This document shows, piece after piece, positions 1-64,000 of a DNA stretch of 64,000 nucleotides. How positions within the stretch are numbered: the stretch's first letter is position 1; each line of letters opens with the position of its first letter. This DNA comes from an uncultured Dehalococcoidia bacterium (GTDB taxonomy: Bacteria; Chloroflexota; Dehalococcoidia; Lucifugimonadales; UBA3495), in contig OX638345.1 in NCBI GenBank assembly GCA_951813535.1, positions 3,650,608-3,714,607 on the forward strand, given 5' to 3'. Position numbers and translations under genes: made by a program. The notes beneath the pieces are model-generated. The model saw nothing but the letters and a program-made list of their open reading frames with translations. It did no database searches and was not told the DNA's origin.

Positions 1-1195
1 GAACGCCCTGGGACAGATCGGCCGTGACGAATTCGGGATGCAGCGGGTGGCGTTCTCCCGTCAGGACGTGGCCGGCCGCGACTACGTCAGCACCCTGATG
101 CGCGGCGCCGGCATGTCCGTGCGCATCGACCCGGCCGGCAACATCATCGGCCGTGTGGAAGGAACCGACCCGGGCGTGCCCGCCATCGTGCTCGGATCCC
201 ACACCGATACGGTGCCCAGCGGAGGCGCGTATGACGGCGCGCTGGGCGTCATCGCGGCCATCGAGGTGGTGGAAGCACTGCGGGACGCCGGACACACGCC
301 GCGGCATCCCATCGAGGTGATGGTGTTCACCAACGAGGAGGGCACCAGCTTCCACCGCTGGCTCCTGGGCAGCCGCGCCGTGGCGGGTCTGTGGGAGCCG
401 GAGGACTTCGCTGCCCTGGACGATGATGGAGTGACCCTGACCGATACCCTGCCCAACATCGGCGGCAACATGTCCCGAGTCGAGGCGGCGCGCCGCCGGC
501 CCGAGGAGTTCGCCTGCTACTTTGAACTGCACATCGAGCAGGGTCCGACCCTGCACCGGGGCGGCTTTCCCATCGGAGTGGTAACCGGGATCACCGGGCG
601 CTCGGTGTACCACGTGGACATCGTGGGCGAGGCCAACCATGCCGGCACCACGCCCATGGCGCTGCGACGGGACGCCATGTCGGCGGCGGCGCAGATCGCC
701 CTGGCCGTGCGGCGCATCGCGGGCGAGATGGAGGTGTGCCGGGTTGGTACGGTGGGGTCGATGGACGTGCATCCCAACGCGGGCAACGTGATCCCGGGCC
801 GGGTGCAGATGGGTGTGGAGTTTCGGGATGAGCGGATGGAATCGCTGGCCGCCGCCGAGGTGGAATTGCGCCGGACTGCTGAGGAAGTGGGCCACGCCGA
901 GCAGGTGGCAATCGCCGTGACGGCCCAGCGCAACACGCCGTCGGTGCCCATTTCGGGGAACATGCAGCAGCTGGTCGCGGACGCATCGGAGATGGCGGGC
1001 CTCGAGCACGTCAGCCTGCCCAGCGGAGCCGGCCATGACGCCCAGGCGATTGCGGCGATAACGCCGGCGGCCATGGTGTTCGTGCCCAGCGTGGGCGGCA
1101 TCAGCCACGCGCCGGCAGAATTCAGCACGCCCGAAGACTGCGCCAACGGAGCCCAGGTACTGCTGAACGCGGTGCTGCTGGCTGACGAACGATAG
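1..1195 (+). CDS. Zn-dependent hydrolase, M20 hydantoinase/carbamoylase family (5' partial)
   Basis: The frame is already open at base 2 (reads NALGQIGRDEFG before the first internal Met), so the gene starts left of the window. The family removes N-carbamoyl or allantoate-type groups with two metal ions. Visible signatures are GSHTDTVPSGGAYDG (first metal His and bridging Asp), TNEEGTSF (catalytic Glu pair), HIEQGP (metal His region) and a C-terminal GAGHDAQ with SHAPAEF. These match allantoate amidohydrolase, N-carbamoyl-amino-acid hydrolase and ureidoglycolate hydrolase alike; substrate cannot be chosen from sequence alone. It was probably about 400 residues long. Likely cytoplasmic, role in nitrogen salvage or catabolism of ureides. 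Confidence 0.9.
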   Translation, partial: NALGQIGRDEFGMQRVAFSRQDVAGRDYVSTLMRGAGMSVRIDPAGNIIGRVEGTDPGVPAIVLGSHTDTVPSGGAYDGALGVIAAIEVVEALRDAGHTPRHPIEVMVFTNEEGTSFHRWLLGSRAVAGLWEPEDFAALDDDGVTLTDTLPNIGGNMSRVEAARRRPEEFACYFELHIEQGPTLHRGGFPIGVVTGITGRSVYHVDIVGEANHAGTTPMALRRDAMSAAAQIALAVRRIAGEMEVCRVGTVGSMDVHPNAGNVIPGRVQMGVEFRDERMESLAAAEVELRRTAEEVGHAEQVAIAVTAQRNTPSVPISGNMQQLVADASEMAGLEHVSLPSGAGHDAQAIAAITPAAMVFVPSVGGISHAPAEFSTPEDCANGAQVLLNAVLLADER

Positions 1196-1276
1196 ACCTC
1201 TGCCCAGGGATGTCCGGCGAGGTCAGCAAAGTGGAGGACGGCAGCATTCGCCCTATGACCAACGGCGAGGGGATAT

Positions 1277-1960
1277 ATGGGGCCTTCGGGAATTGACGCG
1301 TTGTTCCCCGGCGGGTTGAGCGTGGACGAGGCGTTGCGGGTTTTGGGACCCGTGGCCGTGTACGCGCTGGGCATGGCGATTTATGCCGTGTTTATTTTCA
1401 GGTTTTACCGGTTCATCGCCGCGCGGGACATGTTCAACCTGGACTTTTCGAAGCACGACAACTCGAGCATTCCCGTGCTGCGGGACCTGCTGCACCTCAT
1501 CGGGTATGTCGCCAAGTATGTCATCCTGTTTCCGGCCTTCGCGTTTTTCTGGTTTGCGGTGCTGACCCTCATGCTGTCTTTCCTGTCGGAAGGGCGGGGC
1601 ATGTCGAACATACTCCTGATTGCGCTGGCCACCGTCAGCACCATTCGCGCGTGCGCGTACTACGACGAGGACCTGTCCCGCGACCTGGCGAAGATCCTGC
1701 CCTTTGCGGTGCTGGCGATCTTCCTTATCGACACATCGTTCTTCGACGTGGCAGCGTCACTGGAGGTTTTGAGGCAGGCACGCGGTCTCTCGGAGACAAT
1801 CTTCTACTACCTGTTGTTCCTGGTGGTCCTGGAGTTCGGGCTGCGCTTCGTCTACGGAATGTTCCGGGCGGTGTTCCCGGCCAGGAAAGAGGAGACCCGA
1901 GGTCGTCCGGAAGACGGCGCTCGTGACCCAGCGGAAGCGCCGGCTGCGACGGACAACTGA
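1277..1960 (+). CDS. Hypothetical multi-pass membrane protein
   Basis: 227 residues, not recognised as any named family. The start follows a GAGGGG Shine-Dalgarno. About four to five hydrophobic segments can be seen: near residues 15-40 (VLGPVAVYALGMAIYAVFIF), 70-95, 110-125, 138-155 and 172-195. The C-terminal 30 residues are charged and hydrophilic (EETRGRPEDGARD...). No signal peptide or catalytic motif is evident. It stands alone between the amidohydrolase and the CoxG-like gene, in the same direction but with gaps on both sides, so an operon is not proven. Inner-membrane location is the only inference I would make. Confidence 0.7.
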   Translation: MGPSGIDALFPGGLSVDEALRVLGPVAVYALGMAIYAVFIFRFYRFIAARDMFNLDFSKHDNSSIPVLRDLLHLIGYVAKYVILFPAFAFFWFAVLTLMLSFLSEGRGMSNILLIALATVSTIRACAYYDEDLSRDLAKILPFAVLAIFLIDTSFFDVAASLEVLRQARGLSETIFYYLLFLVVLEFGLRFVYGMFRAVFPARKEETRGRPEDGARDPAEAPAATDN

Positions 1961-2011
1961 CCCTACCCGTTTGTCGGGCAATGCTGGTCAGTGTGAAGAT
2001 GTTACGCCTGC

Positions 2012-2017
2012 TATAAT
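2012..2017 (+). promoter_or_regulatory. -10 box TATAAT directly before the CoxG-like gene (leaderless promoter candidate)
   Basis: A perfect TATAAT ends nine bases before the ATG at 2027 and there is no Shine-Dalgarno between them. Transcription would begin at or next to the start codon, giving a leaderless mRNA. No convincing -35 hexamer is seen. Confidence 0.5.
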
Positions 2018-2026
2018 CGGCGCGCT

Positions 2027-2461
2027 ATGGAACTTTCCGCCGACTACCATTTCGACAAGGAACCGCAGGCCGTCTGGGACGCGCTGATGAACCCCGACGT
2101 GCTGGCCGGCTGCATCCCCGGATGCCGCGGCATCGAGCCGGACGGGCCGGACCGCTACCGGGCCAGCGCGACGGTCCGGGTGGGGCCAATCAGTGGGAAC
2201 TTCACGGCCACGGTGGCACTGTCGGAGCTCAACCCGCCCCATTCCTACACGATGGCCATCGAGGGTTCCGGAAACCTGGGCTTCGCCAGCGGCGTGTCCA
2301 GCGTCACCCTGACGCCCGCCGCGGGTGGCGGAACCGACCTGCACGTGGACACCGACGGACAGGTGGGCGGGTCGGTGGCTCGGGTCGGCCAGCGCATGAT
2401 GGGCTCCGTGGCCAAGGGGATGATGGACCGTTTCTTCGGCTGCCTGGCCGAATCAGCATGA
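2027..2461 (+). CDS. CoxG-like SRPBCC family protein (CO dehydrogenase subunit G family)
   Basis: 144 residues with the START/SRPBCC-type fold expected for the CoxG family. The N-terminus has the family pattern (AVWDALMNPDVLAGCIPGC), followed by the beta-rich core (RVGPISGNFTATVALSE) and the closing helix (ARVGQRMMGSVAKGMMDRFF). Family members bind hydrophobic ligands or recruit CO dehydrogenase-type molybdoenzymes to the membrane; no coxSML genes are in this window, so the partner is unknown. The usual longer, membrane-binding C-terminal tail of CoxG is missing here. The gene has a -10 box immediately upstream and probably a leaderless transcript. Confidence 0.85.
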   Translation: MELSADYHFDKEPQAVWDALMNPDVLAGCIPGCRGIEPDGPDRYRASATVRVGPISGNFTATVALSELNPPHSYTMAIEGSGNLGFASGVSSVTLTPAAGGGTDLHVDTDGQVGGSVARVGQRMMGSVAKGMMDRFFGCLAESA

Positions 2462-2585
2462 GGCTGGCCCGCGATACCGGAGGCATCATGATATGCAGGA
2501 TGCACGGTTCCGTTCGGTTTCAGAGGTTGGACTGAGGCTGGCACCTCATCACTCAAAAGCAGACGGAACCCATGCGAGGTTGTTA

Positions 2586-3251
2586 ATGGCCAAAAGAGGG
2601 AAAACCACTAAAAATCAAAGGAACTCGCTGATGGAGCGGGATGGTGGTTTGTGTGGTATCCATCTTGGTGGTTGCGGTCAACCTATACTGGGACAGTGTG
2701 AAAAAGACGAGATTGTACCTTTGGGTTTGATCGAGAAGATCTCTCCTCCACAACTCATAGCGTACAGAAAATTGTGGAATTGCCAGCCAATGCACCCCGA
2801 GTGCAATAGGCGCAAGGATGACAGGTTGTTTGGACGCCGGTTGACCCCACTGGAACAGTCCACCCTAATTGGGTCTAATGCGCCGGATGATTGGCCTCGA
2901 TTCCAATGCCAATGCCATTACCTACAGATGCTCGACAACAACCTGTGTGTTTGCACGTTGGCTCCCTTGGAAGTGGGCGAGCATTTGCTGTACCCTGAAA
3001 TTGTGCGAGATTACGAGGGCAATCGGCAGGATGCAATCATGATCGTTGGTCGATGGAAGGGCGAGGGTGACCAGTTGCAATGGGGCTATGATCGCCGCAG
3101 GGGCAAAGGGTACGCGTTGTCTTCGTTTTCTTCCGGACGAGTGCCAGGATTCAATATCATGGAACGCCAGCGAGTAGGATTACCCACGCCGGCTTACATC
3201 TACGTCGATGAGCATGGCAACGTACCTTGGGCATCAGTTCAATTGAATTGA
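2586..3251 (+). CDS. HNH-nuclease-like protein with a degenerate active site
   Basis: 221 residues from an ATG at 2586 that follows a GAGG Shine-Dalgarno; an upstream in-frame start at 2493 is less likely. Residues about 13-75 look like an HNH domain: CGIHLGGCGQPI corresponds to the first zinc-knuckle pair, and NCQPMHPECNRRKDDR to the N plus the second knuckle and final helix. The usual DHI.P strand reads KDEIVPL, so the first histidine (the general base in HNH enzymes) is absent. The C-terminal half contains no recognised domain. The gene is visibly lower in GC than its neighbours, with codons such as AAA, ATT and TTG frequent, which suggests recent acquisition. Could be an inactive or divergent nuclease. 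Confidence 0.6.
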   Translation: MAKRGKTTKNQRNSLMERDGGLCGIHLGGCGQPILGQCEKDEIVPLGLIEKISPPQLIAYRKLWNCQPMHPECNRRKDDRLFGRRLTPLEQSTLIGSNAPDDWPRFQCQCHYLQMLDNNLCVCTLAPLEVGEHLLYPEIVRDYEGNRQDAIMIVGRWKGEGDQLQWGYDRRRGKGYALSSFSSGRVPGFNIMERQRVGLPTPAYIYVDEHGNVPWASVQLN

Positions 3252-3427
3252 TGCGGAGATCCGCCCGTGTTCCGGAGATCCTGTGACTCACGCTCGGGCC
3301 ACCTCCTCAATAAAGCAAAACCCTGCATACAGGATGGTATGGATTTTCGAGATGGTCCATCCCAACATCCAAGAATGCCTGAATTCTAGTGAACCTGTCT
3401 CTGTCGCACTCCTTCACGGGAGGAATT

Positions 3428-4099
3428 ATGCCTTTCGCCGACGAACTGCGCGCCAAGTATCACGACCAGTGGGAGGCGATGGTGACACATCCCTTCGTGC
3501 TGGAGATGGGCGACGGGAGCCTGGACATCGCCAAGTTCCGCAGCTACTTCCGGCAGGACTACGTCTTCTGCAAGGACCTGGTGAAGCTGACGTCCATCGC
3601 CATTGCCAGGGCCGCGCCGGACTACGACGCGGGGAAGATACTCAACGGGTTCCTCTCCAACTTCCTGTCTGCCGAGAACGACCTGTTCCTCAACGGCTTC
3701 CACGACCTGGGCGTCACGGCGGAACAGTACCTGGAGACCGAGGCCAACCCGGTGACCCAGGGCTTCGGAGACTTCATGGTGCGCACGGCGCTGGAGGGCG
3801 ACTTCGACGACCTCATCGCCCTGTTCTACGTAACGGAAGGGACGTACCTGGACTGGGCGGAGCGGCTGATCAACGCCGGAGCGCAGCCCAACAACGCCGT
3901 CTACCAGGGTTGGATCGACATCCACAGCCCCGCCGTGCTGGGCGACGTGGTGGCCTGGTTCACGGAGCGTCTGAACGACGCCGGCGATCAGGCCAGCGCG
4001 ACGAAGCGGGCGAACCTGGAGCGCATCTTCCGCACCACGCTGCGCTACGAGTACCAGTTCTGGGAAGCGTGCTACCACGGGCGGGACTGGCCAAGCTGA
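3428..4099 (+). CDS. tenA: TenA/thiaminase II family protein
   Basis: 223 residues, a usual length for TenA. The start at 3428 follows GGGAGG with good spacing; a start 13 codons upstream has no ribosome site. TenA enzymes hydrolyse aminopyrimidine breakdown products of thiamine so HMP can be salvaged. Family features: HPFVLEMGDGSL near residues 20-31, FRQDYVFCKDL (ligand-binding Asp/Tyr), and the terminal RYEYQFWEACYHGRDW. The catalytic Cys found in the helix of Bacillus-type TenA is not obvious; the matching stretch reads IALFYVTEGTYLDWAE, which may place the protein in the Cys-less TenA_E branch. No TPP riboswitch was seen upstream and no thi genes are adjacent. Confidence 0.8.
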   Translation: MPFADELRAKYHDQWEAMVTHPFVLEMGDGSLDIAKFRSYFRQDYVFCKDLVKLTSIAIARAAPDYDAGKILNGFLSNFLSAENDLFLNGFHDLGVTAEQYLETEANPVTQGFGDFMVRTALEGDFDDLIALFYVTEGTYLDWAERLINAGAQPNNAVYQGWIDIHSPAVLGDVVAWFTERLNDAGDQASATKRANLERIFRTTLRYEYQFWEACYHGRDWPS

Positions 4100-4156
4100 T
4101 AAAATCATTAGAGTGAGCACGTTCCGGACTATGATCCGGCCCCATAGGTGAATACG

Positions 4157-4388
4157 ATGGCTATGAAATATGAGCCCGAGCCATCAACCGCGCACCTCGT
4201 TTTGAAAAGCGAACTGCAAGCCTATGAACGATTACGTGCTGATTTGGAAGCCAAGTACACCGATGAATCGGGTAGTTGTGCACGGCGATGAACTGGTCGG
4301 CGTGTATCTGGACTGCAAGGAGGCTGCGCGCGAAGCCGGCCAACGCTTCGGTCGAGGGCCGTACCTCATTCGGCAGGTAGCCCCTACT
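4157..4388 (+). pseudogene. DUF5678-type small protein, frameshifted and cut by an IS element
   Basis: Two overlapping frames together give one small protein of the DUF5678 type. Frame 1 from the ATG at 4157 supplies the N-terminal helix (LKSELQAYERLRADLEAKYTDE) and stops at 4291. The rest of the family pattern (RVVVHGDELVGVY, then EAAREAGQRFGRGPYLIRQV) continues in the next frame from 4269. One extra base near 4268 explains the shift. The reading frame then runs into the IS5-family element at 4389, removing the normal C-terminus. Function of DUF5678 proteins is unknown; they are small and common in Chloroflexota and some other phyla. The family name is from memory of its sequence pattern. 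Confidence 0.65.
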
Positions 4389-4399
4389 AAGAAACTATC

Positions 4400-5247
4400 T
4401 CAAAACAGCAGTTGCCACTGCCGGCGATACCAGAGTAATGCGCAGGCCAGTTGCAGCAGTCCCAGATAGTTCGATGCTTTCTTGTCGTAGCGCACCAGTA
4501 TTCCCCGGCACTTGGACAGCCAGCCCAGCGTCCGTTCGACCATCCACCGTCGCGCCGGATAGCGTTTCCGACCGTCGGACGTCAGCTTTTCCTCGCCAAT
4601 GCGCCGGATGTGCGGAACATAGCCATCGTTCGCGACGGCCCTAGGACCGGTGGGATTGTCGTACCCGTTGTCCAGGCACAGGTTGGGGGCGTCGCCTCCA
4701 TAATCTGCGGGGCGCACTACCACGATGCGCTCCAGCGTTTCCGCCAACAACTTCGTATCATGCACGTTGGCTCGGGCCAGCACCACGCTCAACGGGCCGC
4801 CCAGTCCTTCGACCAGGATGCTGCCGACCAGGATGCTGCCGACCAGGATGTTGCGCTTGCTGCCCACCTTGCCCCGGTCCGTGGGGTTGGGGCCAACCGC
4901 ATCCCCCCAAAACGCGCTTTGCCCATGGCGCAGTCCGCCGCTTGCCATTCCCACTGCACGCCGCCCAACTCGGCGCAGTCCGCCGCGAATACCGTCCAGA
5001 TGCGCTGGAACACCCCGCGCTGGAAGGTGCGATGGATCGTGCTGTCATCCCCCAATTCCCTGGGCAAGTGGTTCCACTGGGACCCGCTGCGCAGCCGGAA
5101 GATGATGCCGTTGAGCATCAGCCGAGGGTCGGCCCGCTTCCGGCCAGAGGGCTTGGGCGGGTCCAGTTCCAGTATCACCGGGTGGATCTGCTCCCAAAGG
5201 TGATCGGGAACCTCCCAGATGGTTGCCAATGTCGCACCGTCCTCCAT
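4400..5247 (-). CDS. IS5-family DDE transposase made from two frames (candidate -1 frameshift)
   Basis: Frame 1 starts at the ATG at 5247 after a GGAGG site and covers the N-terminal DUF4096-like part (PDHLWEQIHPVI, SGSQWNHLPRELGD). Frame 2 continues from about 4908 to 4400 with the catalytic core: first Asp in WQAADCAMGK, second in LCLDNGYDN, Glu in WMVERTLGWLSK. The frames join at a run of six G on the coding strand (4903-4908), so a -1 slip would give about 282 residues, normal for the family. This may be programmed, as in some IS5 relatives, or a mutation. The core also contains a 15-base unit in three tandem copies (4811-4855, repeated ILVGS). Confidence 0.8.
4811..4855 (-). repeat. Three tandem 15-bp units inside the IS5 transposase
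   Basis: GACCAGGATGCTGCC occurs at 4811-4825 and 4826-4840, and a variant copy (two changes) at 4841-4855. In the transposase they encode repeated ILVGS after the first catalytic Asp. Length is a multiple of three, so the frame is preserved. Confidence 0.9.
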
Positions 5248-5372
5248 AGCCCACCTCCACACGCTTTTGCCTTATCCTAACCCCTCAATCGCCGCCTGTT
5301 CACCTTTTGAGATAGTTTCTTGGTATCCGCAAACGCTTGGCGACCGGCTGACTAGGGGACATGTAAAACGAA

Positions 5373-5401
5373 CAGCCCCTCTCATCATTGGAGAGGGGCT
5401 G
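5373..5401 (-). terminator. Rho-independent terminator of leuA
   Basis: CAGCCCCTCTC pairs with GAGAGGGGCTG (11 bp stem, 7-base loop) 23 bases beyond the leuA stop. On the minus strand it is followed by TTCGTTTT. It closes the ilvB-ilvN-ilvC-leuA run. Confidence 0.85.
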
Positions 5402-5424
5402 CATTTTCTACCCGATGTGCTGGG

Positions 5425-6984
5425 TTAGTCCGGCGTTGTTCCCACCGCCGGCAGTTCTGCCTCTTCGTCGGCGGCCAGCATCCGGTTCATGGCGCTCAGG
5501 TAGGCGTGCGCGCTGGCGACGATGATGTCGGTGTTGGCGCCGCGGCCGGAGAACATGCGGCCGTTATTCTCGATGCGGATCGACACCGAGCCCACCGAAT
5601 CGCGGCCTTCCGACACGGCCTGCACCTGGAAGTCGGAGATCCTGGCGGTGGCGCCAATGACCCGGTCGATGGCGCGGCAGACGGCGTCCACCGGACCGTT
5701 GCCCGTGGAGGCGTCGGTCTTGGCATTGCCGTCCGGCCCGATGAGCCGCACCGTCGCCGTGGGGATGTCCTTGTCGCCGCTGGTGAAGTGCACCGTCTCC
5801 AGGGCGTAGCTGATGGGCTCCGACGCCGTCCGGTTCTCCTCGTCCATGAGGATTTCCAGGTCGCGGTCGGTCACCTCGTTCTTCTTGTCGGCCAGCTCTA
5901 CGAAGCGCTCGTAAACGCCGGTCACTTCCTCGCGGGTCAGCGAGTAGCCCAACGCCTCGAGCCTGGCCTGCAGGCCGGCGCGGCCGCTGAGCTTGCCCAG
6001 GACGAGCTGGACGTCCGGCGGCAGGCCGACGCGCTCCGGCTGCATGACCTCGTAGGTGGAGCGGTCCTTCAGCACGCCGTCCTGGTGGATGCCCGAGGCG
6101 TGGCGGAAGGCGTTCTCGCCCACGATGGCCTTGTTGGCCTGCACGTTCATGCCGGTGATGCGGCTGACCAGGCGGCTGCTGGGGTAGATCTGCGTGGTGT
6201 CCACGTTCAGCTCAACGCCGAACAGGTCCTTGCGGGTGTCCAGCGCCATGATGATCTCTTCCAGCGAGGCGTTGCCGGCCCGCTCGCCGATGCCGTTGAT
6301 GCAGCCTTCCACCTGGCGCGCGCCCACTTCGATGGCGGCCAGGCTGTTGGACACGGCCAGGCCCAGGTCGTTGTGGCAGTGCACCGACAGGGTCACGTTC
6401 TCGATGCCCCGGACATTCTGCTGGATGTCTTTGAGCATCGTCTGGAAGTCTGACGGGATGGCGTACCCGACGGTGTCGGCGATGTTGATCGTGGTCGCGC
6501 CCATGCGGATAACTTCTTCCAGCATCCGGTACAGGTAGTCGGGGTTGGTGCGGGTGGCGTCCATGGGCGAGAACTCGACGTCCTCGCAGTAGCCCCTGGC
6601 CCGGGACACCATGTCCACGGCCATGGTCATCACGTCTTCACGATCCTTCCGCAGCTGGTGCATCTGGTGGATCTCCGAGGATGACAGGAATACGTGGATG
6701 CGGGGCTTCTCGGCGCTCTTGATCGCGCTCCACGCGGCGTCGACATCGCCGGCGACGGCCCGGGAGAGCGAGCAGATTATGGGACCATGAACGTCTTCGG
6801 CGATGCGCTGGACGGCCTGGAAATCACCGGGGGAACTGGCGGCGAAGCCGGCCTCGATGATGTCAACCTTCAGCCGGGCCAGCTGCCGGGCAATCTGAAT
6901 CTTTTCGTCGACCGTCATGCCGATGCCGGCCGACTGCTCGCCATCGCGCAGCGTCGTGTCCAAAAACTTTACTTGTGCAGCCAT
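5425..6984 (-). CDS. leuA: 2-isopropylmalate synthase
   Basis: 519 residues from the ATG at 6984, which follows AAGGA; the open frame extends 65 codons upstream but lacks homology there. The enzyme condenses acetyl-CoA with 2-oxoisovalerate, the first committed step to leucine. Visible signatures: LDTTLRDGEQSAG (residues 8-20, catalytic Arg/Asp), HCHNDLGLA near residue 200 (metal His pair), NGIGERAGNASLEE, and HASGIHQDGVLKD. The C-terminal third (from about residue 370) is the LeuA regulatory dimer domain with GNGPVDAVCRAID. It is last in a leftward run with ilvC, ilvN and ilvB and has its own strong terminator. Citramalate synthase is the main alternative, but neighbours favour leuA. Confidence 0.95.
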   Translation of the reverse strand: MAAQVKFLDTTLRDGEQSAGIGMTVDEKIQIARQLARLKVDIIEAGFAASSPGDFQAVQRIAEDVHGPIICSLSRAVAGDVDAAWSAIKSAEKPRIHVFLSSSEIHQMHQLRKDREDVMTMAVDMVSRARGYCEDVEFSPMDATRTNPDYLYRMLEEVIRMGATTINIADTVGYAIPSDFQTMLKDIQQNVRGIENVTLSVHCHNDLGLAVSNSLAAIEVGARQVEGCINGIGERAGNASLEEIIMALDTRKDLFGVELNVDTTQIYPSSRLVSRITGMNVQANKAIVGENAFRHASGIHQDGVLKDRSTYEVMQPERVGLPPDVQLVLGKLSGRAGLQARLEALGYSLTREEVTGVYERFVELADKKNEVTDRDLEILMDEENRTASEPISYALETVHFTSGDKDIPTATVRLIGPDGNAKTDASTGNGPVDAVCRAIDRVIGATARISDFQVQAVSEGRDSVGSVSIRIENNGRMFSGRGANTDIIVASAHAYLSAMNRMLAADEEAELPAVGTTPD

Positions 6985-7058
6985 TGGTTCCTTTCCCTCC
7001 ATGGGGTTGGGCGCCCATGATGTCCCTCGATTGGGATTGGGCGCGTCAGCGGTGATCG

Positions 7059-7172
7059 TTACGTCTTGCTTGTCGGGGAAAGGCTGGGCAGGCACACGCA
7101 GTCCACCACAGCCAGCCCCGCCAGGACCAGTCTGCGATGGTGAACTGCTCTGCACAGTACCTCCATGCCCAT
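7059..7172 (-). CDS. Small ORF before leuA, possible Leu/Val-rich leader peptide
   Basis: 37 codons, ATG at 7172 to TAA at 7059, too short for usual gene calling. The start is preceded by AGGAGGTGA, one of the best Shine-Dalgarno sites in the window, at short spacing. The peptide is rich in Leu and Val in its middle (RRLVLAGLAVVDCVCL). It ends 74 bases before the leuA start, between ilvC and leuA, the position expected for a translated leader that senses branched-chain aminoacyl-tRNA. No terminator-like hairpin with a T tract lies between it and leuA, so control would have to work on translation or by another fold. Alternatively this GTG-initiated site gives a longer LeuA N-terminus. Confidence 0.45.
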   Translation of the reverse strand: MGMEVLCRAVHHRRLVLAGLAVVDCVCLPSLSPTSKT

Positions 7173-7200
7173 GTGTCACCTCCTGCTATCTCTTGGCATT

Positions 7201-7310
7201 CGTCAGAATCAGGATTTTCAAGATTGAGGGATTTTCGGGATTACGTTCCCTACAATCCTGGAAATCTTAAAATCCGGTGAATCCTGATTCTGATGAAACC
7301 TTCGGAATGA
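7201..7310. repeat. Imperfect inverted repeat, dispersed family C ('GTCAGAATCAGGATTTTCAAGATT')
   Basis: The left arm (about 7203-7225) and the right arm (about 7265-7300, reading AATCCTGATTCTGATGA) are imperfect inverted copies. The left arm occurs again almost exactly at 52925-52960. It is AT-rich compared with its surroundings and lies between ilvC and the leuA leader ORF, suggesting a small non-autonomous mobile repeat. Confidence 0.6.
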
Positions 7311-7328
7311 CAGTCGAGTCTGGGGAAA

Positions 7329-8339
7329 TCACTCAATCTCCCGCGGGTTCATCCACGGCATCATCTCGCGCAGGCCCCGGCCCACCTCGTGGATCCGGCT
7401 GGTGCGCGCTTCCTGGCGCAGGCGCAGGAAGTTGTGGCGCCCTTCGTCGCACTCGGACATCCATTCCTGGGCGAAGGACCCGCTCTGGATGTCGTCCAGC
7501 ACGCGGTGCATGTTCTCGCGGACGTGGTCGTCCACCACCCGCGTGCCACGGGTCAGGTCGCCGTACTCGGCGGTGTCGCTGACCGAGTAGCGCATGTAGT
7601 TGAATCCGCCCTGCTGGATCAGGTCAACGATCATCTTGAGCTCGTGCAGGCACTCGAAGTACGCTATTTCGGGCGGATATCCGCGCTCGACCAGCGTCTC
7701 GAAGGCCAGGTTGATCAGGGCGGTAACGCCGCCGCAGAGCACCGACTGCTCGCCGAACAGGTCGCTCTCGGTCTCGTCCTTGAAGGTGGTCTCGAGCACG
7801 CCGGCGCGGGCGCAGCCGATACCGGCCGCGTAGGCCAGCCCGATGTTCTTGGCGTTGCCGGTGGCGTCCTGGTGAATCGCCAGCAGGCACGGCACGCCGA
7901 TGCCCTGCTCCACGAAGTGCTCACGCATCCGGTGGCCGGGCGCCTTGGGCGCGACCATCATCACGTCCACCGAGGGCGGCGGCACCACGAACTGGTAGTG
8001 GATGGTGAAGCCGTGGGCGAACATGAGGGCCTTGCCCGGTCCCAGGTTGGGCTCGATCTCGTCCCGGTACACGTCCTTCTGCACGTGGTCGGGGATGGCC
8101 ACCATCATGACGTCGGCCGCTTGGGCGACCTCGGCCACGCTGCCGACCTCCAGGCCGGCGTCGCGGGCGACCTGGCGGCTGGCGCTGCCCTCGTACAGGC
8201 CCACCATCACCTTGATCCCGCTGTCGTGCAGGTTCAACGCGTGGGCGTGTCCCTGGCTTCCGTAGCCGATCATCCCGACGGTCTTGCCATTCAGGAAGGA
8301 CATGTCGGCGTCTTTCTCGGTGTAAATGTTCACTGCCAT
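7329..8339 (-). CDS. ilvC: Ketol-acid reductoisomerase, class I
   Basis: 336 residues, the usual short class I length. It converts 2-acetolactate or 2-aceto-2-hydroxybutyrate to the dihydroxy acid with NADPH and Mg2+. The Rossmann fingerprint is [13 protein letters not shown] near residues 23-35. Metal and substrate residues appear in [22 protein letters not shown], and [10 protein letters not shown] (the paired Asp/Glu). The start ATG at 8339 follows GAAGGA at about ten bases. It is third in the leftward ilvB-ilvN-ilvC-leuA order, with a 138-base gap to ilvN that holds a dispersed palindromic repeat. Expression is likely governed by the T-box before ilvB. Confidence 0.97.
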
Positions 8340-8390
8340 GCTAGTTCATCCTTCGTTTGCGCTTTTCCAGTTGTTCCCATCCCCATTTTC

Positions 8391-8468
8391 GTCATTCCCG
8401 CGAAAGCGGGAATCCAGGAAAACTTTTGCCTTTTGCACGTTTGGATTCCGGCTCAGGGCCGGAATGAC
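8391..8468. repeat. Paired palindromic repeat, dispersed family B ('GTCATTCCCGCGAAAGCGGGAA')
   Basis: Two hairpins in opposite orientation: GTCATTCCCGC/GCGGGAATCCA at the left and TGGATTCCGGC/GCCGGAATGAC at the right, making one larger inverted repeat of about 78 bases between ilvC and ilvN. Similar copies lie at 52995-53094 and, more decayed, around 54177-54294. This type is widespread in bacterial genomes as a REP/MITE-like element. Confidence 0.8.
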
Positions 8469-8477
8469 GGATCCAGA

Positions 8478-9083
8478 TTAGACTCCCTCGTAGTGCCCCG
8501 GCGCCGAGCTAACCGCCCGCTCCGCCACGGCTCCGTTTCTTCCCATGATGATGGCGTCGGCGCCGACGTCGTCGCTGACCCGGCCGCCGGTCTTGCCCCG
8601 CACCATGGCCACGCGGCCGGTGCGCATCAGCTCCAAGATGCCGAAGGGCTTCAGCAGGTCGTACAGCGCGTCGATCTTGTCCTCCTCACCGGTGGTTTCC
8701 ACCACCAGCGACCGAGTGCCCACGTCCACGACCTTGGCCCGGAAAAGGTTCACCATCTCCAGGATCTCGCTGCGGTTGGATGGGGTCGCCCGAACCTTGA
8801 TCAGGGCCAGTTCGCGCGCCACCACGTCCTCTTCGGATATGTTGGACACCTTCACCACGTCGATCAGTTTTTCCAGGTGGCGGGTGGCCTGCTCCACGGT
8901 GTACTGGTCGCCGGTGACGACGAAGGTGAGGCGCGACAGGCCCTTTTGCTCGCTGGCGCCCACCGCCAGGCTGGCGATGTTGAACCCGCGCCGGCGGAAC
9001 AGGCCGGCCACCCGGGTCAGGACCCCGGGCCGGTCCTGCACCAGCGCGATGATGGTGTGCTGTTGGGTGCTAAGCGCGTTCAA
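8478..9083 (-). CDS. ilvN: Acetolactate synthase small (regulatory) subunit
   Basis: 201 residues. An N-terminal ACT domain (TIIALVQDRPGVLTRVAGLFRRRGFNI at about residues 9-36; GASEQKGLSRLTFVV) senses valine and activates the catalytic subunit; the C-terminal ALS_ss_C domain follows (ELALIKVRAT, GEEDKIDALYDLL, ELMRTGRVAMVRG). The start overlaps the end of ilvB by 14 bases, which implies translational coupling and a stoichiometric complex. The tail beyond residue 170 is longer than in E. coli IlvH and appears unstructured. Cytoplasmic, branched-chain amino-acid synthesis. Confidence 0.95.
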   Translation of the reverse strand: MNALSTQQHTIIALVQDRPGVLTRVAGLFRRRGFNIASLAVGASEQKGLSRLTFVVTGDQYTVEQATRHLEKLIDVVKVSNISEEDVVARELALIKVRATPSNRSEILEMVNLFRAKVVDVGTRSLVVETTGEEDKIDALYDLLKPFGILELMRTGRVAMVRGKTGGRVSDDVGADAIIMGRNGAVAERAVSSAPGHYEGV

Positions 9084-10776
9084 AACCCACCCCCTCGGCC
9101 TCAGGCTCTTCCAGCATCTCGTGCACCGACTCCCCGGCGGGGATCATCGGGTACACGAACTCGTCCTCTTTCACCACGAAGTCCACGACCACCGGCCCCG
9201 GCGTTTCCATGGCCTCCTGGATTGCCCCGGACACATCCTCTTCTTTGGTGACCCGGATGCCCCGGATGCCGTAGGCCTCGGCCAGCTTCACAAAATCGGG
9301 GTTGCCGCTGTAGATGGTGGCGAAGAAGTCCTTGTCGTAGAAGAAGTCCTGCCACTGCCGCACCATTCCCAGCGACCCATTATTAAGGATGGCGTACTTG
9401 ACGTCGATCTTGTTCTCCACCGCCGTGGCCAGGTCGCACAGGGTCATCTGGAACCCGCCGTCGCCGGCGATGGACCACACGGTCTTTTCCGGCCGGCCCA
9501 CCTTGGCGCCCAGCGCGGCCGGCACCTCGTATCCCATGGCTCCGCTGCCGCCCGACGTGATCAGCGAGTTCGGTTCCTTGTAGCCGTAGTGCTGCGCGGC
9601 CCACATCTGGTGCTGCCCGACGCCGGTCACGATGATGGCTTCCCCGTTGGTCTCGTCCGAAATCTGCTTCATCACCTGCTGGGGCAACAGCACGTCCGAC
9701 TTGCGGATGAACAGCGACGGATGCTCCGCCCGCAGCGTGTCCGTTTCCTTGATCCAGTCCAGGTGCACGTTGGATTCCACCAGGGGTATCAGCGCGCGGA
9801 GGCTGGCCTTGAGGTCGCCCAGCACCGGGGCGTCGGCAACCACGTTCTTGTTGAACTCGGTGGGGTCGACGTCGACGTGTACGATCTTTGCGCCGGGCGC
9901 GAAGTCGCTGAGGCGTCCGGTGACCCGGTCGTCGAAGCGCGCTCCCAGCGAGATCACCAGGTCCGAGCGGTCGATGGCCAGGCTGGCGTAGGCCATGCCG
10001 TGCATCCCGGGCATTCCCAGGTTCAGCACGTGCTCGGTGGACATCGCGCCGATGCCCAGCAGCGTGGTGATCACCGGGATCTGCGCCTTCTCGGCCAGCT
10101 CACGCAGCTCGTCCCACGCCCGGGAGATCAGCACGCCGTGGCCGGCCAGGATCACCGGACGCTGCGCACGGTTGATCAGGTCGGCGGCGGCGCGCGCTTG
10201 CCGCGGGTCGGGCGCGCCGGGCGGGACGTAACCGGGCAGGTCCACCTCGTCCGGCCACTGGAACTCGATTTTATCGCCGGCCAGCACGTCCTTCGGCACG
10301 TCGATGAGGACGGGGCCGGGGCGGCCGGTGCGTGCGATGTAGAAGGCTTCCTTGATGGCCGGCGCGACGTCACGCACGTCCATGACCAGGTAGTTGTGCT
10401 TGGTGACCGGCAGGGTGATGCCGGTGATGTCGGTTTCCTGGAAGGCGTCGCGGCCGATGGCAGCCCGGGGCACCTGTCCGGTGATGCAGACGATGGGCAC
10501 CGAGTCCATTTGCGCGGCCATGAGGCCGGTTACCAGGTTGGTGGCTCCGGGGCCGGACGTGGCGGAGCATACGCCCACTTTGCCCGTGGCCCGGGCGTAG
10601 CCGTCGGCGGCCATGGCGGCGGCCTGCTCGTGGCGTACCAGGATGTGGCGGAGCTTGGGATAGCCGGACAGCGCGCCGTAGAACGGCAATACAGCCCCGC
10701 CGGGCAGCCCGAATATCGTGTCCACGCCTTCGCGCAGCAGGCTTTCGCAAATGATCTCCGCGCCTGTCATTTCCAT
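9070..10776 (-). CDS. ilvB: Acetolactate synthase large (catalytic) subunit
   Basis: 568 residues. The thiamine-diphosphate enzyme condenses two pyruvates, or pyruvate with 2-oxobutyrate. Visible are the catalytic Glu motif VRHEQAAAMAADGYAR near residue 48, the FAD/intermediate domain (GHGVLISRAWDELRELAE), and the TPP-Mg motif starting GDGGFQMTLCDLATAVEN near residue 438 and ending with the metal Asn (LNNGSLG). First gene of the leftward ilvB-ilvN-ilvC-leuA set. A T-box leader with its own terminator lies 67 bases upstream, so transcription depends on uncharged tRNA. ATG at 10776 follows CAGGAG; a second in-frame ATG two codons later is also possible. Confidence 0.97.
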   Translation of the reverse strand: MEMTGAEIICESLLREGVDTIFGLPGGAVLPFYGALSGYPKLRHILVRHEQAAAMAADGYARATGKVGVCSATSGPGATNLVTGLMAAQMDSVPIVCITGQVPRAAIGRDAFQETDITGITLPVTKHNYLVMDVRDVAPAIKEAFYIARTGRPGPVLIDVPKDVLAGDKIEFQWPDEVDLPGYVPPGAPDPRQARAAADLINRAQRPVILAGHGVLISRAWDELRELAEKAQIPVITTLLGIGAMSTEHVLNLGMPGMHGMAYASLAIDRSDLVISLGARFDDRVTGRLSDFAPGAKIVHVDVDPTEFNKNVVADAPVLGDLKASLRALIPLVESNVHLDWIKETDTLRAEHPSLFIRKSDVLLPQQVMKQISDETNGEAIIVTGVGQHQMWAAQHYGYKEPNSLITSGGSGAMGYEVPAALGAKVGRPEKTVWSIAGDGGFQMTLCDLATAVENKIDVKYAILNNGSLGMVRQWQDFFYDKDFFATIYSGNPDFVKLAEAYGIRGIRVTKEEDVSGAIQEAMETPGPVVVDFVVKEDEFVYPMIPAGESVHEMLEEPEAEGVGFERA

Positions 10777-10802
10777 AGTACGGCCACTCCTGTGATCTCT
10801 CC

Positions 10803-10836
10803 GGTTTCCGATGTTGTCAGGTTTCCGATGTGGTCA
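10803..10836. repeat. Two direct 17-bp repeats between T-box terminator and ilvB
   Basis: GGTTTCCGATGTTGTCA at 10803-10819 is followed directly by GGTTTCCGATGTGGTCA at 10820-10836 (one mismatch). They lie between the T-box terminator and the ilvB ribosome site. Function unknown. Confidence 0.7.
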
Positions 10837-10842
10837 GGGCAT

Positions 10843-11123
10843 AAAAAATCCCGACCCCGAAGGGACGGGTTTTAATTCCCGCGGTACCACCCTTCTTTTT
10901 CGCGCCCCGCTCATTGCCTGAAATATCCCTGGCGAACGCGCAACGCGAAACTCTTTGTACACAGCCGTTATCGGAGCCGACCCGCTCGCCCTACTCACGC
11001 TGTTGCGCTTCAGCCGAGACGCTCCGGGGCGAGTTCAGCAATTCCGGCCCCCGACTTCCACCAACCGTCGGTTCTCTATGCGGCCTTCCCAGCCTACTAC
11101 TCCCCATCACCGCGATTTAACTG
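10843..11123 (-). promoter_or_regulatory. T-box riboswitch, leucine specifier (CTC) candidate
   Basis: The coding (minus) strand holds the T-box signature AGGGTGGTACCGCG (10880-10893) followed by a terminator stem AACCCGTCCC-TTCG-GGGTCGGG and a run of six T (10843-10870). Upstream is a long stem-I region. In it the loop-E pair AGTA (near 11097) and GAA is directly followed by CTC (minus strand of 11031-11033), the position of the specifier codon, so leucine is the likely amino acid. Uncharged tRNA-Leu would stabilise the antiterminator and switch on ilvBNC-leuA. The T-box identity is secure; the specifier is read by eye. Confidence 0.92.
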
Positions 11124-11129
11124 CCGGGT

Positions 11130-11158
11130 ATGCTATCACCCGCCTGAATCCCTGTCAA
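11130..11158 (-). promoter_or_regulatory. Sigma-70 promoter of the ilv operon
   Basis: On the minus strand TTGACA (11153-11158) is followed after exactly 17 bases by TAGCAT (11130-11135). Predicted start of transcription is near 11123, just before the T-box stem I. Confidence 0.8.
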
Positions 11159-11198
11159 TGAAACCGAGCCCTGACGCGTACCCAGTTTCACCGGAACC

Positions 11199-11290
11199 GT
11201 CATTGCGAGCGAAGCGCGGCAATCTCGTTGGGGCAAGGAACGCTACTGAGGGAACGAGATCGCTACGTCGCTTCGCTCCTCGCGATGACA
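11199..11290. repeat. Palindromic repeat, dispersed family A ('TCATTGCGAGCGAAGCG')
   Basis: TCATTGCGAGCGAAGCGCGG with CAATCTCG at the left is mirrored by CGAGATCGC ... CGCTTCGCTCCTCGCGATGA at the right, an imperfect inverted repeat of about 90 bases. A half copy is found at 28347-28374. The same core is a common bacterial REP-type element. Confidence 0.75.
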
Positions 11291-11614
11291 AAATGGGCAC
11301 GCGTGAGGTCGTCCGCCTGTTACAGGCGTGTTCACGCTGCGGTGTTGGGAGCTTTTACCGCCCGATCATCGTAGCGCGGGCGCGGCATTTGCTTGAGGCC
11401 GGCGTGGATAGCCAGGCGGAACGGTTTTCGATCACCCGGTCACGCCGCTCAATCTTCGGTTTTCCTGTCGCGATAATTTCACCATATATTCACGGTTTGT
11501 GGCGCGCTTTTCACGCCATTTTCACAATCGTCCGATAGCCTTTCCCATGGTTGATCCGCCGCAGGCGAGGGCTCTGCCCTGGCTAAATAACTGCTGCCTG
11601 CGGCGGCCTGACAC

Positions 11615-11663
11615 GAGCGACTCCCAAGCCCTCACTCCTCCTCGAGGCGCTTGGGAGTCGCTC
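11615..11663. repeat. Perfect 15-bp inverted repeat (hairpin)
   Basis: GAGCGACTCCCAAGC (11615-11629) and GCTTGGGAGTCGCTC (11649-11663) can form a perfect stem with a 19-base loop. There is no T tract on either side. It lies 34 bases before the start of the large repeat protein, so it would sit in that gene's 5' region or mark the end of a mobile repeat. Confidence 0.65.
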
Positions 11664-11697
11664 TCGCTCCTATAACTTATTGCGGAGGGCGTACGGT

Positions 11698-14600
11698 ATG
11701 CATTCGATTGTCGATATTTTGAAACCATTCAGGCTCATGGCCGTGGCCCTGCTCATAGTCCTGGCGTCTGTCGTCGGACTGGCGGTTCAAGACCCGCCGG
11801 ACGCGGCGGCTTACGTGGGGTGGATCGACATCGAGTGCAGCGATCACAAGGTGACGGAAGGCGGCAGGTTCCGACTGCACATAATCACCGGGGAACCGAG
11901 CAACCTTCGCGGGGAAACCATCAAGGTGTACTGGACCACCGTTGCCGATACCGCCGACGAAACCGACTACCACGCGCTGCACCGCGAAGGTCAGGCGAGC
12001 AATCGCTACCAGTCCAACGAGGCGCGCATGGGCCGCCACTTCTACACCAAGCAGGACACCTACAGCGAGGATACTGAACACTTCACGGTGTATGCGGTCA
12101 ACGCATCGTCGCACGGGTCCGGCAGCGGCTCATGCCGCATCGCGATAGAAGACGACGATGGCCCGGGAGCGGCGGAGACCTGGATCGAATCGTTGCCGAT
12201 TGCCGGCAAATACCAGCGCGGCGGTCGAATCCGCATCAAGCAACGGTTTACCGAGGAAGTGATAGTGGAAGGTGGGGAAGTCAACCTGGGGCTGCTCCTT
12301 GGCCAGGGCAGCAACGTGGAGCACAAAGGCGCCAGCTACATCAGCGGTTCCGGGACCGACACCCTGACCTTTGAATACACGGTCACCGGTGACGATCTCG
12401 ACATCGACGGCATCGAGATCCCGAACAGCGACTACGGCGGCGACGGCTCCATCCTGACCGAAGCCGACCGCACGGAAGTCAACAGCGAATACCGGGGCAT
12501 CCCAACCGATGTCAACCATTTTGTGTACGGCAGGACCGAGGTGCTGGAGGTGTCCGTCATCTCCTCCCCAGCAGGCGGCGACACCTATCGGATGGGCGAG
12601 CACCTGGAAATCGCGGTGCGGTTCCACCGCGCGGTCCAGGTTAATGGCCGGGTGCATATCGTCCTGCGCATCGGCGATGACGAAGAGGAATGGGCCGGCG
12701 CCTGGTACGATCGCGGTTCCGGCACCGACACCCTGGTGTTCCGGCACGCGGTCCGTGCCGATGACGTCGACACCGGCGGGTTCCGGGTCGTCAACGGTTC
12801 CATTGGTCCCGAGGGACAGAAATATGGTTTCGGCGGCAGTGGGACCATCACCGACCAGGGCGCATCCCACGAGGTGAGCCCCTACTACGACGGGCTGATC
12901 GACCCTTCCGGTTACAAGGTGGACGGGAGGCCCTACATCAAGAGCATCGCCGTCACCTCCACGCCTGCCAATGGGACCCACTACCGGATCAACGACCGGA
13001 TCATGATTTCCGCGACCTTCGACCGGGCGGTCTCGGTGCAGCCAAAACCGGCGTTCACGGTCAGCCTGGGCGATCGGGAAGTGCTGGCTCGCTTTTACGA
13101 CGGTTCGCTCACGGATACGCTGGTCTTCAGCTACAAGGTGGAGGAGGACGACACGGACGCAAACGGTATATCCATCCCGGCCCAAAATGGCTTCCTTGAA
13201 TCCGGCAACATCTGGGAGGCCCGCACCGAACGAACGGTGAACCAGCACATCCCCGCCCTGGCCGACCAGGCGGGGCAGGCGGTGAAGGGTAGCCTGCCTT
13301 CCGTTGTCTCCAGCGCGATCGTCTCCACGCCCAGCCACCCTCGCCAATACCATTTTGGCGAGGATATCGAAATCGCCCTGACGTTCGACGAACCCGTGGA
13401 CGTGTTGGGTACGCCGTCAATACGGATCGAGATGGACCGAAGCGGCCCTCACCGTCGCGATGCGACGTACCGCCGGGGATCCGGCACCGACACCCTTGTC
13501 TTCGTCTACACCGTTCAGGGCGGCGACCTGGACCATACCGGCGTTGCTCTGGTCGAACGGGAGAGTGACGGGTTTGACGGCACCGCGCGAGTTTACCAGG
13601 CGGGCACCGAGAACCAGGCGAACGGCAGGATACCCGGCTTTTCCGATATGTCGGACCACCGAGTTGACGGTCTTCCCCACATCACGGCCAAAGCGGTGGA
13701 ATCAACGCCGGCCCGGCGGGGCATCTACCGCGCTGGTGAGTCCCTCCTGGTCTCGTTGACTTATGACCGGCCGATGGAAGTGTTGGGAAGACCGCCCATC
13801 TATCTGCGAGTCGGCGACGACACTCCTGGCGCCCGCTATCGGAGTGGGTCGGGGACCAACACCATTGTCTTCGGCTACGATGTACAGGCAGACGACCGTG
13901 ACTATGACGGATTCAGCCTGCTCGATTTTCGGGGTGGGTTCCCTCTGAATGACTATATGAAACCGGTCGGCGTTGACATACCTTTTGCGCGGCAGTTCAA
14001 GGGGTTTGGCAGCCAGGAGGGCCACGCCGTCGCCGGCCGGGTCCACATCACCGAGATTGAGGTGATCTCCGAGCCGGGCGAGGATGGCGTATATGAAATG
14101 GGCGACGGCATCGAATTGGCAGTTACCTTTGACGATGAGGTAACCGTGACCGGCACACCCCAACTGACGATGGATTTGGACGGTTCCACGCAGATGGCCG
14201 CGTTCCACGAAGCGCGAAACGCAGCGAGCGGCTCCAGCATGGGCAGCACCGGGGATGCGATGATTTTCAGATACACCGTGCAGACCGCCGATGAAGCTAC
14301 CGACGGCCTGACGGTTGTCCAGGACGCCTTCAGCCTGAACGGCGGGACCATCGTGGACCCGAATGGCAACGAGCCCGACCTGCGCCATGCGGCCAGCACT
14401 TTCGCCGACCACCCGGTGGTGGAGGTCGCGCCGGAGGTTGAAGGAGTGAGGACGTCACAGGATGGTTCGCAAGTGATCATCACCTTCAGCGAGAATGTCC
14501 AGGTGCGGCCGGACTTGCAGACCCTGAGCAGCTTCGCGGGAGTGGACGTTGGGGTCTACCTGCGGGCGCTGATCGACGTGTTTGTCGACGGGCACCGGGC

Positions 14601-15117
14601 GCATACCCACGGGGCGGCCATATCAGGGAAGGAGCTCACACTGACCCTGGACACGGCCATCACGCAGGGGCAGGATGTTGAGGTAGCCTACGACGACTTG
14701 TTTGCCCGGGATGTGCCGGGAGTCATCGTCGACCACGCTGGAAACCCGCTGGAACACTTCTCCAGCCAGACGGTTGCCAACGAGTCGATCCTGCCCGCCA
14801 ACGCCGACGCCAACTGGCCGGTTATCAGCGCGTACAGCCTCACCGTCGCGGAGGGTCAGACGGGGACGTATACGGTGGCGTTGGGGGCCCAGCCGGACCA
14901 GGACGTGACGATATCCCTGTCGATTTCACCTTCCACGCATCTGAGCGCCAGCGCCGAGACGTTGACCTTCACGCCAAATAACTGGGCCACGCCGCAGACG
15001 GTGACCCTCACGGCGGGCACGGACGCTGACGATATCAACTTCTGGCAGGAAATTGTCCACACCGCCGACGTGGACGGTTTCATTGTAGGTCACCTGAAGG
15101 TGCTTATAGAGGAGTAA
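11698..15117 (+). CDS. Large secreted repeat protein with Calx-beta and six internal repeats
   Basis: 1139 residues. The ATG at 11698 follows GGAGGG; a TTG six codons upstream is less likely. A signal peptide is clear (residues 1-38, basic start then MAVALLIVLASVVGLAV). Residues about 40-150 resemble a Calx-beta domain (KVTEGGRFRLHI ... CRIAIEDDD). Six repeats of about 120-130 residues begin near 161, 282, 413, 539, 661 and 783; each holds a S.P....Y..G..I.I...F line, a GSGTDTLVF-type strand and V..DD.D..G. Residues about 910-1035 look like a SwmB-type Ig fold (SQDGSQVIITFSENVQV), and the end (from about 1041) is another beta-sandwich (YSLTVAEGQTGTYTVAL). Acidic, likely calcium-binding; surface adhesion is an inference. 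Confidence 0.8.
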   Translation: MHSIVDILKPFRLMAVALLIVLASVVGLAVQDPPDAAAYVGWIDIECSDHKVTEGGRFRLHIITGEPSNLRGETIKVYWTTVADTADETDYHALHREGQASNRYQSNEARMGRHFYTKQDTYSEDTEHFTVYAVNASSHGSGSGSCRIAIEDDDGPGAAETWIESLPIAGKYQRGGRIRIKQRFTEEVIVEGGEVNLGLLLGQGSNVEHKGASYISGSGTDTLTFEYTVTGDDLDIDGIEIPNSDYGGDGSILTEADRTEVNSEYRGIPTDVNHFVYGRTEVLEVSVISSPAGGDTYRMGEHLEIAVRFHRAVQVNGRVHIVLRIGDDEEEWAGAWYDRGSGTDTLVFRHAVRADDVDTGGFRVVNGSIGPEGQKYGFGGSGTITDQGASHEVSPYYDGLIDPSGYKVDGRPYIKSIAVTSTPANGTHYRINDRIMISATFDRAVSVQPKPAFTVSLGDREVLARFYDGSLTDTLVFSYKVEEDDTDANGISIPAQNGFLESGNIWEARTERTVNQHIPALADQAGQAVKGSLPSVVSSAIVSTPSHPRQYHFGEDIEIALTFDEPVDVLGTPSIRIEMDRSGPHRRDATYRRGSGTDTLVFVYTVQGGDLDHTGVALVERESDGFDGTARVYQAGTENQANGRIPGFSDMSDHRVDGLPHITAKAVESTPARRGIYRAGESLLVSLTYDRPMEVLGRPPIYLRVGDDTPGARYRSGSGTNTIVFGYDVQADDRDYDGFSLLDFRGGFPLNDYMKPVGVDIPFARQFKGFGSQEGHAVAGRVHITEIEVISEPGEDGVYEMGDGIELAVTFDDEVTVTGTPQLTMDLDGSTQMAAFHEARNAASGSSMGSTGDAMIFRYTVQTADEATDGLTVVQDAFSLNGGTIVDPNGNEPDLRHAASTFADHPVVEVAPEVEGVRTSQDGSQVIITFSENVQVRPDLQTLSSFAGVDVGVYLRALIDVFVDGHRAHTHGAAISGKELTLTLDTAITQGQDVEVAYDDLFARDVPGVIVDHAGNPLEHFSSQTVANESILPANADANWPVISAYSLTVAEGQTGTYTVALGAQPDQDVTISLSISPSTHLSASAETLTFTPNNWATPQTVTLTAGTDADDINFWQEIVHTADVDGFIVGHLKVLIEE

Positions 15118-15160
15118 CAAACAACAAAGCGCCCGTAAAACGCCGCCATTTGCCGCATCG

Positions 15161-15189
15161 TTGACACTGCGCCGGCCTGCTGGTACGGT
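15161..15189 (+). promoter_or_regulatory. Promoter candidate of the first TRAP binding-protein gene
   Basis: TTGACA (15161-15166), 17-base spacer, TACGGT (15184-15189). The -10 is weak but the -35 is perfect and the gene starts 88 bases downstream. Confidence 0.55.
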
Positions 15190-15276
15190 GTTGCGGCAAA
15201 CTGTGAGGCGAGGCCGGCGCAGGCGGCATACCGCACTGATGCCAGCCGCGCAAATCATAAATATGAGGGAGATCCT

Positions 15277-17691
15277 ATGCACAATGCACGCAGATTGCGA
15301 CGGTTCGCTGCTGCTTCCCTGCCTTGGCGAGCGATATTCGCCGCGGGCGCCGTCGCCCTGCTGATGACGGTGGTTGCCGCTTGCGGAGGCGGCGAGCCGG
15401 AAACGCCCGCTCCTGCCGCAGCGCCGGCCGCGGGCGAACAACCCACCGCCGCCGCTCCGGCCGCTGCTACGCAGGAAGCGATCACTCTGCAGGTGGTGTG
15501 CATCAACCGCACCCTTCGCCCTTGCGAGCTGATCCGCGATGTCTACGCTCCCAAGGTCAGTGAGCGCACCAACGGCGAGGTTACGATCGAAATTTCGTCG
15601 TACCCCGAGCTCGGTCTCGCCGGCCCCGATACCATCCGCCTGGTCAACGACCAGACGCTGGAGTTTGCCGAGATCTACTCCGGTTACGTGGGCGGTGACC
15701 TTCCTATAATTGACGTAGGCAACCTCTGGGGCCTCTCCCCCAGCAACGATGCCCACCTGGCCCTCACCGACGCCATCGAGGATGACATGATCCGCATCCT
15801 CCGGGACTCCACCGGTGGCGAGCCCATCTTCCGGGCCTACTATCCCAACCAGTACGTCTTCAGCCGCGAACCTCTGCCCGACCTGGGGTCGTACAAGGAC
15901 AAGAACATCCGCCAGCACAGCACCATCCTCGGTGACCTGCTGGCCGGTCTCGACGCCGAGGGTCAGTTCGTGGCCTTCGCCGACGTCTACACGGCCCTGG
16001 AACGCGGCGTGCTGGACGCCGGTATCACCGGCGGCACCCCCGGCTACGGCCAGCGCTGGTACGAGGTTACCGACTACCTCTACGGGCCGATAGTCGGCTC
16101 CATCGGCGTGACCTACGTCACCGTCAACAGCGAGAAATGGGGGGCCCTCAGCGCCGAAAATCAGGCCGTCCTCAAGGAAGTCGGCAAGGAGTACGAAGCC
16201 GAGAACCTCCGCCTGCTCAAGGCGGACTGGGACCCGGCCGGCATCAGCCTCAACGTCGAAGAGGGGATGGAATATTCCGACTTCCCCGACGACGTCAAGG
16301 CCAGGATGCGCGACACCGCCCTGAACGCCATTATTCCCAACTGGGTTGAGCGCGCCGGCGGCCCCAGCTCCGAGGGCGTCAAGATCTTCAACGAAAAGGT
16401 CGGCCCCATCGTCGGCGTGGTCATCAACCCTGATGGCACCGCCAGCGAGACCGAGGCCATGATGATGATGGACAAGGCCGATTGCGGCGATGATCGCGGC
16501 GTCGGCGAAGTCTGCATCAGCATCGTGGACTCGCCCTCCGGCGGCAAGGAAGCCATGGCCTCCACCCAGTGCGACGGCGAGACTGCCGCCAGCGTGCCGG
16601 ACACCCACGGCGGCGGCAGCCCCTCCGGCAAGTCCTGCGGCGTGGAGAGCGGCATCAACTTCGACCTCACCCCGCTGACCTCTTCCGGCGAAAGCTTCGA
16701 GTTCCAGATGGCCTGCATCAACCGCACCCTGGTGGACTGCGGCCTCGCCATCGGCAACTACTCCGAAACCGAGGACATCGGCTTCGTGGAACGCGTCAAG
16801 CGTCGCACCAACGGGCAGGTCGTTTTCGAAATCTCATCCTTCCCCGAACTGGGCATCGCCGGCCCCGACTCGCTGCGCCTCATCGAGGACGGCACGCTGG
16901 ACTCCGCCCAGATCTACTCCGGCTACGTCGGCGGCGACTTCCCCATCATGGACATGAGCAACCTCTGGGGCCTCTTCGCCACTCAGCAGGACCAGTTGGA
17001 CGTCATTGACGCCATCCAGCCCAAGATGGCCGAGGTCACCGCCGAGAACGGCGGCATCCAGATCGCCTACATGATGACGGCCCACAACTACATCTTCGCC
17101 AAGCCCCAGGTCGACGGGCTCGAAGACCTGCAGGGTCTCAAGGTACGCAGCCACAGCACCGTGCTCAGCGACCTGCTGTCCGGCATGGGCGCGGACCCGC
17201 AGTTCATCGCCTTCGCCGACGTCTATACGGCCCTCGAACGCGGCGTCATCGACGGCGCGATCTCCTGCGGCTCCTGTGGACACGGCCTGCGCTGGTATGA
17301 GGTGTCCGACTATCTCGTCGGCCCCATCGTTTCCGTGGGTCACAGCTGGTTCGCCGTCAACGCCGAACGCTGGAACAAGATGCCCAGGGACCTGCAGAAC
17401 ATCGTTCTGGAGGAAGGCGCCCGCCACGCTTACCTGAACCGCCAGCTCCTCTTCGAGCACTTCGCTCCCAACGCCATCGCGCAGAACGTGGAGCAGGGCA
17501 TGCTGGAAGTCCCGTTCACCCCTGAGATGCAAAACGCCCAGCGACAGTCTGCCATCGAGAACGTCGTTCCCGGTTGGGTCGAGCGCGTCGGTGGTCCCAC
17601 TTCCGAAGCGGCGATTATCTTCAACGACGTGGTGGCCCCCATCGTCAAGGTGAAGATCAACCCAGACGGTACGGCGTCGGCCACTGAATAG
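15277..17691 (+). CDS. TRAP transporter substrate-binding lipoprotein with two fused DctP-like domains
   Basis: 804 residues, more than twice a normal DctP (about 330-360). Signal peptide and lipobox end at VVAAC with lipid Cys near residue 36, then a Pro/Ala linker. Domain 1 spans about 70-395, domain 2 about 469-800. Each has the same landmarks: CINR....C at the start, GLAGPDTIRL / GIAGPDSLRL, IYSGYVGGD.PI, the carboxylate-binding Arg strand (IRQHSTILGDLL in domain 1, VRSHSTVLSDLL in domain 2), FVAFADVYTALERGV.D, and the closing NPDGTAS. The linker between domains has four Cys. The protein would sit outside the cytoplasmic membrane feeding the DctQ/DctM pair. Tandem duplication and fusion is the simplest origin. 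Substrate unknown. Confidence 0.9.
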   Translation: MHNARRLRRFAAASLPWRAIFAAGAVALLMTVVAACGGGEPETPAPAAAPAAGEQPTAAAPAAATQEAITLQVVCINRTLRPCELIRDVYAPKVSERTNGEVTIEISSYPELGLAGPDTIRLVNDQTLEFAEIYSGYVGGDLPIIDVGNLWGLSPSNDAHLALTDAIEDDMIRILRDSTGGEPIFRAYYPNQYVFSREPLPDLGSYKDKNIRQHSTILGDLLAGLDAEGQFVAFADVYTALERGVLDAGITGGTPGYGQRWYEVTDYLYGPIVGSIGVTYVTVNSEKWGALSAENQAVLKEVGKEYEAENLRLLKADWDPAGISLNVEEGMEYSDFPDDVKARMRDTALNAIIPNWVERAGGPSSEGVKIFNEKVGPIVGVVINPDGTASETEAMMMMDKADCGDDRGVGEVCISIVDSPSGGKEAMASTQCDGETAASVPDTHGGGSPSGKSCGVESGINFDLTPLTSSGESFEFQMACINRTLVDCGLAIGNYSETEDIGFVERVKRRTNGQVVFEISSFPELGIAGPDSLRLIEDGTLDSAQIYSGYVGGDFPIMDMSNLWGLFATQQDQLDVIDAIQPKMAEVTAENGGIQIAYMMTAHNYIFAKPQVDGLEDLQGLKVRSHSTVLSDLLSGMGADPQFIAFADVYTALERGVIDGAISCGSCGHGLRWYEVSDYLVGPIVSVGHSWFAVNAERWNKMPRDLQNIVLEEGARHAYLNRQLLFEHFAPNAIAQNVEQGMLEVPFTPEMQNAQRQSAIENVVPGWVERVGGPTSEAAIIFNDVVAPIVKVKINPDGTASATE

Positions 17692-17717
17692 CGCAGCGTA
17701 GGCGACTTTCGGAATAT

Positions 17718-17745
17718 GCGGGGGCGGTTCACGAACCGCCCCCGC
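17718..17745 (+). terminator. Hairpin terminator after the first TRAP binding-protein gene
   Basis: GCGGGGGCGGTTC pairs with GAACCGCCCCCGC (13 bp, two-base turn) 27 bases beyond the stop, followed by TGCATTTA. Strong stem, weak T tract. Confidence 0.7.
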
Positions 17746-17824
17746 TGCATTTAGTACGATGCATGGTTGCGCTTTTGCGTTATTCGTTAATGGATTCCCC
17801 TACCTAGGTGCTAATTTGTTTCGA

Positions 17825-17853
17825 TTGACAGCCCTATATGCTTGCTTTAAACT
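17825..17853 (+). promoter_or_regulatory. Sigma-70 promoter of the second TRAP binding-protein gene
   Basis: TTGACA (17825-17830), 17-base spacer, TAAACT (17848-17853). The gene starts 81 bases after the -10. The same TAAACT -10 is used before recA. Confidence 0.75.
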
Positions 17854-17933
17854 CTGACGCCGGTCGCTAAACCCCGAAAAGTGCACGAAAACGCACTCAT
17901 CAGCAGTTGGCAATGCAATCAACTGGAGGGCAT

Positions 17934-20204
17934 ATGTATCCCCGAATCAACGGTGTATTCTCCAGAGTTGGAATGGGCAAATATTTGATGGCTGCCATGC
18001 TCGGCGTGCTCATCGGCGCCCTTGCCGCCTGCGGTGGCGGCGGCGGTGATGCGCCAGCCGGTTCGGGCGATAGCGGCGGCGGGGCCGCGGCTCCGGAATC
18101 CACCGCCATGGTCGCCGCGACGGTCGCCACCGGCGGCGGCGAAACCCAACTGCAATCCCAGGGCCAGAGCTTCGAGTTCCAGCTGGTCTGCATCAACCGC
18201 AGCGTGGCAGCGTGCGAATTGGTCAACAGCTTCTTCGTTCCTGAAGTGGCCAAGCGCACCGACGGCCAGTTGCAGTTCGTCATTTCCTCCTTCCCCGAGT
18301 TGGGCATCGCCGGCGGCGATACCCTCCGCCTGGTCGAGGACAACACTCTGGAGGTGGCCGAAATCTACAGCGGCTACGTCGGTGGCGATCTGCCACTGTT
18401 GGACATCGGCAACCTGTGGGGCCTCTCCCCCAGCGAGGAGGCCCATCTGGAGCTGTCCGACGCCATCCACGAGGACCTGATCCAGGTGCTCAAGGAGACC
18501 ACCGGCGGACAGCCCATCATGCGCCAGTACTATCCCAACCAGTTCATCTTCAGTCGGGACGAGCTGGACGCGCTGGAACAGTTCGACGGCAAGCAGATCC
18601 GCCAGCACAGCACCATCCTGGGTGACCTGCTGGCCGGCCTCGGCGCCGAGGGTCAGTTCGTGGCTTTCGCCGACGTGTACACCGCCCTGGAGCGCGGCGT
18701 GCTGGACGGCGGGGTGACCGGCGGCGAGCCGGGGCACAGCCAGCGCTGGTACGAGGTGACCGACTACCTGTATGGCCCCATCGTCGGCTCGGTAGCGGTG
18801 GCGTACTACACCATGAGCAGCGATTCCTGGAACAAGCTGCCTCCGGACCTTCAGCAGATTACCCTGGAAGTCGGAAGCGAGTACGAAGAACTGGCGCGGA
18901 AGACCCTCATCGAAGATTGGAACCCCTTCAGCGTCTCCGCCAACGTTGACGCCGGCATGATTCACCGGCCCTTCAGCGACGAGGTTCAGTCCAAGATGCG
19001 CGAGGTGGCCCTGGAGGTCATTCTGCCCAACTGGGTGGAGCGCACCGGCGGCCCCAATAGCGACGCCGTTCAGCTCTTCAACGAGAAGGTCGCCCCCATC
19101 ATCGGCGTGGCGGTCAACCCGGACGGCACCGCCAAGGAACTCGACGGGGCCATGATGCCTGCTGCCGCCTCCAGCGATGCCACCATGGCCTCTCAAACCC
19201 AGTTGGTAACTCAGGGCGAGAGCTTCGAGTTCCAAATGACCTGCATCAACCGCACCGTTGCCCCGTGCGAGCTCCTGACCAACTTCTTCATACCTGAAGT
19301 TGCCGAGCGCACCAACGGTCAGGTCCAATTGGAGGTCTCCTCATATCCTGAGCTGGGTATCGCCGGCCCGGACACTCTCCGACTGGTGGGCGACAACACC
19401 CTGGAACTTTCCATAATCTACAGTGGATACGTGGGCGGCGACCTGCCGATCCTCGATATCGGCAACCTGTGGGGCCTCTCCCCCAGTGAGGAGGCCCACC
19501 TCGCCCTCGCCGACGCCATCGACGAGGACTTGATCGCCGTGCTGCAGGACACCACCGGCGGCCAGCCCATCCTGCGGCAGTACTACCCCAACCAGTTCCT
19601 CTTCAGCCGCGATACCCTGCGCACTGTCGCCGACTTCGAGGGTAAGAAGATCCGGCAGCACAGCACCGTGCTGGGCGATCTGCTGGCGGGACTGGGCGCG
19701 GAGGGCCAGTTCGTGGCCTTCGCCGACGTGTACACCTCGCTGGAGCGGGGGGTCATGGACGCCGGCGTTACCGCGGGCGAAGCCGGATACAGCCAGCGCT
19801 GGTACGAGGTTACCGACTACTTGACCGGTCCCATCGTAGGCTCGGTGGCTGTCGCCTACTTGGTGATGAGCGGTGACCGCTGGGATACCCTTCCGCCCGA
19901 CATTCAGCAGATCATGCTCGAAGTGGGCAAGGAATACGACGATCTGGCTCGCAAGACCCTGATCGAGGAATGGAACCCCTTCAGCATCAGTGCCAACGTT
20001 GAAGTCGGCATGATCCACGAGCCATTCTCCGACGAGGTACAAGCGCGTATGCGGGAGATTGCCCTCGACGTCATCCTGCCCAACTGGGTGGAGCGCACTG
20101 GCGGCCCGGACAGCGACGCGGTGAAACTCTACAACGAGAAGGTCGCCTCCATCCTCGGCGTAATTATCAACCCTGATGGCTCCGCCAGCGAGACCGCGCC
20201 ATGA
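17934..20204 (+). CDS. Second TRAP substrate-binding lipoprotein with two fused DctP-like domains
   Basis: 756 residues from the ATG at 17934, which follows GGAGGG; a TTG nine codons upstream is less likely. Lipobox LIGALAAC with the lipid Cys near residue 34, then a Gly/Ala/Ser linker. Domain 1 covers about 75-405 and domain 2 about 427-750, with nearly the same sequence: both have CINR....CEL, LDIGNLWGLSPSEEAHL, QYYPNQF.FSRD, the Arg strand IRQHST.LGDLLAGLGAEGQ, QRWYEVTDYL.GPIVGSVAVAY and LPNWVERTGGP. The two halves are closer to each other than those of the preceding paralogue, so duplication here may be later or homogenised. The two Cys at each domain start could form a disulfide. Feeds the DctQM permease downstream. 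Confidence 0.9.
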   Translation: MYPRINGVFSRVGMGKYLMAAMLGVLIGALAACGGGGGDAPAGSGDSGGGAAAPESTAMVAATVATGGGETQLQSQGQSFEFQLVCINRSVAACELVNSFFVPEVAKRTDGQLQFVISSFPELGIAGGDTLRLVEDNTLEVAEIYSGYVGGDLPLLDIGNLWGLSPSEEAHLELSDAIHEDLIQVLKETTGGQPIMRQYYPNQFIFSRDELDALEQFDGKQIRQHSTILGDLLAGLGAEGQFVAFADVYTALERGVLDGGVTGGEPGHSQRWYEVTDYLYGPIVGSVAVAYYTMSSDSWNKLPPDLQQITLEVGSEYEELARKTLIEDWNPFSVSANVDAGMIHRPFSDEVQSKMREVALEVILPNWVERTGGPNSDAVQLFNEKVAPIIGVAVNPDGTAKELDGAMMPAAASSDATMASQTQLVTQGESFEFQMTCINRTVAPCELLTNFFIPEVAERTNGQVQLEVSSYPELGIAGPDTLRLVGDNTLELSIIYSGYVGGDLPILDIGNLWGLSPSEEAHLALADAIDEDLIAVLQDTTGGQPILRQYYPNQFLFSRDTLRTVADFEGKKIRQHSTVLGDLLAGLGAEGQFVAFADVYTSLERGVMDAGVTAGEAGYSQRWYEVTDYLTGPIVGSVAVAYLVMSGDRWDTLPPDIQQIMLEVGKEYDDLARKTLIEEWNPFSISANVEVGMIHEPFSDEVQARMREIALDVILPNWVERTGGPDSDAVKLYNEKVASILGVIINPDGSASETAP

Positions 20205-20305
20205 TGTTTGGGGAACCTGGCACGGAGCAGGCTAAATGGTCGGCCCCCATCGTCACCGTCGGCGTCCGCGTGGGCGCTGACGGCCAGGCCGAGGACATCA
20301 ACTAG
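20201..20305 (+). pseudogene. C-terminal remnant of another TRAP binding protein
   Basis: A 34-codon frame starts with ATGA overlapping the previous stop and ends at 20305. Its second half reads APIVTVGVRVGADGQAEDIN, the same pattern as the last strand of the two binding proteins (VAPIVKVKINPDGTAS, IGVAVNPDGTAK). The first 13 codons resemble nothing. It is best read as the leftover tail of a third domain or gene lost by recombination between repeats, not a functional protein. Confidence 0.6.
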
Positions 20306-20386
20306 CGCGCAGCCCCATTTCAGGGCCTCCCGTCTCCAGGCCGGCCTGATAAAAAACCCACCGGATTGCGGCGAATATCGTACCGG

Positions 20387-20415
20387 TTGACTTTTATCAG
20401 ACCGGCCAATATAGT
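20387..20415 (+). promoter_or_regulatory. Sigma-70 promoter of the TRAP permease genes
   Basis: TTGACT (20387-20392), 17-base spacer, TATAGT (20410-20415), 117 bases before the DctQ start. It lets permease and binding proteins be transcribed separately. Confidence 0.75.
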
Positions 20416-20531
20416 CCCAACTTGCGTGTCACATCCGGGGTTTTTCGCCCCTTTTCTACACTGTATCTCCAGCATTAGACGATTAGCCGGCGCACCTTTG
20501 ACACTTGTGCCCAGCTTATCGGAGGCGCCAG

Positions 20532-21203
20532 TTGACTACACCATCCGCGGCACCCCCCACGCCGGTTTTCCTGACCCGATTTATCTACAAGATCGACGGT
20601 GCCCTGGACTGGGTTTACCGCATCTTTGGGTATGTCTGCGGGTCTCTCCTGCTGCTCCTGGGCATCTACATCACCTACCAGGTTATTGTCCGCAAGATCG
20701 GCGGTCCGGTGCTGGGCAACCAGGAGCTGGTCGGCGGGTACATCCTCGCTTTTGCCGGCACCTGGGCGTTTTCCTACTCCCTGCGCACCGGCTCTCACGT
20801 CCGCATTGACGTTCTGCTGCCGCTCTTCGCGCGCATCCATCCCTACCTGCGCTCGGCGGCGGACTGGCTGGCCCTCGGGTCCGTAGGCTTTTTCGGCCTG
20901 ATAACCGCTATCAAATCCTGGGAAGAAGTCGCCGAGTCCAAGTGCATCCGCACCAACTCCGAAGGCATGTGCGAGCCGGCCCTGGCCAACACCTATCTCA
21001 TCGGAAACTTCTTGCCCGAGCTCTGGATGTTCCAGATGATCGTCGCCATCGGCTTCACCATGCTTGCCTTCACTTCGTTCCAGTGGATGCTGAGCATGAT
21101 TCTGCGTGGTCTGCTCGAGATCTGGCACAAGAGATCAGGCGGCGACGTGGCCGAGCTTGCTCCCGGAGCCGACGTCATGCAGGAAGCCGCTTCCGGAGTG
21201 TAG
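20532..21203 (+). CDS. TRAP transporter small permease subunit (DctQ type)
   Basis: 223 residues. The best start is TTG at 20532, six bases after GGAGG; the open frame nine codons longer has no ribosome site. Four hydrophobic segments fit the DctQ four-helix fold: near residues 28-48 (IFGYVCGSLLLLLGIYITY), 64-82, 105-125 and 168-195. The family line ...GNQELVGGYILAFAGTWAFSYSLRTGSHVRIDVL is present around 60-95. A loop of about 30 residues with two Cys (SKCIRTNSEGMCEP) is inserted before the last helix. It pairs with the large subunit 84 bases downstream. Sodium-driven uptake of a carboxylate is the family role. Confidence 0.85.
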   Translation: MTTPSAAPPTPVFLTRFIYKIDGALDWVYRIFGYVCGSLLLLLGIYITYQVIVRKIGGPVLGNQELVGGYILAFAGTWAFSYSLRTGSHVRIDVLLPLFARIHPYLRSAADWLALGSVGFFGLITAIKSWEEVAESKCIRTNSEGMCEPALANTYLIGNFLPELWMFQMIVAIGFTMLAFTSFQWMLSMILRGLLEIWHKRSGGDVAELAPGADVMQEAASGV

Positions 21204-21286
21204 CCGTTCAGTCCGTTCCAACTGACTTTCCCTACCCACGGCGGCCACCGGTCCGGTGGCTCCCGCCACACATAGGAATCTGAGAT

Positions 21287-22969
21287 ATGGCAATCATCGC
21301 CGCTTTCAGCATGATGGGAGTTTTCTTCCTGATCGGCCTCTACGTCGCCGGCGCCCTCGGTGTGCTGTCCCTGGTGATGATGCAGGCGTTCTCTGATGCC
21401 CCGCTGTGGAACATCCTCGGCAACAAGGCATGGGAGAGCAACACCAACTTCATCCTGGTTGCGGTTCCCCTCTTCCTGCTCATGGGCGAGCTCATGCTCC
21501 GCTCCGGCATGGGCGAGCGCATGTATGGCGCCCTTTCCCGGTGGCTGGTGTTCCTGCCCGGCGGCCTGCTCCACACCAATATCGCCTCCTGCGCAGTCTT
21601 TGCGGCCTGCTCCGGCTCCAGCGTCGCCACCTCCGCCACCATCAGCCGCGTCTCCCTGCCGTCCTTCCGCCAACGCGGGTATAGCGAGCGCCTCGTCATT
21701 GGATCCCTGGCCGCCGGCGGTACCCTGGGCATCCTCATCCCGCCCAGTATCGGTCTGATCATCTTCGGCGTGCTGGTCGAGGAATCCATCGGCCGCCTCT
21801 ACATGGGAGGTTTCCTGCCCGGCTTCCTGCTCGCGTTCACCATGATGCTCATGATGATCGTAACGTCGGTCATCCTGCCTCGCACCGCGCCGATGGACGA
21901 GGAGGTACGCCGCCTTTATCGCGCCTGGTTCCACGGCATAGCGGTTCGACGTTACTCCGAAGAGCAGATGAGCGTAATGCGCCAGGAGCAGGCTACCGAG
22001 GCTGGCCTCACCGATCCTGAAGAACGCGCCGCCTACCGACGCGGCCGCTCCACCCTTTCGTATCCCGAGGCTATCGCCGAATGGCTGCGGATGATCAAGG
22101 AAGCGACCGTGGGCCTGCTGGCCATCATCCCGGTTTTGATCATCATCATCGTGGTGCTGGGGTCCATCTACACCGGCTGGGCTACGCCCACCGAGGCCGC
22201 CGCGCTGGGCGTGTTCGGCGCGCTGGTTGTGGCCATCGCCAACGAGTTGTTCAAGCGTTCCCAAGGCGTCTATACGGACTGGAACCAATCCATGCGCGGC
22301 ATCAAGGTTATGCTCCTGGATGCCATCATCTCCACCGTACGCACCTCGTCGATGATCATGCTCATCGTCATGGCGGCGTTCACCCTGAGCTTCGCATTCG
22401 CCCGCCTCGGCATCTCCCAGGACATCTCCGAGTGGATCACCGGCCAGAACCTCAACGCTCTCCAGTTCGTGATCATCCTGGTGTTCTTCTACCTGCTGTT
22501 GGGCACCTTCATGGAAAGCTTCGCCATGCTGGTGACCACCATCCCCATCCTCGCACCCTCCCTGGAAGCCGTGGGCGTTGACCTGGTGTGGTTCGGCATC
22601 ATCATGGTGATCCTCGTCGAGGCCGCACTCATCAGCCCGCCCGAGGGCATCAACCTCTACATCCTCCACGGCGTGAGACAGGACGTCGACGCGCAGATGG
22701 CGGAACAGACCGCGGCGGCACAGGAGGCGTTACGAGAAAGTACGATCACCGACGTGTATATCGGGGTCTTACCATTCATGGGCTGCATGGCTTTGGTGAT
22801 AGCACTTTTGTTCGCGTTCCCCGACATCGCCCTGTGGGCCCCGTGCATCATCTACGACGATCCCAGCAGGGATTTCCTGCAATCGGTCAACATCGAACGC
22901 GATGCCGCCGGCTTCTGGGAGCAAATCCGATACTGCTCGTCGGAGTTCCGACCCCGGGCGTACCAGTAG
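21287..22969 (+). CDS. TRAP transporter large permease subunit (DctM type)
   Basis: 560 residues; typical DctM is about 430. Hydrophobic throughout, with the family signatures GSSVATSATIS (near 105), GTLGILIPPSIGLIIFGVL (near 145) and the C-terminal GTFMESFAMLVTTIPILAP (near 405). Two additions explain the length: a charged cytoplasmic segment of about 70 residues (MDEEVRRLYRAWFHGIAVRR ... near 197-265) and a C-terminal extension of about 60 residues after the last helix. It is the ion-coupled transport channel. The upstream AGGA is rather far from ATG at 21287. Works with the DctQ-type protein and the double binding proteins. Confidence 0.9.
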   Translation: MAIIAAFSMMGVFFLIGLYVAGALGVLSLVMMQAFSDAPLWNILGNKAWESNTNFILVAVPLFLLMGELMLRSGMGERMYGALSRWLVFLPGGLLHTNIASCAVFAACSGSSVATSATISRVSLPSFRQRGYSERLVIGSLAAGGTLGILIPPSIGLIIFGVLVEESIGRLYMGGFLPGFLLAFTMMLMMIVTSVILPRTAPMDEEVRRLYRAWFHGIAVRRYSEEQMSVMRQEQATEAGLTDPEERAAYRRGRSTLSYPEAIAEWLRMIKEATVGLLAIIPVLIIIIVVLGSIYTGWATPTEAAALGVFGALVVAIANELFKRSQGVYTDWNQSMRGIKVMLLDAIISTVRTSSMIMLIVMAAFTLSFAFARLGISQDISEWITGQNLNALQFVIILVFFYLLLGTFMESFAMLVTTIPILAPSLEAVGVDLVWFGIIMVILVEAALISPPEGINLYILHGVRQDVDAQMAEQTAAAQEALRESTITDVYIGVLPFMGCMALVIALLFAFPDIALWAPCIIYDDPSRDFLQSVNIERDAAGFWEQIRYCSSEFRPRAYQ

Positions 22970-23106
22970 AACGAGCGTCGGCCCTCCTGCCGTATAATGC
23001 TTGGGAGCGCTTCTGCCGCCGTTGGGAGGCAGGGGCGCTGCTTCATCACGGGGAGTTCGTGTATTCCGGTTTCCCGCTGGAACAGGTTGGTTAACGAGGA
23101 ACGGCT

Positions 23107-23559
23107 ATGAAATACCGGGTTCTGCTGCACAAATCGGAAGAAGGCTACTTCGCGGTTTCCCCCAACTTCCCAACCTGCAACTCACAGGGTTCTACGGCTG
23201 AGGACGCATTGGAAAACGTCCGCTACGCGCTGCAGGATCATCTCACCGTGCGCGAGGACTTGCGCTGGGGAGACGTCCTCGGGAGCGACAACATCAAAGC
23301 GGTGGACATCGAGGTGGACCCGGTACGGGAAACGATGATGCGCTACCACATCCGGATGATCAAGGATAGCGAGGGCTACTCCGTTTCCTGCCCCATGTTG
23401 CCCGGCTGCTTCTCCCAGGGTGAGACTTTTGAGGAGGCACTGGCAAACATCCAAATCGCAATCCGGTAATGGCTCATTTCCATCCAGGAAATACTGTTGC
23501 TGGGAGAACCGGATGTCGAGATTATCGAGGTTGGCGAAGGGGAGGAGGCGGATCTCTAA
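23107..23559 (+). pseudogene. Duplicated HicB-like antitoxin with an in-frame stop
   Basis: The ATG at 23107 follows AGGA. Residues 1-48 (MKYRVLLHKSEEGYFAVSP ... QGSTAEDALENVRYAL) and 78-121 (MRYHIRMIKDSEGYSVSCP ... QGETFEEALANIQIAIR) are two HicB-type partial RNase-H folds. A TAA at 23467-23469 stops the second copy where family members continue with Glu (IREW.). Past the stop the same frame goes on for 29 codons with the expected tail (ISIQEILLLGEPDVEIIEV) to TAA at 23557, so a GAA-to-TAA change is likely. A truncated 120-residue protein may still be made. HicA follows directly in the same frame. Confidence 0.65.
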
Positions 23560-23775
23560 ATCACGCCCAGAGTTCCCGGTGTCAGTTGCAGTCGGGCAGT
23601 TAGAGCGTTGGAAAAGGCCGGTTTCAGGGTGGATCGGGAGACGAAGCACACTATAATGAAGAACAATGGGCTCACAGTATCCGTCCCCCGGCATAATCCG
23701 ATAAAACCGTTAACCATGGACGGTATCATTGTGCAGGCCGGCCTCACTGTTGAAGAATTCCGCGAACTGCTGTGA
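23560..23775 (+). pseudogene. HicA-like toxin reading frame without a start codon
   Basis: Directly after the HicB-tail stop, 71 codons read as HicA/YcfA: TPRVPGVSCSRAVRALEKAG, FRVDRETKHTIMKNNGLTVS, then IVQAGLTVEEFRELL and TGA. The catalytic-type His is kept (TKH), though the usual GSH is altered. The first codons are ATC ACG CCC where ATG would be expected, and no ATG, GTG or TTG lies near the N-terminus; the first candidates are TTG at codon 17 and an ATG inside the fold. With the broken HicB next to it this looks like a dead HicBA module. Not detectable by a length-filtered ORF search. Confidence 0.6.
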
Positions 23776-23834
23776 TCCACGCAACCACGTTTCCCATTGA
23801 CCGCATCCGCCAGCCGCATTAGCATACTCACCCT

Positions 23835-24563
23835 ATGTACGCCCTGATTCTCGCCGGCGGAAAGGGCGAACGCCTTCGTCCCCTCACCGATACTGTGCCC
23901 AAGCCCATGATCCCCTTATGCGGCCGTCCCATCCTCTGGCATCAGGTCCGCTGGCTGCGCGAGGCCGGCGTGACTGACGTTGTCTTTCTGGTCGGCCACC
24001 TTGCCGACGCGGTGCGGGAATATTTCGCCGACGGCAGCGATTGCGGCATCCGTGCCCACTACAGCCACGAGGATGTTCCCCTCGGGCGCGGCGGCGCTCT
24101 GCGCCAGGGTCTGGCCTCCCTGCCCCATGACGATCGCCCAATAGTTGCCACCAACGGCGACGTCATCACCGACGCCCCGCTGGCCGAGCTTATCGCCGAC
24201 TACGATTCCCGGCGTTTGCAGAACCCCGCCCACCTCGCCACGATCCTCACCGTGCCGATGGCCAGCCCCTATGGAATAGTGGACACCGGCGCGGACGGGC
24301 TGGTCACCCAGTTCCGCGAGAAGGCGGTACTGCCATACGCGATCAACGGCGGCGTCTACGTTCTCCATCCCGCCATCGGCGACCTGCTGCCTGAGTTGGG
24401 CGACCACGAGACCGGCACCTTTCCTGCCCTGGCAAGGGAGGGCCGCATGTCGGCCGTGTCCACCGATGCTTTCTGGCGCAGCGTCGACTCGCCCAAGGAC
24501 CTGCGCGAAGCTGAGGAGCATCTGTCCGGCGCAGTTGCCGACCCGATCGAGGCCGCGCAGTGA
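23835..24563 (+). CDS. Sugar-1-phosphate nucleotidyltransferase
   Basis: 242 residues, the catalytic Rossmann-like domain only. The nucleotide-binding signature LILAGGKGERLRPLTDTVPKPM is at residues 4-25, with the sugar-phosphate Lys in KPM; later TNGDVIT (metal Asp) and FREKAVLPYAINGGVYVL. It makes an NDP-sugar from NTP and a sugar 1-phosphate, probably GDP-mannose or dTDP-glucose type; it lacks the C-terminal hexapeptide domain of GlmU/GlgC. A TAGCAT box ends nine bases before ATG and there is no Shine-Dalgarno, so the transcript may be leaderless. Its stop overlaps the GTG start of the MoxR gene, implying coupled translation. Confidence 0.85.
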   Translation: MYALILAGGKGERLRPLTDTVPKPMIPLCGRPILWHQVRWLREAGVTDVVFLVGHLADAVREYFADGSDCGIRAHYSHEDVPLGRGGALRQGLASLPHDDRPIVATNGDVITDAPLAELIADYDSRRLQNPAHLATILTVPMASPYGIVDTGADGLVTQFREKAVLPYAINGGVYVLHPAIGDLLPELGDHETGTFPALAREGRMSAVSTDAFWRSVDSPKDLREAEEHLSGAVADPIEAAQ

Positions 24564-25513
24564 TAACCGCCGCCCAGGCGCAGCAGATCGCGGACACCGC
24601 TGCCAGGATCCGCGAGAACATCCAGTTGGCCATCGTCGGCAAGGACGAGGTCATCGAGTACACCCTGGCTGCCCTTTTCAGCGCTGGGCACATCCTCGTC
24701 GAGGACGTCCCTGGTATCGGCAAGACCACCCTGGCCCGTTCCCTGGCTTACTCCCTGGACTGCGAGTTCCGCCGTATCCAGTTCACCCCCGACCTGATGC
24801 CGTCCGACATCACCGGCATCCATTATTACAACCAGCACAATGGGCAGTTCGAGTTCCGCCCCGGCCCGGTCATCTCGCAGATCGTGCTGGCCGATGAGAT
24901 CAACCGCGCCACGCCCAGGACCCAGTCCGCGCTGCTGGAAGCCATGGCCGAGCGTCAGGTCACCGTCGACCAGGACACCGTACAGTTGCCCGTGCCATTC
25001 CTCGTCCTGGCGACCCAGAACCCCATCGAGCTGGAGGGCACCTTCCCGCTGCCTGAAGCCCAGATCGACCGCTTCCTGCTCCGCCTCCGCCTGGGCTATC
25101 CCTCCGAAGACGATGAGACCGCCATGCTGGAGCGCTTCGAGGACGCCGACCCGCTGACCTCTCTCCAGCCGGTGGCCTCCGCCGATGACGTTCTCCGCAT
25201 CCAGGGGCTGGTTCGCCAGGTCTACATCGACCCCGTATTGCGCGGGTATCTGGTCCAGGTGATCCGCTCCACTCGCGAGCATCCCGACGTGGAGCTCGGC
25301 GCCAGTCCCCGGGCGACCCTGGGCCTCTACCGCTGCGCCCAGGCCCTGGCCGGCATCAGGGGTCAGGAGTACGTAACGCCCGACGACATCAAGACCCTGG
25401 CCACCCCGGCCCTGGCGCACCGCATCATTCTCAAGAGCATGGCCCGCCTCCGCGAGCGCACCCAGGAATCGGTCGTTAACGAAGTCCTCGAGGCCCAGTC
25501 CGTGCCGGTTTGA
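24560..25513 (+). CDS. MoxR-family AAA+ ATPase
   Basis: 317 residues starting with GTG at 24560 that overlaps the previous stop (GTGA). Walker A is EDVPGIGKTTLARSLA near residues 46-61, Walker B VLADEINRATPRTQSALLEAM near 108-128, sensor 1 LATQNPIELEGT near 150-161, and a C-terminal lid with SPRATLGLYRCAQALAG. MoxR ATPases act as chaperones for maturation of metal enzymes or surface proteins, usually together with VWA-domain and DUF58 proteins; none follows here, which is unusual. Coupling to a nucleotidyltransferase suggests but does not prove a link to envelope polysaccharide. Confidence 0.9.
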   Translation: MITAAQAQQIADTAARIRENIQLAIVGKDEVIEYTLAALFSAGHILVEDVPGIGKTTLARSLAYSLDCEFRRIQFTPDLMPSDITGIHYYNQHNGQFEFRPGPVISQIVLADEINRATPRTQSALLEAMAERQVTVDQDTVQLPVPFLVLATQNPIELEGTFPLPEAQIDRFLLRLRLGYPSEDDETAMLERFEDADPLTSLQPVASADDVLRIQGLVRQVYIDPVLRGYLVQVIRSTREHPDVELGASPRATLGLYRCAQALAGIRGQEYVTPDDIKTLATPALAHRIILKSMARLRERTQESVVNEVLEAQSVPV

Positions 25514-25761
25514 CCGGGGGTGGGTCCTGTCCGCTATCGTCGCAGCCGTGGGGTCCGGACGGATCAGACCCGTCGTACAGGGCGCCCTGCCTCCTGGATT
25601 TGAGCCCGTGCGCCCCTGTATCCCTACAGGGATGCCACTGGTCCTGAGCTTTCATCGACGCGGGGTTCGCGTTGCGTTATCCAAAGGCCCTACGTACAAT
25701 TACCCATCCGCGCTCGCCAGGGAATCTTCGAACTTCTCGCCGGTAACATCAGGAGATCAAA

Positions 25762-25992
25762 TTGACTACCACCAACCAGACCGAAATCATTCTCTACACC
25801 CACCCCGACTGCCCCTTCTCCGCGCAGGCCAAGATGCACTATCGCCGTCAGCGCGTGGCCTATACCGAGATCGACGTCTCCAAGCAGCCCGACCAGGTGC
25901 CGGCCCTCCTTGAACTCTCCGGCGGCGAGCGGATCACTCCCATTATCGTCGAGAACGGCGTCGTGACCATCGGCTTCGAAGGCGGCTATTGA
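25762..25992 (+). CDS. Glutaredoxin-family protein with a CPFS motif
   Basis: 76 residues with a TTG start seven bases after AGGAG. The thioredoxin fold is recognisable: IILYTHPDCPFSAQAKMHY (residues 9-27) with CPFS in place of the two-Cys CPYC, then YTEIDVSKQPDQV, and a cis-Pro line GGERITPIIVENG near 53-65. Having only the first Cys, it is a monothiol-type redox protein that would act by glutathione- or other thiol-mediated exchange. It sits alone between the MoxR gene and recA. Identification as NrdH/Grx-like is firm; partner unknown. Confidence 0.8.
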   Translation: MTTTNQTEIILYTHPDCPFSAQAKMHYRRQRVAYTEIDVSKQPDQVPALLELSGGERITPIIVENGVVTIGFEGGY

Positions 25993-26052
25993 GACTTCTA
26001 GCCTCGGGGCCGTGCGCCCCGTAAATCCCGCCAAAATAATGACATTGCTCCA

Positions 26053-26081
26053 TTGCATGAATGGAACGCGCGTGCTAAACT
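26053..26081 (+). promoter_or_regulatory. Promoter of recA
   Basis: TTGCAT (26053-26058), 17-base spacer, TAAACT (26076-26081), 37 bases before the recA ATG. I did not find a convincing LexA box of the GAAC-N4-GTTC kind across it. Confidence 0.65.
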
Positions 26082-26118
26082 GCTTGTACGTCCAAACCAG
26101 CCGTGCGGGAGACCAACG

Positions 26119-27234
26119 ATGGCAATCAACCCCGAAACCCTGAATCTCGACAAGAACAAGCTGGCCGCCCTTGAGGTCGCCCTCGGCCGTATCGAAAAAG
26201 ACCACGGCAAGGGCGCGGTGATGCGCGGCGACGAGCAGGTCGCCCACCTAATAACCAACGTCATCCCCACCGGCTCGCTGTCCCTGGACCTGGCCCTGGG
26301 CGTCGGTGGTCTGCCCCGCGGCCGCGTTACCGAGATCTACGGCGGGGAGTCGGCCGGCAAGTCCACCCTTGCCATCCACATCATGGCCGAGACCCAGCGC
26401 ATGGGCGGCCTCGCCGCCTACATCGACGCTGAACACGCCCTGGATCCGCACTACGCCACCAGCTGTGGCCTTGACCTGAACAACCTGCTCATCTCCCAGC
26501 CCGACTCCGCCGAGCAGGCCCTGGACATAACCGAGCAGCTGGTCAGTTCCGGCGCCGTCGACGCCGTCGTCATCGACAGCGTCGCCGCCCTGGTTCCCCA
26601 GGCCGAGATTGAGGGCGACATGGGCGACGTCCACGTCGGCATGCAGGCCCGCTTGATGTCCCAGGCCCTCCGCAAGCTCACCGCCGCCATCAATCGTTCC
26701 CGCACCGCGGTCGTTTTCATCAACCAGATTCGCGAGAAGATCGGTATCAGCTACGGCAGTCCCGAAGTCACCCCCGGCGGCCGCGCCCTCAAGTTCTACA
26801 GTTCCGTCCGTATCGACCTGCGCCGCAGCGAGTCCCTCAAGCAGGGCTCCGAGATCATCGGCAGTCGCGTCCGCGCTCGCATCGTCAAGAACAAGGTCGC
26901 CGCTCCCTTCCGGGTCGCCGAGTTCGACATCATGTTCAACCAGGGCATCAGCAAGATGGGCGACCTGCTGGATATCGGCGTGAACCAGAACTTCATCAAG
27001 AAGGCCGGCGCTTTCTACTCCTACGGTGAGACCCGCTTGGGCCAGGGACGCGAAAACTCCAAGAATTTCCTCCTGGAGCACAGCGAAATTGCCGACGAGA
27101 TCGAGGCGCTGATCCGCGGCGACGAATTGCCCGAGGATGAGCCAATCGATGGCGAGGGCAACGGCCATGTGAACGGAACCGCTGCCGACGCTGCCGCCTA
27201 TCTCGCCAACCCCAACTCGGTCAGTCTGAACTAG
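26119..27234 (+). CDS. recA: Recombinase RecA
   Basis: 371 residues from the ATG at 26119 (GGGAG eight bases upstream); the open frame extends further but the family N-terminus starts here. RecA forms filaments on single-stranded DNA for strand exchange and SOS induction. P-loop GGESAGKST near residue 74, Walker [15 protein letters not shown] near 150, L2 loop and [19 protein letters not shown] near 205-225, and the C-terminal acidic tail. The P-loop starts GGE where most RecA have GPE. recX follows 39 bases downstream, as in many bacteria. Confidence 0.98.
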
Positions 27235-27273
27235 CCGTTATCCTCCACACTCGGCTGGCCAGGTCGACAACCC

Positions 27274-27750
27274 ATGTCGGATGCCTACACTGACGCGCTG
27301 CAGGTGGCGCTGCGGTACGTCAGTTTCAAGCCTCGCACCGTCGCGGAGGTCCGACGGCGCGTCGGGCGCGATTTCGAGCAACCGGCGGTTGAACAGGCGC
27401 TGGATTCCCTCAAACGGTACGGCTACCTGGATGATGCCGAGTTTGCCGCCCAGTGGCGCAACAGCCGTGACCGCCGCAAACCTCGCGGAGCCTCGCTGAT
27501 CCGTCGGGAACTCCGCGGCAAGGGTGTGGCCGAACTCGCAATCGACGATGCTCTGGTCGGCCTGGACGAGTTTGATGCTGCCTACCGTGCCGCGCAACGC
27601 CGTGCCCAGCGGATGCTCTCTGACGGCTCAACGTCGTACACGAACTTCCACCGCAAGATGTGGGACTACCTGCAGCGTCGTGGCTTTCCGTCCGGCATAA
27701 CCCGCGACACCGTCCGCCGCCTCTGGGCGGAACACGCTTCGACGGTCTGA
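27274..27750 (+). CDS. recX: Regulatory protein RecX
   Basis: 158 residues. RecX caps and disassembles RecA filaments. The three-helix repeats are visible: ALRYVSFKPRTVAEVRRRVG, ALDSLKRYGYLDDAEFAAQW (the most conserved line, residues about 43-62) and RRELRGKGVAELAIDDAL. C-terminal end YLQRRGFPSGITRDTVRRLW fits the last repeat. It follows recA closely and is probably co-transcribed from the recA promoter. No clear Shine-Dalgarno stands before ATG. Confidence 0.9.
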   Translation: MSDAYTDALQVALRYVSFKPRTVAEVRRRVGRDFEQPAVEQALDSLKRYGYLDDAEFAAQWRNSRDRRKPRGASLIRRELRGKGVAELAIDDALVGLDEFDAAYRAAQRRAQRMLSDGSTSYTNFHRKMWDYLQRRGFPSGITRDTVRRLWAEHASTV

Positions 27751-27794
27751 AGTAGTCCGACCTCGGCTGTCGGGGCGAGGATTCCGTTTGCGCC

Positions 27795-28304
27795 CTACAG
27801 TCTCACGCGCCCGATGGCGATCAGCACCCCGCCCACAAGGGCGAGAACCCCCCACAGGTTAAACACCACCCCTCCGGTCAGGATCATCGCGACCAACGAA
27901 CTGAGCACCACCGTCCCGCCGGCGATGTACATCAGCCCCTTGCTGCGTTTCAGGTTGACCACCCGGCTGATGATCTCCCCCGCCGCATAGCCCACGACCA
28001 CGGGAGTGGCCAGGAAGGCTATGAACCGCGTTCCGGTGAAGAACATCAGCGTCAGCCACAGGATCACCCCCAGCACGCCGATCACGACGGCCACAACTGC
28101 CGCCTTGGCGTAGTTCGACGGCCGGACGTCGAAGGTGGGCATAGGCACCGCCTTCCCGCAATCCCGGCACCGGATCCCTACCGGCGCCTGCACCAGGCAC
28201 TGCGTGCATATCGGCCGCTGGCACTGGCTGCACGACAACCCGGTGGGCACCGCCGGATGCCAGTGGCAGGTCATCACCTGAGATTCGGTCTGCTGTTCTG
28301 CCAT
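27795..28304 (-). CDS. B-box zinc-finger membrane protein
   Basis: 169 residues. The N-terminal 45 residues hold a Cys/His-rich B-box-like finger (CHWHP, LSCSQCQRPICTQCLVQAP, IRCRDCG). Four hydrophobic segments follow (AAVVAVVIGVLGVILWLTL, FIAFLATPVVVGYAAG, MYIAGGTVVLSSLVAMIL, WGVLALVGGVLIAIG). This arrangement is common for uncharacterised bacterial membrane proteins where the finger precedes a rhomboid or DUF membrane part; no rhomboid Ser/His pair is visible. The gene converges on recX. Function unknown. Confidence 0.7.
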   Translation of the reverse strand: MAEQQTESQVMTCHWHPAVPTGLSCSQCQRPICTQCLVQAPVGIRCRDCGKAVPMPTFDVRPSNYAKAAVVAVVIGVLGVILWLTLMFFTGTRFIAFLATPVVVGYAAGEIISRVVNLKRSKGLMYIAGGTVVLSSLVAMILTGGVVFNLWGVLALVGGVLIAIGRVRL

Positions 28305-28346
28305 ATCCTCGTTATCCCCTGATCCTTGTTCAGTATAGTTGCATGG

Positions 28347-28374
28347 TCATTGCGAGCGAAGCGTGGCAATCTCG
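28347..28374. repeat. Half copy of dispersed palindromic family A
   Basis: TCATTGCGAGCGAAGCGTGG followed by CAATCTCG, nearly identical to the left arm at 11199; the right arm is absent. It lies between two leftward genes. Confidence 0.7.
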
Positions 28375-28455
28375 CCGGGATAAGGGTCTTCACCTCGGTG
28401 CAGGGGCTCCAATCGACATTTCATTCTACGATGTCGGTTGAGCGCCCATTGGTCG

Positions 28456-29172
28456 TTACCCCGCGTCGTTTCGGTACTCGGCCGTGCGCGCCAGCCATTC
28501 CTCGCGGTCCGCGATGTCCCGGTCCCGCAGCAGTCGGTTGAATATTACCGTGCTTCGGGGCACGCCCGCCGGCGCCGGCTGCCCGTTGGAGGCCAGCCGC
28601 TTCGCCAGGATCAGGACCGCGCCCGCGGCGGCGAAGACCGCCAACTGCTCGTTCCCTCCAACCAGCAGCCAGGGCTCCGGCCACGCCATGGCCATCACCG
28701 GCAGCGCGATCATCACCGCCAGCATCCACTCTGCCGACCGCCGCGTCACCCGCCAGCCCAACACGTAAAGCGCCAAGCCTACGGCAAAAAACGGCGGTGA
28801 AGTCCCCAGAATCCCTCCGGCCCAGGCACCCACGCTGCGGCCTCCGGTGAAGCGCAGGAATGGCGACCAGTTGTTGCCCAAGATCGTGAACAGCGGCGTC
28901 AGCGTCAACCACCAGCCGGTGTCCCCCAATCCCAGCGCGTACTGCCCAATCAGGATCGGCCCGGCGCCCCGTCCCATGTCGATGATGGCGATCGGCAACC
29001 ACCACTTCTTTCCCATCTGGCTGGCGAAATTGCTCGCCCCGACGTTGCCGCTGCCGTGTTGCCTCAGGTCGATCCCTCCCAGCGCTCGCGCCAGGAGATA
29101 CGACATCGGCACGGCTCCGATCAGGTATGCCACGGCCCACAGGCCGATCAGCGTCGCCGCATCCCCCGACAT
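28456..29172 (-). CDS. plsY: Glycerol-3-phosphate acyltransferase PlsY-like
   Basis: 238 residues, membrane protein with several hydrophobic helices. PlsY transfers acyl from acyl-phosphate to glycerol 3-phosphate, the first step of phospholipid synthesis. Motif 1 is clear: IDLRQHGSGNVGASN near residues 34-48. Motif 2 reads RFTGGRSVGAWAGG near 107-120, in place of the usual FKGGKGVAT, so a normally conserved Lys is replaced. A hydrophilic tail of about 40 residues (STVIFNRLLRDRDIADREEW) is longer than usual. Last gene of the leftward rny-ymdB-PHP-plsY set. Could be a PlsY paralogue with changed substrate. Confidence 0.8.
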   Translation of the reverse strand: MSGDAATLIGLWAVAYLIGAVPMSYLLARALGGIDLRQHGSGNVGASNFASQMGKKWWLPIAIIDMGRGAGPILIGQYALGLGDTGWWLTLTPLFTILGNNWSPFLRFTGGRSVGAWAGGILGTSPPFFAVGLALYVLGWRVTRRSAEWMLAVMIALPVMAMAWPEPWLLVGGNEQLAVFAAAGAVLILAKRLASNGQPAPAGVPRSTVIFNRLLRDRDIADREEWLARTAEYRNDAG

Positions 29173-29214
29173 GCCGGCAACCCCACAGTTGCCAAGTTCA
29201 GCGCCGGTGGCTCT

Positions 29215-30087
29215 TTATCGGCGCGACGCCAGCTGCCGGGCGGCTTCCTCCAATCGCTCCACCGTTTCCATCGGCGGACCGTTGATGCCGGGCAGCGGCT
29301 CCCGAGAGTTGCCGCTGTGATGATAGTCGCTGCCGCCGCACGGAATCAGGTCGTACGCTCGCGCCACGTCGGCCAGCCAGTCCACCGTCGCCTCGTCGTA
29401 CATCGAGTAATGCACTTCCATGCCGTGCAGGCCGGCCGCCTTCAGCTCCTCGACCGTTTCGATCAGCGATTGCTCCGGCTCCGGTTCGTTGCCCCGCCGC
29501 TCGAACCACGGGTGCGCGAAAACCGCCACGCCACCAACGTCGTTCAGCAGTTTCACCGCATCCGGAGGCGTCAGTTTCGACCGTTCCACATAGGCCTTGC
29601 CGTTCCGCCCCAGGTATTCCCGGAAGGCGTCCGATGGCTCGGCGAAGTAACCCTTTTCGACGAGCGCCTGCGCGATGTGTGGCCGTCCCACCGAGGCGTC
29701 GCCGGCAATCTCCAGCACCCGCTCCCACTCGATGTGCATCCCGAACTCCGCGAGCTTCTGGACCATTCCCTCTCCGCGCGCCAGCCGGCCTTCGCGGAAC
29801 CCCGCCAGCGTCTCCTGGAATCCGGCGTCGGTCACGTCCATGAAGTACCCCAGCATGTGCACTTCGCCGCCGGGCACGTCGCAGCTCAGCTCAATACCGG
29901 GAATCAGCCGCATGCCGGGGACCCGGTCCACCGCCTGCTGCGCCTCTTCCAGTCCCGCCGTCGTGTCGTGGTCGCTGACTGATATCGTCCGCAGTCCCTT
30001 GGACGCGGTCAGTTCCACCAATTCAGTTGGCGTCAACCGCCCGTCCGATGCGGTGGTGTGCAGGTGCAGGTCAACAGAAATTGCCAT
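29215..30087 (-). CDS. PHP-domain phosphoesterase
   Basis: 290 residues. The metal-binding PHP motifs are visible: VDLHLHTTASDG at residues 5-16, SVSDHDTTAG near 38-47, GIELSCD near 64-70, and FAHPWFERRG near 190. This subgroup (YciV/TrpH-like) includes 3',5'-nucleoside bisphosphate phosphatase and 5'-3' RNase AM of E. coli. It lies between ymdB and plsY, next to rny, so a role in RNA or nucleotide turnover is plausible. Cytoplasmic. Confidence 0.88.
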   Translation of the reverse strand: MAISVDLHLHTTASDGRLTPTELVELTASKGLRTISVSDHDTTAGLEEAQQAVDRVPGMRLIPGIELSCDVPGGEVHMLGYFMDVTDAGFQETLAGFREGRLARGEGMVQKLAEFGMHIEWERVLEIAGDASVGRPHIAQALVEKGYFAEPSDAFREYLGRNGKAYVERSKLTPPDAVKLLNDVGGVAVFAHPWFERRGNEPEPEQSLIETVEELKAAGLHGMEVHYSMYDEATVDWLADVARAYDLIPCGGSDYHHSGNSREPLPGINGPPMETVERLEEAARQLASRR

Positions 30088-30136
30088 CAGGTCTCCCCGT
30101 ATCCGTGGTCTCCCGTATCAATGGATGTTCCGCTCG

Positions 30137-30913
30137 TTATACGTCTGTTCTGCGGTCGATCCGCACGATGTCCGTGGCGTGGCCCGTGGCGTCGTCGATG
30201 TCGATCAGGACGGAGTTCAGGATGCACGCGCCCTTGGCCGGCTCGAACCGCTGGGGCAGTCCGGTCCTGAACCGTTCCAGCACCGGCGCGACCTCCGTGC
30301 CGATCACCGAGTCCTGGGGACCGGTCATCCCGAGGTCGCTGACGTACGCGGTCCCTCCCGGCATGATGCGCGCGTCGGCCGTGGCCACGTGGGTGTGCGT
30401 CCCGACAACCGCGCTCACCCTGCCGTCCAGGTACCAGGCCAGTCCCTGCTTCTCGGAGGTCGCCTCGGCGTGGAAGTCCACCACCACCGTTTTCGGCGCG
30501 AACCCCAGCTCGCTTTCCGCCTCCGCCAGCCGCTTGTCGGCCTCACGGAACGGGCAGTCGATGGGCGGCATGAACACCCGCCCCTGCAGGTTCATGACCA
30601 TCACGTCGCCGAACATCATCCAGCCCCGTCCCGGCGCGCCGTAGTAGTTGGCCGGACGCAGCAGCGGCAGCTCCTCCATGTGGGGCAGGATCTCTTTCTT
30701 GTCCCAGATGTGGTTGCCCGACGTCATCACGTCCACGCCGGCCTGCAGCAGAGCGTTTGCGGTCTTGGGTGTCAGGCCGAACCCGCCGGCCGTGTTCTCC
30801 GCGTTGGCCGTGACCAGGTCAATGTTCAGTTCGCCGCGCAGCTGGGGCAGCAATCGGGACAGGGCGCTCCGTCCCGGCTTCCCGATTATGTCCCCAATCA
30901 TCAACACTCGCAT
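30137..30913 (-). CDS. YmdB-family metallophosphoesterase
   Basis: 258 residues from the ATG at 30913 (a GTG four codons upstream is possible). Motifs of the TIGR00282 calcineurin-like family: MIGDIIGKPGR near residues 5-15, TANAENTAGGFG (NAEN metal motif), TSGNHIWDKKE (GNH), DFHAEATSEKQ, VGTHTHVATADA (GTHTH). Bacillus YmdB cleaves cyclic nucleotides and influences biofilm and sporulation. It follows rny directly, the common gene order across phyla. Confidence 0.93.
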   Translation of the reverse strand: MRVLMIGDIIGKPGRSALSRLLPQLRGELNIDLVTANAENTAGGFGLTPKTANALLQAGVDVMTSGNHIWDKKEILPHMEELPLLRPANYYGAPGRGWMMFGDVMVMNLQGRVFMPPIDCPFREADKRLAEAESELGFAPKTVVVDFHAEATSEKQGLAWYLDGRVSAVVGTHTHVATADARIMPGGTAYVSDLGMTGPQDSVIGTEVAPVLERFRTGLPQRFEPAKGACILNSVLIDIDDATGHATDIVRIDRRTDV

Positions 30914-30940
30914 AACATGATCCACAAGAGGTTACGTTGT

Positions 30941-30965
30941 AAGGGGCGACGCACGGTCGCCCCTT
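30941..30965. terminator. Hairpin between rny and ymdB
   Basis: AAGGGGCGAC and GTCGCCCCTT form a perfect 10-bp stem with a five-base loop in the short gap between rny and ymdB. There is no T tract, so it may instead be a processing or REP-type element that limits transcript decay. Confidence 0.5.
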
Positions 30966-30995
30966 GTGGTCGCGTCGTTACTCCCAACTGGGTCC

Positions 30996-32528
30996 TTATC
31001 TCGCGATGCTCTCCTCGCGCGTTTCTCGGATCACGGTGACCTTGATCTGGCCGGGGAACTGAAGGTCCTTGGAGACCTTGCCGGCGATGTCCCTCGCCAG
31101 GCTCGCGCAGGCCACATCGTCCACGTCGGTGGGGCTGACCATCACCCGTACCTCGCGGCCCGCCTGGATGGCAAACGCCCGCTGCACTCCATCGAAGCTG
31201 TAGGCAGTGTCCTCCAGCTCCCGCAGCCGCCTGGTGTACTGTTCAATGGATTCCTTGCGTGCGCCAGGGCGAGCAGCGCTGATCCCGTCGGCCGCAGCCA
31301 CCAGGAACGATTCGATGCTCGAGTGGTCATCGTCGTGGTGCTCCAGCACGCAGTTGCAGACCAGAGCGCCAACGCCGTTGCGCGTCGTCAGGTCGTAACC
31401 GATCTCCGCGTGCGGCCCGGGTATTTCGTGGGTCAAAGCTTTGCCGATGTCGTGGAGCAGGCCGCCGGCCCGCGCCGTCTGCACGTTCGCGCCAACTTCC
31501 GACGCCAGCATTCCGGCCAGCAACCCGACCTCGATGGAGTGCGTGAGCACGTTTTCGCCGTAGCTGTAGCGATACTTGAGACGTCCCAGCAACTTGATCA
31601 ACTCGGCGTCCAGCCCGCTCACGCCCACCTCAAAGGTGGCTTCTTCGCCGGCCCGCCACATCGTCTCTTCGATGTCGCGTTCCGCGCGGTTGACCGCTTC
31701 CTCGATCCGGGCGGGCTGAATGCGCCCGTCCTTCACCAGTTGTGTCATCGCCAGTCTGGCGATCTCCCGGCGCACCGGGTCGAAGCAGGATAGCGTTACG
31801 ATGCCGGGCGTGTCGTCAACGATGATGTCAACGCCGGTGTGGGCCTCAAGAGCCCGTATGTTACGTCCTTCACGGCCGATGAGACGACCCTTCATCTCAT
31901 CGTTAGGCAGGGAAACAACAGTTGTCGTGCTCTCCGACACTACATCGGTGGCAAGACGGTTTATGGCGAGGGTGAGGATGCGTCGGGCGTTGTCGTCCGC
32001 CCGGGTTTGGTGTTCCTTCTCCAACTCATAGTAGCGGCGAGCCAGTTCGTGGGATGCTTCCTCTTCGCCACGCTTCAGCACGACTTCTCGCGCCTGGTCG
32101 ATGGACAACGATGCGATCCGTTCCAACTCCCGGTTGTGCTGGTGTTTCAGGTCATCGGCTTTTTGCAACTCGGACTTGGCGTTCGTCTCCCGTTCTTGCA
32201 GTTCCGACTCTTGCTGCTCCAAAGACTCCAGTTTGCGGTCAAGTTGTTCTTCTCGCTGGATGTAACGGCGTTCCATGCGGTTGAGTTCGCGCCGTTGCTC
32301 CGTGATCTCTTTGTCACCGGCCTCCCGGATCTTCAGCGCCTCTTCCTGCGCCTGCAGGAGGATGGTTCGCTTCTCCTCTTCGGCCTGGGTGAGGGTGTCC
32401 GCAGCCTCCTCGCGGCTGCGTTCGAGTTGGTTTCCGCCTTTCTTGGTTGACAGCAGCAGCCAAACCACCGCTGCTATCCCTGTTGCTAGCCCTGCTGCCG
32501 CCAGGACGGCAAGGACGATTTCTAGCAT
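30996..32528 (-). CDS. rny: Ribonuclease Y
   Basis: 510 residues, close to the standard length. N-terminal membrane anchor (residues about 3-25, LAVLAAAGLATGIAAVVWLLL), a long coiled coil to about 185, KH domain (PNDEMKGRLIGREGRNIRAL near 207-226), then the HD domain with LLHDIGKALTHE and metal-binding LEHHDDDH. RNase Y starts mRNA decay at the inner face of the membrane. The ATG at 32528 follows GAGGAGG. Promoter seen upstream; ymdB and the PHP gene follow in the same direction. Confidence 0.97.
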   Translation of the reverse strand: MLEIVLAVLAAAGLATGIAAVVWLLLSTKKGGNQLERSREEAADTLTQAEEEKRTILLQAQEEALKIREAGDKEITEQRRELNRMERRYIQREEQLDRKLESLEQQESELQERETNAKSELQKADDLKHQHNRELERIASLSIDQAREVVLKRGEEEASHELARRYYELEKEHQTRADDNARRILTLAINRLATDVVSESTTTVVSLPNDEMKGRLIGREGRNIRALEAHTGVDIIVDDTPGIVTLSCFDPVRREIARLAMTQLVKDGRIQPARIEEAVNRAERDIEETMWRAGEEATFEVGVSGLDAELIKLLGRLKYRYSYGENVLTHSIEVGLLAGMLASEVGANVQTARAGGLLHDIGKALTHEIPGPHAEIGYDLTTRNGVGALVCNCVLEHHDDDHSSIESFLVAAADGISAARPGARKESIEQYTRRLRELEDTAYSFDGVQRAFAIQAGREVRVMVSPTDVDDVACASLARDIAGKVSKDLQFPGQIKVTVIRETREESIAR

Positions 32529-32889
32529 CAGATCCTCCTCGGTCCGTCTGAGCGTTAGCTCGGGATTTTTGCCCTATCCATATCGTAGTGTTGGCCCTAA
32601 TCAAAGTCAAGAAACGCCTTGCCGTTTTCGCTGTCTCAGTTGCAGCCGGTCTTGACTCGCGACCACAAAATTTGCCGTGCTGCCGCCATCCGGGTCTCGA
32701 CAATAAGTCATCCTCTCGTCGCACGTTGTGCCTCTATATTCCGCTGATTTCGGGACGGCGTCGGGTTGTATACTGCACCCCCATAGAAACCACTTCCGCA
32801 AACCCGCGCCGGATCAGCGTCGGGCAACTTTGTGAACCGTCTGAGCCATCGTGAAGGCCCATTTCGCACAGCGGGAGCACAACTGAACC
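32529..32889. other. Intergenic stretch between divergent rny and MFS genes
   Basis: 361 bases. The rny promoter lies at 32582-32610. TATACT at 32769-32774 might be a -10 for the rightward MFS gene but has no good -35. I see no reading frame, RNA gene or repeat in the rest. Confidence 0.5.
32582..32610 (-). promoter_or_regulatory. Sigma-70 promoter of rny
   Basis: On the minus strand TTGACT (32605-32610), 17-base spacer, TACGAT (32582-32587), about 55 bases before the rny ATG. Confidence 0.7.
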
Positions 32890-34128
32890 ATGCAGAATCC
32901 AGACACCGCCCACCAACCGGCAGAACCCCCCCCCGCTCTCGGGGGGCGGATCATAATTCCCGGGCTGGCCACCGGGCACGTGGTGTTTCACTGGATCGTG
33001 CAGAGCTTCGTCGTTGCGTTGCCCGAGATCCAGCAGACCTTCCAGCTCAGCACCGTCGGCGTTGGCGGCATCATGTCCGCGCGCGAGTTGGCGTCGGGAC
33101 TGGTTGCCCTGCCCGCCGGCGTGGTGGTCGACATCCTCCGGCGGTATTGGGGACCGCTCCTGGGATCTTGCCTGGCCGTTGCGGCCCTGGGCTGCCTGGC
33201 CATGGGTGTCTCGCCGGTATATCCGCTGCTTCTGGTTGGCATGGGGGTGGTGGCGATCTCCCATTCCATCTGGCACCTGCCGGCGTCGGCGTCGCTTTCG
33301 CACCATTTCCCGGAGCGACGCGGGATCGCCCTGTCCGCCCATGGAGTCGGCGGAAGCGTGGGCGACGTGGTTGGGCCGGTGGCCACCGGGGCGTTGCTGG
33401 CGTTTTTGTCGTGGCGCGAACTGCTCAGCGTGTACGCGATAGTCCCGTTCTTCCTGGCCGCGTGCGCCATCTGGTCCCTGCGCAATATCGGTCGCGGCCG
33501 GGACGAACCCGTCGTTACGTTGTCGGAACGTGTGGATGCGACCGGCAGCCTGCTGAAGACGCCGGCGCTCTGGGTACTGACTGTGGTGCGCGGTTTGCGC
33601 AGCATGGCGCTGGTGGCGCTGGTCACCATCCTGCCTCTGTATCTGGGGAACGACCTGGATATGGGCCCGGCGTCCCGCGGTTTCCACATAGGGATGCTGA
33701 TCGCAGTGGGGCTGGTGGCCAAGCCGGCGGCGGGCGCGCTGTCCGACCGGTTTGGGCGCAAGCAGGTGCTGGTGCCGGGCCTGGTCTGGTCGTGCCTAGT
33801 GACTCTCGCCCTGACGGTGTTCGACACCGGGGTCTCGCTCACCATAGTGATCGCGCTGCTGGGGCTGTTCCTCTACCCGGACCAGCCGATTTTGACCGCA
33901 ACGGTTTTTGACATGGTGGGAAGAGACGTGGCGTCCACCGGCCTGGGCGTCGTGCAATCATTCGCCTTCCTGATGTCGGTGGCGTCTCCGCTCATCGCGG
34001 GAGCGCTGTACGAAAGCATTGGATTCGATGCTGCCATCTATTACATCGGGGCGCTGTTCGCGGCGGCGGCGGTACTGTTCCTGGCGCTACCCCTCTCACG
34101 GAAGGACGCGACGCCGGTTGCGGAGTAA
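32890..34128 (+). CDS. MFS transporter
   Basis: 412 residues with about twelve hydrophobic segments in two halves separated by a hydrophilic loop near residues 200-230. The MFS motif A equivalents are MSARELASGLVALPAGVVVD (first half) and AGALSDRFGRKQVLV (second half, residues about 283-297). Substrate cannot be assigned; the closest general shape is the OFA/NarK-like or monocarboxylate group. It stands alone, with a bidirectional hairpin after it. No clear Shine-Dalgarno precedes ATG. Confidence 0.85.
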   Translation: MQNPDTAHQPAEPPPALGGRIIIPGLATGHVVFHWIVQSFVVALPEIQQTFQLSTVGVGGIMSARELASGLVALPAGVVVDILRRYWGPLLGSCLAVAALGCLAMGVSPVYPLLLVGMGVVAISHSIWHLPASASLSHHFPERRGIALSAHGVGGSVGDVVGPVATGALLAFLSWRELLSVYAIVPFFLAACAIWSLRNIGRGRDEPVVTLSERVDATGSLLKTPALWVLTVVRGLRSMALVALVTILPLYLGNDLDMGPASRGFHIGMLIAVGLVAKPAAGALSDRFGRKQVLVPGLVWSCLVTLALTVFDTGVSLTIVIALLGLFLYPDQPILTATVFDMVGRDVASTGLGVVQSFAFLMSVASPLIAGALYESIGFDAAIYYIGALFAAAAVLFLALPLSRKDATPVAE

Positions 34129-34185
34129 TGCTGCCGACTGGGCGGCCGATTGCGGCGGCAGACCAGAGGGACGGGCGCGACATAA

Positions 34186-34222
34186 AACGGGCCAACGGAC
34201 ACTCAGCGTCCGTTGGCCCGTT
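34186..34222. terminator. Bidirectional terminator between converging genes
   Basis: AACGGGCCAACGGAC pairs perfectly with GTCCGTTGGCCCGTT (15 bp, seven-base loop) between the MFS gene and the leftward gene at 34253. Confidence 0.8.
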
Positions 34223-34252
34223 CGTGGCCCGATTGCTGCGTCGCGGTTTCGG

Positions 34253-35023
34253 CTACTTCAGCGAGACCGTATTGCAGATCGGGCCTGGGCCGGGATCAGG
34301 TTCCGGCAGCTCCATCAGCGCAACTGGCATGGTGGCACCTTCTTCCCAGCCCAGGCTCTGCTCCAGCGTCCAGGCGTGTATGTTCCGGCGAGCGCCCAGT
34401 CTGCTTGATTCCGACACATGGAACTGGTCGTCGTCGACTTGTAGAACCAGGTCGTCGGTCAGGGGCTCGCCCGCTTCCAACACCAACTGATGAAAATTGG
34501 CGCCGAACTGCTGCTCGAACAGGGAGTTCACTTCGTAATCCATCCCATCGACGGTGAATGTGGTGTCGTCCAGGTCTCCCTGGTACTCGGACCCCAGCCG
34601 GAAATAACCCGTGTACACCTGGACGGGGTTTTGCGAGTCGGCGGCCCTGCCTACCGTCAGGGCGGCGGCCCAGACCTCCTCCATCTCGGAGTTGTTCGCG
34701 GCGTTGGGCATCACGGAACCCGGGCCAATGGCCTGACCCATTTCAGCGGACCACACTTCGGCCATGCCGTGGTCGCCGGAAATGGCGGGAGCCTCACAGA
34801 AATTATCCGGCTCCCACTCGCCGCCGCCATCCACCGGCATCTGCTTCGGCTCGTGGTCGCGTTGGAGTTGCGTTGCAGCGTCAACGCCGCCGACTTGCAG
34901 GTTAGTGACTACAACCAGGGCCAACGCCACCGCCAATGTCCACAGGATTATCGTCCTGAATGTTATCCATCGTAGCGGCTCGTATGCGCGCCGTCCGTCC
35001 CGCCTCATTGTCCGCGGAGTCAT
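34253..35023 (-). CDS. Membrane-anchored exported protein of unknown function
   Basis: 256 residues. ATG at 35023 follows AAGGAGG. One N-terminal transmembrane helix (residues about 20-43, TFRTIILWTLAVALALVVV) anchors an acidic outer domain. Residues about 150-225 match a beta-sandwich pattern seen in many Chloroflexota and cyanobacterial surface proteins: YFRLGSEYQGDLDDTTFTVD, YEVNSLFEQ, LVLEAGEPLTDDLVLQVDDD. A single Cys pair (NFCEAP near residue 78 and PICNTV near the end) could form a disulfide. The gene converges on the MFS gene with a shared terminator. No function can be named. Confidence 0.65.
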   Translation of the reverse strand: MTPRTMRRDGRRAYEPLRWITFRTIILWTLAVALALVVVTNLQVGGVDAATQLQRDHEPKQMPVDGGGEWEPDNFCEAPAISGDHGMAEVWSAEMGQAIGPGSVMPNAANNSEMEEVWAAALTVGRAADSQNPVQVYTGYFRLGSEYQGDLDDTTFTVDGMDYEVNSLFEQQFGANFHQLVLEAGEPLTDDLVLQVDDDQFHVSESSRLGARRNIHAWTLEQSLGWEEGATMPVALMELPEPDPGPGPICNTVSLK

Positions 35024-35079
35024 CGTATCCTCCTTGTGTTGGGTTATCTCGGGTGCCCGTCTCCCGATTGGATATCTGA

Positions 35080-35125
35080 TATATGAATATTCACTATTGG
35101 TTATATGGATAATATATATGACGTC
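35080..35125. other. AT-rich patch in the divergent promoter region
   Basis: A stretch of about 45 bases rich in TATA-type steps (ATATCTGATATATGAATATT and GGTTATATGGATAATATATA) in an otherwise GC-rich genome, between the leftward exported-protein gene and the rightward SWIM-like gene. Probably a promoter or melting region; no single hexamer pair stands out. Confidence 0.4.
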
Positions 35126-35290
35126 AGTCCGGCTGTCAATGGTTCATTCGCAACCCGAACCCCGGCAGCGTGACGCGTCCTGACGCCGCCGATGTGGACT
35201 CTCCGCTTATTGACCAGTCCCAGCCGTTGCCGGTACCATAATAGGCCGGGCGGGGTTCCATCCCCGTCCCATCACACTGCGGGGGTTGAA

Positions 35291-35545
35291 ATGAGTTCGA
35301 GCTACATCGGCAAGGTTGACAAAGCACGCAGGTACGCCGAGGAACCGGAGCGGGTGAACATCCACACCTTCGAGGCTTCGTTCATCGGCAACCACAATAC
35401 CTACCGGGTCGCCTACCGCGACGGAGACTGGAACTGCGAGTGCGCCTTCTTCGCGACCCGACGGGTGTGCAGCCACACCATGGCCTTGCAGCGTATGCTC
35501 GACGAGATGCTCGCCGGACAAACCACGGAAGCCGCCGCCGACTAG
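35291..35545 (+). CDS. Small SWIM-type zinc-finger protein
   Basis: 84 residues from the ATG at 35291 (GGGGG eight bases upstream); the longer open frame from 35192 has no ribosome site. The centre reads WNCECAFFATRRVCSHTMALQ, i.e. C-x-C-x(8)-C-x-H, the SWIM zinc-binding pattern, preceded by a beta stretch (ASFIGNHNTYRVAYRDGD) typical of SWIM domains. SWIM domains bind DNA or proteins and are usually part of larger helicase or transposase proteins; here the domain is nearly the whole protein. Role unknown. Confidence 0.7.
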   Translation: MSSSYIGKVDKARRYAEEPERVNIHTFEASFIGNHNTYRVAYRDGDWNCECAFFATRRVCSHTMALQRMLDEMLAGQTTEAAAD

Positions 35546-35636
35546 CCGGCAGCCTTCGCCAAATACCCCAACAAGCTTACCGCCGGCGCTACCCAAACGC
35601 GCCGGCGAATTTATTGCCCCGGCGCGAGGGGCGGGA

Positions 35637-36896
35637 TCACTGTTCCCAGCGACGGAACACCAGGCATGCGTTCTGCCCGCCGAACCCGAAGGCGTTGGAC
35701 AGCACCACCCTGACCTCGGCCGCACGCGACTCGTTGGGCACGTAGTCCAAGTCACAGTCGGGGTCCGGCGACTCCTGGTTCACTGTGGGGTGGATTCGCT
35801 GGTCCGTGATGGTCTTGACGCACGCCACGGCTTCCAGCGCGCCCGACGCCCCCAGAGAGTGTCCGATCATGCCTTTCGTGCTGCTGATCGGAACCTGGTA
35901 GGCTGCGTCCCCGAATAGCCTCTTGATCGCAACCGTCTCGACCGCGTCGTTCAGAGGCGTGGATGTCCCGTGAGCGTTGATGTAGTGAACGTCGCCGGTG
36001 TCCAGGCCCGCGTCGGCCAACGCCCCCGCCATGGCCCGGGCCGCGCTTTCCCCGGTCTCCTGCGGCTGCACCAGGTGTCCCGCGTCCGACGTGGCGCCGA
36101 ACCCCACCAGCTCGCAGATGATGTTGGCCCCCCGCGCCCGGGCCCGCTCCAACTCCTCCAGGATCAGGATGCCCGCCCCCTCGGCAGGGACGAAGCCGTC
36201 CCGTTCGGCGTCGAAGGGCCGGCTGGCCCGCTGCGGGTCGTCGTTGCGGGTGCTGAGCGCGCGCATTACGGCGAATCCCGCCAACCCAAGCTGGCTGATG
36301 CCGGCCTCGGTACCGCCGGTGACCATCGCGTCGGCCACGCCATGCCGTATCGCCTGCAGCGCCTCGCCGATGGCGTTGTTGGACGCCGCGCAGGCCGTGG
36401 TCGCCGTGGAGTTGTAGCCGCGGGCTCCCACGTACTGGCTCACGTTGGCCGCCGCCATGTTGGGTAGCACCATCGGGAAAAAGAACGGCGACATCCGCAT
36501 CCCGCCCCGGTCGGCCAGAATTCGGCAGTTCTCCTCCAAGGTGGGGAAGCCGCCGTTGCCGTTGCCCAGCAGCACGCCCACGCGATACGGGTCTTCCCGC
36601 TCCATGTCGAGCTTGGCGTCAGCCACCGCCTGCAAGGCGGCAGCCACCGCCATCTGCGAGAACCGGGCCATGCGGCGGGCCTCCCGTCGGTCGATGTAAT
36701 CGGTGGCGTCGAAATCGTCGGCCTGCCCGGCGATCTGGCAGGGATAGTCGGTAGGGTCGCACAGGGTCATCCGCCCGATGCCGGAAACGCCGGCCACCAG
36801 GTTGCTCCAGAACTTGTCCGCGCTCAGGCCCAGCGGGGTAATCGCCCCGAGGCCGGTCACCACCACGCGCCGCCGCCCGTTTTCGGTTTGCATCAT
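35637..36896 (-). CDS. fabF: 3-oxoacyl-ACP synthase II (FabF/KAS II)
   Basis: 419 residues from the ATG at 36896; the open frame extends 80 codons upstream over the end of folC but the family starts with RRVVVTGLGAITPLG. It elongates acyl-ACP with malonyl-ACP. The catalytic Cys is in STATTACAASNNAIG near residue 168; the His residues are in NAHGTSTPLND near 305 and IGHSLGASGALE near 342; a final Phe-gate line is NAFGFGGQNA. Downstream of folC with a 28-base gap; the pair is likely co-transcribed leftward with the epimerase gene. Confidence 0.93.
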   Translation of the reverse strand: MMQTENGRRRVVVTGLGAITPLGLSADKFWSNLVAGVSGIGRMTLCDPTDYPCQIAGQADDFDATDYIDRREARRMARFSQMAVAAALQAVADAKLDMEREDPYRVGVLLGNGNGGFPTLEENCRILADRGGMRMSPFFFPMVLPNMAAANVSQYVGARGYNSTATTACAASNNAIGEALQAIRHGVADAMVTGGTEAGISQLGLAGFAVMRALSTRNDDPQRASRPFDAERDGFVPAEGAGILILEELERARARGANIICELVGFGATSDAGHLVQPQETGESAARAMAGALADAGLDTGDVHYINAHGTSTPLNDAVETVAIKRLFGDAAYQVPISSTKGMIGHSLGASGALEAVACVKTITDQRIHPTVNQESPDPDCDLDYVPNESRAAEVRVVLSNAFGFGGQNACLVFRRWEQ

Positions 36897-36924
36897 GCCT
36901 GCAATTGTAGCAGTCGCGTTCCGG

Positions 36925-38304
36925 TCAGCGTAAATCGGGCGGGAGCAGGTCGGGATACGTCTCCGGTTCGATCCCCAGGACCGCCTCCCGCGCCTCGGCG
37001 ACCACGAAGAGGGATCCCGTGACCAGCACCAGGTCGCTGGCGTCCGCCATTGCCACGGCCTCTTCCACCGCCTCTTCGGTGTGCGCGGTGATCCCGACCC
37101 GTTCCGACGCAATGCCCTGATCCAGAAACTCCTGCGCAATTTCCGCCGGCCGCATGGAGCGCGGGTGCCGCGAGCGCGTGGTGATCACCCGATGTGCCCG
37201 CTCTGCCAGGAGTTCAACCATGGCGTCCACCCGCTTGTCCCGCGAGAATCCTGCCACCACCACCAGGTTCCGGTGTGAGACGTAAGTGTCCAGCGTCGCC
37301 AGCAGCGTCGCCATGGAGTGGTCGTTGTGTGCGCCGTCCACCACCAGCATCGGCTCCCGGCCCAGGACCTCCATGCGTCCCGGCCACTCCACCGACTCGA
37401 GTCCTTCGATGATCGCGTGGCGGTCGATGGCGTATCCGGCGTCGGCCAGGGCCTCCGCCGCCCCCACCGCCGTGGCCGCGTTGGCTCCCTGGAAATCTCC
37501 GAGCAGGGGCAGCCGCAGCCGGTGGGTGTCCCGCCGTCCGCGAATTTCCAGGAGTTGGCCGTCCGCCGACGCTGTTTCGACTTTCCACGTGATGGCGTCC
37601 CCGACGCGGACCACCGGCGCAGACTGTTCGGTGGCGGCTCGGCTGATTGCTTCCATTGCCTCGGGGAACTGCGGCCCGACCACCACCGGCGCTCCCGGCT
37701 TGATGATCCCGGCCTTGTCCGCCGCGATTTCGCCGATGGTGTCGCCGAGGATCGCCATGTGGTCCAGGCTGACGGGGGTGATGACGCTGACCTCGGGGGT
37801 CACCACGTTGGTGGCGTCCAGCCGGCCCCCCAGTCCAACCTCGACCACGCTGACGTCGACCGAATCCTCCGCGAAGCACTGAAAACCCATGGCCGTCAGG
37901 TACTCGAACAGGGTGGCCGGCCCCGCTTCGGGATCGGCCGCGTTGTCCAGGTGGTGCGGCCATACCGCGTCGGTCAACTCGGCGAACCGCTCCCGGGGCA
38001 CCGGCTCCCCGTCGCGTCGGATTCGCTCGCAGAAGGAGTGCAGGTGCGGCGACGAATAGAACCCGGTGGAATATCGGGCCGCCCGCGCGATGGACTCCAC
38101 CATGGCCGCGGTGCTTCCCTTGCCCTTGGTGCCCGCGACGTGCACCATCCCCCGCCGCCGGTGCGGATTTCCCATTCGGCCCAGCAGTCGCTCCACGTTC
38201 CGCAGGTCGTAGATCCGCTTCTGCCGCGGCTGCGCCGGGACCGAACGCTCGTGGTCGACCAGGCCCAGCAGCCGGGCGACCGCCTCTGGGTAGTTCAAAG
38301 GCAC
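36925..38304 (-). CDS. folC: Bifunctional folylpolyglutamate/dihydrofolate synthase
   Basis: 459 residues from GTG at 38304, three to four bases after AGGGA and eight bases beyond the epimerase stop; the open frame is longer but overlaps that gene. FolC adds glutamates to folates. P-loop VAGTKGKGSTAAMVES near residue 48, the folate signature YSSPHLHSFCERIR, the omega loop VEVGLGGRLDATNVV, and SVITPVSLDHMAILG with the metal His. C-terminal domain holds LVVDGAHNDHSM. It sits between the epimerase and fabF genes. Confidence 0.93.
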   Translation of the reverse strand: MPLNYPEAVARLLGLVDHERSVPAQPRQKRIYDLRNVERLLGRMGNPHRRRGMVHVAGTKGKGSTAAMVESIARAARYSTGFYSSPHLHSFCERIRRDGEPVPRERFAELTDAVWPHHLDNAADPEAGPATLFEYLTAMGFQCFAEDSVDVSVVEVGLGGRLDATNVVTPEVSVITPVSLDHMAILGDTIGEIAADKAGIIKPGAPVVVGPQFPEAMEAISRAATEQSAPVVRVGDAITWKVETASADGQLLEIRGRRDTHRLRLPLLGDFQGANAATAVGAAEALADAGYAIDRHAIIEGLESVEWPGRMEVLGREPMLVVDGAHNDHSMATLLATLDTYVSHRNLVVVAGFSRDKRVDAMVELLAERAHRVITTRSRHPRSMRPAEIAQEFLDQGIASERVGITAHTEEAVEEAVAMADASDLVLVTGSLFVVAEAREAVLGIEPETYPDLLPPDLR

Positions 38305-38312
38305 GATCCCTG

Positions 38313-39251
38313 CTAGCTGCCTGTGGACAGGCCCAGGTTGATGCGGAAGGCCTGGCCGGCCGTTATGCTGCGCACGTGGTCGATGTTCCCGTAGAGGGGT
38401 CTGGGCCGGAACCCGAAGGTGCGTTCCACAGAGCCGGGCTCGGCCACGTTCCGCAGCGTCACCAACTGCAGCATCGCTCGGTTGATGGGCGCCCGGGGCG
38501 TCAGCTTCTCCATGATGGTTATCGGCAGACGCATCTTCCACAACGGCACGCTTATTCGCCGTGCCTTTCGACCCAGCGTCCGGGCGACTACGCCCACGAT
38601 CTCGTTGTAGGAAAGCTGCTCGGGACCGCCGATCTCGATGGTGCGGTTGCCCCGGATGTTGCCGCTGACGGAGAGGGCGATGCACCGGGCCACGTCCTCG
38701 ACATGGATGGGCTGCAGGCGGTTGTTGCCGGAACCGATCACCGGCACGATGGGCATGGTCCGGACCAGCGCTGCCACCGCCGTGGTGAACTCGTCGCCCG
38801 GTCCGAATATCAACGACGGTCGCAGGATGACGTAGGGCAGCCCACTGTTCGCCACCTCCTGCTCTCCCTGCCATTTCGAGTGCAGATACTGGAGCCGCGG
38901 CGTATTGGCCGCCCCCAGCGCGCTCACGTGGATGAACCGTTTTACCGAGCCCGCTGCTTTGGCTGCCTCGATCACATTGGCCGTGCCCTGCCGGTTGATG
39001 GCGTCGAACTGCCTGGGGCCGCCGCGTATCACGGCCACCAGGTGGACCACTGCGGTTGCGTCGCGGCAGGCCTCGGCCAGGGCGTCAGGATCACCCACGT
39101 CCCCGTAGCAAACGTCCGTCGGCGGAGTGGCAAGTACGTTCTCGCTGCCCGGACGGCGCACCATGACCCGCACTTCGTGGTTGGTCGCAAGCAGCTGCTG
39201 GACGACGCGTCGCCCCAACAATCCCGTGGCCCCGGTTACCAGAACCGTCAT
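38313..39251 (-). CDS. NAD(P)-binding epimerase/dehydratase (NDUFA9-like SDR)
   Basis: 312 residues. The dinucleotide-binding motif VTGATGLLGRRVVQQLL is at residues 4-20. It continues with AVVHLVAVIRGG, a Tyr/Lys-poor active-site region (LQYLHSKWQGEQEV near 120-133 in place of YxxxK), ILRPSLIFGPGDEF and NRLQPIHVEDVARC. This pattern fits the atypical SDR group that includes complex I NDUFA9 and other NmrA-like proteins, which often bind NAD(P) without classical catalysis. Leads the leftward run into folC (eight-base gap). Confidence 0.85.
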   Translation of the reverse strand: MTVLVTGATGLLGRRVVQQLLATNHEVRVMVRRPGSENVLATPPTDVCYGDVGDPDALAEACRDATAVVHLVAVIRGGPRQFDAINRQGTANVIEAAKAAGSVKRFIHVSALGAANTPRLQYLHSKWQGEQEVANSGLPYVILRPSLIFGPGDEFTTAVAALVRTMPIVPVIGSGNNRLQPIHVEDVARCIALSVSGNIRGNRTIEIGGPEQLSYNEIVGVVARTLGRKARRISVPLWKMRLPITIMEKLTPRAPINRAMLQLVTLRNVAEPGSVERTFGFRPRPLYGNIDHVRSITAGQAFRINLGLSTGS

Positions 39252-39590
39252 AATCTTCCCCTGCCCAACCCGTTTATATCCAGACCCATTGCTTATGGCC
39301 CCAGTATAACATCAGCCTTCGCGCTCCCCACGATGGCTGGGGCATGGCTACTGCCAGCGCAAGCGCAGGGTTGAGGGTTGGTCGAGACCGGTTGTTTCGT
39401 GGCAGTTGTCGGTGAACGCGGCGCCCGCGTTGGCGCGATTGCCCAGCCCCGTTGGCAATGACGGCTCCACGGGAAGCGCAGCGTTCGACGGAGCCACGGT
39501 GATCGCTGAGGGTAGGCATTTGTGGTATCCTGTGCCCGCGCCGGCGGTGGGCCGGCGCGCATAGTGTCAGTCATCTCCGGAGGTTTCGCG

Positions 39591-40277
39591 TTGTACCAAA
39601 CCGTGAGCGATGCCACCCTGCAGGCATTGTCGAAAATCGACTCTCCCAGCATCTGTAACGCCATCGAGGGGTTCAACTTCCGTCCCAAGAACGCCGGCTT
39701 CATGCTGCCGGAGATCAAGACTGTTTTCCAGGAATTCCCACCCCTGGTCGGCTACGCCGTCACCGGCGTCATCTCTGCCAACCGCCCTGAGGGTCGCAGT
39801 GTGGCCCGCGAGGATTGGTGGGACCTGATCGTTTCGGTGCCGGAGCCCCGGTTCATCGTCCTCCATGACATCGACAACCCGCCCCTGGGAGCCTATTGGG
39901 GAGAGGTGCAGTCCAACATCCACAAGGCGTTGGGCGCCGTGGCCGTTGCGACCGATGGCACCGTCCGCGATCTGGACGAGGTCCGCGCCCTGGGGTTCCA
40001 GTTTTTCGCCAAAGAGGTCTCCGTGTCCCACGCGTACGTCCACATGGTGGACATGGGCATCCCCATCGAAGTGGGCGGCCTCACCGTGCAGACCGGTGAT
40101 CTGCTCCACGGCGACAAGCACGGCGTGACCAACATCCCCTTCGAGCTCGCCGACCGCATCCCCGATATGGTGAGCACCATCGCCGATTACGAGCAGAAAA
40201 CCATCAGCCTCTGCCAGTCGCCCGATTTTTCGCTGGACGCGCTGAAAGAGGTTGCCAAGATCACACGCCCCTACTGA
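39591..40277 (+). CDS. RraA-like family protein (4-hydroxy-4-methyl-2-oxoglutarate aldolase-like)
   Basis: 228 residues with a TTG start seven bases after CCGGAGG; the frame stays open upstream but without homology. The RraA fold is shown by SPSICNAIEGF near residues 20-30, GYAVTGVISA, the central VATDGTVRDLDEVRALGFQFFAKEVS (G.VRD and the catalytic-loop region near 125-150) and the end GGLTVQTGDLLHGDKHGV (Asp/metal line near 175-190). Family members are pyruvate-type aldolases or regulators of RNase E. With the enoyl-CoA hydratase and cyclophilin in line, catabolic use is more likely than RNase regulation. Substrate unknown. Confidence 0.82.
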   Translation: MYQTVSDATLQALSKIDSPSICNAIEGFNFRPKNAGFMLPEIKTVFQEFPPLVGYAVTGVISANRPEGRSVAREDWWDLIVSVPEPRFIVLHDIDNPPLGAYWGEVQSNIHKALGAVAVATDGTVRDLDEVRALGFQFFAKEVSVSHAYVHMVDMGIPIEVGGLTVQTGDLLHGDKHGVTNIPFELADRIPDMVSTIADYEQKTISLCQSPDFSLDALKEVAKITRPY

Positions 40278-40286
40278 CCTGGTGCC

Positions 40287-41039
40287 ATGATAACTCGAAC
40301 TAAAATCCTGTCTGTGCTGCTGCTCGCCGGCATAGCCGCGCTGAGCTTCGTGGCCTGCAACCTCATCACCCCGCCTCCCCTGGGCCAGTCCGAACCCACG
40401 ACTGCCCCGGCGGGTTCCGGATCCGCTCCAGCAACGGAGATCCCGCCGGCCACGCGCATCGCGAGCTCGGCAAGCGGCGCTTCGTCGCCGCCAACCCCCG
40501 AAGTCGTGGTGTCCGGGGGCCGTTCCATCAAGCAGTGGTCTGCTCCGCCGGCCATGGCCATCGACCCGGGGGCGTCCTACACCGCGGTCCTGAACACCAC
40601 CGCCGGCGCCATCACCATTGAGCTGTTGAGCTCCGACGCGCCGAACACCGTGAACAATTTCGTGTTCCTCGCCCGTGAGGGTTTCTACGACAACGTCATC
40701 TTCCACCGGACCATACCCGGGTTCATGATCCAGGGCGGCGACCCCACCGGCACGGGCGGCGGCGGCCCCGGTTATCGTTTTGCCGACGAGCCGGTGAACC
40801 GGCCCTATTCGCGGGGCGTGATGGCAATGGCCAACGCCGGCCCGAATACCAACGGCAGCCAGTTCTTCCTCATGCACGCCGACTATCAACTGCCGCCCAA
40901 CTACACCATCTTCGGGCAGGCCGTGGCTGGCCAGGAGACGATCGATGCCATTGCCACCGCGCCCACCCAGGCCGGAGGCGAGGGCTCTTCCCCGGTGAAC
41001 CCGGTGACGATCCAGTCGGTGGAGATCGTCGGCCCGTAG
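40287..41039 (+). CDS. Cyclophilin-type peptidyl-prolyl isomerase lipoprotein
   Basis: 250 residues. Signal peptide with lipobox ALSFVAC puts lipid on Cys near residue 24; a Pro/Ser/Ala linker runs to about 85. The cyclophilin core begins at SYTAVLNTTAGAITIELL and shows APNTVNNFVFLAREGFYDN, IFHRTIPGFMIQGGDPTGTG (catalytic Arg in FHR), NTNGSQFFLMHADY and LPPNYTIFGQAVAGQE. It would speed proline isomerisation of exported proteins at the outer face of the membrane. It starts nine bases after the RraA-like gene, likely same transcript. Confidence 0.95.
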   Translation: MITRTKILSVLLLAGIAALSFVACNLITPPPLGQSEPTTAPAGSGSAPATEIPPATRIASSASGASSPPTPEVVVSGGRSIKQWSAPPAMAIDPGASYTAVLNTTAGAITIELLSSDAPNTVNNFVFLAREGFYDNVIFHRTIPGFMIQGGDPTGTGGGGPGYRFADEPVNRPYSRGVMAMANAGPNTNGSQFFLMHADYQLPPNYTIFGQAVAGQETIDAIATAPTQAGGEGSSPVNPVTIQSVEIVGP

Positions 41040-41113
41040 CCTTCCGTTGGCGATTGCGCCAAAGATGGTCAGTGTGCACGGGACCATGATCTGACGCCGG
41101 CGAGGAGCGCGAT

Positions 41114-41932
41114 ATGGCTTTTGAAACCCTGCTTTACGACGAGCAGGACGGCATCGGCTACCTGACCCTCAACCGCCCCGACAAGCTCAACGCCCTGAGC
41201 CAGACCCTCATGGCAGAGTTTCGGGAAGCGCTGGAGGGGATCGAGGCCAACCCTGACGTTCGCGCCATCATCCTGACCGGCGCGGGCCGGGCCTTTTCCG
41301 CCGGGTTCGACATCGAAGCCGAGGTCGGCGGACCCGACGGCGAGCCCCTTTCGGTGGACGGCCGTCGCTCCCGCCTCAAGTACAACATCGAGACCTTCCT
41401 GATGGTGTGGAACCTCAGCAAGCCGGTCATTGCCGCCGTCAATGGCTACGCCCTGGGCGGCGCGTGCGAACTGGTGCAGGTCTGCGACGTCAAGATCGCG
41501 TCCGATCAGGCCATGCTGGGTGAGCCGGAAATTCGCCTGGGCTACGGCGCTCCCTTCCTGATCACCCCGTACTCGATCAACCTGGCGATGGCCAAGGAGA
41601 TGATGCTTACCGGGGACATCGTCGACGCCCACGAGGCCGCCCGCCTGGGCATGGTCAACCGCGTCGTGCCCCACGATGATCTCATCGCCGAGTGCGAGAG
41701 GGTGGCCCACAAGATCCGCAACATCCCGGCCATCGGCATCAAGACCACCAAGATTTCGGTCAACCGCGCCCTGGAGTCCGCCGGCTTTCTTTCGGCCCTG
41801 AACCACAACCTCGAGCTGATGACCCAGTTCGATACGGCGGACACCCCTGAGCACGCCGAGTTCGCCCGCATCCGCGCCGAGCAGGGGCTGCGCGCCGCCC
41901 TGGCGTGGAACCGCGCGCGGTTCGCCGATTAG
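41114..41932 (+). CDS. Enoyl-CoA hydratase/isomerase family protein
   Basis: 272 residues, crotonase fold. ATG at 41114 follows GAGGAG. N-terminal line GIGYLTLNRPDKLNALS, oxyanion-hole segments ILTGAGRAFSAGFDIEAE (near 55-72) and NGYALGGACELVQVCDVKIA (near 112-131), and the GEPEIRLGYGAPFL loop (near 138-151) where catalytic Glu is expected. The family hydrates 2-enoyl-CoA or carries out related isomer and lyase reactions; exact substrate is not decided by these motifs. Its stop overlaps the end of the next, convergent gene by four bases. Confidence 0.9.
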   Translation: MAFETLLYDEQDGIGYLTLNRPDKLNALSQTLMAEFREALEGIEANPDVRAIILTGAGRAFSAGFDIEAEVGGPDGEPLSVDGRRSRLKYNIETFLMVWNLSKPVIAAVNGYALGGACELVQVCDVKIASDQAMLGEPEIRLGYGAPFLITPYSINLAMAKEMMLTGDIVDAHEAARLGMVNRVVPHDDLIAECERVAHKIRNIPAIGIKTTKISVNRALESAGFLSALNHNLELMTQFDTADTPEHAEFARIRAEQGLRAALAWNRARFAD

Positions 41933-42429
41933 CCGCTGTTGTCGGAGTGTCCGTTGCCTTGTTGGGAGAGTCGGACGATAGTCTCAAGCAAAGCCTGTTG
42001 GGTAGCGGTAATCAGTTGGCGTTCCTCAGCAGCTTGGCGGCGCTCCTCACGGAATTCGCTAACCAGCTCCGCAACCATCTGAATGGTTTCGTCTACCCGC
42101 TTGCGCTCATCCGCCAACTGCTGCTCGGCATGGAGCCGCAGTTCGCGTTCCTCGTTGAGCATTCTGCGCATCATATACCGGTCGTACCCTCCTTTGAGTG
42201 CGCCTACGGCCAACGCGGCGCCCCCGGACTTCAGCAAAATTTCGATGTCGATATAGCGGGCGACAGCACCAGGGTGGCATACTCCGTTCGCGGCCGCCGC
42301 AGTCGTGCAAGGTGCTTCGGTAAAGTACCAAACCGTCCATACGGCAGCAGCGGTGATGAGGCCCAGAACAATCGGCGCGGCCCAATCTGACGCGAAATCC
42401 TGGCCGCGCTGCCGGATGCGATCGAGCAT
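41929..42429 (-). CDS. Hypothetical protein with membrane helix and coiled coil
   Basis: 166 residues. One or two hydrophobic helices near residues 18-38 (APIVLGLITAAAVWTVWYF) and 68-82, with a small Cys loop (EAPCTTAAAANGVCHPG) between them on the outer side. Residues 88-150 form a highly charged coiled coil (EERELRLHAEQQLADERKRV...), rich in Glu, Arg and Gln. No family recognised. It ends convergently with the hydratase gene and follows, three bases apart, the leftward dehydrogenase gene, with which it may be co-transcribed. Confidence 0.6.
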   Translation of the reverse strand: MLDRIRQRGQDFASDWAAPIVLGLITAAAVWTVWYFTEAPCTTAAAANGVCHPGAVARYIDIEILLKSGGAALAVGALKGGYDRYMMRRMLNEERELRLHAEQQLADERKRVDETIQMVAELVSEFREERRQAAEERQLITATQQALLETIVRLSQQGNGHSDNSG

Positions 42430-42432
42430 ATA

Positions 42433-43329
42433 TCAGCCGCCGCGCTTCACCTCCACGTCGGCCATCTTCTCGATGAAGTGCAGAATGGCCGAGTGATCGG
42501 CGTCCTGCTCGCCGTCGTTCACCAACGAACCGAGCATCTGCTGCACCAAGGCCGTCACCGGCAGCGGCACGTTCAACTCGGTGGCCGTCTGCAGCACGTT
42601 GCGCAGGTCCTTCTGGTGCAGGCGGATGCGGAAGCCGGCGCGGAAGTTCCGGTCCAGCATCATCGGCCCCTTGGCCTCCATGACCGCGCTGCCGGCCAAG
42701 CCGCCCCGTATGGCGTTGAACACCCGCTCCGGGTCCACTCCCGCCTTCTGGGACAGCACCATGGCCTCGCTGAGGGCCTCTATGTTGGCCGCGACGATGA
42801 TCTGGTTAGCCAGCTTCGTGATGTTGCCGGCGCCGACGTCGCCGGTGAGCACCACGTTGCCGCCCATCACCTGCAGCAGCGGCTCGCAGGCGTTGAAGAC
42901 GCCCTCGTCGCCGCCGACCATGATGGCCAGCGTGCCCGCGATGGCGCCAGGCTCGCCGCCGCTCACCGGAGCGTCCAGGAACTCCACGCCCCGGTCGGCG
43001 CACGCCGCCCCGATCTTCTGCGACATTGACGGCGCGATGCTGCTCATGTCGATGATCACCGATCCCGGCTCCGCTCCCTCCAGCACTCCTTCCGGTCCCA
43101 GGATCGCCCGCTCGGAATCGGCCGAGTCCGGCAGCATGGTGATGGTCCGGGCGCTGCCCCTGGCCGCGCCGGCCGGGGAAGATGCCGCGGCGGCTCCCTC
43201 CGTGGCCAGTTCCTCAACCGGTTCGCCGACGATGTCGTACACGTTCAGCTCATAGCCGGCCGTCATCAGGTTCCGCGCCATCGGCTTCCCCATGATCCCC
43301 AACCCGACAAATCCAATCCGCTCTGCCAT
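42433..43329 (-). CDS. NAD(P)-dependent beta-hydroxyacid dehydrogenase
   Basis: 298 residues from the ATG at 43329, after GGAGGAAG; the open frame ten codons longer is not needed. Family marks: IGFVGLGIMGKPMARNLMTAGY (NAD(P) fold, residues 4-25), FLDAPVSGGEPGAIAGTLAIM (substrate loop near 117-137), GNITKLANQIIVAANI with the catalytic Lys near 170, and RLHQKDLRNVL. Tartronate semialdehyde reductase, 3-hydroxyisobutyrate dehydrogenase and 4-hydroxybutyrate dehydrogenases share these lines. Central carbon or branched-chain catabolism; cytoplasmic. Confidence 0.9.
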   Translation of the reverse strand: MAERIGFVGLGIMGKPMARNLMTAGYELNVYDIVGEPVEELATEGAAAASSPAGAARGSARTITMLPDSADSERAILGPEGVLEGAEPGSVIIDMSSIAPSMSQKIGAACADRGVEFLDAPVSGGEPGAIAGTLAIMVGGDEGVFNACEPLLQVMGGNVVLTGDVGAGNITKLANQIIVAANIEALSEAMVLSQKAGVDPERVFNAIRGGLAGSAVMEAKGPMMLDRNFRAGFRIRLHQKDLRNVLQTATELNVPLPVTALVQQMLGSLVNDGEQDADHSAILHFIEKMADVEVKRGG

Positions 43330-43426
43330 TGCTCTTCCTCCGTCCTGGGTTCGCCGCACGGCGGACCCGGTTGATATCCGGTATTGCCCGAGTATTATAC
43401 CCGCCGCATTCCGATGGCCGGGGTGG

Positions 43427-44575
43427 TCACGCCCGGTCCAGCACCAGGGCCGAGTCCACCTCCGCCGCTACGTCGCCGATCTCCGTTACCAGCACATCCC
43501 CGAGCGTTGCGGTGGTGACCGTAGCCTGTCCCGACAGGTTCGCGACGAGCCGCACCGTGCGGGATACTTCGAGATCGGAGGCAGCTAGCGCGGCGGCGAC
43601 TTCGCGCCACGTTCCGGCGTCCTCCGCGCCCAGCGCCACCACCGTCCGGCCGTCGGCACGCGGTATCCCCGCGTCATTGTCGATCCGTTCCACGGACGCG
43701 CAGACGGCGTCCAGGGGCGAGATGCCGACCAGTTCCAGGGCCAGCCGATAGAAACCGGGCGCGGCAACCAACGAAACCTGGCCGACAGCCTGCTCCAGTT
43801 GGGTGACAAGGCCGGGCGCGGATTCCGCTGGGTCCCCCAGAGTTGCCACCATGGACCACAGGCCGGCCCGGATGTCACGCACCAGCCGGTTGACCAGCTC
43901 TTCGCGATTGTCCGGGCGCAGTTCCAACTCAACCGAGCGTATCCACGGCCGGGCGACCGCCAGGGCCGCCTGGGTTCCGATGACGTAGTCGGCGTTGGAC
44001 AGCAGCTCCCGGGTTGTGGTGGGCACTTGCTGACGGTCGCCGGCGCCCAGCCCCGCGACGGTCACGGCGCGTTGGGCGGACCGGAACGCGGCCACGTACT
44101 TTCGCGTTTCCACCACCTGCCGGGCGTGATTGCCCTCGTGCCCCGACACCCGCTCGATCAGATCCAGAAGGGACAGGGCGGGATAGTTGTTTTCGGGGTT
44201 GTAGGGAGTGGCCGGCAGGTCCAGCTGCTCTTCGGTTAGTCCCGATATCAGATTGCGGAACCGCCGGTAATTGGCCTCCAGCTTGGCCACGTCGGCGGCG
44301 ATGCGATCGGTACGGGCGTCAAAGGCCGGCAGCATCTCCCGCTCCCCCGACGCTATCTGCTCCAACGCCTCCACGAAACTTTCGGTGAGCAGGTGCTGCA
44401 TCACCTCCCAGACCGACCAGCGTGAACCGAGGAACGCATCGGCTTCGTCCAGGCCTTCCAGCGCGTCCAGCAGTGCGGCGTGCCCGTCGTCCAGTCGCTG
44501 CAATGTCCGCTGTTGACGCTCGTGTGCGGACAGGGCCTCTGAACCGGCATCGGTGGGTACATCGTGGGAAACCAT
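43427..44575 (-). CDS. DinB-like domain fused to a tetrapyrrole-methylase-like domain
   Basis: 382 residues in one frame. Residues 1-165 look like a DinB/YfiT four-helix bundle: RWSVWEVMQHLLTESF (first His) and SGHEGNHARQVVETRKYV (His pair), keeping the three-His metal site. From about 170 the sequence changes to a corrin/porphyrin methylase pattern: AVTVAGLGAGDRQQVPTTTR (motif VxGLGxGD), LLSNADYVIG, MVATLGDPAESAPG (the GDP line), VSLVAAPGFYRLALELVGIS, and VVALGAEDAGTWREVAAALA. DinB proteins often use bacillithiol-type thiols; the second part suggests SAM binding. I know of no named protein with this order. Homology of the C-terminal part is by pattern and should be tested. Confidence 0.6.
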   Translation of the reverse strand: MVSHDVPTDAGSEALSAHERQQRTLQRLDDGHAALLDALEGLDEADAFLGSRWSVWEVMQHLLTESFVEALEQIASGEREMLPAFDARTDRIAADVAKLEANYRRFRNLISGLTEEQLDLPATPYNPENNYPALSLLDLIERVSGHEGNHARQVVETRKYVAAFRSAQRAVTVAGLGAGDRQQVPTTTRELLSNADYVIGTQAALAVARPWIRSVELELRPDNREELVNRLVRDIRAGLWSMVATLGDPAESAPGLVTQLEQAVGQVSLVAAPGFYRLALELVGISPLDAVCASVERIDNDAGIPRADGRTVVALGAEDAGTWREVAAALAASDLEVSRTVRLVANLSGQATVTTATLGDVLVTEIGDVAAEVDSALVLDRA

Positions 44576-44671
44576 TGCAAATCCTCTTCACTTTTCCGTG
44601 CATTTTGGCTGGCGTAGCATTATTGCACACCCCTTGGGAAGTTTCGGTGACGGAATCGGTTATCATTAACT

Positions 44672-45469
44672 ATGCGCGGAGAGAGTGTGTTAACTGACTT
44701 GAACATCCGCGCCGGGCAGACGGTGTCGATGCAACGCATGGATGTGTTGCTGACCGAACTCCGATCACGTTCAGAGACCGCGGGCCTGTCGGCGACCCTC
44801 TATTTTCCCGGCGAGGCGGCGCGCGACGACTCCGCCATGTCCGCGCTGTCCCGGGACCGGACGCCAGACTCCTGGATCACGACCCTGGAGAGGGCGGGCA
44901 GTCGTGTCCTGCGGTCGCCCACCGGCGTGGTTGCGTTTCGCGTTGGCAATGCCGGCGTGGCCGTTCTGCCACCGTTTCCCCTGAACAACATGTGGACCGG
45001 GGACATCATCTACGACTGGCCCCTGCGCACGATGCTTTCCGCAGAGCTGACCATCGGCGTCGCTCTGGTGCGTCTGGGTCGCTACGCCATAGCGGTCTAC
45101 GAGGGTCAGAGGCTGGCGGTGTCCAAGACCGACACCCGCTACGTGAAGGGAAAGCATCACGCCGGCGGGACCTCCCAGCGCCGGTTCCAACGGGTCCGGG
45201 AAAACCAGATCCACCGGCTGTACGCTGAGGCGTCGGGCGTACTGGATGCGCAATGGCGACCCTGGATGCACAAGTTCGACTACGTCGCGCTGGGCGGTGA
45301 AGCCGCGACGGTCAACGGTTTTCTACGGGAGTCCCAGACGTTGTCCCGCCTTTCTCCGATAGTCCTGGAGCGCCGGCTGGATGTCCGTGAGCCCAACCGC
45401 GCCTCCCTGGACGAGGTGGGGGCCATGCTGTATCAGTGCCGCCTGTATCCGCTTAGCTGGGACGACTGA
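44672..45469 (+). CDS. VLRF1/Vms1-type peptidyl-tRNA hydrolase (ribosome rescue factor)
   Basis: 265 residues; GTG at 44687 is an alternative start. The N-terminal half is alpha/beta (AVLPPFPLNNMWTGDIIYDW). The middle has the eRF1-like release-factor fold: ALVRLGRYAIAVYEGQRLAV, then the loop KGKHHAGGTSQRRFQRVREN near residues 155-175, where GGTSQ supplies the catalytic Gln like the GGQ of release factors. This is the pattern of bacterial acVLRF1 and eukaryotic Vms1/ANKZF1, which free nascent chains from peptidyl-tRNA on split ribosomes. mutS2, whose product splits collided ribosomes in Bacillus, lies close downstream. Assignment rests on motif recognition. Confidence 0.7.
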   Translation: MRGESVLTDLNIRAGQTVSMQRMDVLLTELRSRSETAGLSATLYFPGEAARDDSAMSALSRDRTPDSWITTLERAGSRVLRSPTGVVAFRVGNAGVAVLPPFPLNNMWTGDIIYDWPLRTMLSAELTIGVALVRLGRYAIAVYEGQRLAVSKTDTRYVKGKHHAGGTSQRRFQRVRENQIHRLYAEASGVLDAQWRPWMHKFDYVALGGEAATVNGFLRESQTLSRLSPIVLERRLDVREPNRASLDEVGAMLYQCRLYPLSWDD

Positions 45470-45513
45470 CATCGAATATATTCCGATGGCGTGGTGATCA
45501 GGAGGTTGTAGAT

Positions 45514-45795
45514 ATGAGCGACGTCGAAGTCAAGGCCACCGCCAGCATTGACCGGGAGACGTGGGATAAAGTGCAGGCGGTGCTGGAATGCCACTACCTC
45601 ACTATTTCCGACGCGCTTTACTTGCTCGTGCAGGCCGTAGCTGATCAAGGCGATCTGCCATTCTCCTGTCTCATCCCCGGCCCGGAGACGATCGCGGCCA
45701 TGGAAGCGGCAGAACGCGGAGACCTGGTGACTGTTGGCAGTGTAGACGACCTCATCGCCGAACTTAATAAAAATGACGACGATGAGGACGATTAG
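45514..45795 (+). CDS. RelB/DinJ-type antitoxin
   Basis: 93 residues with AGGAGG before ATG. The N-terminus (VEVKATASIDRETWDKVQAVL, then LTISDALYLLVQAVADQGDLPF) has the ribbon-helix-helix and linker pattern of RelB/DinJ antitoxins; the C-terminus is very acidic (AELNKNDDDEDD), suited to toxin neutralisation. It overlaps the toxin gene by about 14-23 bases, so both are made together. RelB dimers usually repress their own promoter; no operator is evident by eye. Confidence 0.8.
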   Translation: MSDVEVKATASIDRETWDKVQAVLECHYLTISDALYLLVQAVADQGDLPFSCLIPGPETIAAMEAAERGDLVTVGSVDDLIAELNKNDDDEDD

Positions 45796-46066
45796 ACGCA
45801 CCAGACCCTTCCGACGTGATTATAGACGTGAAAAACGTGGGCAGTATCGTGATACTTTGGATACTGAACTCGACCGAGTCGCTCGCTTGCTGGCCGCGGA
45901 CGAGACCCTTCCCGAAAGGTACCGTGATCATGCGCTGGCCGGCAGGTGGATAGGTCACAGGGAGTGCCATATTCGCCCTAACCTGCTCTTGATCTACAGT
46001 AAGCCTGACACTGAAACATTGCTGTTGGAACGCCTTGGCTCCCATGGCGAACTCCGTTTGGCCTGA
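45773..46066 (+). CDS. YafQ-type mRNA interferase with altered catalytic residue
   Basis: 97 residues; a second ATG at 45782 is equally likely and gives the usual N-terminus (RTIRRTRPFRRDYRREKRG). The RelE-superfamily fold is clear: YRDHALAGRWIGHRECHI, RPNLLLIYSKPDTETLLLE, then RLGSHGELR. In E. coli YafQ the set His50, His63, Asp67, Trp68, His87 cuts mRNA on the ribosome. Here the three His are kept, but the Asp reads Asn (codon AAC at 45980-45982) and Trp reads Leu. Activity may be reduced. Overlaps the antitoxin gene. Confidence 0.8.
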   Translation: MTTMRTIRRTRPFRRDYRREKRGQYRDTLDTELDRVARLLAADETLPERYRDHALAGRWIGHRECHIRPNLLLIYSKPDTETLLLERLGSHGELRLA

Positions 46067-46089
46067 CCGGCGTCCGAGTTCGACGGTGC

Positions 46090-46095
46090 TATAAT
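46090..46095 (+). promoter_or_regulatory. -10 box TATAAT directly before mutS2 (leaderless promoter candidate)
   Basis: A perfect TATAAT ends seven bases before the mutS2 ATG and there is no Shine-Dalgarno. The transcript would start at or next to the start codon. Confidence 0.5.
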
Positions 46096-46102
46096 CTCGG
46101 TC

Positions 46103-48508
46103 ATGACATCGGCGGAGGACCAATCCATTCCACCCGAGGCGGGGTTCCAGCGCGCCATCGGGCTGTTGGAATTTGACCAGATTCGGCTACGCCTGGCTGA
46201 GACCACTCGCACTGCCCTGGGCGGCGAGGCAGCCGCCGACCTCACGCCTTCGTCGGATCCGCGCGACATCGCGGTGCGGCAGCAGGAAACTGCCGAAGCC
46301 CGACGCCTGCTGGATACCACCGGCGATCTGGAACTCGGCCCTGAGGAAGACCTGCGCCCAGCGGTACAGCGAGCCCTGTTGGGCGGTGTGCTGCGGGGCG
46401 AGGAACTGCGCCATGTGGGTGCGCTGGCCGCTGCCGCACGCTGGAACCGAAACTCGCTGGCGCGCCGCGACGATCTGCCCGTGCTGGCGGCGCTCGCGCA
46501 GAACCTGCCCGAACTGCCTGATCTGGAGAGCGCGGTCAACCGTGCCATCGGGCCCGGCGGCGAGGTACTGGATGCAGCGTCGCCGGAGTTGGCCCGCCTG
46601 CGCCGCGAGTCCCGCTCATCCTGGTCTTCACTCAACGACGTGATGCAGCGGTCGCTGCGCCGGCACCAGCGCTCGGGCGTCATCCAGGAGGATATCGTCA
46701 CCGAGCGCAACGGGCGCATGGTCCTGCTGATCAAGACGGAGTTCAAGGGCCAGGCTCCCGGCATTGTTCACGACGTTTCCGACAGCGGCGCCACCGTGTT
46801 CATCGAACCCATGCCGGCCATCGACCTTGGCAACCGCTGGCGCGAGACCCGCCTTGCGGAGCAGCGCGAGGAGGAGCGGGTGCTGCGCCAGTTGTCGGAA
46901 ATGGTGGGCCGGTACTCGGACGACATAACCCTGATGCTGAGCCTGCTGGCGCGGCTGGACCTGGCCGCAGCCAAGGGGCGCTACGCCGCATCACTGCGCG
47001 CCGTGTCCCCCACGCTGCTGGATGCCGGCGAGCCACGTCGCATGGAGATCACCGGCGGCCGCCACCCCCTGCTGACTGGCGATATTGTGCCCACCACGAT
47101 CGGCATCGGTGAGGGCCGGCCGGTACTGGTCATCACCGGCCCCAACGCGGGCGGGAAGACCGTTGCGCTGAAGACCGTCGGCCTCCTGGCAATGATGGCC
47201 CATGCCGGCCTCCAGGTGCCAGCGGACGACGCCGTACTGCCGCTGATGGACGGCGTGTACGCCGACATCGGAGACCAGCAGAGCATCTTCGAGTCGCTGT
47301 CCACCTTCAGCAGCCATATCAGCAACATACGGCGGATCATAGGCGTTGCCACCGCCCACTCCCTGATATTGATTGACGAGCTGGGTTCAGCGACCGATCC
47401 GGAAGAAGGCTCGGCTCTGGCGATTGCGCTGCTATCCCACCTGCGGGACCTGGGCGCCATGGTGGTGGCCACCACGCACCACCGGAACGTGGCGCGCCTG
47501 GCCCAGGAGGAGGACGGGATGGTCAACGCCAGCGTGGACCTGAACCCGCGCACCCTGGAGCCCACCTACCGCCTCACCCACGGGATTCCGGGCCGCAGCT
47601 ACGCCCTGACCATCGCCGCTCGCCTGGGCCTGCCGGAAGGGGTGATCTCCGGCGCCCAATCGCACCTGGAACCGAGCCACGTCCGAACGGACCAACTGTT
47701 GCAGGAACTCCAGGAGGAGCGGCTCACCGTGTCCGAACTGCGATTGCAGGCGGAGCAGGCGTTGAACGCGGCGCGGGCTCGAGAGCAGGATATCGCCCAG
47801 CAACTGGACGCGGTGGAGGACACCAAGGCCCAACTGGTGGAGGATGCCCGCCGGGAGCTGGCCGAGCAGATCGTCGATTTGACCGGCCGGATCCGGCGCG
47901 CCGAACGCTCGCTGGAGCGCTCATCAGTTGCCGCCGACGCCCGGGCTCGCGACGTAGATCTGCGCGAGGAACGGGAGCGGCTGGCGGAGGCGCAGCGGGA
48001 GGTGGTATCTCCCGAATGGGCGCCGATTCCGGTGGAGCGTCCGCCCTGGTACCACGACCTGCGCGCCGGCGACCGGGTGTACATCCGCGGCGTGTCCCGT
48101 CCGGTCGAGGTGGTGGCCGCGCCCGACCAGCAACAGGAGCTCGAGGTGATGATCGGCAGCATGCGCGCCCGCCTGCCCGTCTACCAGCTGGATCGCCCGG
48201 CCGACCGGCTGCATCCGGTGGCGGAGCAGGCCGGCGTGGTGTATCGACGACCCGAGAGCAAGCGGACGATGAGCCCCGAGGTCAACCTGCACGGGTACCG
48301 CGTCGACGAGGCGTTGAACGTGATCGATTCACTGCTGGACGATGCCGCATTGGAAGGGATGTCGTCGCTGAAGATTGTGCACGGCAAGGGTACGGGCGCG
48401 CTGCGCCGGGCCATACGGGAGTACCTGGCCGGGCATCCGCTGGTAGCGACGACAGAGCCGGGCGAGGGCGGCAACGCTGCCGGCGTGACGGTGGTGCAGT
48501 TGCGGTAG
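46103..48508 (+). CDS. mutS2: MutS2 with C-terminal Smr domain
   Basis: 801 residues, usual length. The MutS-type core and lever lead to the ATPase: Walker A VITGPNAGGKTVALKTVG near residue 343, then ESLSTFSSHISNIRRII, Walker B LILIDELGSATDPEEGSALA near 423, and the conserved TTHHRNVA. A KOW-like segment lies around 650-680, and the Smr nuclease-like domain ends the protein (VNLHGYRVDEALNVIDSLL, IVHGKGTGALRRAIREYL, from about 727). The LDLR-type motif of active Smr appears as VNLHG. MutS2 suppresses recombination and, in Bacillus, rescues collided ribosomes. Next to the VLRF1 gene. Confidence 0.96.
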   Translation: MTSAEDQSIPPEAGFQRAIGLLEFDQIRLRLAETTRTALGGEAAADLTPSSDPRDIAVRQQETAEARRLLDTTGDLELGPEEDLRPAVQRALLGGVLRGEELRHVGALAAAARWNRNSLARRDDLPVLAALAQNLPELPDLESAVNRAIGPGGEVLDAASPELARLRRESRSSWSSLNDVMQRSLRRHQRSGVIQEDIVTERNGRMVLLIKTEFKGQAPGIVHDVSDSGATVFIEPMPAIDLGNRWRETRLAEQREEERVLRQLSEMVGRYSDDITLMLSLLARLDLAAAKGRYAASLRAVSPTLLDAGEPRRMEITGGRHPLLTGDIVPTTIGIGEGRPVLVITGPNAGGKTVALKTVGLLAMMAHAGLQVPADDAVLPLMDGVYADIGDQQSIFESLSTFSSHISNIRRIIGVATAHSLILIDELGSATDPEEGSALAIALLSHLRDLGAMVVATTHHRNVARLAQEEDGMVNASVDLNPRTLEPTYRLTHGIPGRSYALTIAARLGLPEGVISGAQSHLEPSHVRTDQLLQELQEERLTVSELRLQAEQALNAARAREQDIAQQLDAVEDTKAQLVEDARRELAEQIVDLTGRIRRAERSLERSSVAADARARDVDLREERERLAEAQREVVSPEWAPIPVERPPWYHDLRAGDRVYIRGVSRPVEVVAAPDQQQELEVMIGSMRARLPVYQLDRPADRLHPVAEQAGVVYRRPESKRTMSPEVNLHGYRVDEALNVIDSLLDDAALEGMSSLKIVHGKGTGALRRAIREYLAGHPLVATTEPGEGGNAAGVTVVQLR

Positions 48509-48520
48509 GGGGTCGCGGTC

Positions 48521-48549
48521 TTGACACCCGACGCGGCCTGCTCTAACGT
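48521..48549 (+). promoter_or_regulatory. Sigma-70 promoter of the VOC protein gene
   Basis: TTGACA (48521-48526), 17-base spacer, TAACGT (48544-48549), 37 bases before the ATG. Confidence 0.7.
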
Positions 48550-48585
48550 TGCGCCACAACGCAAGACCCTCCAGGAGGTAACGAT

Positions 48586-49065
48586 ATGGCCCAGATTGGC
48601 GGACTTGGACACGTAGGCATCTACGCGACCGACCTGATGAAGATGCGCGATTTCTACAGCCGGGTGCTCGGACTGAAGATCGCCGACGAAGACCTGGAAC
48701 AGCGCGGCATGGTCTTCATGAGCTCCGACCCGGTGGCTGAGCACCATGAGTTTGTGCTGATGCAAGGCCGCGTCACATCCGACGACGCCAGGGTCATCCA
48801 GCAGATTTCCTTCGCGGTGCCGTCCATCCAGGACATGCGCGAGTTCAAGGCGCGCCTGGACGAGGAGAACGCGACCATAGACCGGATCGTCAGCCACGGC
48901 AACGCCTTCGGAATGTACTTCTTTGATCCGGAGGGCAACCGCATCGAGCTGTATTACAAGACCGGCTTCCCGGTCCCGCAGCCCCACGGCGACCCGCTGG
49001 ACCTGAGCCGCAGCGACGAAGAGCTGCTGGACGAGGCCAAGGAACTGCTGCACACCAAGCGCTAG
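48586..49065 (+). CDS. VOC-family (glyoxalase/extradiol dioxygenase-like) protein
   Basis: 159 residues with AGGAGG eight bases before ATG. Two beta-alpha-beta-beta-beta modules: GGLGHVGIYATDLMKMRDFYSR (first metal His, residues about 5-10), VLGLKIADEDLEQRGMVFMS, HHEFVLMQ (second His), and MYFFDPEGNRIELYYKTG with the metal Glu near 125. This is the metal site of extradiol ring-cleaving dioxygenases and relatives such as biphenyl-2,3-diol 1,2-dioxygenase. A ring-cleavage or glyoxalase role is possible; no aromatic pathway genes adjoin. Has its own promoter and terminator. Confidence 0.88.
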   Translation: MAQIGGLGHVGIYATDLMKMRDFYSRVLGLKIADEDLEQRGMVFMSSDPVAEHHEFVLMQGRVTSDDARVIQQISFAVPSIQDMREFKARLDEENATIDRIVSHGNAFGMYFFDPEGNRIELYYKTGFPVPQPHGDPLDLSRSDEELLDEAKELLHTKR

Positions 49066-49085
49066 TCAGATAACCCCGAGGCATC

Positions 49086-49117
49086 GCCGCCGCTGCTGAA
49101 TCTTCGGCAGCGGCGGC
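49086..49117 (+). terminator. Terminator of the VOC gene
   Basis: GCCGCCGCTGC pairs with GCAGCGGCGGC (11 bp, ten-base loop) 21 bases after the stop; followed by TGCTATTAAT. Confidence 0.65.
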
Positions 49118-49121
49118 CTGC

Positions 49122-49127
49122 TATTAA
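49122..49127 (+). promoter_or_regulatory. -10 box TATTAA before the 49.1 kb two-gene module (leaderless candidate)
   Basis: TATTAA(T) ends eight bases before ATG at 49136, directly after the previous terminator; no Shine-Dalgarno. Same geometry as before mutS2 and the CoxG-like gene. Confidence 0.4.
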
Positions 49128-49135
49128 TCTCTCCG

Positions 49136-49513
49136 ATGACTTTCCGTGAACCCCTGCCGGAGGACTGCCCACCATCCGAAGCCGTGGAAATTGCCGCGCC
49201 TCGCGTGGTCTATCGCATTGTGCGACATGACCCGCCTGCGGATGCGGATTTCAAGTCGCAACGCGCGATGTTTCCGAACCGCCCCTTTCCCAACGTTTCC
49301 GAGTGCCAGGCGCGCGGACTTTCAGTCCACGACGACATCAGAGAAACGCGGTTGCTGTTGAACCTGCGAAACTTTCGCGGTTGTACAATCTGTCAGGTTA
49401 ATTTAGACCGTGGGGCCGGATACATTCAGCGCACTGGCGGACCTTCCCATTTTACCTGGTGGCCACTGGTTGACTACGACATTCCGGCAAATTGCCTGGT
49501 GGTGGCGTTATGA
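49136..49513 (+). CDS. Hypothetical protein, first gene of a coupled pair
   Basis: 125 residues, not recognised. Features: Pro-rich start (PLPEDCPPSEAVEIAAPRVV), a basic/aromatic middle (DFKSQRAMFPNRPFPNVSEC), then LLLNLRNFRGCTICQVNLDRGAG and a Trp/His-rich end (GPSHFTWWPLVDYDIPANC). Five Cys, two of them as CTIC. The stop overlaps the next start (ATGA), so the two proteins are probably partners. The gene pair has a somewhat different base composition and stands as an island between VOC and MFS genes. A toxin-antitoxin-like or phage-derived origin is only a guess. Confidence 0.55.
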   Translation: MTFREPLPEDCPPSEAVEIAAPRVVYRIVRHDPPADADFKSQRAMFPNRPFPNVSECQARGLSVHDDIRETRLLLNLRNFRGCTICQVNLDRGAGYIQRTGGPSHFTWWPLVDYDIPANCLVVAL

Positions 49514-49902
49514 GAATGGCAAAACTTGCCGCAACGGTTTTGTACTACGACGGCGTTCAGGTTTTTGAGGGCATAGACGACAGCGGAGACCGCTATCTGG
49601 GAGCGATGATTGACTCGGAGCCGGGCGCAGACCGCTATCTAGTAACCGGTGTGTCTCCCGATCATTTGCGCGAATTGCGGGCGGGTAAGCGTGATTTGCG
49701 CGCCGTACTGCTGGAGTGCTCGCATGAAGGCTGGTACCTGGCGCGCGTGGGCGATAATTTTGCGGTTCCTTTTGATCTGGAGCGTCAGCAGGGCGCGCTG
49801 CTCGACCATGACTATCTTCCAGAGGATGGCATCCTGTTGGCCGGAACCGAAGATGGAATTGACAACACGGCGGTCGGACAACCCGTGAGCCGCGTTTCCT
49901 GA
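49510..49902 (+). CDS. Hypothetical protein, second gene of the coupled pair
   Basis: 130 residues from ATG at 49510 that overlaps the preceding stop. The sequence begins MAKLAATVLYYDGVQVFEGIDD after two codons and continues DSGDRYLGAMIDSEPGADRYLVTGVS, LRAGKRDLRAVLLE, GWYLARVGDN. It looks like a small beta-rich domain seen in uncharacterised proteins annotated only by DUF numbers (I think of DUF6575 but cannot confirm). No transmembrane part or catalytic motif seen. Function unknown. Confidence 0.6.
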   Translation: MRMAKLAATVLYYDGVQVFEGIDDSGDRYLGAMIDSEPGADRYLVTGVSPDHLRELRAGKRDLRAVLLECSHEGWYLARVGDNFAVPFDLERQQGALLDHDYLPEDGILLAGTEDGIDNTAVGQPVSRVS

Positions 49903-49951
49903 CGCAAGCCGGCCGGCGGTAGAGCGCATTGCCTCGATCAATCCAGACACA

Positions 49952-51223
49952 ATGAGCGCGTTATCCGCTCCCGTCGCCTACAGCGATCTGCCGCGCCGGT
50001 ATCACCGGTGGAAGTGGCAGGTGCTGATCTCGTTCTGCGCCTTCTACCTGTTTGTTTATACCGGGAGGTTCAATTTCTGGCCCACGTCGCCGCTGATCAA
50101 GGACGACCTGCAGCTGACCAACATCGAGATCGGCATCATCAACGCGATGCTGCTCTGGGGGTTCATGCTGGGCGACCTGGTGCACGGGCGGCTTTCGGAG
50201 GCCTACGGGCTGCGGCTGTGGGTGACGCTGGGCGCGGTGTTGACCACGGTATTCAACTGGGCGACATCATTTGGAACCTCCGCAGTCACCATGGCCATTC
50301 CGTGGGCCATGGCAGGTTTCGTCAACGCGGCCTGCTGGTCGCCGGCCATCAGCATGATCAGCCAATGGTGGCCTCGCCGCGAGCGCGGCATCGCCATGGG
50401 CATCATCGGCACCATGACCGGCGGGGCAATGCTGCTGATGTGGTGGCTGAGCAGCTGGGTCGCCGCGGAATGGGGCTGGCGCGCCGCGTTTCGCTACCCG
50501 CCGCTGATGATCATGGCGCTGGGAATCGCCTTTTACTTCGCCACGCGCGACCGTCCCCGGGAGGTGGGACTGCCCGAGTACATCGAGGAGGACGAGATTT
50601 CGGCAGCGCCGGAGACGGTGAGCGAAGAGGAACTCAAGGGTCTGGGACCGTACAAATACCTGCTAACCAACTCCCGGTTCCAGCTGGCCTGCCATGTGAA
50701 GGGGCTGGAGAACGTGGCGCGTTACGGGCTGACCACGTGGGTGCCGCTGTACTACTTCGAGGCTGGTGGGCTGGACATAACGCAGACGGTGCTGATCACC
50801 TTCCTGCTGCCCCTGGGCTACCTGATTGCGCCTCCCATGTCGGGCTTCATATCGGATCGGCTGTTGGGGAGCCGACGGCGGCCGCTGGTGATTGCGTCCT
50901 GCTTCCTGTCGGCGGCAGCGCTGGTGGCGATTGCGGTGGCGCCGCCGTCCAACGCGTGGCTGGGCGCGGCGCTGATGCTGTGGGGAGGGGTCAGCATGGG
51001 GGTGTCGCTCATCTCCACCATCTCGGTGGACCTGTCGGGTCGCAAGATGGCCGGGACCGGGGCCGGCGTGCTGGACGCCCACGGTTACCTCTATGCCGGC
51101 GCCCAGGCTCTGATCTTCAGCGTGCTGCTGGACATGACGGGCAGCCCGTGGCCGATCGTGTTCCTGGCCATGGCGGCGACGCGGCTGATCTCGGCGGCGA
51201 TGATCAGCCGGGTGCGGGTGTAG
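49952..51223 (+). CDS. MFS transporter, organophosphate/nitrate-sugar phosphate antiporter-like
   Basis: 423 residues, about twelve hydrophobic segments. Two halves are split by a charged loop near residues 200-230 (EEDEISAAPETVSEEELKG). Start DLPRRYHRWKWQVLISFCAF and YTGRFNFWPTSPLIKDDL resemble the GlpT/UhpT-type (OPA) group, whose first helix contains R..F and where the family signature ...GAMLLMWWLSSWVAAEWGWR follows near 150. An organic anion is likely moved; which one is unknown. No ribosome site is apparent. Independent gene between the 49 kb module and the hydrolase. Confidence 0.82.
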   Translation: MSALSAPVAYSDLPRRYHRWKWQVLISFCAFYLFVYTGRFNFWPTSPLIKDDLQLTNIEIGIINAMLLWGFMLGDLVHGRLSEAYGLRLWVTLGAVLTTVFNWATSFGTSAVTMAIPWAMAGFVNAACWSPAISMISQWWPRRERGIAMGIIGTMTGGAMLLMWWLSSWVAAEWGWRAAFRYPPLMIMALGIAFYFATRDRPREVGLPEYIEEDEISAAPETVSEEELKGLGPYKYLLTNSRFQLACHVKGLENVARYGLTTWVPLYYFEAGGLDITQTVLITFLLPLGYLIAPPMSGFISDRLLGSRRRPLVIASCFLSAAALVAIAVAPPSNAWLGAALMLWGGVSMGVSLISTISVDLSGRKMAGTGAGVLDAHGYLYAGAQALIFSVLLDMTGSPWPIVFLAMAATRLISAAMISRVRV

Positions 51224-51272
51224 AGCTCGGACCCTTGCCAGAGCGAACGGGGCGTGGCAATCTGCGGACGCC

Positions 51273-52439
51273 ATGTTGCGGACGCTGGGACGGATTGCTT
51301 ACCGCTGGTACCTGATCGCCATTGTGGCCGGTGTGGTGCTCGTTGCCGTGCTGGCCTTGTTCAAGCCGGCGACCACCGCCATACACACCGCCGGGTTCGC
51401 CGCCCAGGTGCTACCGTCTCCGGTGAAGTTTCAACCGTGGCTGGCGCGGGAACCGGAGCATCGGGAAATATACTTCCGGCGCGATGACGGGACCGACGGG
51501 CAGGCCGACGTCTACGTGATCGACGACGGGAAGCGGCGCGCCGCCGTGCTGGTGTTCCTGGGGGCCAACGCAGCGGGCGCGGACGATCCGGACGTGATCA
51601 ACCTGGGGCAGGCGCTGGCGCGGACCGGATTTGCGGTGATGTACTACTGGTCGCCGACCATGGGGGAGCAGGCGCAGATCGACGTCGGGGAGATTGCCAA
51701 CCTGGTGGCGGCCTTCCAGCACCTGCGCGAGGAGGACTACGTCGACCCGGAGCGGGTTGGGCTGGCCGGCTTCTCGGTGGGGGCGTCCTTTGCACTGGTG
51801 GCGGCGGCCGACCCGCGAATTGCTGACGACATCGCATTCGTCAACGCTTTCGGCGGGTACTACGACACCGCTGACCTGGTGGTTCAGATCGCGTCGGGGC
51901 AGGCAATTGACGGCGGCGGGACGACGGCGTGGGAAGTGGACCGGCTGACGCGGCTGGTCTACAACAACATGCTGATCGATTCCATCGACGACCCGACGCA
52001 CCAAGAAACGGCGCGGGCCATTGCCGGTGGCGGGGCGTACAACCCCGATCAGCGAGTTCCACTACCCACCGAGGCGGCGTTTGCCCTGCTGGCCGGGGTT
52101 GATTACGTCGGGCAGGCGAGGTGGCGGTACGCGCAATTGACGGAGGACTTCCGGGCCGAGGTGGATTCCATCGCGCCGTCGCACCACGTGGGAGAGTGGG
52201 GTGAGAACACGGCGATGCGGGTCATGCACGACGTGGGGGACCCCTTGATACCGGTGGGGGAGTCGAGGCGGCTGGTCGACGCGCTGGAAGAACAGAGGCC
52301 GGAGGTGGAGGTTTACTACACCGAGACGGACATCTTCCGGCACGTGCGGCCGGATGCCGACCGGGATTTGAAGTCGCTACTGCGGGGGGCCTGGCAACTC
52401 TTCCGGCACATGTTCCACATCGTGGCGCTGGCGCGCTAA
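51273..52439 (+). CDS. Membrane-anchored alpha/beta hydrolase
   Basis: 388 residues. One N-terminal membrane helix (residues 10-32, YRWYLIAIVAGVVLVAVLALF), so the catalytic part is outside the cytoplasm. The hydrolase fold is shown by AAVLVFLGANAAGADDPDVI (oxyanion line), the nucleophile elbow VGLAGFSVGASFALVAA (Ser in GFSVG near 168), a candidate Asp in VMHDVGDPLIPVGESRRLV near 330 and a late His in DIFRHVRPD near 357. Dienelactone hydrolase-like or carboxylesterase; substrate unknown. It follows the MFS gene by 49 bases in the same direction. Confidence 0.8.
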   Translation: MLRTLGRIAYRWYLIAIVAGVVLVAVLALFKPATTAIHTAGFAAQVLPSPVKFQPWLAREPEHREIYFRRDDGTDGQADVYVIDDGKRRAAVLVFLGANAAGADDPDVINLGQALARTGFAVMYYWSPTMGEQAQIDVGEIANLVAAFQHLREEDYVDPERVGLAGFSVGASFALVAAADPRIADDIAFVNAFGGYYDTADLVVQIASGQAIDGGGTTAWEVDRLTRLVYNNMLIDSIDDPTHQETARAIAGGGAYNPDQRVPLPTEAAFALLAGVDYVGQARWRYAQLTEDFRAEVDSIAPSHHVGEWGENTAMRVMHDVGDPLIPVGESRRLVDALEEQRPEVEVYYTETDIFRHVRPDADRDLKSLLRGAWQLFRHMFHIVALAR

Positions 52440-52460
52440 CCGGCGGGGTGAAAGAACCGA

Positions 52461-52811
52461 TCAGTTGCGGTTCTTGAGGCGTTCGAGTTGCTGGACGGTG
52501 CCGGGGAGTTTCCAGTCGACGTACAGCAGGACGTGTTCCTTGATGGCCTCTTCGTGGACGCGGCAGGAGAAGCAGGCGCGGTCGATGCACAGGCCGTGCC
52601 GGGGGCGCAGGGCTTCGCGCAGGCCGGTCAATTGCTCGGCGAGGTCGGCGTCGATGGGTTGGCCCTGCTGGGCGCGGAGCAGCAATACATCCATCTGGTC
52701 GGCCAGCCGCTCCAGCAGTTCGTTGTAGCGCTGCAGGCCCTGCTCGACGAAGTTGCGAGGCTCCGCGGCCTGGAGGTAGGGGATCATCTGCATGTCGGGA
52801 ACGTCAGCCAT
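52461..52811 (-). CDS. Hypothetical Cys-containing helical protein
   Basis: 116 residues, mostly helical (NFVEQGLQRYNELLERLADQ, LAEQLTGLREALRPR). A Cys cluster GLCIDRACFSCRVHEE near residues 77-92 (C-x4-C-x2-C) could bind a metal or Fe-S cluster. C-terminal helix VQQLERLKNR. No family recognised. It converges on the hydrolase gene and is preceded upstream (right) by a repeat-rich gap. Confidence 0.55.
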   Translation of the reverse strand: MADVPDMQMIPYLQAAEPRNFVEQGLQRYNELLERLADQMDVLLLRAQQGQPIDADLAEQLTGLREALRPRHGLCIDRACFSCRVHEEAIKEHVLLYVDWKLPGTVQQLERLKNRN

Positions 52812-52924
52812 GGTGCACCTGTCTCTTCGCGTGGGGCGCGGTCAGCCGGTTCGGGCCACTGTATCACAGTATGGGTGATCGTTCGGCCGGGTCTCATGCG
52901 TACCCAGTTTGCGGCGGGGAAACG

Positions 52925-52960
52925 TCAGAATCAGGATTTTCAAGATTCAGGGATTATCAG
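52925..52960. repeat. Dispersed repeat family C, second copy
   Basis: GTCAGAATCAGGATTTTCAA followed by GATTCAGGGATTATCAGG; differs by few bases from 7205-7240 near leuA. Confidence 0.75.
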
Positions 52961-52994
52961 GATAGGACTTGCGCGGTTGGAAGCCTTTACGCTC

Positions 52995-53094
52995 GTCATT
53001 CCCGCGAAAGCGGGAATCCAGTGGCCGAAATCGTTAACAGTGTTCCAGATTAGTTCACTATGAAGTCTATGGATTCCTGCGGAAGCAGGAATGA
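52995..53094. repeat. Dispersed palindromic family B, second copy
   Basis: GTCATTCCCGCGAAAGCGGG with AATCCAGTGG at the left and GGATTCCTGCGGAAGCAGGA with ATGAC at the right: the same paired inverted layout as between ilvC and ilvN. Confidence 0.8.
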
Positions 53095-53189
53095 CGGGTT
53101 CGCAATTTCAGGTGCGTAACTTCTATGACAGCTATGGCGCGAGCGGGTAAGCACGGCAGCGAAGAGTATTCGCCCGTAACCGTCGGCGT

Positions 53190-54173
53190 TCAGCAATGTC
53201 CGCTGGCCGCTGGCTCGGCTGCGACGGGATCCGGCGACGTTTGCCCGTCGGCGGCCAGGGCGGCTTCCATGGCGGTGATGGCGACCTGGATCTGGTCCTC
53301 GTCGGGCTGGCGGGTGGTGATCAGCTGGAGGGCGAGGCCGGGCGCGGCCAGGGCCTTGCCGAACCAGGCCTGACGGTGGGCTCCGGCGAACCGGATGATC
53401 TCGTAGCTGACCGCGGCCACCACGGGGATGAGGGCGATGCGGGAGAGGATGCGCCATTCGAAGTCGGGGCGGCCCAGCAGGGCGAAGACCAGCACGGAGA
53501 CCACGGCCACGGTGAGCAGGAAGGCGGTGCCGCAACGGGGGTGAGGCGTGGGGTGGCGGCGCACGTTGTCCACGGTGAGGGGCTGGCCGGCCTCGTAGGC
53601 GTGGACGGCCATGTGCTCGGCGCCGTGGTAGGCGTAGACGCGGCGGATGTCCTTCATGGCGGAGATGCCGGCCACGTAGGCGACCAGGATGATCAACCGG
53701 ATGACGCCCTCGATGAGGTTGCTCACCACGGAGGACTCGAGGTAGGGGTCGATGAAGCGGACGGCCAGCAGCGGGAGAACGAGGAAGATGCCGATGCCGA
53801 TGGCCAGCGCGACCGCCATGGTCATTGCCATGACCCACTTGCTGGCGGAAGAGTCACCGCCGTCGCCGCCCTCGGATTCGCCGGCGGCGATGATGGCGGA
53901 ACGCTGCAGCGATTTCATGCCGTACCACAGCGTTTCAGCGAGGATGAGGACGCCGCGAACGAAGGGGACGCGGCGGACGCGTCCGGAGAAGCGGGAGCTG
54001 ACGGGCTCGGTGTCGCAGAATATGTCGCCGTCGGGCTGGCGCACGGCCAGGCTGTAGTGGCGCACGCCGCGGATCATGACGCCCTCGATCACCGCCTGGC
54101 CACCGTACAGCGGCCGGGCGGGCTGGGGACCGGCGGGCGGGGAATCTGTTGGGGAGCCAGGGCGTGCTGACAT
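53190..54173 (-). CDS. DUF1385 (YqhQ-like) membrane protein
   Basis: 327 residues from the ATG at 54173 (GGAAG eight bases upstream); the ten extra codons in the open frame come from a family B-like repeat and are unlikely. Family line: YGGQAVIEGVMIRGVRHYSL near residues 24-43, then several hydrophobic segments (VLILAETLWYGMKSL, VMAMTMAVALAIGIGIFLVLP, LIILVAYVAGISAM), the His-rich AYHGAEHMAVHAYEAG near 185 and HPTPHPRCGTAFLLTV. Annotated as metal-dependent enzymes of unknown role. The conserved His/Cys lines suggest a metal centre at the membrane. In many Firmicutes and Chloroflexota the gene is close to rpmE and prfA; here rpmE is about 1 kb upstream. Confidence 0.85.
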   Translation of the reverse strand: MSARPGSPTDSPPAGPQPARPLYGGQAVIEGVMIRGVRHYSLAVRQPDGDIFCDTEPVSSRFSGRVRRVPFVRGVLILAETLWYGMKSLQRSAIIAAGESEGGDGGDSSASKWVMAMTMAVALAIGIGIFLVLPLLAVRFIDPYLESSVVSNLIEGVIRLIILVAYVAGISAMKDIRRVYAYHGAEHMAVHAYEAGQPLTVDNVRRHPTPHPRCGTAFLLTVAVVSVLVFALLGRPDFEWRILSRIALIPVVAAVSYEIIRFAGAHRQAWFGKALAAPGLALQLITTRQPDEDQIQVAITAMEAALAADGQTSPDPVAAEPAASGHC

Positions 54174-54561
54174 TTCGCGTCTTCCGGCGAAAGCCGGGAC
54201 CAAGTCCGTTACGTTAAGGGATGATAAATCTGGCCAATGTTCCGATGCCGGAGGTTTCCAGGTTCCTGCTTTCGCAGGAACGACGGGAGGTTTTCCCGAA
54301 TGTCAACACTGCCTTGCCATCACTCGAACCCGCATCGGCGGAGCCGGGGGAATCTGCATGGATACACAGGATGGAACATGATCGAATTGATGAGGTGATC
54401 CACATCAGTCCAGAGCGAAAGTGGATAGAAGGAGCGAACAACAGGGTCAAAGGGGGCTCTTAACAACTAGCGAGTCCCTCTCATTCACCTTACACCATCT
54501 CAATCATCCTGTTTATTCATGCGAATTGTCCCTCTTCGGCAAACTGAGTACGCGTGAGGGG
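54174..54561. other. Intergenic stretch with decayed repeats
   Basis: 388 bases. About 54177-54294 contains a decayed family B repeat (TTCCGGCGAAAGCCGGGACC and GGTTCCTGCTTTCGCAGGAA). The rest is low in coding signals; an 80-codon frame from 54221 is mostly translated repeat and I do not call it. Confidence 0.55.
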
Positions 54562-54969
54562 TTAGACATCCAGCTTGTGCCAGGCTTCGCGGAACGCGGT
54601 CTCGGAGAAGGCGTCGGGCTGCAGCCACATGGGCCCGCCGAACTCCTCCTCCAGCCGGCCATCGTCGCGCACGTCGTCGCGGGAGAGGAGGTAGGTGACC
54701 GGGAGGTCGGCCAGGATCTCGGTGCTGATGACGAGGTACTCCCAGTCCCAGTCGAGGCCGTCGACGTCGTAGAAGCGCACGGCCTGGCTGTGTTCCTGGG
54801 AGTGGAACTTGAGGCGGAGTTCCCGGGACTGTTCAGGGATGCCGGCGATGACCTCGTCCTCGTTGGGGCTGCGACGCGCGATGAAGCACTGCCAGCCGTG
54901 CTCGGCCAGGCGTTCGGCCAGGTAGACGCGTCCGTACTCACGGACGGTTTTGGGCACGTAGCGCGGCAT
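54562..54969 (-). CDS. Hypothetical protein, possibly nuclease-like
   Basis: 135 residues from the ATG at 54969 after GGGGAGG; 23 codons upstream in the open frame are not expected to be translated. N-terminus YVPKTVREYGRVYLAERLAE has a helix as in small restriction-endonuclease-like proteins, followed by strands QCFIARR, LRLKFHS and EYLVIS. That helix-strand layout, with D/E and K in RELRLKFHSQ, could be a PD-(D/E)xK-type core, but the catalytic set is not convincing. C-terminus GGPMWLQPDAFSETAF resembles nothing known to me. Role unknown. Confidence 0.5.
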   Translation of the reverse strand: MPRYVPKTVREYGRVYLAERLAEHGWQCFIARRSPNEDEVIAGIPEQSRELRLKFHSQEHSQAVRFYDVDGLDWDWEYLVISTEILADLPVTYLLSRDDVRDDGRLEEEFGGPMWLQPDAFSETAFREAWHKLDV

Positions 54970-55185
54970 GGGGCGGCCTCCCCGGTCGGGTTGGGATGGT
55001 GAATACGAGAGTGGCGCGGCGGTTGGTTTCGCAGGCACGATGGTGGTTGGGATCGGTCACTGATGGCTTGACGAGATTGCCGCCCCCGCATCAAGTGCGG
55101 GGCCGCAAGGACGTTCGTTGCACCGGGTGGGCGTCGGTTCGACTTGCCGGACGCGGATTAATCAGGGGAGATGGTTATAGCAAAA

Positions 55186-55207
55186 CGGGAGCCGGTACCG
55201 GCTCCCG
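55186..55207 (-). terminator. Terminator of the rplU-rpmA-rpmE operon
   Basis: Perfect palindrome CGGGAGCCGGTACCGGCTCCCG (22 bases; 9-10 bp stem) 28 bases past the rpmE stop, followed on the minus strand by TTTTGCTAT. Confidence 0.85.
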
Positions 55208-55234
55208 CCAAAGGGTCCTCGTTGGGGTCGCGCG

Positions 55235-55438
55235 CTAGCCGTCCAGGTTGAAGCGCCGGCTGAAACGCTCGATGCGGCCCTGGGTGTCTACGATGCGCTG
55301 CTCGCCGGTGTAGAAGGGATGGCATTTGCCGCAGATCTCGACACGGAGGGCGGGCTTGGTGGCGCCGGTCTCGAAGACGTTCCCGCAGGAGCAGGTGACG
55401 GTGGACTTGAAGTACTGGGGATGGATTTCTGCTTTCAT
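55235..55438 (-). CDS. rpmE: Ribosomal protein bL31, zinc type
   Basis: 67 residues. It has the zinc-binding Cys version: [11 protein letters not shown] near residues 15-25 and [15 protein letters not shown] near 34-48, ending [10 protein letters not shown]. bL31 bridges the ribosomal subunits. Third gene of a leftward ribosomal run with rpmA and rplU, ten bases after rpmA; a strong terminator follows. The first knuckle is CSC with one residue between the Cys, as often seen. Confidence 0.97.
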
Positions 55439-55448
55439 GGCGTTTCCC

Positions 55449-55727
55449 CTATGCCGCGGCGGCCACGGCGTCGGCGAACGGGTAGACGCTGACGCGGCGC
55501 TTGCCCCGGGCCTTCCACTCGTAGGTCACCTGGCCGTCGATCTTGGCGAAGAGCGTATGATCCTTGCCCACGCCGACGTTGGTTCCGGGATGGATGCGGG
55601 TGCCGCGCTGGCGGACGATGATGGAGCCGCCGGTGACCCGCTCACCGCCGTACTTCTTGACGCCGAGGCGCTTTGGGTTGCTATCGCGGCCGTTGTTGGT
55701 GCTGCCGCCGGCCTTCTTGTGGGCCAT
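55449..55727 (-). CDS. rpmA: Ribosomal protein bL27
   Basis: 92 residues. Starts [20 protein letters not shown] right after Met, so no Firmicutes-type cleaved N-terminal extension; continues [21 protein letters not shown] and [14 protein letters not shown]. The N-terminal tail reaches the peptidyl-transferase centre. Four bases after rplU and ten before rpmE. ATG at 55727. Confidence 0.98.
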
Positions 55728-55731
55728 GTCG

Positions 55732-56103
55732 CTATTCTCCTGTTTCGGGCTCGGTTGCGGCCTGGGGTTCGTCGGCTCGAGGCGCGCTTCCGGTGTCGAT
55801 ATCCTGGATGCGGATACGAGTGTAGTTCTGCCGATGCCCCTTCTTGCGGCGGTACCGGGTCTTGGCCTTGTACTTGAAGACGATGATCTTGCGATCCTTG
55901 TAGTGGGACTGGACCTCGGCGAGGACGCGGGCGCCTTCCACAGTGGGGGCGCCGAAGCGCATCTGGCCGTCCCGGGAGACGGCGAGAACCTCATCGAGGG
56001 CGGTGGTGCTGCCTTCTTCGGCCTCCAGCAGTTCAACGTCGAGGACGTCGCCGGGCGAGACGCGGTACTGCTTGCCGCCGGTTTTAACGATTGCGTAATC
56101 CAT
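55732..56103 (-). CDS. rplU: Ribosomal protein bL21
   Basis: 123 residues. Opening [20 protein letters not shown], then [20 protein letters not shown] (the conserved basic rRNA-binding line) and [13 protein letters not shown]-terminal extension of about 20 acidic residues ([16 protein letters not shown]) follows the normal end. First of the rplU-rpmA-rpmE run with GGGAG before ATG and a good promoter upstream. Confidence 0.97.
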
Positions 56104-56129
56104 TTCGGTAATCTCCCAAACGGCCTACC

Positions 56130-56159
56130 ATTGTAGGTTTTGGGGTTTGGTGGTGTCAA
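56130..56159 (-). promoter_or_regulatory. Sigma-70 promoter of rplU
   Basis: Minus strand TTGACA (56154-56159), 18-base spacer, TACAAT (56130-56135), 26 bases before the rplU ATG. Confidence 0.8.
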
Positions 56160-56268
56160 GGTTGAGCCAGCGTCGGGAGTTCCAGGTTGTGCGGTGGGGG
56201 AAAGCGGGTGCGACCGCGGACGGCAAGTGTGGCGAAGGATCATTCACCCCTCACCGGAATGAGGACGG

Positions 56269-57090
56269 TCACCTGGAGCGGTCGTCGGCCTGGGCGCGGA
56301 GCAGTTTGGCCCGGTCGATAATCCGGGTGATGTCTGCTGCGGTCTTCTCGGCAAAGTCAGGGAAATGGGTGAGTTGAGGCTGTCGCCTGGCCCGGTATTC
56401 CGCCTCGCCTTCGTATTCAGTGTATACATCCGGAGGTATGGCCAACCGGAAGTCCCGGAGGCCGGAGTCGAAATGCCGGACGTTGCCGAGCAAGACCCCG
56501 ATGTCGTGAGTGTTGGCGTGCTGCCCGCCGGCGGCTGCCAAAAGCGCCTTCATCCCGTGTTCGAGCGCGTTCTGTGCGTGCTGTCCAATAGCCAGGTCGC
56601 TGCGGTGGTGCTCCGCAAGGAAAATGAACTCGTCCAGGTGAGTCTCGGCATGTCTCAGTCGCTCGTCGCAATTCAACCAGTCGTAGGCGTATTCGGTGTG
56701 TTCATCTTCGTAGTCGCGGGGACGATAGTTATCCGGGTCGCGAGGCATGACTATTCCATCTCGTGATGCGTTGGTTTCGACGCTGTTGACATACCGGCGA
56801 TTGAAGCGAAACTCGTCCAGCGTGCGCCAAACGAGTTCGACGGAAATTGGGCGCCCGTAAGCTTGCGCCGCGGCCGCGGCCACTATATCGGCAACGGCTT
56901 TTCTGCGGTTGGCATCGGGTTCACGCTCTTGGACGAGCATGACGTCGATGTCCGACGATTTCTCGTGGTAGTCGCCGCGGGCGCGGGATCCGAACAGTAT
57001 GACCAACTCGGCCTCCGACGTATTGAAGGCCGCTCGAGCCACGGGCAACGCGCGGTGGTCGACTTGGTGTGTTGCCGGTGGTGTGGTCAT
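56269..57090 (-). CDS. Nucleotidyltransferase-HEPN protein (MNT and HEPN in one chain)
   Basis: 273 residues. Residues about 30-110 are a minimal nucleotidyltransferase: VILFGSRARGDYHEKSSDID with the GSR and DxD metal residues. From about 130 a helical HEPN-like domain follows (RLRHAETHLDEFIFLAEHHR, IGQHAQNALEHGMKALLAAAGGQHANTHDIG), with a possible R/H-rich end. In most genomes MNT and HEPN are separate genes acting as antitoxin and toxin, where MNT adds AMP to the HEPN RNase; here they are fused. It lies next to an IS630 element and a DUF3800 gene in an accessory patch. No ribosome site precedes ATG. Confidence 0.78.
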   Translation of the reverse strand: MTTPPATHQVDHRALPVARAAFNTSEAELVILFGSRARGDYHEKSSDIDVMLVQEREPDANRRKAVADIVAAAAAQAYGRPISVELVWRTLDEFRFNRRYVNSVETNASRDGIVMPRDPDNYRPRDYEDEHTEYAYDWLNCDERLRHAETHLDEFIFLAEHHRSDLAIGQHAQNALEHGMKALLAAAGGQHANTHDIGVLLGNVRHFDSGLRDFRLAIPPDVYTEYEGEAEYRARRQPQLTHFPDFAEKTAADITRIIDRAKLLRAQADDRSR

Positions 57091-57836
57091 CAGGATGTCG
57101 CCGGGCCGTGGCGGTCGTTGACCGACGATAGTTTCATTATGCCATCAACCGCATCGGCAGGCGCTGAACACATCGCGGGCGACATGACACCAGGCGTTGC
57201 GCTGCCCACATGGAGAAGTTGTCCGGTGGTCAGAAGGAGATTGCGACGGGATGGGGCGCGCAACCAACTAAACCAAAGCCAAGGTGGGATGTGCATTTGC
57301 CGGGTGTTGGGAATCAGGCATCGGGTCTCGCATGAGTGCCTCGGCCCTTGATTGCAGGACGGTCCGGCAGCGGCGTCTCACCTCATCTCTCCGCCCAGCC
57401 AGGCCGTCCAGGAACCTGCCGACCCTTGCCTGAACCGCCGTCCGGCTTCCCAGGCACAGATTGCCAGTCGCCTCCTCTCTGACCCAGCCCCAGATGGCCT
57501 CATCGGCGTTGCAGTCCGGGCTGCAGCCCGGCAGATTCACCAGCCTCAGGTTGAGGCTGGGGGTCTTCAGGTACGACCGCATCGCCTCTCCGCGATGGGC
57601 TGGCGCGTTGTCCCAGATCACGTTGAGACGCCCGCCGGGCCTCTGGCGCAACTGTTCCAAGAAGGCAACCGAAGTTCCGGAGTTACTGTTCCCCTCCAGT
57701 TCCATCCATTCCACCTCGCCCGTCTCCAAGCACACCGCCGAATAATAGCTGGCCTTCTCGCCGTACTGCGGGCTGGTCGAGCCCACCAGGGCCGGTTCTC
57801 CCCGGAGCGCCCATGTGCCCCTCAGTTCCGCGTCCG

Positions 57837-57926
57837 CCCGGAAGTGAGCCGCGTCCCGGAAGTGAGCCTCGTCCCGGAAGTGAGCCGCGTCCCGGAAGTG
57901 AGCCGCGTCCCGGAAGTGAGCCGCGT
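57837..57926 (-). repeat. Five tandem 18-bp units in the IS630 transposase
   Basis: CCCGGAAGTGAGCCGCGT is repeated five times exactly end to end (one unit, 57855-57872, has T for G). On the coding strand the units encode D(A/E)AHFR, which contains the first catalytic Asp. Only one DEAHFR is normal in the family. Confidence 0.95.
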
Positions 57927-58261
57927 CGACCAAGAATATTTTCCCTCCGCTCCCTTGGGCCTCCTCCCTCAGCGCGGCATACTCTGCCACGAAGGCCTCC
58001 CGCTTGGACCCATTGGCCTTGACCAAGCGCTTCTGGGGCCGCTTGCAGCTGAACCCCAACCGGTGCAGCCAGTTCAAGCAACTGCTACGGCTCAACTCAA
58101 CGCCAAAGCGTTCGCAGACGAACTGCCTGACCCCTTTCCAATACCAGTTGGCCAGTTCCATGCCCGACGTGCTCGGCGACTCCTGCACCGCCCTTTTCAA
58201 ATCCTCCTGCTGCGCCTCGTCAAGGGCGGGGGGGAACCACCGGTCTGCTCGAACATCAATC

Positions 58262-58295
58262 CCGCAGGCCCTCCCGCGCCGCAGGCCCTCCCGCG
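58262..58295. repeat. 17-bp tandem duplication that breaks the IS630 transposase
   Basis: CCGCAGGCCCTCCCGCG at 58262-58278 and again at 58279-58295. Because 17 is not a multiple of three the frame is lost. Confidence 0.95.
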
Positions 58296-58689
58296 CCAAA
58301 GGCCGACGCCCAGCGTCCGATGGTGTGGGGGTCCCGCTCCAGCGCCTCCGCCGTCAAGCCCTGGACCAAGAGCAGGATGGCGTACCACCGTTCCCGCTCC
58401 CGGGGCGTCGGCGCCAGCAGCATCCGCCTCCGCAAGTCCTTGATCCCCAGCTGCCATTGTTCCAGAGACCGCTCTATCTCTCTGACCCCCATCATCAACC
58501 CCTCGCAACTCCTGAAACCACCTAACCCAACTGACCCCAATTTACCCCATGCCTCTGCGCATTTCACCTTGGCTTCAGTTTAGACTGAAATCGGTAGTTG
58601 AGCCGGCGACAAGAGGCCCGGGGCCTCTTCCGATGACAGTTGGCCACTCTCGCAAGAAATCGGATAGCTGGCTCGTTTTGCGTCTAAAG

Positions 58690-59334
58690 TCAGGTTGGTT
58701 CGCTTTCCCTGAAAGCCTCAAACTCCGACGCTATTCTGTCCCGGACCAAGTCGTACGCTCGGGTGTCCGAACGCTCCCGTTTCCTCTGAATCGCCCAAGC
58801 ACAGTAGTCCGCGACCTGTAGCAATGGTGCGGTTGCAGACGGCCACATTGTAGAAGCCAAAATACCTGGCGGAGATTGCGCTTCTACAATGTTTTCAACC
58901 GTCGCCTGGAATTCCAAGCGCATATCGCGGGCTCCAATTGATGCTGCTATCAGCAACAATTCGTCGTGTTCTGCGACCAGCGCAGGGATGAGTCCCGCCA
59001 GATGAAGATACCAGGCAAGGCTATAAAGTCTTGGTTGCGTGCGTCTACCGGGATCGGCTTTCCGCTTTTCCAGGATCGTTGCGTCCACTCGGAAATCGTG
59101 GCGTGCCATGACGGCGAAACCCCGGTCGCGGACACGCTGCTTGTCATTGGTTGCATGAAAGCCTGTAGCCAGTGGTTCACCTTCCCAAGCCAAGTCACGA
59201 CGCAGATCCAGCAGATCCGATTCGATGGCGTGGTCGGCAACTGTGACCGTGGTCAGGATGAAATACCTGCTGGCTCCTTCCTGGTCACTGAAATCGAAAT
59301 TGCCTGATTCGTCACCGTAGACGTACGATCTCAT
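58690..59334 (-). CDS. DUF3800 domain protein
   Basis: 214 residues. Opening RSYVYGDESGNFDFS has the DUF3800 acidic line (DESG), followed by ASRYFILTTVTV, GFHATNDKQ (H with acidic neighbour), and the C-terminal APLLQVADYCAWAIQRKRER with the conserved VAD. The family has an RNase H-like fold and is often found in variable regions beside restriction and phage genes, but its role is not settled. GGAAGGGA directly precedes ATG. Adjacent to the IS630 element. Confidence 0.85.
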   Translation of the reverse strand: MRSYVYGDESGNFDFSDQEGASRYFILTTVTVADHAIESDLLDLRRDLAWEGEPLATGFHATNDKQRVRDRGFAVMARHDFRVDATILEKRKADPGRRTQPRLYSLAWYLHLAGLIPALVAEHDELLLIAASIGARDMRLEFQATVENIVEAQSPPGILASTMWPSATAPLLQVADYCAWAIQRKRERSDTRAYDLVRDRIASEFEAFRESEPT

Positions 59335-59369
59335 TCCCTTCCGCTACCAGTGGACAATAGAAACAAGAT

Positions 59370-59401
59370 GACGCCGGCGCCCAGAGTGGAGCGCCGGCGT
59401 C
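59370..59401 (-). terminator. Terminator of the alcohol dehydrogenase gene
   Basis: GACGCCGGCGC and GCGCCGGCGTC form a perfect 11-bp stem, ten-base loop, 24 bases after the stop, followed on the minus strand by ATCTTGTTTC. Confidence 0.8.
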
Positions 59402-59424
59402 GCAGGTGCGACAGTTCCTGCTTT

Positions 59425-60516
59425 TTAGTTGTCGAAATCGGTGATCACGCTGCGGCGCACGCTCTGAGCCTTCATGTCGGCGAAAGCCCGGTTGATCTCG
59501 GACAACGCCAACTCCTGCGTCACCAACTCGTCCAGCTTCAGCCGGCCCTGCTTGTAGAACTCAATGTAGCGCGGCATGTCGGTGCGGAAGCGGTTGGACC
59601 CCATGGTGCAGCCCTGGATCGCACGGCCCCGTCGCAGGAAGTTGCCCGCGTCCAGTTCGATCTTGACGCCTTCAGGTACCATACCGATGATGGTTGCCAT
59701 GCCGCCCGGCCGGAGCATGTTGTAGCAGTCCTCGGCGGTCTGCTTCAGGCCGATGGCCTCGAAGGAGTAGTCAACGCCACCGTCGGTCAGGTCGATGATG
59801 CGTTCCGCGACGTTGCCCGCCGTGGCGTCGATGACGTCGGTGGCGCCGAACTCGCGGGCCAGGCCCAGCTTGTCCTCGGTGGTGTCGATGGCGATGATGC
59901 GCAGGGCGCCGGCCAGCGCGGCCGCCTGGACACAGTGGATGCCGATGCCGCCGCAGCCGACCACGGCCACGGTGCTCCCCGGCTCAACGCGGGCGGTGTT
60001 CAGCACCGCGCCCAGCCCCGTGGTCGCGCCGCAACCGATGAGGGCCAGTTGTGGGAATGGGATGTCGTCGTCCACCTTGACCAGCGCGTTTTCGTGGACC
60101 AGCATCTCCGCCGCGTAGGAGCCCAGTTGGGCGAACTGGGTGATGGCCTCGCCGTCCCGACGCAGGCGCGGCGGGTCGTTGGAGCCACGGGTGACCGCGG
60201 TCCGGGTGCACAGGTAGGGCTGTCCGCGCGTGCAGTATTCGCAGATGCCGCAGAACACCGACAGACACGAGATCACGGAGTCGCCCGGCCGGACGTAGCT
60301 AACCTGCTCGCCCACCGCTTCCACGACGCCGGCGGCCTCGTGGCCGAGGATGCATGGCATCGGCGTGGTGTAGAGCCCCTCGACGAAGTGGAGGTCGCTG
60401 TGGCACACGCCGGACGCGCCGGTCCGCACCAAAACCTCTCGCGGGGCCGGCGCGTCGACCTGCACGTCCTCCACGACTACCGGCTGATTAACTTCACGCA
60501 AAACTGCTGCTTTCAT
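59425..60516 (-). CDS. Zinc-dependent alcohol dehydrogenase (MDR superfamily, class III-like)
   Basis: 363 residues with GGAGGGAATTGGA before ATG. Catalytic zinc: SGVCHSDLHFVEG (Cys near 37) and LGHEAAGVVEAVG (His-Glu near 58). Structural zinc: CGICEYCTRGQPYLC near 89-103. NAD fold: VAVVGCGGIGIHCVQAAALAG near 180. End GRLKLDELVTQELALSEINRAF fits S-(hydroxymethyl)glutathione/mycothiol dehydrogenase-type MDRs. Oxidises primary alcohols or formaldehyde adducts. Stands between accessory genes and the divergent LLM monooxygenase; the two could share a one-carbon or xenobiotic pathway, but this is a guess. Confidence 0.9.
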   Translation of the reverse strand: MKAAVLREVNQPVVVEDVQVDAPAPREVLVRTGASGVCHSDLHFVEGLYTTPMPCILGHEAAGVVEAVGEQVSYVRPGDSVISCLSVFCGICEYCTRGQPYLCTRTAVTRGSNDPPRLRRDGEAITQFAQLGSYAAEMLVHENALVKVDDDIPFPQLALIGCGATTGLGAVLNTARVEPGSTVAVVGCGGIGIHCVQAAALAGALRIIAIDTTEDKLGLAREFGATDVIDATAGNVAERIIDLTDGGVDYSFEAIGLKQTAEDCYNMLRPGGMATIIGMVPEGVKIELDAGNFLRRGRAIQGCTMGSNRFRTDMPRYIEFYKQGRLKLDELVTQELALSEINRAFADMKAQSVRRSVITDFDN

Positions 60517-60772
60517 TCCAATTCCCTCCGGTGGCGGCTGCGCCGGGTACCCCGGTGATCGGGCTTCCGGCGACCGTGGCGGCAGGTTAGCACCGGCCGC
60601 CGGCGAGCGTCAACACGGGCATCAGCCGGCGACTCGGGCTCGGATCGCGTGCTGCCCGGTCACCACGGAGACCCTTTGGTTGATACGGGGACAGGCATCA
60701 ACGCACATTCGAATGGAGTACAATTGTTTGCGACCCAACGGGTTGACCAATCAATGAAGAGGGAACCGAATC

Positions 60773-61927
60773 ATGTTCAATAGCTTTAGCGCATCTTACG
60801 CCGGCCATGTGGTGGACGATAACCTGGGCCTGGAGGGGACTCCCGCCAACGACCGTTGGTACTCCAACGAACAGTTGGCCGAGGTTTTCGACTGGGCGCT
60901 GGACATTTCCAGGCACCTGGAGGACAACGGCTACGACGAGTTCTGGATGGCCGAGCACCACTTCCAGCCCGAAGGGTACGAGTGCATCCCCAACCTGATC
61001 ATGCTGGGGCTGTACCTGGCGTGCAACACCCAGCGGCTGAAGTACGGCTGCGGCTTCAACATCACGCCCATGTGGCACCCGCTGCGGCTGGCGGAGGACT
61101 TCGCCATGGCCGACATCCTGTCGGGCGGGCGGATCATCTTCGGCGTGGGCCGCGGCTACCACTCCCGGGAGGTTGAGACTTTCGGCTCACCCATGTTCGA
61201 CGGCGACGCCAACCGTGAGCTGTTCGAAGAGCAGGTCGAGGTCATGGTCAAGGCGTTCAACGAAGAAGCCTTCTCCCACGACGGCAAGCACTATCAGATT
61301 CCGGCCAAGGTGCCCTATCGGGGCTACACCCTGGAGAAGTTGAGCCTCGTGCCCCGCCCCCTGCGCCAGCCGGTGGACATCTGGCAGCCGCTGGTCTCCG
61401 GCAACCCCAAGGGCGTCGACTTCATGGCCCGGGTCGGCATCAAGGCGATGGTGGCCAATACGCCGGAGCCGGCCCGACACGAGCGCTTGACGATGTACCA
61501 GGAAGCCGCCGGCAGATACGGCCGCGAACTGGAACTCGGCGAAGACATCGCCCTGGGCTATCGCTTCTTCATCGGCGACAACCGGGAGCAGGCCATCAAG
61601 GAGGCCAAACCCTACTTTGAGGAAGCCATGAAGTTCGCCGCTCCGCTGGGTCTCATGCGCCTGGAGGAGAACCAGATTGAAGCCGTGGCCAACCCAGGCC
61701 TGCGTCGGGGCGTGCAACTCCCCACCCTTGAAGAAGCGGTGGAGAGCGGGGCCTGGCTCTGCGGCTCTGCCGACGACATAGTCAACGCTCTCAAGGAAGA
61801 CGAGGCCCGGTATCCCGGCGTGGAACGGATCAACCTCGGTTCGGTCATGGGCATGCCCCGCGAGGTCTTCAAGGACCAACTTTCCCGGTTTGCTCAGGAC
61901 GTGATGCCGGCATTCAACGGAAGCTAA
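60773..61927 (+). CDS. LLM-class flavin-dependent monooxygenase
   Basis: 384 residues, luciferase-like TIM barrel. ATG at 60773 follows AGAGGGAA. Marks: DEFWMAEHHFQPEGYE near residues 58-73 (the W.xEHH line), LKYGCGFNITPMWHPLRLAE, GGRIIFGVGRGYHSREVETFG near 120-140, and VPRPLRQPVDIWQPL near 190. The enzyme uses FMNH2 (or F420H2) and oxygen to oxidise organic compounds; such enzymes are numerous in SAR202 Chloroflexota. Substrate unknown. It has its own terminator. Confidence 0.9.
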   Translation: MFNSFSASYAGHVVDDNLGLEGTPANDRWYSNEQLAEVFDWALDISRHLEDNGYDEFWMAEHHFQPEGYECIPNLIMLGLYLACNTQRLKYGCGFNITPMWHPLRLAEDFAMADILSGGRIIFGVGRGYHSREVETFGSPMFDGDANRELFEEQVEVMVKAFNEEAFSHDGKHYQIPAKVPYRGYTLEKLSLVPRPLRQPVDIWQPLVSGNPKGVDFMARVGIKAMVANTPEPARHERLTMYQEAAGRYGRELELGEDIALGYRFFIGDNREQAIKEAKPYFEEAMKFAAPLGLMRLEENQIEAVANPGLRRGVQLPTLEEAVESGAWLCGSADDIVNALKEDEARYPGVERINLGSVMGMPREVFKDQLSRFAQDVMPAFNGS

Positions 61928-61956
61928 ACGTCCGCAGGGAACGCCAGCGGCAAAAC

Positions 61957-61985
61957 GTGGGGGCGGGTGTTTAACCCGCCCCCAC
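61957..61985 (+). terminator. Terminator of the LLM monooxygenase gene
   Basis: GTGGGGGCGGGT and ACCCGCCCCCAC form a perfect 12-bp stem with a five-base loop, followed by AAATTTTG. Confidence 0.85.
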
Positions 61986-62005
61986 AAATTTTGCCCTGCC
62001 GTCGT

Positions 62006-62530
62006 CTATTCTCGTCCCGGGGGCGGTGGGCGGGTGAACCAGTGATAGCTGTAAGCGCCCTGCACGCCTCTTACGAAGGCAAACAGCAGTCCTCCGTAAA
62101 TGGCGAGCCATATCGCGTCGCGAAAATTGTCCAGCGTTATCAGGCCGAGCAAGATCAGAACGATCCTGGACACGACGAATCCCACCGCCAGCAGGATGGC
62201 TGCCGGCCTCCAGCGTCGCATGACGCCCAGCGCGAGCGCCGCTATGACGAAACCTTCGATCCCATAGTAAATGAGCAGTTTTGCCGGTGGTATCGCTGGC
62301 GCGCTGCCCTCAACTTCGGATACCGCCAAGACGGGGGCCGCCATCCACACGACCAGCACGCCCATCGTCCACACCCACCACACCAGGCTGCAAACCCAAG
62401 CCCACCGCATCCAGCGTCGGGCCTGCTCGGGGTTGGCGGCCATCATCCGCCCGCGCCATCCGGGCGGACGGTCCCAGATTTCCGTCTCGGCTGCCGGTTC
62501 CGGTACGGCTCCCGGCTGCTCCGAGGCCAT
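62006..62530 (-). CDS. Hypothetical membrane protein
   Basis: 174 residues. An N-terminal hydrophilic part is followed by four hydrophobic segments: AWVCSLVWWVWTMGVLVVWM (near 45-65), LLIYYGIEGFVIAALALG (near 85-103), AAILLAVGFVVSRIVLILLG (near 109-128) and AIWLAIYGGLLFAFVRG (near 138-154). No family recognised. It follows the small gene at 62537 by six bases, so the two are one transcription unit. Confidence 0.65.
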   Translation of the reverse strand: MASEQPGAVPEPAAETEIWDRPPGWRGRMMAANPEQARRWMRWAWVCSLVWWVWTMGVLVVWMAAPVLAVSEVEGSAPAIPPAKLLIYYGIEGFVIAALALGVMRRWRPAAILLAVGFVVSRIVLILLGLITLDNFRDAIWLAIYGGLLFAFVRGVQGAYSYHWFTRPPPPGRE

Positions 62531-62536
62531 GACCGG

Positions 62537-62770
62537 CTAGTTGTCTTCGTCCAACAACGGCAGGGTGGTCCAGGTTACTCCGTCCGCGTCTGAAGACAGA
62601 CCCTGCTCCCCGATGATCCGCCGCAGGTCCAGCAGGGTGGCGTTCACCTCGCCGGTGACCTTCTGCCAGTCCGGTTCCGGCGGGAACCAGTACGGTGAAT
62701 TGATACGAACCACCTGGTTCTGGGAGGAGTTGAAGTAGATACCGAAGCGCGCTGCTTGTTGCTGCATCAT
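62537..62770 (-). CDS. Small hypothetical protein
   Basis: 77 residues, soluble. Begins MQQQAARFGIYFNSSQNQVV and ends in an acidic tail (LPLLDEDN). The line VNATLLDLRRIIGEQGLSS is a helix. No Cys, no known motif. Weak GAGTAG upstream of ATG. Located between the membrane protein and doxX-like genes, all leftward. Unknown role. Confidence 0.5.
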   Translation of the reverse strand: MMQQQAARFGIYFNSSQNQVVRINSPYWFPPEPDWQKVTGEVNATLLDLRRIIGEQGLSSDADGVTWTTLPLLDEDN

Positions 62771-62842
62771 GGCTACTCTTTGCCCGGCGTCACAGGGAAC
62801 GCCGGGCGGTCAGTGTGAGTTTGGTTTTGCGTTGCGGTCTGG

Positions 62843-63337
62843 TTAGAGGATTTCCTTCTTGAGGATCAGGCGTTCCAGCCCATACTTCCGGCTGCCCATG
62901 ATACCGATGACGCCGGCGCAGATGAACCAGAGTATGGTAACTTCACCGCCGTGGGCGACAAAGGCGTTGCCGCCGTCCGGCGGGTTGGGATACAGGTGCG
63001 GCCAGGGCCATACTGGGCTGAGGGCGGCGTGCACCCCGAAGTAGGCGATGATCATCGTAACAACCAGGGCTCCCGCTCCCAGTCGCGTGAAAACTCCGCA
63101 GGCGATCAGGATGGCGGATATAAGCTCTACCCACCCGGCAAGATCGACCAGCGCGCCCAGCCCGTTCGGGTTGGCGCCAGCGGGAAAATTCCACAGCAAG
63201 AACGCTTTTTGTATGCCGTGCAAAAACACTAGCAACGCGAATATCAGGCGGAACGCCAAGTAAAATTCGTCGGTGAACCGCACGAAGATACGTCCAAAGA
63301 TGGACGTATCCGCCTGGGTCGCGTTATTTGTGGCCAT
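62843..63337 (-). CDS. DoxX-family membrane protein
   Basis: 164 residues, ATG after GAGGAG. Four hydrophobic helices, with the DoxX lines AFRLIFALLVFLHGIQKAFL near 30-49, LAGWVELISAILIACGVFTRLGA near 67-90 and TILWFICAGVIGIMG near 134-148. DoxX proteins are linked to quinone or sulfur oxidoreduction and to respiratory membrane complexes; here no partner is seen. Follows purA leftward with an 86-base gap. Confidence 0.85.
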   Translation of the reverse strand: MATNNATQADTSIFGRIFVRFTDEFYLAFRLIFALLVFLHGIQKAFLLWNFPAGANPNGLGALVDLAGWVELISAILIACGVFTRLGAGALVVTMIIAYFGVHAALSPVWPWPHLYPNPPDGGNAFVAHGGEVTILWFICAGVIGIMGSRKYGLERLILKKEIL

Positions 63338-63423
63338 AACACTCTCCTCTACAGCAAGTTATTTCGCCTCCATCGGGCAGGCGACGCTGCGGGGGCAATG
63401 TTATTACGAAAATGTTAAATGTG

Positions 63424-64000
63424 CTACCGGATGATTTGTTCAATTGCGATTGTTTCTTCGCGACTCGGTCCGGTAGAAATAATCTGGGCATCGCAACCCA
63501 CGAGAGACTCGATTCGCCTGACGTATGCCAGGGCATTCGCCGGCAACTGCTCCGCGCGGGTTGCGCTGGCCGTGGGTTCCATCCACCCGGGCATTTTTTC
63601 GTAGACGGGTTCGCAACGCTCCAGCAGCGTGGTATTGGCCGGGAACCGGTCCAAGTCCTTGCCATCCGCGCGGTAGCCAACGCAGATTTTCACGTCCGGC
63701 ATACCGTCCAGGATGTCCAGGCGCGTAAGTACCATCCCCGTGAATCCGTTGATCTGTCGGCTGTAACGAGCGGCGACAGAGTCGAACCATCCGACCCGTC
63801 GCGGCCGGCCGGTGGTAGTGCCGTACTCGTGGGCTTTCTCGCGCAGATCTTCGCCGGCCTGGTCGTGCATCTCGGTGGGCATGGGCCCGCCGCCGACCCG
63901 GGTTGAGTACGCTTTGAATACCCCGACCACGCCTTCAATGGACTGGGGATTGATACCCAGTCCAGTGATCGCGCCGCCAATGGACGGCGATGAAGACGTG
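63424..64000 (-). CDS. purA: Adenylosuccinate synthetase (5' partial)
   Basis: The frame continues through the right edge (TSSSPSIGGAITGLG is read up to 63999), so the N-terminal half with the GTP P-loop is outside. Visible C-terminal half: GVVGVFKAYSTRVGGGPMPTE near the edge (IMP and Mg loop), ATTGRPRRVGWFD-like line EYGTTTGRPRRVGWFD, NGFTGMVLTRLDILDG and the final ISTGPSREETI. The enzyme joins aspartate to IMP with GTP in AMP synthesis. The start lies beyond 64000. Confidence 0.97.
   Translation of the reverse strand, partial: TSSSPSIGGAITGLGINPQSIEGVVGVFKAYSTRVGGGPMPTEMHDQAGEDLREKAHEYGTTTGRPRRVGWFDSVAARYSRQINGFTGMVLTRLDILDGMPDVKICVGYRADGKDLDRFPANTTLLERCEPVYEKMPGWMEPTASATRAEQLPANALAYVRRIESLVGCDAQIISTGPSREETIAIEQIIR

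Follow-up and report, generated by a model that had tools for sequence, protein, structure and literature searches.

Two adjacent genes in the window, which is the whole 64,000-nucleotide stretch of DNA that was analyzed, encode lipoproteins, named A and B, that each contain two complete TRAP substrate-binding domains of the DctP type. The substrate-binding proteins (SBPs) of TRAP transporters are usually monomeric, 300-350 amino acids long and built from a single SBP unit (PMC12344293), and SBP dimers and fusions of the SBP to the small permease subunit (P-Q fusions) are rarities (PMC12344293, PMC5812351, PMC8276074, PMC1839085). The chains described here (756-804 amino acids) hold two units, not the usual one, and each unit taken alone is of normal size. 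The domains differ in ancestry, and separate promoter-like sites precede gene B and the permease genes. No two-domain DctP protein was found described in the literature; double-headed receptors are a known idea in one other transporter class, but no earlier description was found for the TRAP class.

Genes and Domains

The sequence-only reading had proposed two adjacent lipoproteins of 804 and 756 residues with two full domains each. The coordinates (Table 1) bear this out, as do two matches apiece to the Pfam DctP profile (PF03480; E values of 3e-46 and 1e-49). The whole-protein scores are 158 and 170 bits, spread over two stretches per protein, and every domain singly scores above the curated cut-off. 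Scores above 150 bits against PF03480 for both proteins, together with the conservation of A1, A2 and B1 from genome to genome, place the double-DctP pattern far beyond chance. For gene B the ATG at 17934 (GGAGGGCATATG) is the preferred start; the longest open reading frame begins at a TTG at 17907 and would give 765 amino acids. Genes for DctQ (PF04290) and then DctM (PF06808) directly adjoin A and B downstream.

Table 1. Features of the two-domain TRAP locus, in window coordinates.
Feature	Position	Strand	Evidence
Gene A, two-domain DctP lipoprotein, 804 aa, lipobox VAAC	15277..17691	+	ORF, profile, landmarks
Domain A1, TGG-loop class	15484..16464	+	profile, identity, tree, loop alignment
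A linker, ~78 aa, four Cys, kept across the genus, omega about 0.2-0.3	16465..16698	+	
Domain A2, CxxC-loop class	16699..17688	+	profile, identity, tree, structure match
SCGSC in A2, where the ligand-site loop of A1 reads TGGTP	17263..17277	+	landmarks, alignments
GC hairpin, strong, immediately downstream of gene A, lacking a clear T run, z -2.6	17718..17745	+	
Promoter-like site before B, TTGACA-17-TAAACT, 10/12	17825..17853	+	recurs in related loci
Gene B, two-domain DctP lipoprotein, 756 aa, lipobox LAAC	17934..20204	+	ORF, profile, landmarks
Domain B1, TGG-loop class	18174..19154	+	profile, identity, tree, structure match
B linker, about 25 aa, without Cys	19155..19226	+	
Domain B2, B1-class in the window, CxxC-class in orthologous proteins	19227..20201	+	identity, alignment, tree
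Promoter-like site before DctQ, TTGACT-17-TATAGT, 10/12	20387..20415	+	recurs in related loci
DctQ small permease, 232 aa	20505..21203	+	profile
DctQ two-Cys loop, genus-specific, between TM3 and TM4, probably extracellular (inferred topology)	20934..21020	+	
DctM large permease, 560 aa, genus-specific charged insert and Cys-bearing C-terminal tail	21287..22969	+	

The landmarks that had been claimed for all four domains were located in both proteins. With B counted in the 765-residue frame, CINR is at A75/A480 and B95/B446, R[QS]HST at A212/A624 and B232/B583, and FADVYT at A234/A646 and B254/B605. The Arg strand is retained in all four domains, and the R of IRQHST/VRSHST aligns with the ligand-carboxylate Arg of known SBPs. 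Pairwise identities are 48% for A1-A2, 61% for A1-B1, 62% for A1-B2, 51% for A2-B1, 50% for A2-B2 and 77% for B1-B2; A2, at 48-51% identity to the other three, is indeed the most diverged domain, as had been noted earlier.

Between genomes, omega is 0.03-0.12 for A1, A2 and B1 and about 0.2-0.3 for the A linker. These three domains are under strong purifying selection and, therefore, A and B are working genes. Window B2 has no ortholog for a between-genome comparison, and its omega of 0.18 was measured against window B1. The Cys pairs of the A linker (16465-16698) are lost together in genomes G009 and G007, which suggests that they form disulfides.

The host genome is a single contig of 4.38 Mb, and its complete DctP complement consists of five domains in three proteins. 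In the third protein (C, 551 amino acids), the one DctP domain is preceded by a long N-terminal extension. Extensions of about 170 to more than 300 amino acids, bearing the motif GPGAIYVGD...L.GP, were observed at the N terminus of single-domain SBPs in loci L098 (6510-8165) and L126. Directly upstream of gene A is a gene for a large repetitive surface-type protein of 1145 amino acids (11680-15117), whose match to SWM_repeat is weak and does not reach the Pfam cut-off. Elsewhere in the window, a T-box leader (10858-11119, minus strand) lies upstream of ilvB in a branched-chain amino acid gene cluster.

Predicted Structure

AF2 models of mature A and B were built on a shallow 16-row alignment. 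Two globular domains appear in both the B model (mean pLDDT 77, pTM 0.49) and the A model, a low-confidence one (mean pLDDT 67, pTM 0.46) with a disordered linker. Solved TRAP SBPs match both halves of the B model, at residues about 2-317 and 354-667, over about 300 residues, with best Z scores of about 30 for domain 1 and about 27 for domain 2. In the A model, A2 aligns to TRAP SBPs at 406-727 (Z about 25, about 300 residues), and the 50 best structural alignments all fall on A2 only. The models thus predict a Venus-flytrap fold for B1, B2 and A2, and the sequence of A1 would imply the same fold. The earlier claim that each half is a full TRAP domain therefore stands for all four domains by profile and Arg strand, with the predicted fold as further support in the case of B1, B2 and A2. 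The low pTM values would fit two domains without a fixed orientation, but this is weak evidence of flexibility because the alignment had only 16 rows.

Binding Loops and Possible Ligands

Domains A1, B1 and window B2 have T-G/A-G-x-P/A-G after a conserved (V/L)D, and the same alignment columns hold SCGSC in A2 and SCGTC in the B2 domains of relatives. Single-domain relatives have TCGPC or TCGSC in these columns and so the CxxC loop is a clade trait. The sequence-only reading took SCGSC to be added to A2. This has to be corrected: the motif takes the place of TGGTP as a CxxC variant of the ligand loop, with no insertion, and its clade-wide occurrence rules out an addition unique to A2. Aligned with 4nn3, the loop comes after the strand whose SiaP counterpart contains an Asn in contact with the ligand.

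Protein A and most of the relatives' B proteins have one TGG-loop domain and one CxxC-loop domain. The presence of two loop classes in one protein would suggest two ligand preferences per protein, and the earlier proposal that the sites differ finds support here at the level of aligned sequence. However, both domains of window B are of the TGG class, so that the description of two pocket classes per protein fails for window B itself.

The pyroglutamate binders 2pfy, 2pfz and 6wgm are among the best structural matches; their identity is 15-20%, and matches whose Z scores lie within 1 of each other count as ties. A profile search for PxpA (PF03746) did not find it in six of the related genomes. 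Pyroglutamate is a weak lead at most, and we name no ligand because of the low identity and the missing PxpA.

Distribution Among Genomes

The genomes compared are designated by G-numbers, with G000 being the window's own genome. The named relatives are metagenome-assembled genomes (MAGs) labeled SAR202 cluster bacterium bin87, Dehalococcoidia bacterium and Chloroflexota bacterium. Several of the related MAGs presumably come from sponge metagenomes, and we take this uncultured lineage to be often sponge-associated.

In-frame two-domain SBPs are present in nine of the 14 genus genomes (G000, G001, G003, G004, G007, G009, G010, G012 and G194). The copies of gene A in G002 and G006 are interrupted, G008 has a fragment at a contig end, G005 has fragments only and G011 has single-domain SBPs only. 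The interruptions in G006 and G002 (L089, L090) are a stop or a change of frame and could be either MAG errors or decay. One genome of a sister genus, G205, has its own 888-amino acid tandem and apparently a second one at a contig end.

A 400-genome sample of the phylum, with up to five DctP candidates scored per genome, contained 70 DctP-bearing genomes, and two full DctP matches in one frame were found only in the window's own. No two-domain DctP protein was found in eight other Chloroflexota genomes in which every candidate was scored; two long DctP frames in these genomes, when read through, were single-domain. Nor was one found in the best 60 of 749 plasmid records with a match, none of which covers more than about 1.1 kb. 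Two-domain DctP proteins are, therefore, rare within the Chloroflexota genomes and plasmid matches examined, and the architecture is as unusual as had been supposed: in the Chloroflexota genomes and the best plasmid matches it is a lineage trait, confined to the window's genus and one sister-genus genome.

Some genomes are rich in SBP genes. For example, DctP matches number 19 in G224 and 15 in G225, compared with five DctM matches in each, and locus L110 (G225:C1:2873000-2889000) is a run of five single-domain TRAP SBP genes, with neither DctQ nor DctM detected within its 16 kb.

Origin of the Two-Domain Proteins

In the domain trees, A1 is sister to B1, A2 forms its own clade and the relatives' B2 domains form another. 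The A2 class occupies slot 2 in A and in a 918-925-amino acid protein of G001 and G012, and its nearest kin is in slot 1 of an 812-amino acid protein of G007. The class of the relatives' B2 occupies slot 2 of B; in the trees it falls together with domain 1 of the 918-925-amino acid protein. G007 also has an 845-amino acid B1-A2 chimera. The linker of the G205 tandem reads GGPGAIYIGDINQLVGP...ANLTNPTELVS, a sequence that single-domain SBPs of sister genera have as their N-terminal extension, and is, judged by this match, a gene-fusion signature. In the sister genera, single-domain SBP genes lie side by side in rows of three to five. Among the two-domain relatives the linker varies from 14 to 90 residues.

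The idea of a covalent tandem dimer, if understood as one duplicated unit, does not hold for A, which joins two different paralogous classes; with A1 and A2 in different clades, a simple internal duplication of one domain is ruled out for this protein. Because the classes recur in different slots, the G205 linker equals an SBP extension and the sister genera have rows of SBP genes, the sequences point to paralogous genes having been repeatedly fused and reshuffled, and not to repeated internal duplication.

The second domain of window B has its own pattern. Slot 2 of B is of the CxxC class in five related genomes, and window B2 is of the B1 class and branches outside all B1 sequences. A clade of window B1 and window B2, a group named after the tree had been seen, was rejected (p-AU 0.02), and the identity of the two at four-fold sites is just 0.51. 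These two values do not favor a recent gene conversion from B1 to B2. Acceleration may be an alternative account of the tree and the site identity.

Permease and Expression

Separate promoters, as proposed earlier, are plausible because the predicted promoter-like sites before B and DctQ have similar counterparts in several related loci and a strong hairpin follows gene A. The hairpin is possibly a terminator or a processing or attenuation element.

The DctQ Cys loop, the charged 55-residue DctM insert and the DctM tail are absent from the same-order permeases aligned. These extras are not simply a dock for tandem receptors, since G011 has the permease features with an adjoining single-domain SBP and the DctM frames of G205 (506-520 amino acids) are, by length, too short to include the insert and the tail.

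The host genome has two DctM genes, and the window's is the only one found with DctQ and SBP neighbors. The other (L124 5460-6962, which is G000:C1:218459-219961) has no DctQ or SBP gene among the neighbors checked; DctM matches that score like it recur in most of the genus genomes. The earlier claim that four sites feed one DctQM pair is a reading from gene order. It agrees with the A-B-Q-M layout of the window and three related loci and with the single DctM so placed, but in G001, G007 and G009 the SBP genes do not directly adjoin DctQM.

Comparison with Known Systems

Proteins A and B share with DctP-type SBPs (PF03480; SiaP, DctP6/DctP7, IseP) the fold, the Arg strand, the lipoprotein or secreted receptor form and the cluster with DctQ and DctM; they differ in having two units per chain and the conserved CINR....C pair. 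Other unusual TRAP SBP architectures are the P-Q fusions (rare, PMC8276074), in which the SBP is joined to DctQ, and the elongated TAXI SBPs (BP0403), which have extra non-SBP domains (PMC12344293), whereas A and B each join two DctP domains. TakP-type SBPs also present two TRAP sites per receptor particle. However, TakP is a non-covalent dimer held by a long swapped C-terminal helix (PMC1839085), and no such helix follows either domain in the models of A and B.

We would take the GlnPQ-type ABC importers (Lactococcus lactis) as the closest working model. These also have SBP domains in series connected by a linker, and the specificities of the tandem domains differ; the domains work largely independently of each other, and the rate at which they deliver to one translocator depends on linker length (PMC8025302). 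Different specificities serving one translocator are what we propose for A and B. The GlnPQ domains are fused to the ABC membrane protein, whereas A and B are separate lipoproteins and the TRAP permease is a secondary transporter.

Proposed Function and Alternatives

On balance, we think it probable that A and B are flexible, lipid-anchored two-domain receptors derived by fusion, whose domains independently serve one DctQM and widen its specificity. Fusion and later swapping of the lineage's paralogous single-domain SBP genes would have produced A and B, each with two Venus-flytrap DctP domains per lipid-anchored chain. Each domain would bind small carboxylate-type ligands independently, and the two would alternate in delivery to the single DctQM encoded downstream. 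Fusion would thus widen specificity and double the capture per membrane anchor in a cell assumed to be without a periplasm. An extended version, a modular multi-site system in which fused SBP domains of different classes are shuffled like exchangeable parts and the permease, which has additional extracellular elements, docks two-headed receptors and takes up several substrates via one DctQM, we hold to be rather doubtful.

Alternatively, the four domains might all bind the same ligand, and fusion would only add sites per anchor and raise the local concentration near DctQM. Window B, with its 77% identical domains of one loop class, would fit such redundancy, as would the Arg strand kept in every domain. 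However, A pairs long-separated classes with TGGTP and SCGSC at the ligand position, and the relatives' B proteins do likewise; we regard redundancy as unlikely but a serious contender. A covalent version of the TakP model, in which the tandem stays on DctQM, the ligand passes from outer to inner domain and the Cys loop and tail act as docks, appears improbable. Such a route was proposed for dimeric TakP (Gonin 2007, PMC1839085), and among the permeases compared only those of the genus have the DctQ loop and the DctM tail, but G205 has a tandem with short DctM frames, G011 has the permease features beside a single-domain SBP and the swap helix is missing from the models. Hardly any weight is given to one large or two-ended ligand that bridges both domains. 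Each chain does have two full clefts, but the linkers of 25-80 residues, with that of A predicted to be disordered, their variable length among relatives and the usual small-acid-site Arg in each domain all stand against bridging.

Significance

The TRAP norm is one SBP per permease, and multiple or fused receptors raise the question of what they do for a secondary transporter. This genus provides a natural series of two-domain receptors, three- and four-site loci and single-domain relatives in which the effects of site number and class on TRAP transport can be followed. Two-domain receptors may be part of the explanation for the capture of dilute organic acids by SAR202-type bacteria, which grow slowly and are often associated with sponges.

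Follow-up and report, generated by a model that had tools for sequence, protein, structure and literature searches.

A toxin–antitoxin (TA) module is regarded as difficult to lose, since its toxin has to disappear before the antitoxin can. The hicBA module considered here is broken by point changes in both of its genes. It lies within a stretch of 64,000 nucleotides, here called the window (G000:C1:3650608–3714607; genome 4.38 Mb, single contig). Very likely this is a chromosomal hicBA module that decayed recently, the toxin probably being lost first, and whose HicB is unusual in having two domains in ~150 aa. The evidence consists of lesions in both genes, orthologs that are still whole at the corresponding site of relatives, a relative in which both genes were broken independently, and a coding constraint that is still visible.

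Table 1. Features of the hicBA module and of the genes on either side (positions in the window).
Feature	Coordinates	Strand	Evidence and remarks
TRAP transporter large subunit gene (DctM), upstream flank of the slot	21287..22969	+	PF06808, E 2.1e-76; 5′ of the transferase gene in 11/14 congeners
hicB ORF, 120 aa, ATG start; HicB domain 1 whole, domain 2 cut	23107..23469	+	Pfam; aligned to intact 150- and 157-aa orthologs
HicB domain 1, residues 1–71, complete	23107..23319	+	AlphaFold2 model of G004 ortholog; PF15919, E 1.4e-4, below cut-off
HicB domain 2, residues 76–120, truncated within a helix	23332..23466	+	PF15919, E 1.2e-8; AlphaFold2 helix 108–131, last strand 136–141
Premature TAA; Glu (GAG) in G004, G012 and G013	23467..23469	+	Alignment
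hicB tail, 29 codons, readable, probably untranslated	23470..23556	+	omega 0.12 versus G004
Former hicB stop TAA, opposite the G004 TAA	23557..23559	+	Alignment
ATC, a mere spacer before the HicA start position	23560..23562	+	Alignment
ACG at the HicA start-codon position; ATG in G004, G012 and G013	23563..23565	+	Alignment
hicA remnant, full-length frame without a standard start; TGA stop at 23773–23775	23563..23775	+	PF07927, E 8.7e-10
Codon of the conserved HicA His, kept	23647–23649	+	Alignment with the invariant His
Nucleotidyltransferase gene, downstream flank of the slot	23835..24563	+	PF00483, E 1.6e-31; present in 13/14 congeners

A preliminary description of this DNA had read two HicB domains in one chain, the second cut by TAA at a Glu codon with a readable tail beyond it, and a HicA following in the hicB frame. 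All of this is borne out: PF15919 matches the 120-aa HicB in two stretches (E 2e-14, 54.2 bits), three relatives have Glu at the stop, the frame is open as far as the original terminator, and HicA is read in the same frame as hicB (Table 1). Taken singly, domain 2 scores 35.6 bits against PF15919, above the cut-off of 27, and domain 1 scores 22.4 bits, below it. The Pfam families listed for this HicB are PF15919 and PF21748, with DUF1902 absent, and an NCBIfam search of the module found no relevant family. The HicB sequence profile matches the HicB chain 6g1c (E 1.3e-11).

An AlphaFold2 model of the intact G004 HicB (14-row alignment; pLDDT 78, pTM 0.58) predicts two consecutive units, each of three strands, a helix and a further strand; in domain 1 these are strands 2–10, 13–18 and 21–28, helix 31–51 and strand 62–71. 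HicB antitoxins have a partial RNase H-like fold; HicB entries are the top PDB matches of this model in Foldseek, at E 0.01 or worse (0/366 at E ≤ 0.001). Domain 2 of the window HicB is incomplete, the protein ending after residue 120 compared with the 150 aa of the G004 ortholog. By this model the stop falls inside the domain 2 helix and takes away helix residues 121–131 together with the last strand, and domain 2 is accordingly predicted to be non-functional.

The HicA frame scores 39 bits against PF07927 (cut-off 27) and by family would encode a ribonuclease-type toxin; the family fold is alpha-beta-beta-beta-alpha. Its His is invariant across the four aligned HicA proteins, the window copy included, and this residue is described as important for activity in the excerpted text of PMC11594946. 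The preliminary description had placed ATC ACG where ATG belongs. The lack of a standard start stands, with no ATG, GTG or TTG near the N-terminus of the window HicA frame, although the ATG of the relatives lies opposite the ACG and the ATC belongs to the spacer. Since HicA has no standard start, the toxin is probably not made, as had been proposed. Among 35 HicA ORFs scored (from 55 loci), three have no start codon near the match: the window copy and two others, whose matches start part-way into the domain, at profile positions 11 and 26. Some features count against a dead toxin: GGAGGAGG is found upstream of the ACG, 14 bases away, and the HicA frame has no further lesion and an omega well below 1, like a gene still in use. 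In the intergenic region between the DctM stop and hicB, a TATAAT at 22993–22998 is kept in all four genomes that carry the module and may be part of a promoter or a terminator; it is followed by a G+C-rich inverted repeat, seen by eye in the alignment of the four carriers.

The slot, bounded by DctM on one side and the transferase gene on the other, was compared across 14 congeneric genomes, G000 included. A hicBBA module occupies it in four (G000, G004, G012 and G013), with 845–865 bases from the DctM stop to the transferase start. In seven others (G001, G002, G003, G006, G008, G009 and G011) DctM is directly next to the transferase gene without a module, and the gap is 24–206 bases. The remaining three were left unjudged: G007 has neither DctM nor module in the 1.5 kb examined, G010 meets a contig edge, and G005 has no transferase match. 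This comparison with related genomes, which the preliminary description had called for, finds both module genes intact in G004 and G012, with HicB proteins of 150 and 157 aa. The nearest relative with a module is G004 (contig 58); its HicB is 91% identical and free of stops, and the window module is therefore not a chance resemblance. The G013 copy has a stop after residue 54 of hicB and another in hicA two codons past the conserved His. Neither stop is common to G000, and because the lesions differ, both genes were lost independently in two of the four carriers. A programmed stop in hicB was rejected, the stops of G000 and G013 lying at different positions and in different contexts. In an rpoB tree of 13 genomes the four carriers and G001 fall on one side of a branch (support 0.997), and G001, with which G000 pairs (support 0.877), has therefore lost the module or never received it.

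The module is present as two diverged alleles. In 100-base windows the modules of G000 and G004 are 68–89% identical and those of G012 and G013 mostly 91–99%, versus about 45–75% between the two groups; the coding flanks are about 78–96% identical in all pairs, and the intergenic stretch before hicB is lower than the coding flanks, down to 55% for G000. As for synonymous divergence, in G012–G013 dS is 0.16 in hicB versus 0.56 in the transferase gene and 0.33 in the DctM part, and between groups it is 1.1–1.8 in hicB versus about 0.5–0.6 in the transferase gene. Replacement of the module at a fixed site appears likely from these comparisons, a reading on which it bears that the G004, G012 and G013 assemblies are multi-contig (70, 40 and 160 contigs) with estimated contamination of 5–8%. 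By eye, the 3′ end of the window hicA looks closer to the G012/G013-type allele (L097 and L096 compared) than to G004, suggestive of recombination inside hicA.

A broader, rather improbable reading would join these observations and make the slot a TA cassette site, at which two long-diverged hicBBA alleles swap by recombination through the flanks, point changes in both genes have silenced each allele in one of the two carriers known for it, and weak starts are a graded down-tuning. Dead copies would then be swappable for live ones, since each allele is off in one carrier of two. If so, dead modules would be exchanged rather than simply lost, and the ACG here and an ATT at another hicA of this genome (described below) would be a graded way to lower the toxin.

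The age of the lesions was approached through constraint. For G000–G004, omega (NG86) is 0.12 in hicB (0.14 in domain 1, 0.09 in domain 2) and has the same value of 0.12 in the tail after the stop; in the flanks it is 0.14 for the transferase gene and 0.03 for the C-terminal part of DctM. The lesions look young because constraint is equal before and after the stop. The tail has 5.5 nonsynonymous changes, with 4.4 expected if it were fully constrained and 20.5 if half of the path were neutral (assumed dS 0.55), and at most 0.25 of the G000–G004 path can have been neutral in the tail and at most 0.28 in HicA, both rough Poisson bounds at the same assumed dS. HicA evolves faster than HicB in this pair (Fisher p 0.023, rounded counts), and its omega is 0.38, the highest among six pairs, versus 0.32 for the intact pair G004–G012; the split of changes does not differ between these two pairs (p 1.0). 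These values fit young lesions. At one chromosomal slot, close relatives present every stage of a series: no module at all, either of two alleles in working form, and both genes lost, recently and on two separate occasions.

Under the preferred explanation of recent decay, the ancestor would have had a two-domain HicB of ~150 aa, a short spacer and then a 70-aa HicA. With ACG at the HicA start position little or no toxin would be made, and the antitoxin gene would also have been stopped, half way through the domain 2 helix. The toxin would have been lost before the hicB stop arose or together with it, because loss of the antitoxin beside a live toxin should be harmful. Any coupling of hicA translation to hicB would be gone as well, since with the early stop the ribosome would leave hicB 93 bases short of the HicA start position.

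Other hicA and hicB loci of the genus provide a background for this loss. HicA matches number 5 in G000, 21 in G004, 15 in G012 and 7 in G013. Two of the five in G000 are halves of one gene (C1:3717338–3718969; L004 and L151) split by an insertion of about 1450 bases that contains a PF13546 DDE transposase ORF and has a 14-base direct repeat. This split hicA is ~2.7 kb past the end of the window, and clean inverted ends were not established for its insertion. The hicB after it is readable and has one domain, as in G001 and G003, with two domains in five congeners read; the G001 ortholog of the split hicA contains a TAG, and by eye the G012 ortholog seems to have a shifted frame. A third match, at C1:2751235–2751498 (L185), has ATT at the HicA start position and an in-frame TTG three codons downstream; among those listed, seven relatives start with ATG (5), GTG (1) and TTG (1). 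The fourth, at C1:801787, looks like an ordinary hicA with a probable TTG start, three codons shorter at its end than the G013 copy. An initial reading of a frameshift at the start of this gene was rejected, the same arrangement and an upstream in-frame TTG being present in G013. The fifth is the window copy. At G000:C1:4065183–4065491 (L002, reverse strand) a tandem hicB-hicB is found directly 5′ of a gene that by eye resembles a D-isomer hydroxyacid dehydrogenase, without the hicA that in G013 (L031) comes after the hicB pair and before that gene. Loss of hicA with hicB staying thus seems to recur in G000 by several routes. G003 (single contig, 3.3 Mb) is the sole congener of the 14 without a HicA match at E ≤ 0.001, and has 5 HicB_lk matches.

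Several other explanations bear on the same data. HicA could still be made weakly from the ACG, or from TTG 23608, as an attenuated toxin restrained by the truncated HicB through its domain 1. ACG is a near-cognate codon, weak as a start, and one study is reported to have dealt with initiation from all 64 codons in E. coli. The frame free of further lesions at omega 0.38, the conserved His, the whole domain 1 of the model and the ATT of the C1:2751235 hicA with its TTG three codons on all agree with such use, and the explanation stays alive because the constraint data also fit a gene still in use. It is nonetheless quite unlikely: no standard start lies near the HicA N-terminus, a start at TTG 23608 would cost the frame 15 codons from the ACG onward and with them, by the family fold, much of the first helix, the early hicB stop abolishes any translational coupling, and the same omega is expected if the lesions are simply young. 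Errors of sequencing or assembly in a gene pair that is really intact could account for two lesions within 100 bases of each other; this is very unlikely, given that the frame keeps its length at both sites, the assembly consists of one contig, G013 has independently lost both genes of the same module, and in G000 an insertion flanked by the 14-base direct repeat described above interrupts another hicA and one more is absent relative to G013.

The truncated 120-aa HicB might instead be kept as an orphan antitoxin against HicA toxins encoded elsewhere, in an anti-addiction role. At two other G000 loci hicB is readable beside a broken or absent hicA, as it partly is here, and the excerpted text of PMC10790755 describes an abundance of orphan antitoxins in E. 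coli and considers anti-addiction as a role. Against this, hicB constraint is equal on both sides of the stop and so dates mostly from the time before truncation, and the G013 hicB is cut after residue 54; such a role is unlikely. The preliminary description had also suggested that the doubling of the antitoxin may have been an intermediate step after which the toxin could be dispensed with. Doubling and loss do coincide in this locus, and the genus has two more loci with a doubled or tandem hicB at which some genomes have lost hicA or carry it broken. However, doubling is found in all four carriers and in both diverged alleles, G004 and G012 having a whole hicA next to it, and thus predates the lesions. 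Furthermore, G000 and G001 have a hicB that now has a single domain beside a broken hicA, so that doubling was not needed for toxin loss there, unless the older state of that locus was different. The proposed intermediate is therefore highly unlikely, and recent decay of an already doubled module is preferred.

The doubled HicB is itself unusual. With a profile of our own, two HicB domains were found in 7 of 115 HicB-domain ORFs (107 loci), and all seven represent this locus in three genomes, the broken G013 copy being outside the count. Of 250 genomes from the order, 4 gave a match to the doubled-HicB profile over nearly its whole length and 13 more a partial one. In a sample of the phylum this profile matched at E ≤ 1e-14 in 3 of 400, at full length in G000 only; in another genome of the sample, G330, the match covers positions 12–122 and has three stops. 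Plasmid and phage records contained no relative of the intact doubled HicB. A different doubled HicB, about 250 aa long and encoded after its hicA, was read in G006, G007, G010, G012 and G013, and paired matches in one frame suggest that it is also present in G002, G004 and G005; G000, G001 and G003 have one HicB domain at that locus. Because of this longer protein, it was rejected that HicB doubling occurs solely at the slot studied here.

The locus is a case of ordinary TA decay with unusually clear comparative evidence. Among the matches listed from open-licence PMC text (titles and abstract openings), none deals with this locus or with the decay of a module whose HicB has two domains. A partial parallel is found in E. 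coli, in which, in the excerpted text of PMC10790755, some lineages have fewer toxins together with the abundant orphan antitoxins; there, however, the data are gene presence across strains and orphan toxins are abundant too, whereas here single lesions lie in both genes. Within the genus, the hicA-hicBB locus (e.g. L172, G013 C120) likewise has two PF15919 stretches per chain and a hicA that is broken in G000 and G001, but it is a separate locus with hicA before hicB and a HicB of about 250 aa.

The hicBA classification of Gerdes (2024, PMC10865869), as far as its excerpted text goes, provides two further comparisons. In class 2, hicB has 63–103 codons, HicA has 60–85 aa, and HicB has no recognised DNA-binding domain. 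The module shares with it the hicB-then-hicA order, the lack of a recognised DNA-binding domain and the size of HicA, but its intact HicB exceeds the class 2 range, with 150–157 aa and two domains, and the window copy is broken in both genes. Class 7 has a HicB of 216–233 aa with two domains matched to DUF1902, and HicA is proposed to bind the C-terminal one. The hicBA order and the two HicB-like domains in one chain are alike, but the intact orthologs are shorter, at 150–157 aa, and match PF15919/UPF0150 with no DUF1902-type domains. Because doubled HicB recurs, including in class 7 as excerpted, the doubled state is read as an older arrangement and not as a by-product of decay. A two-domain HicB of ~150 aa in hicBA order fits none of the size classes 2, 7 and 8, all without a DNA-binding domain, in the same excerpted text, and represents a modest new HicB arrangement.
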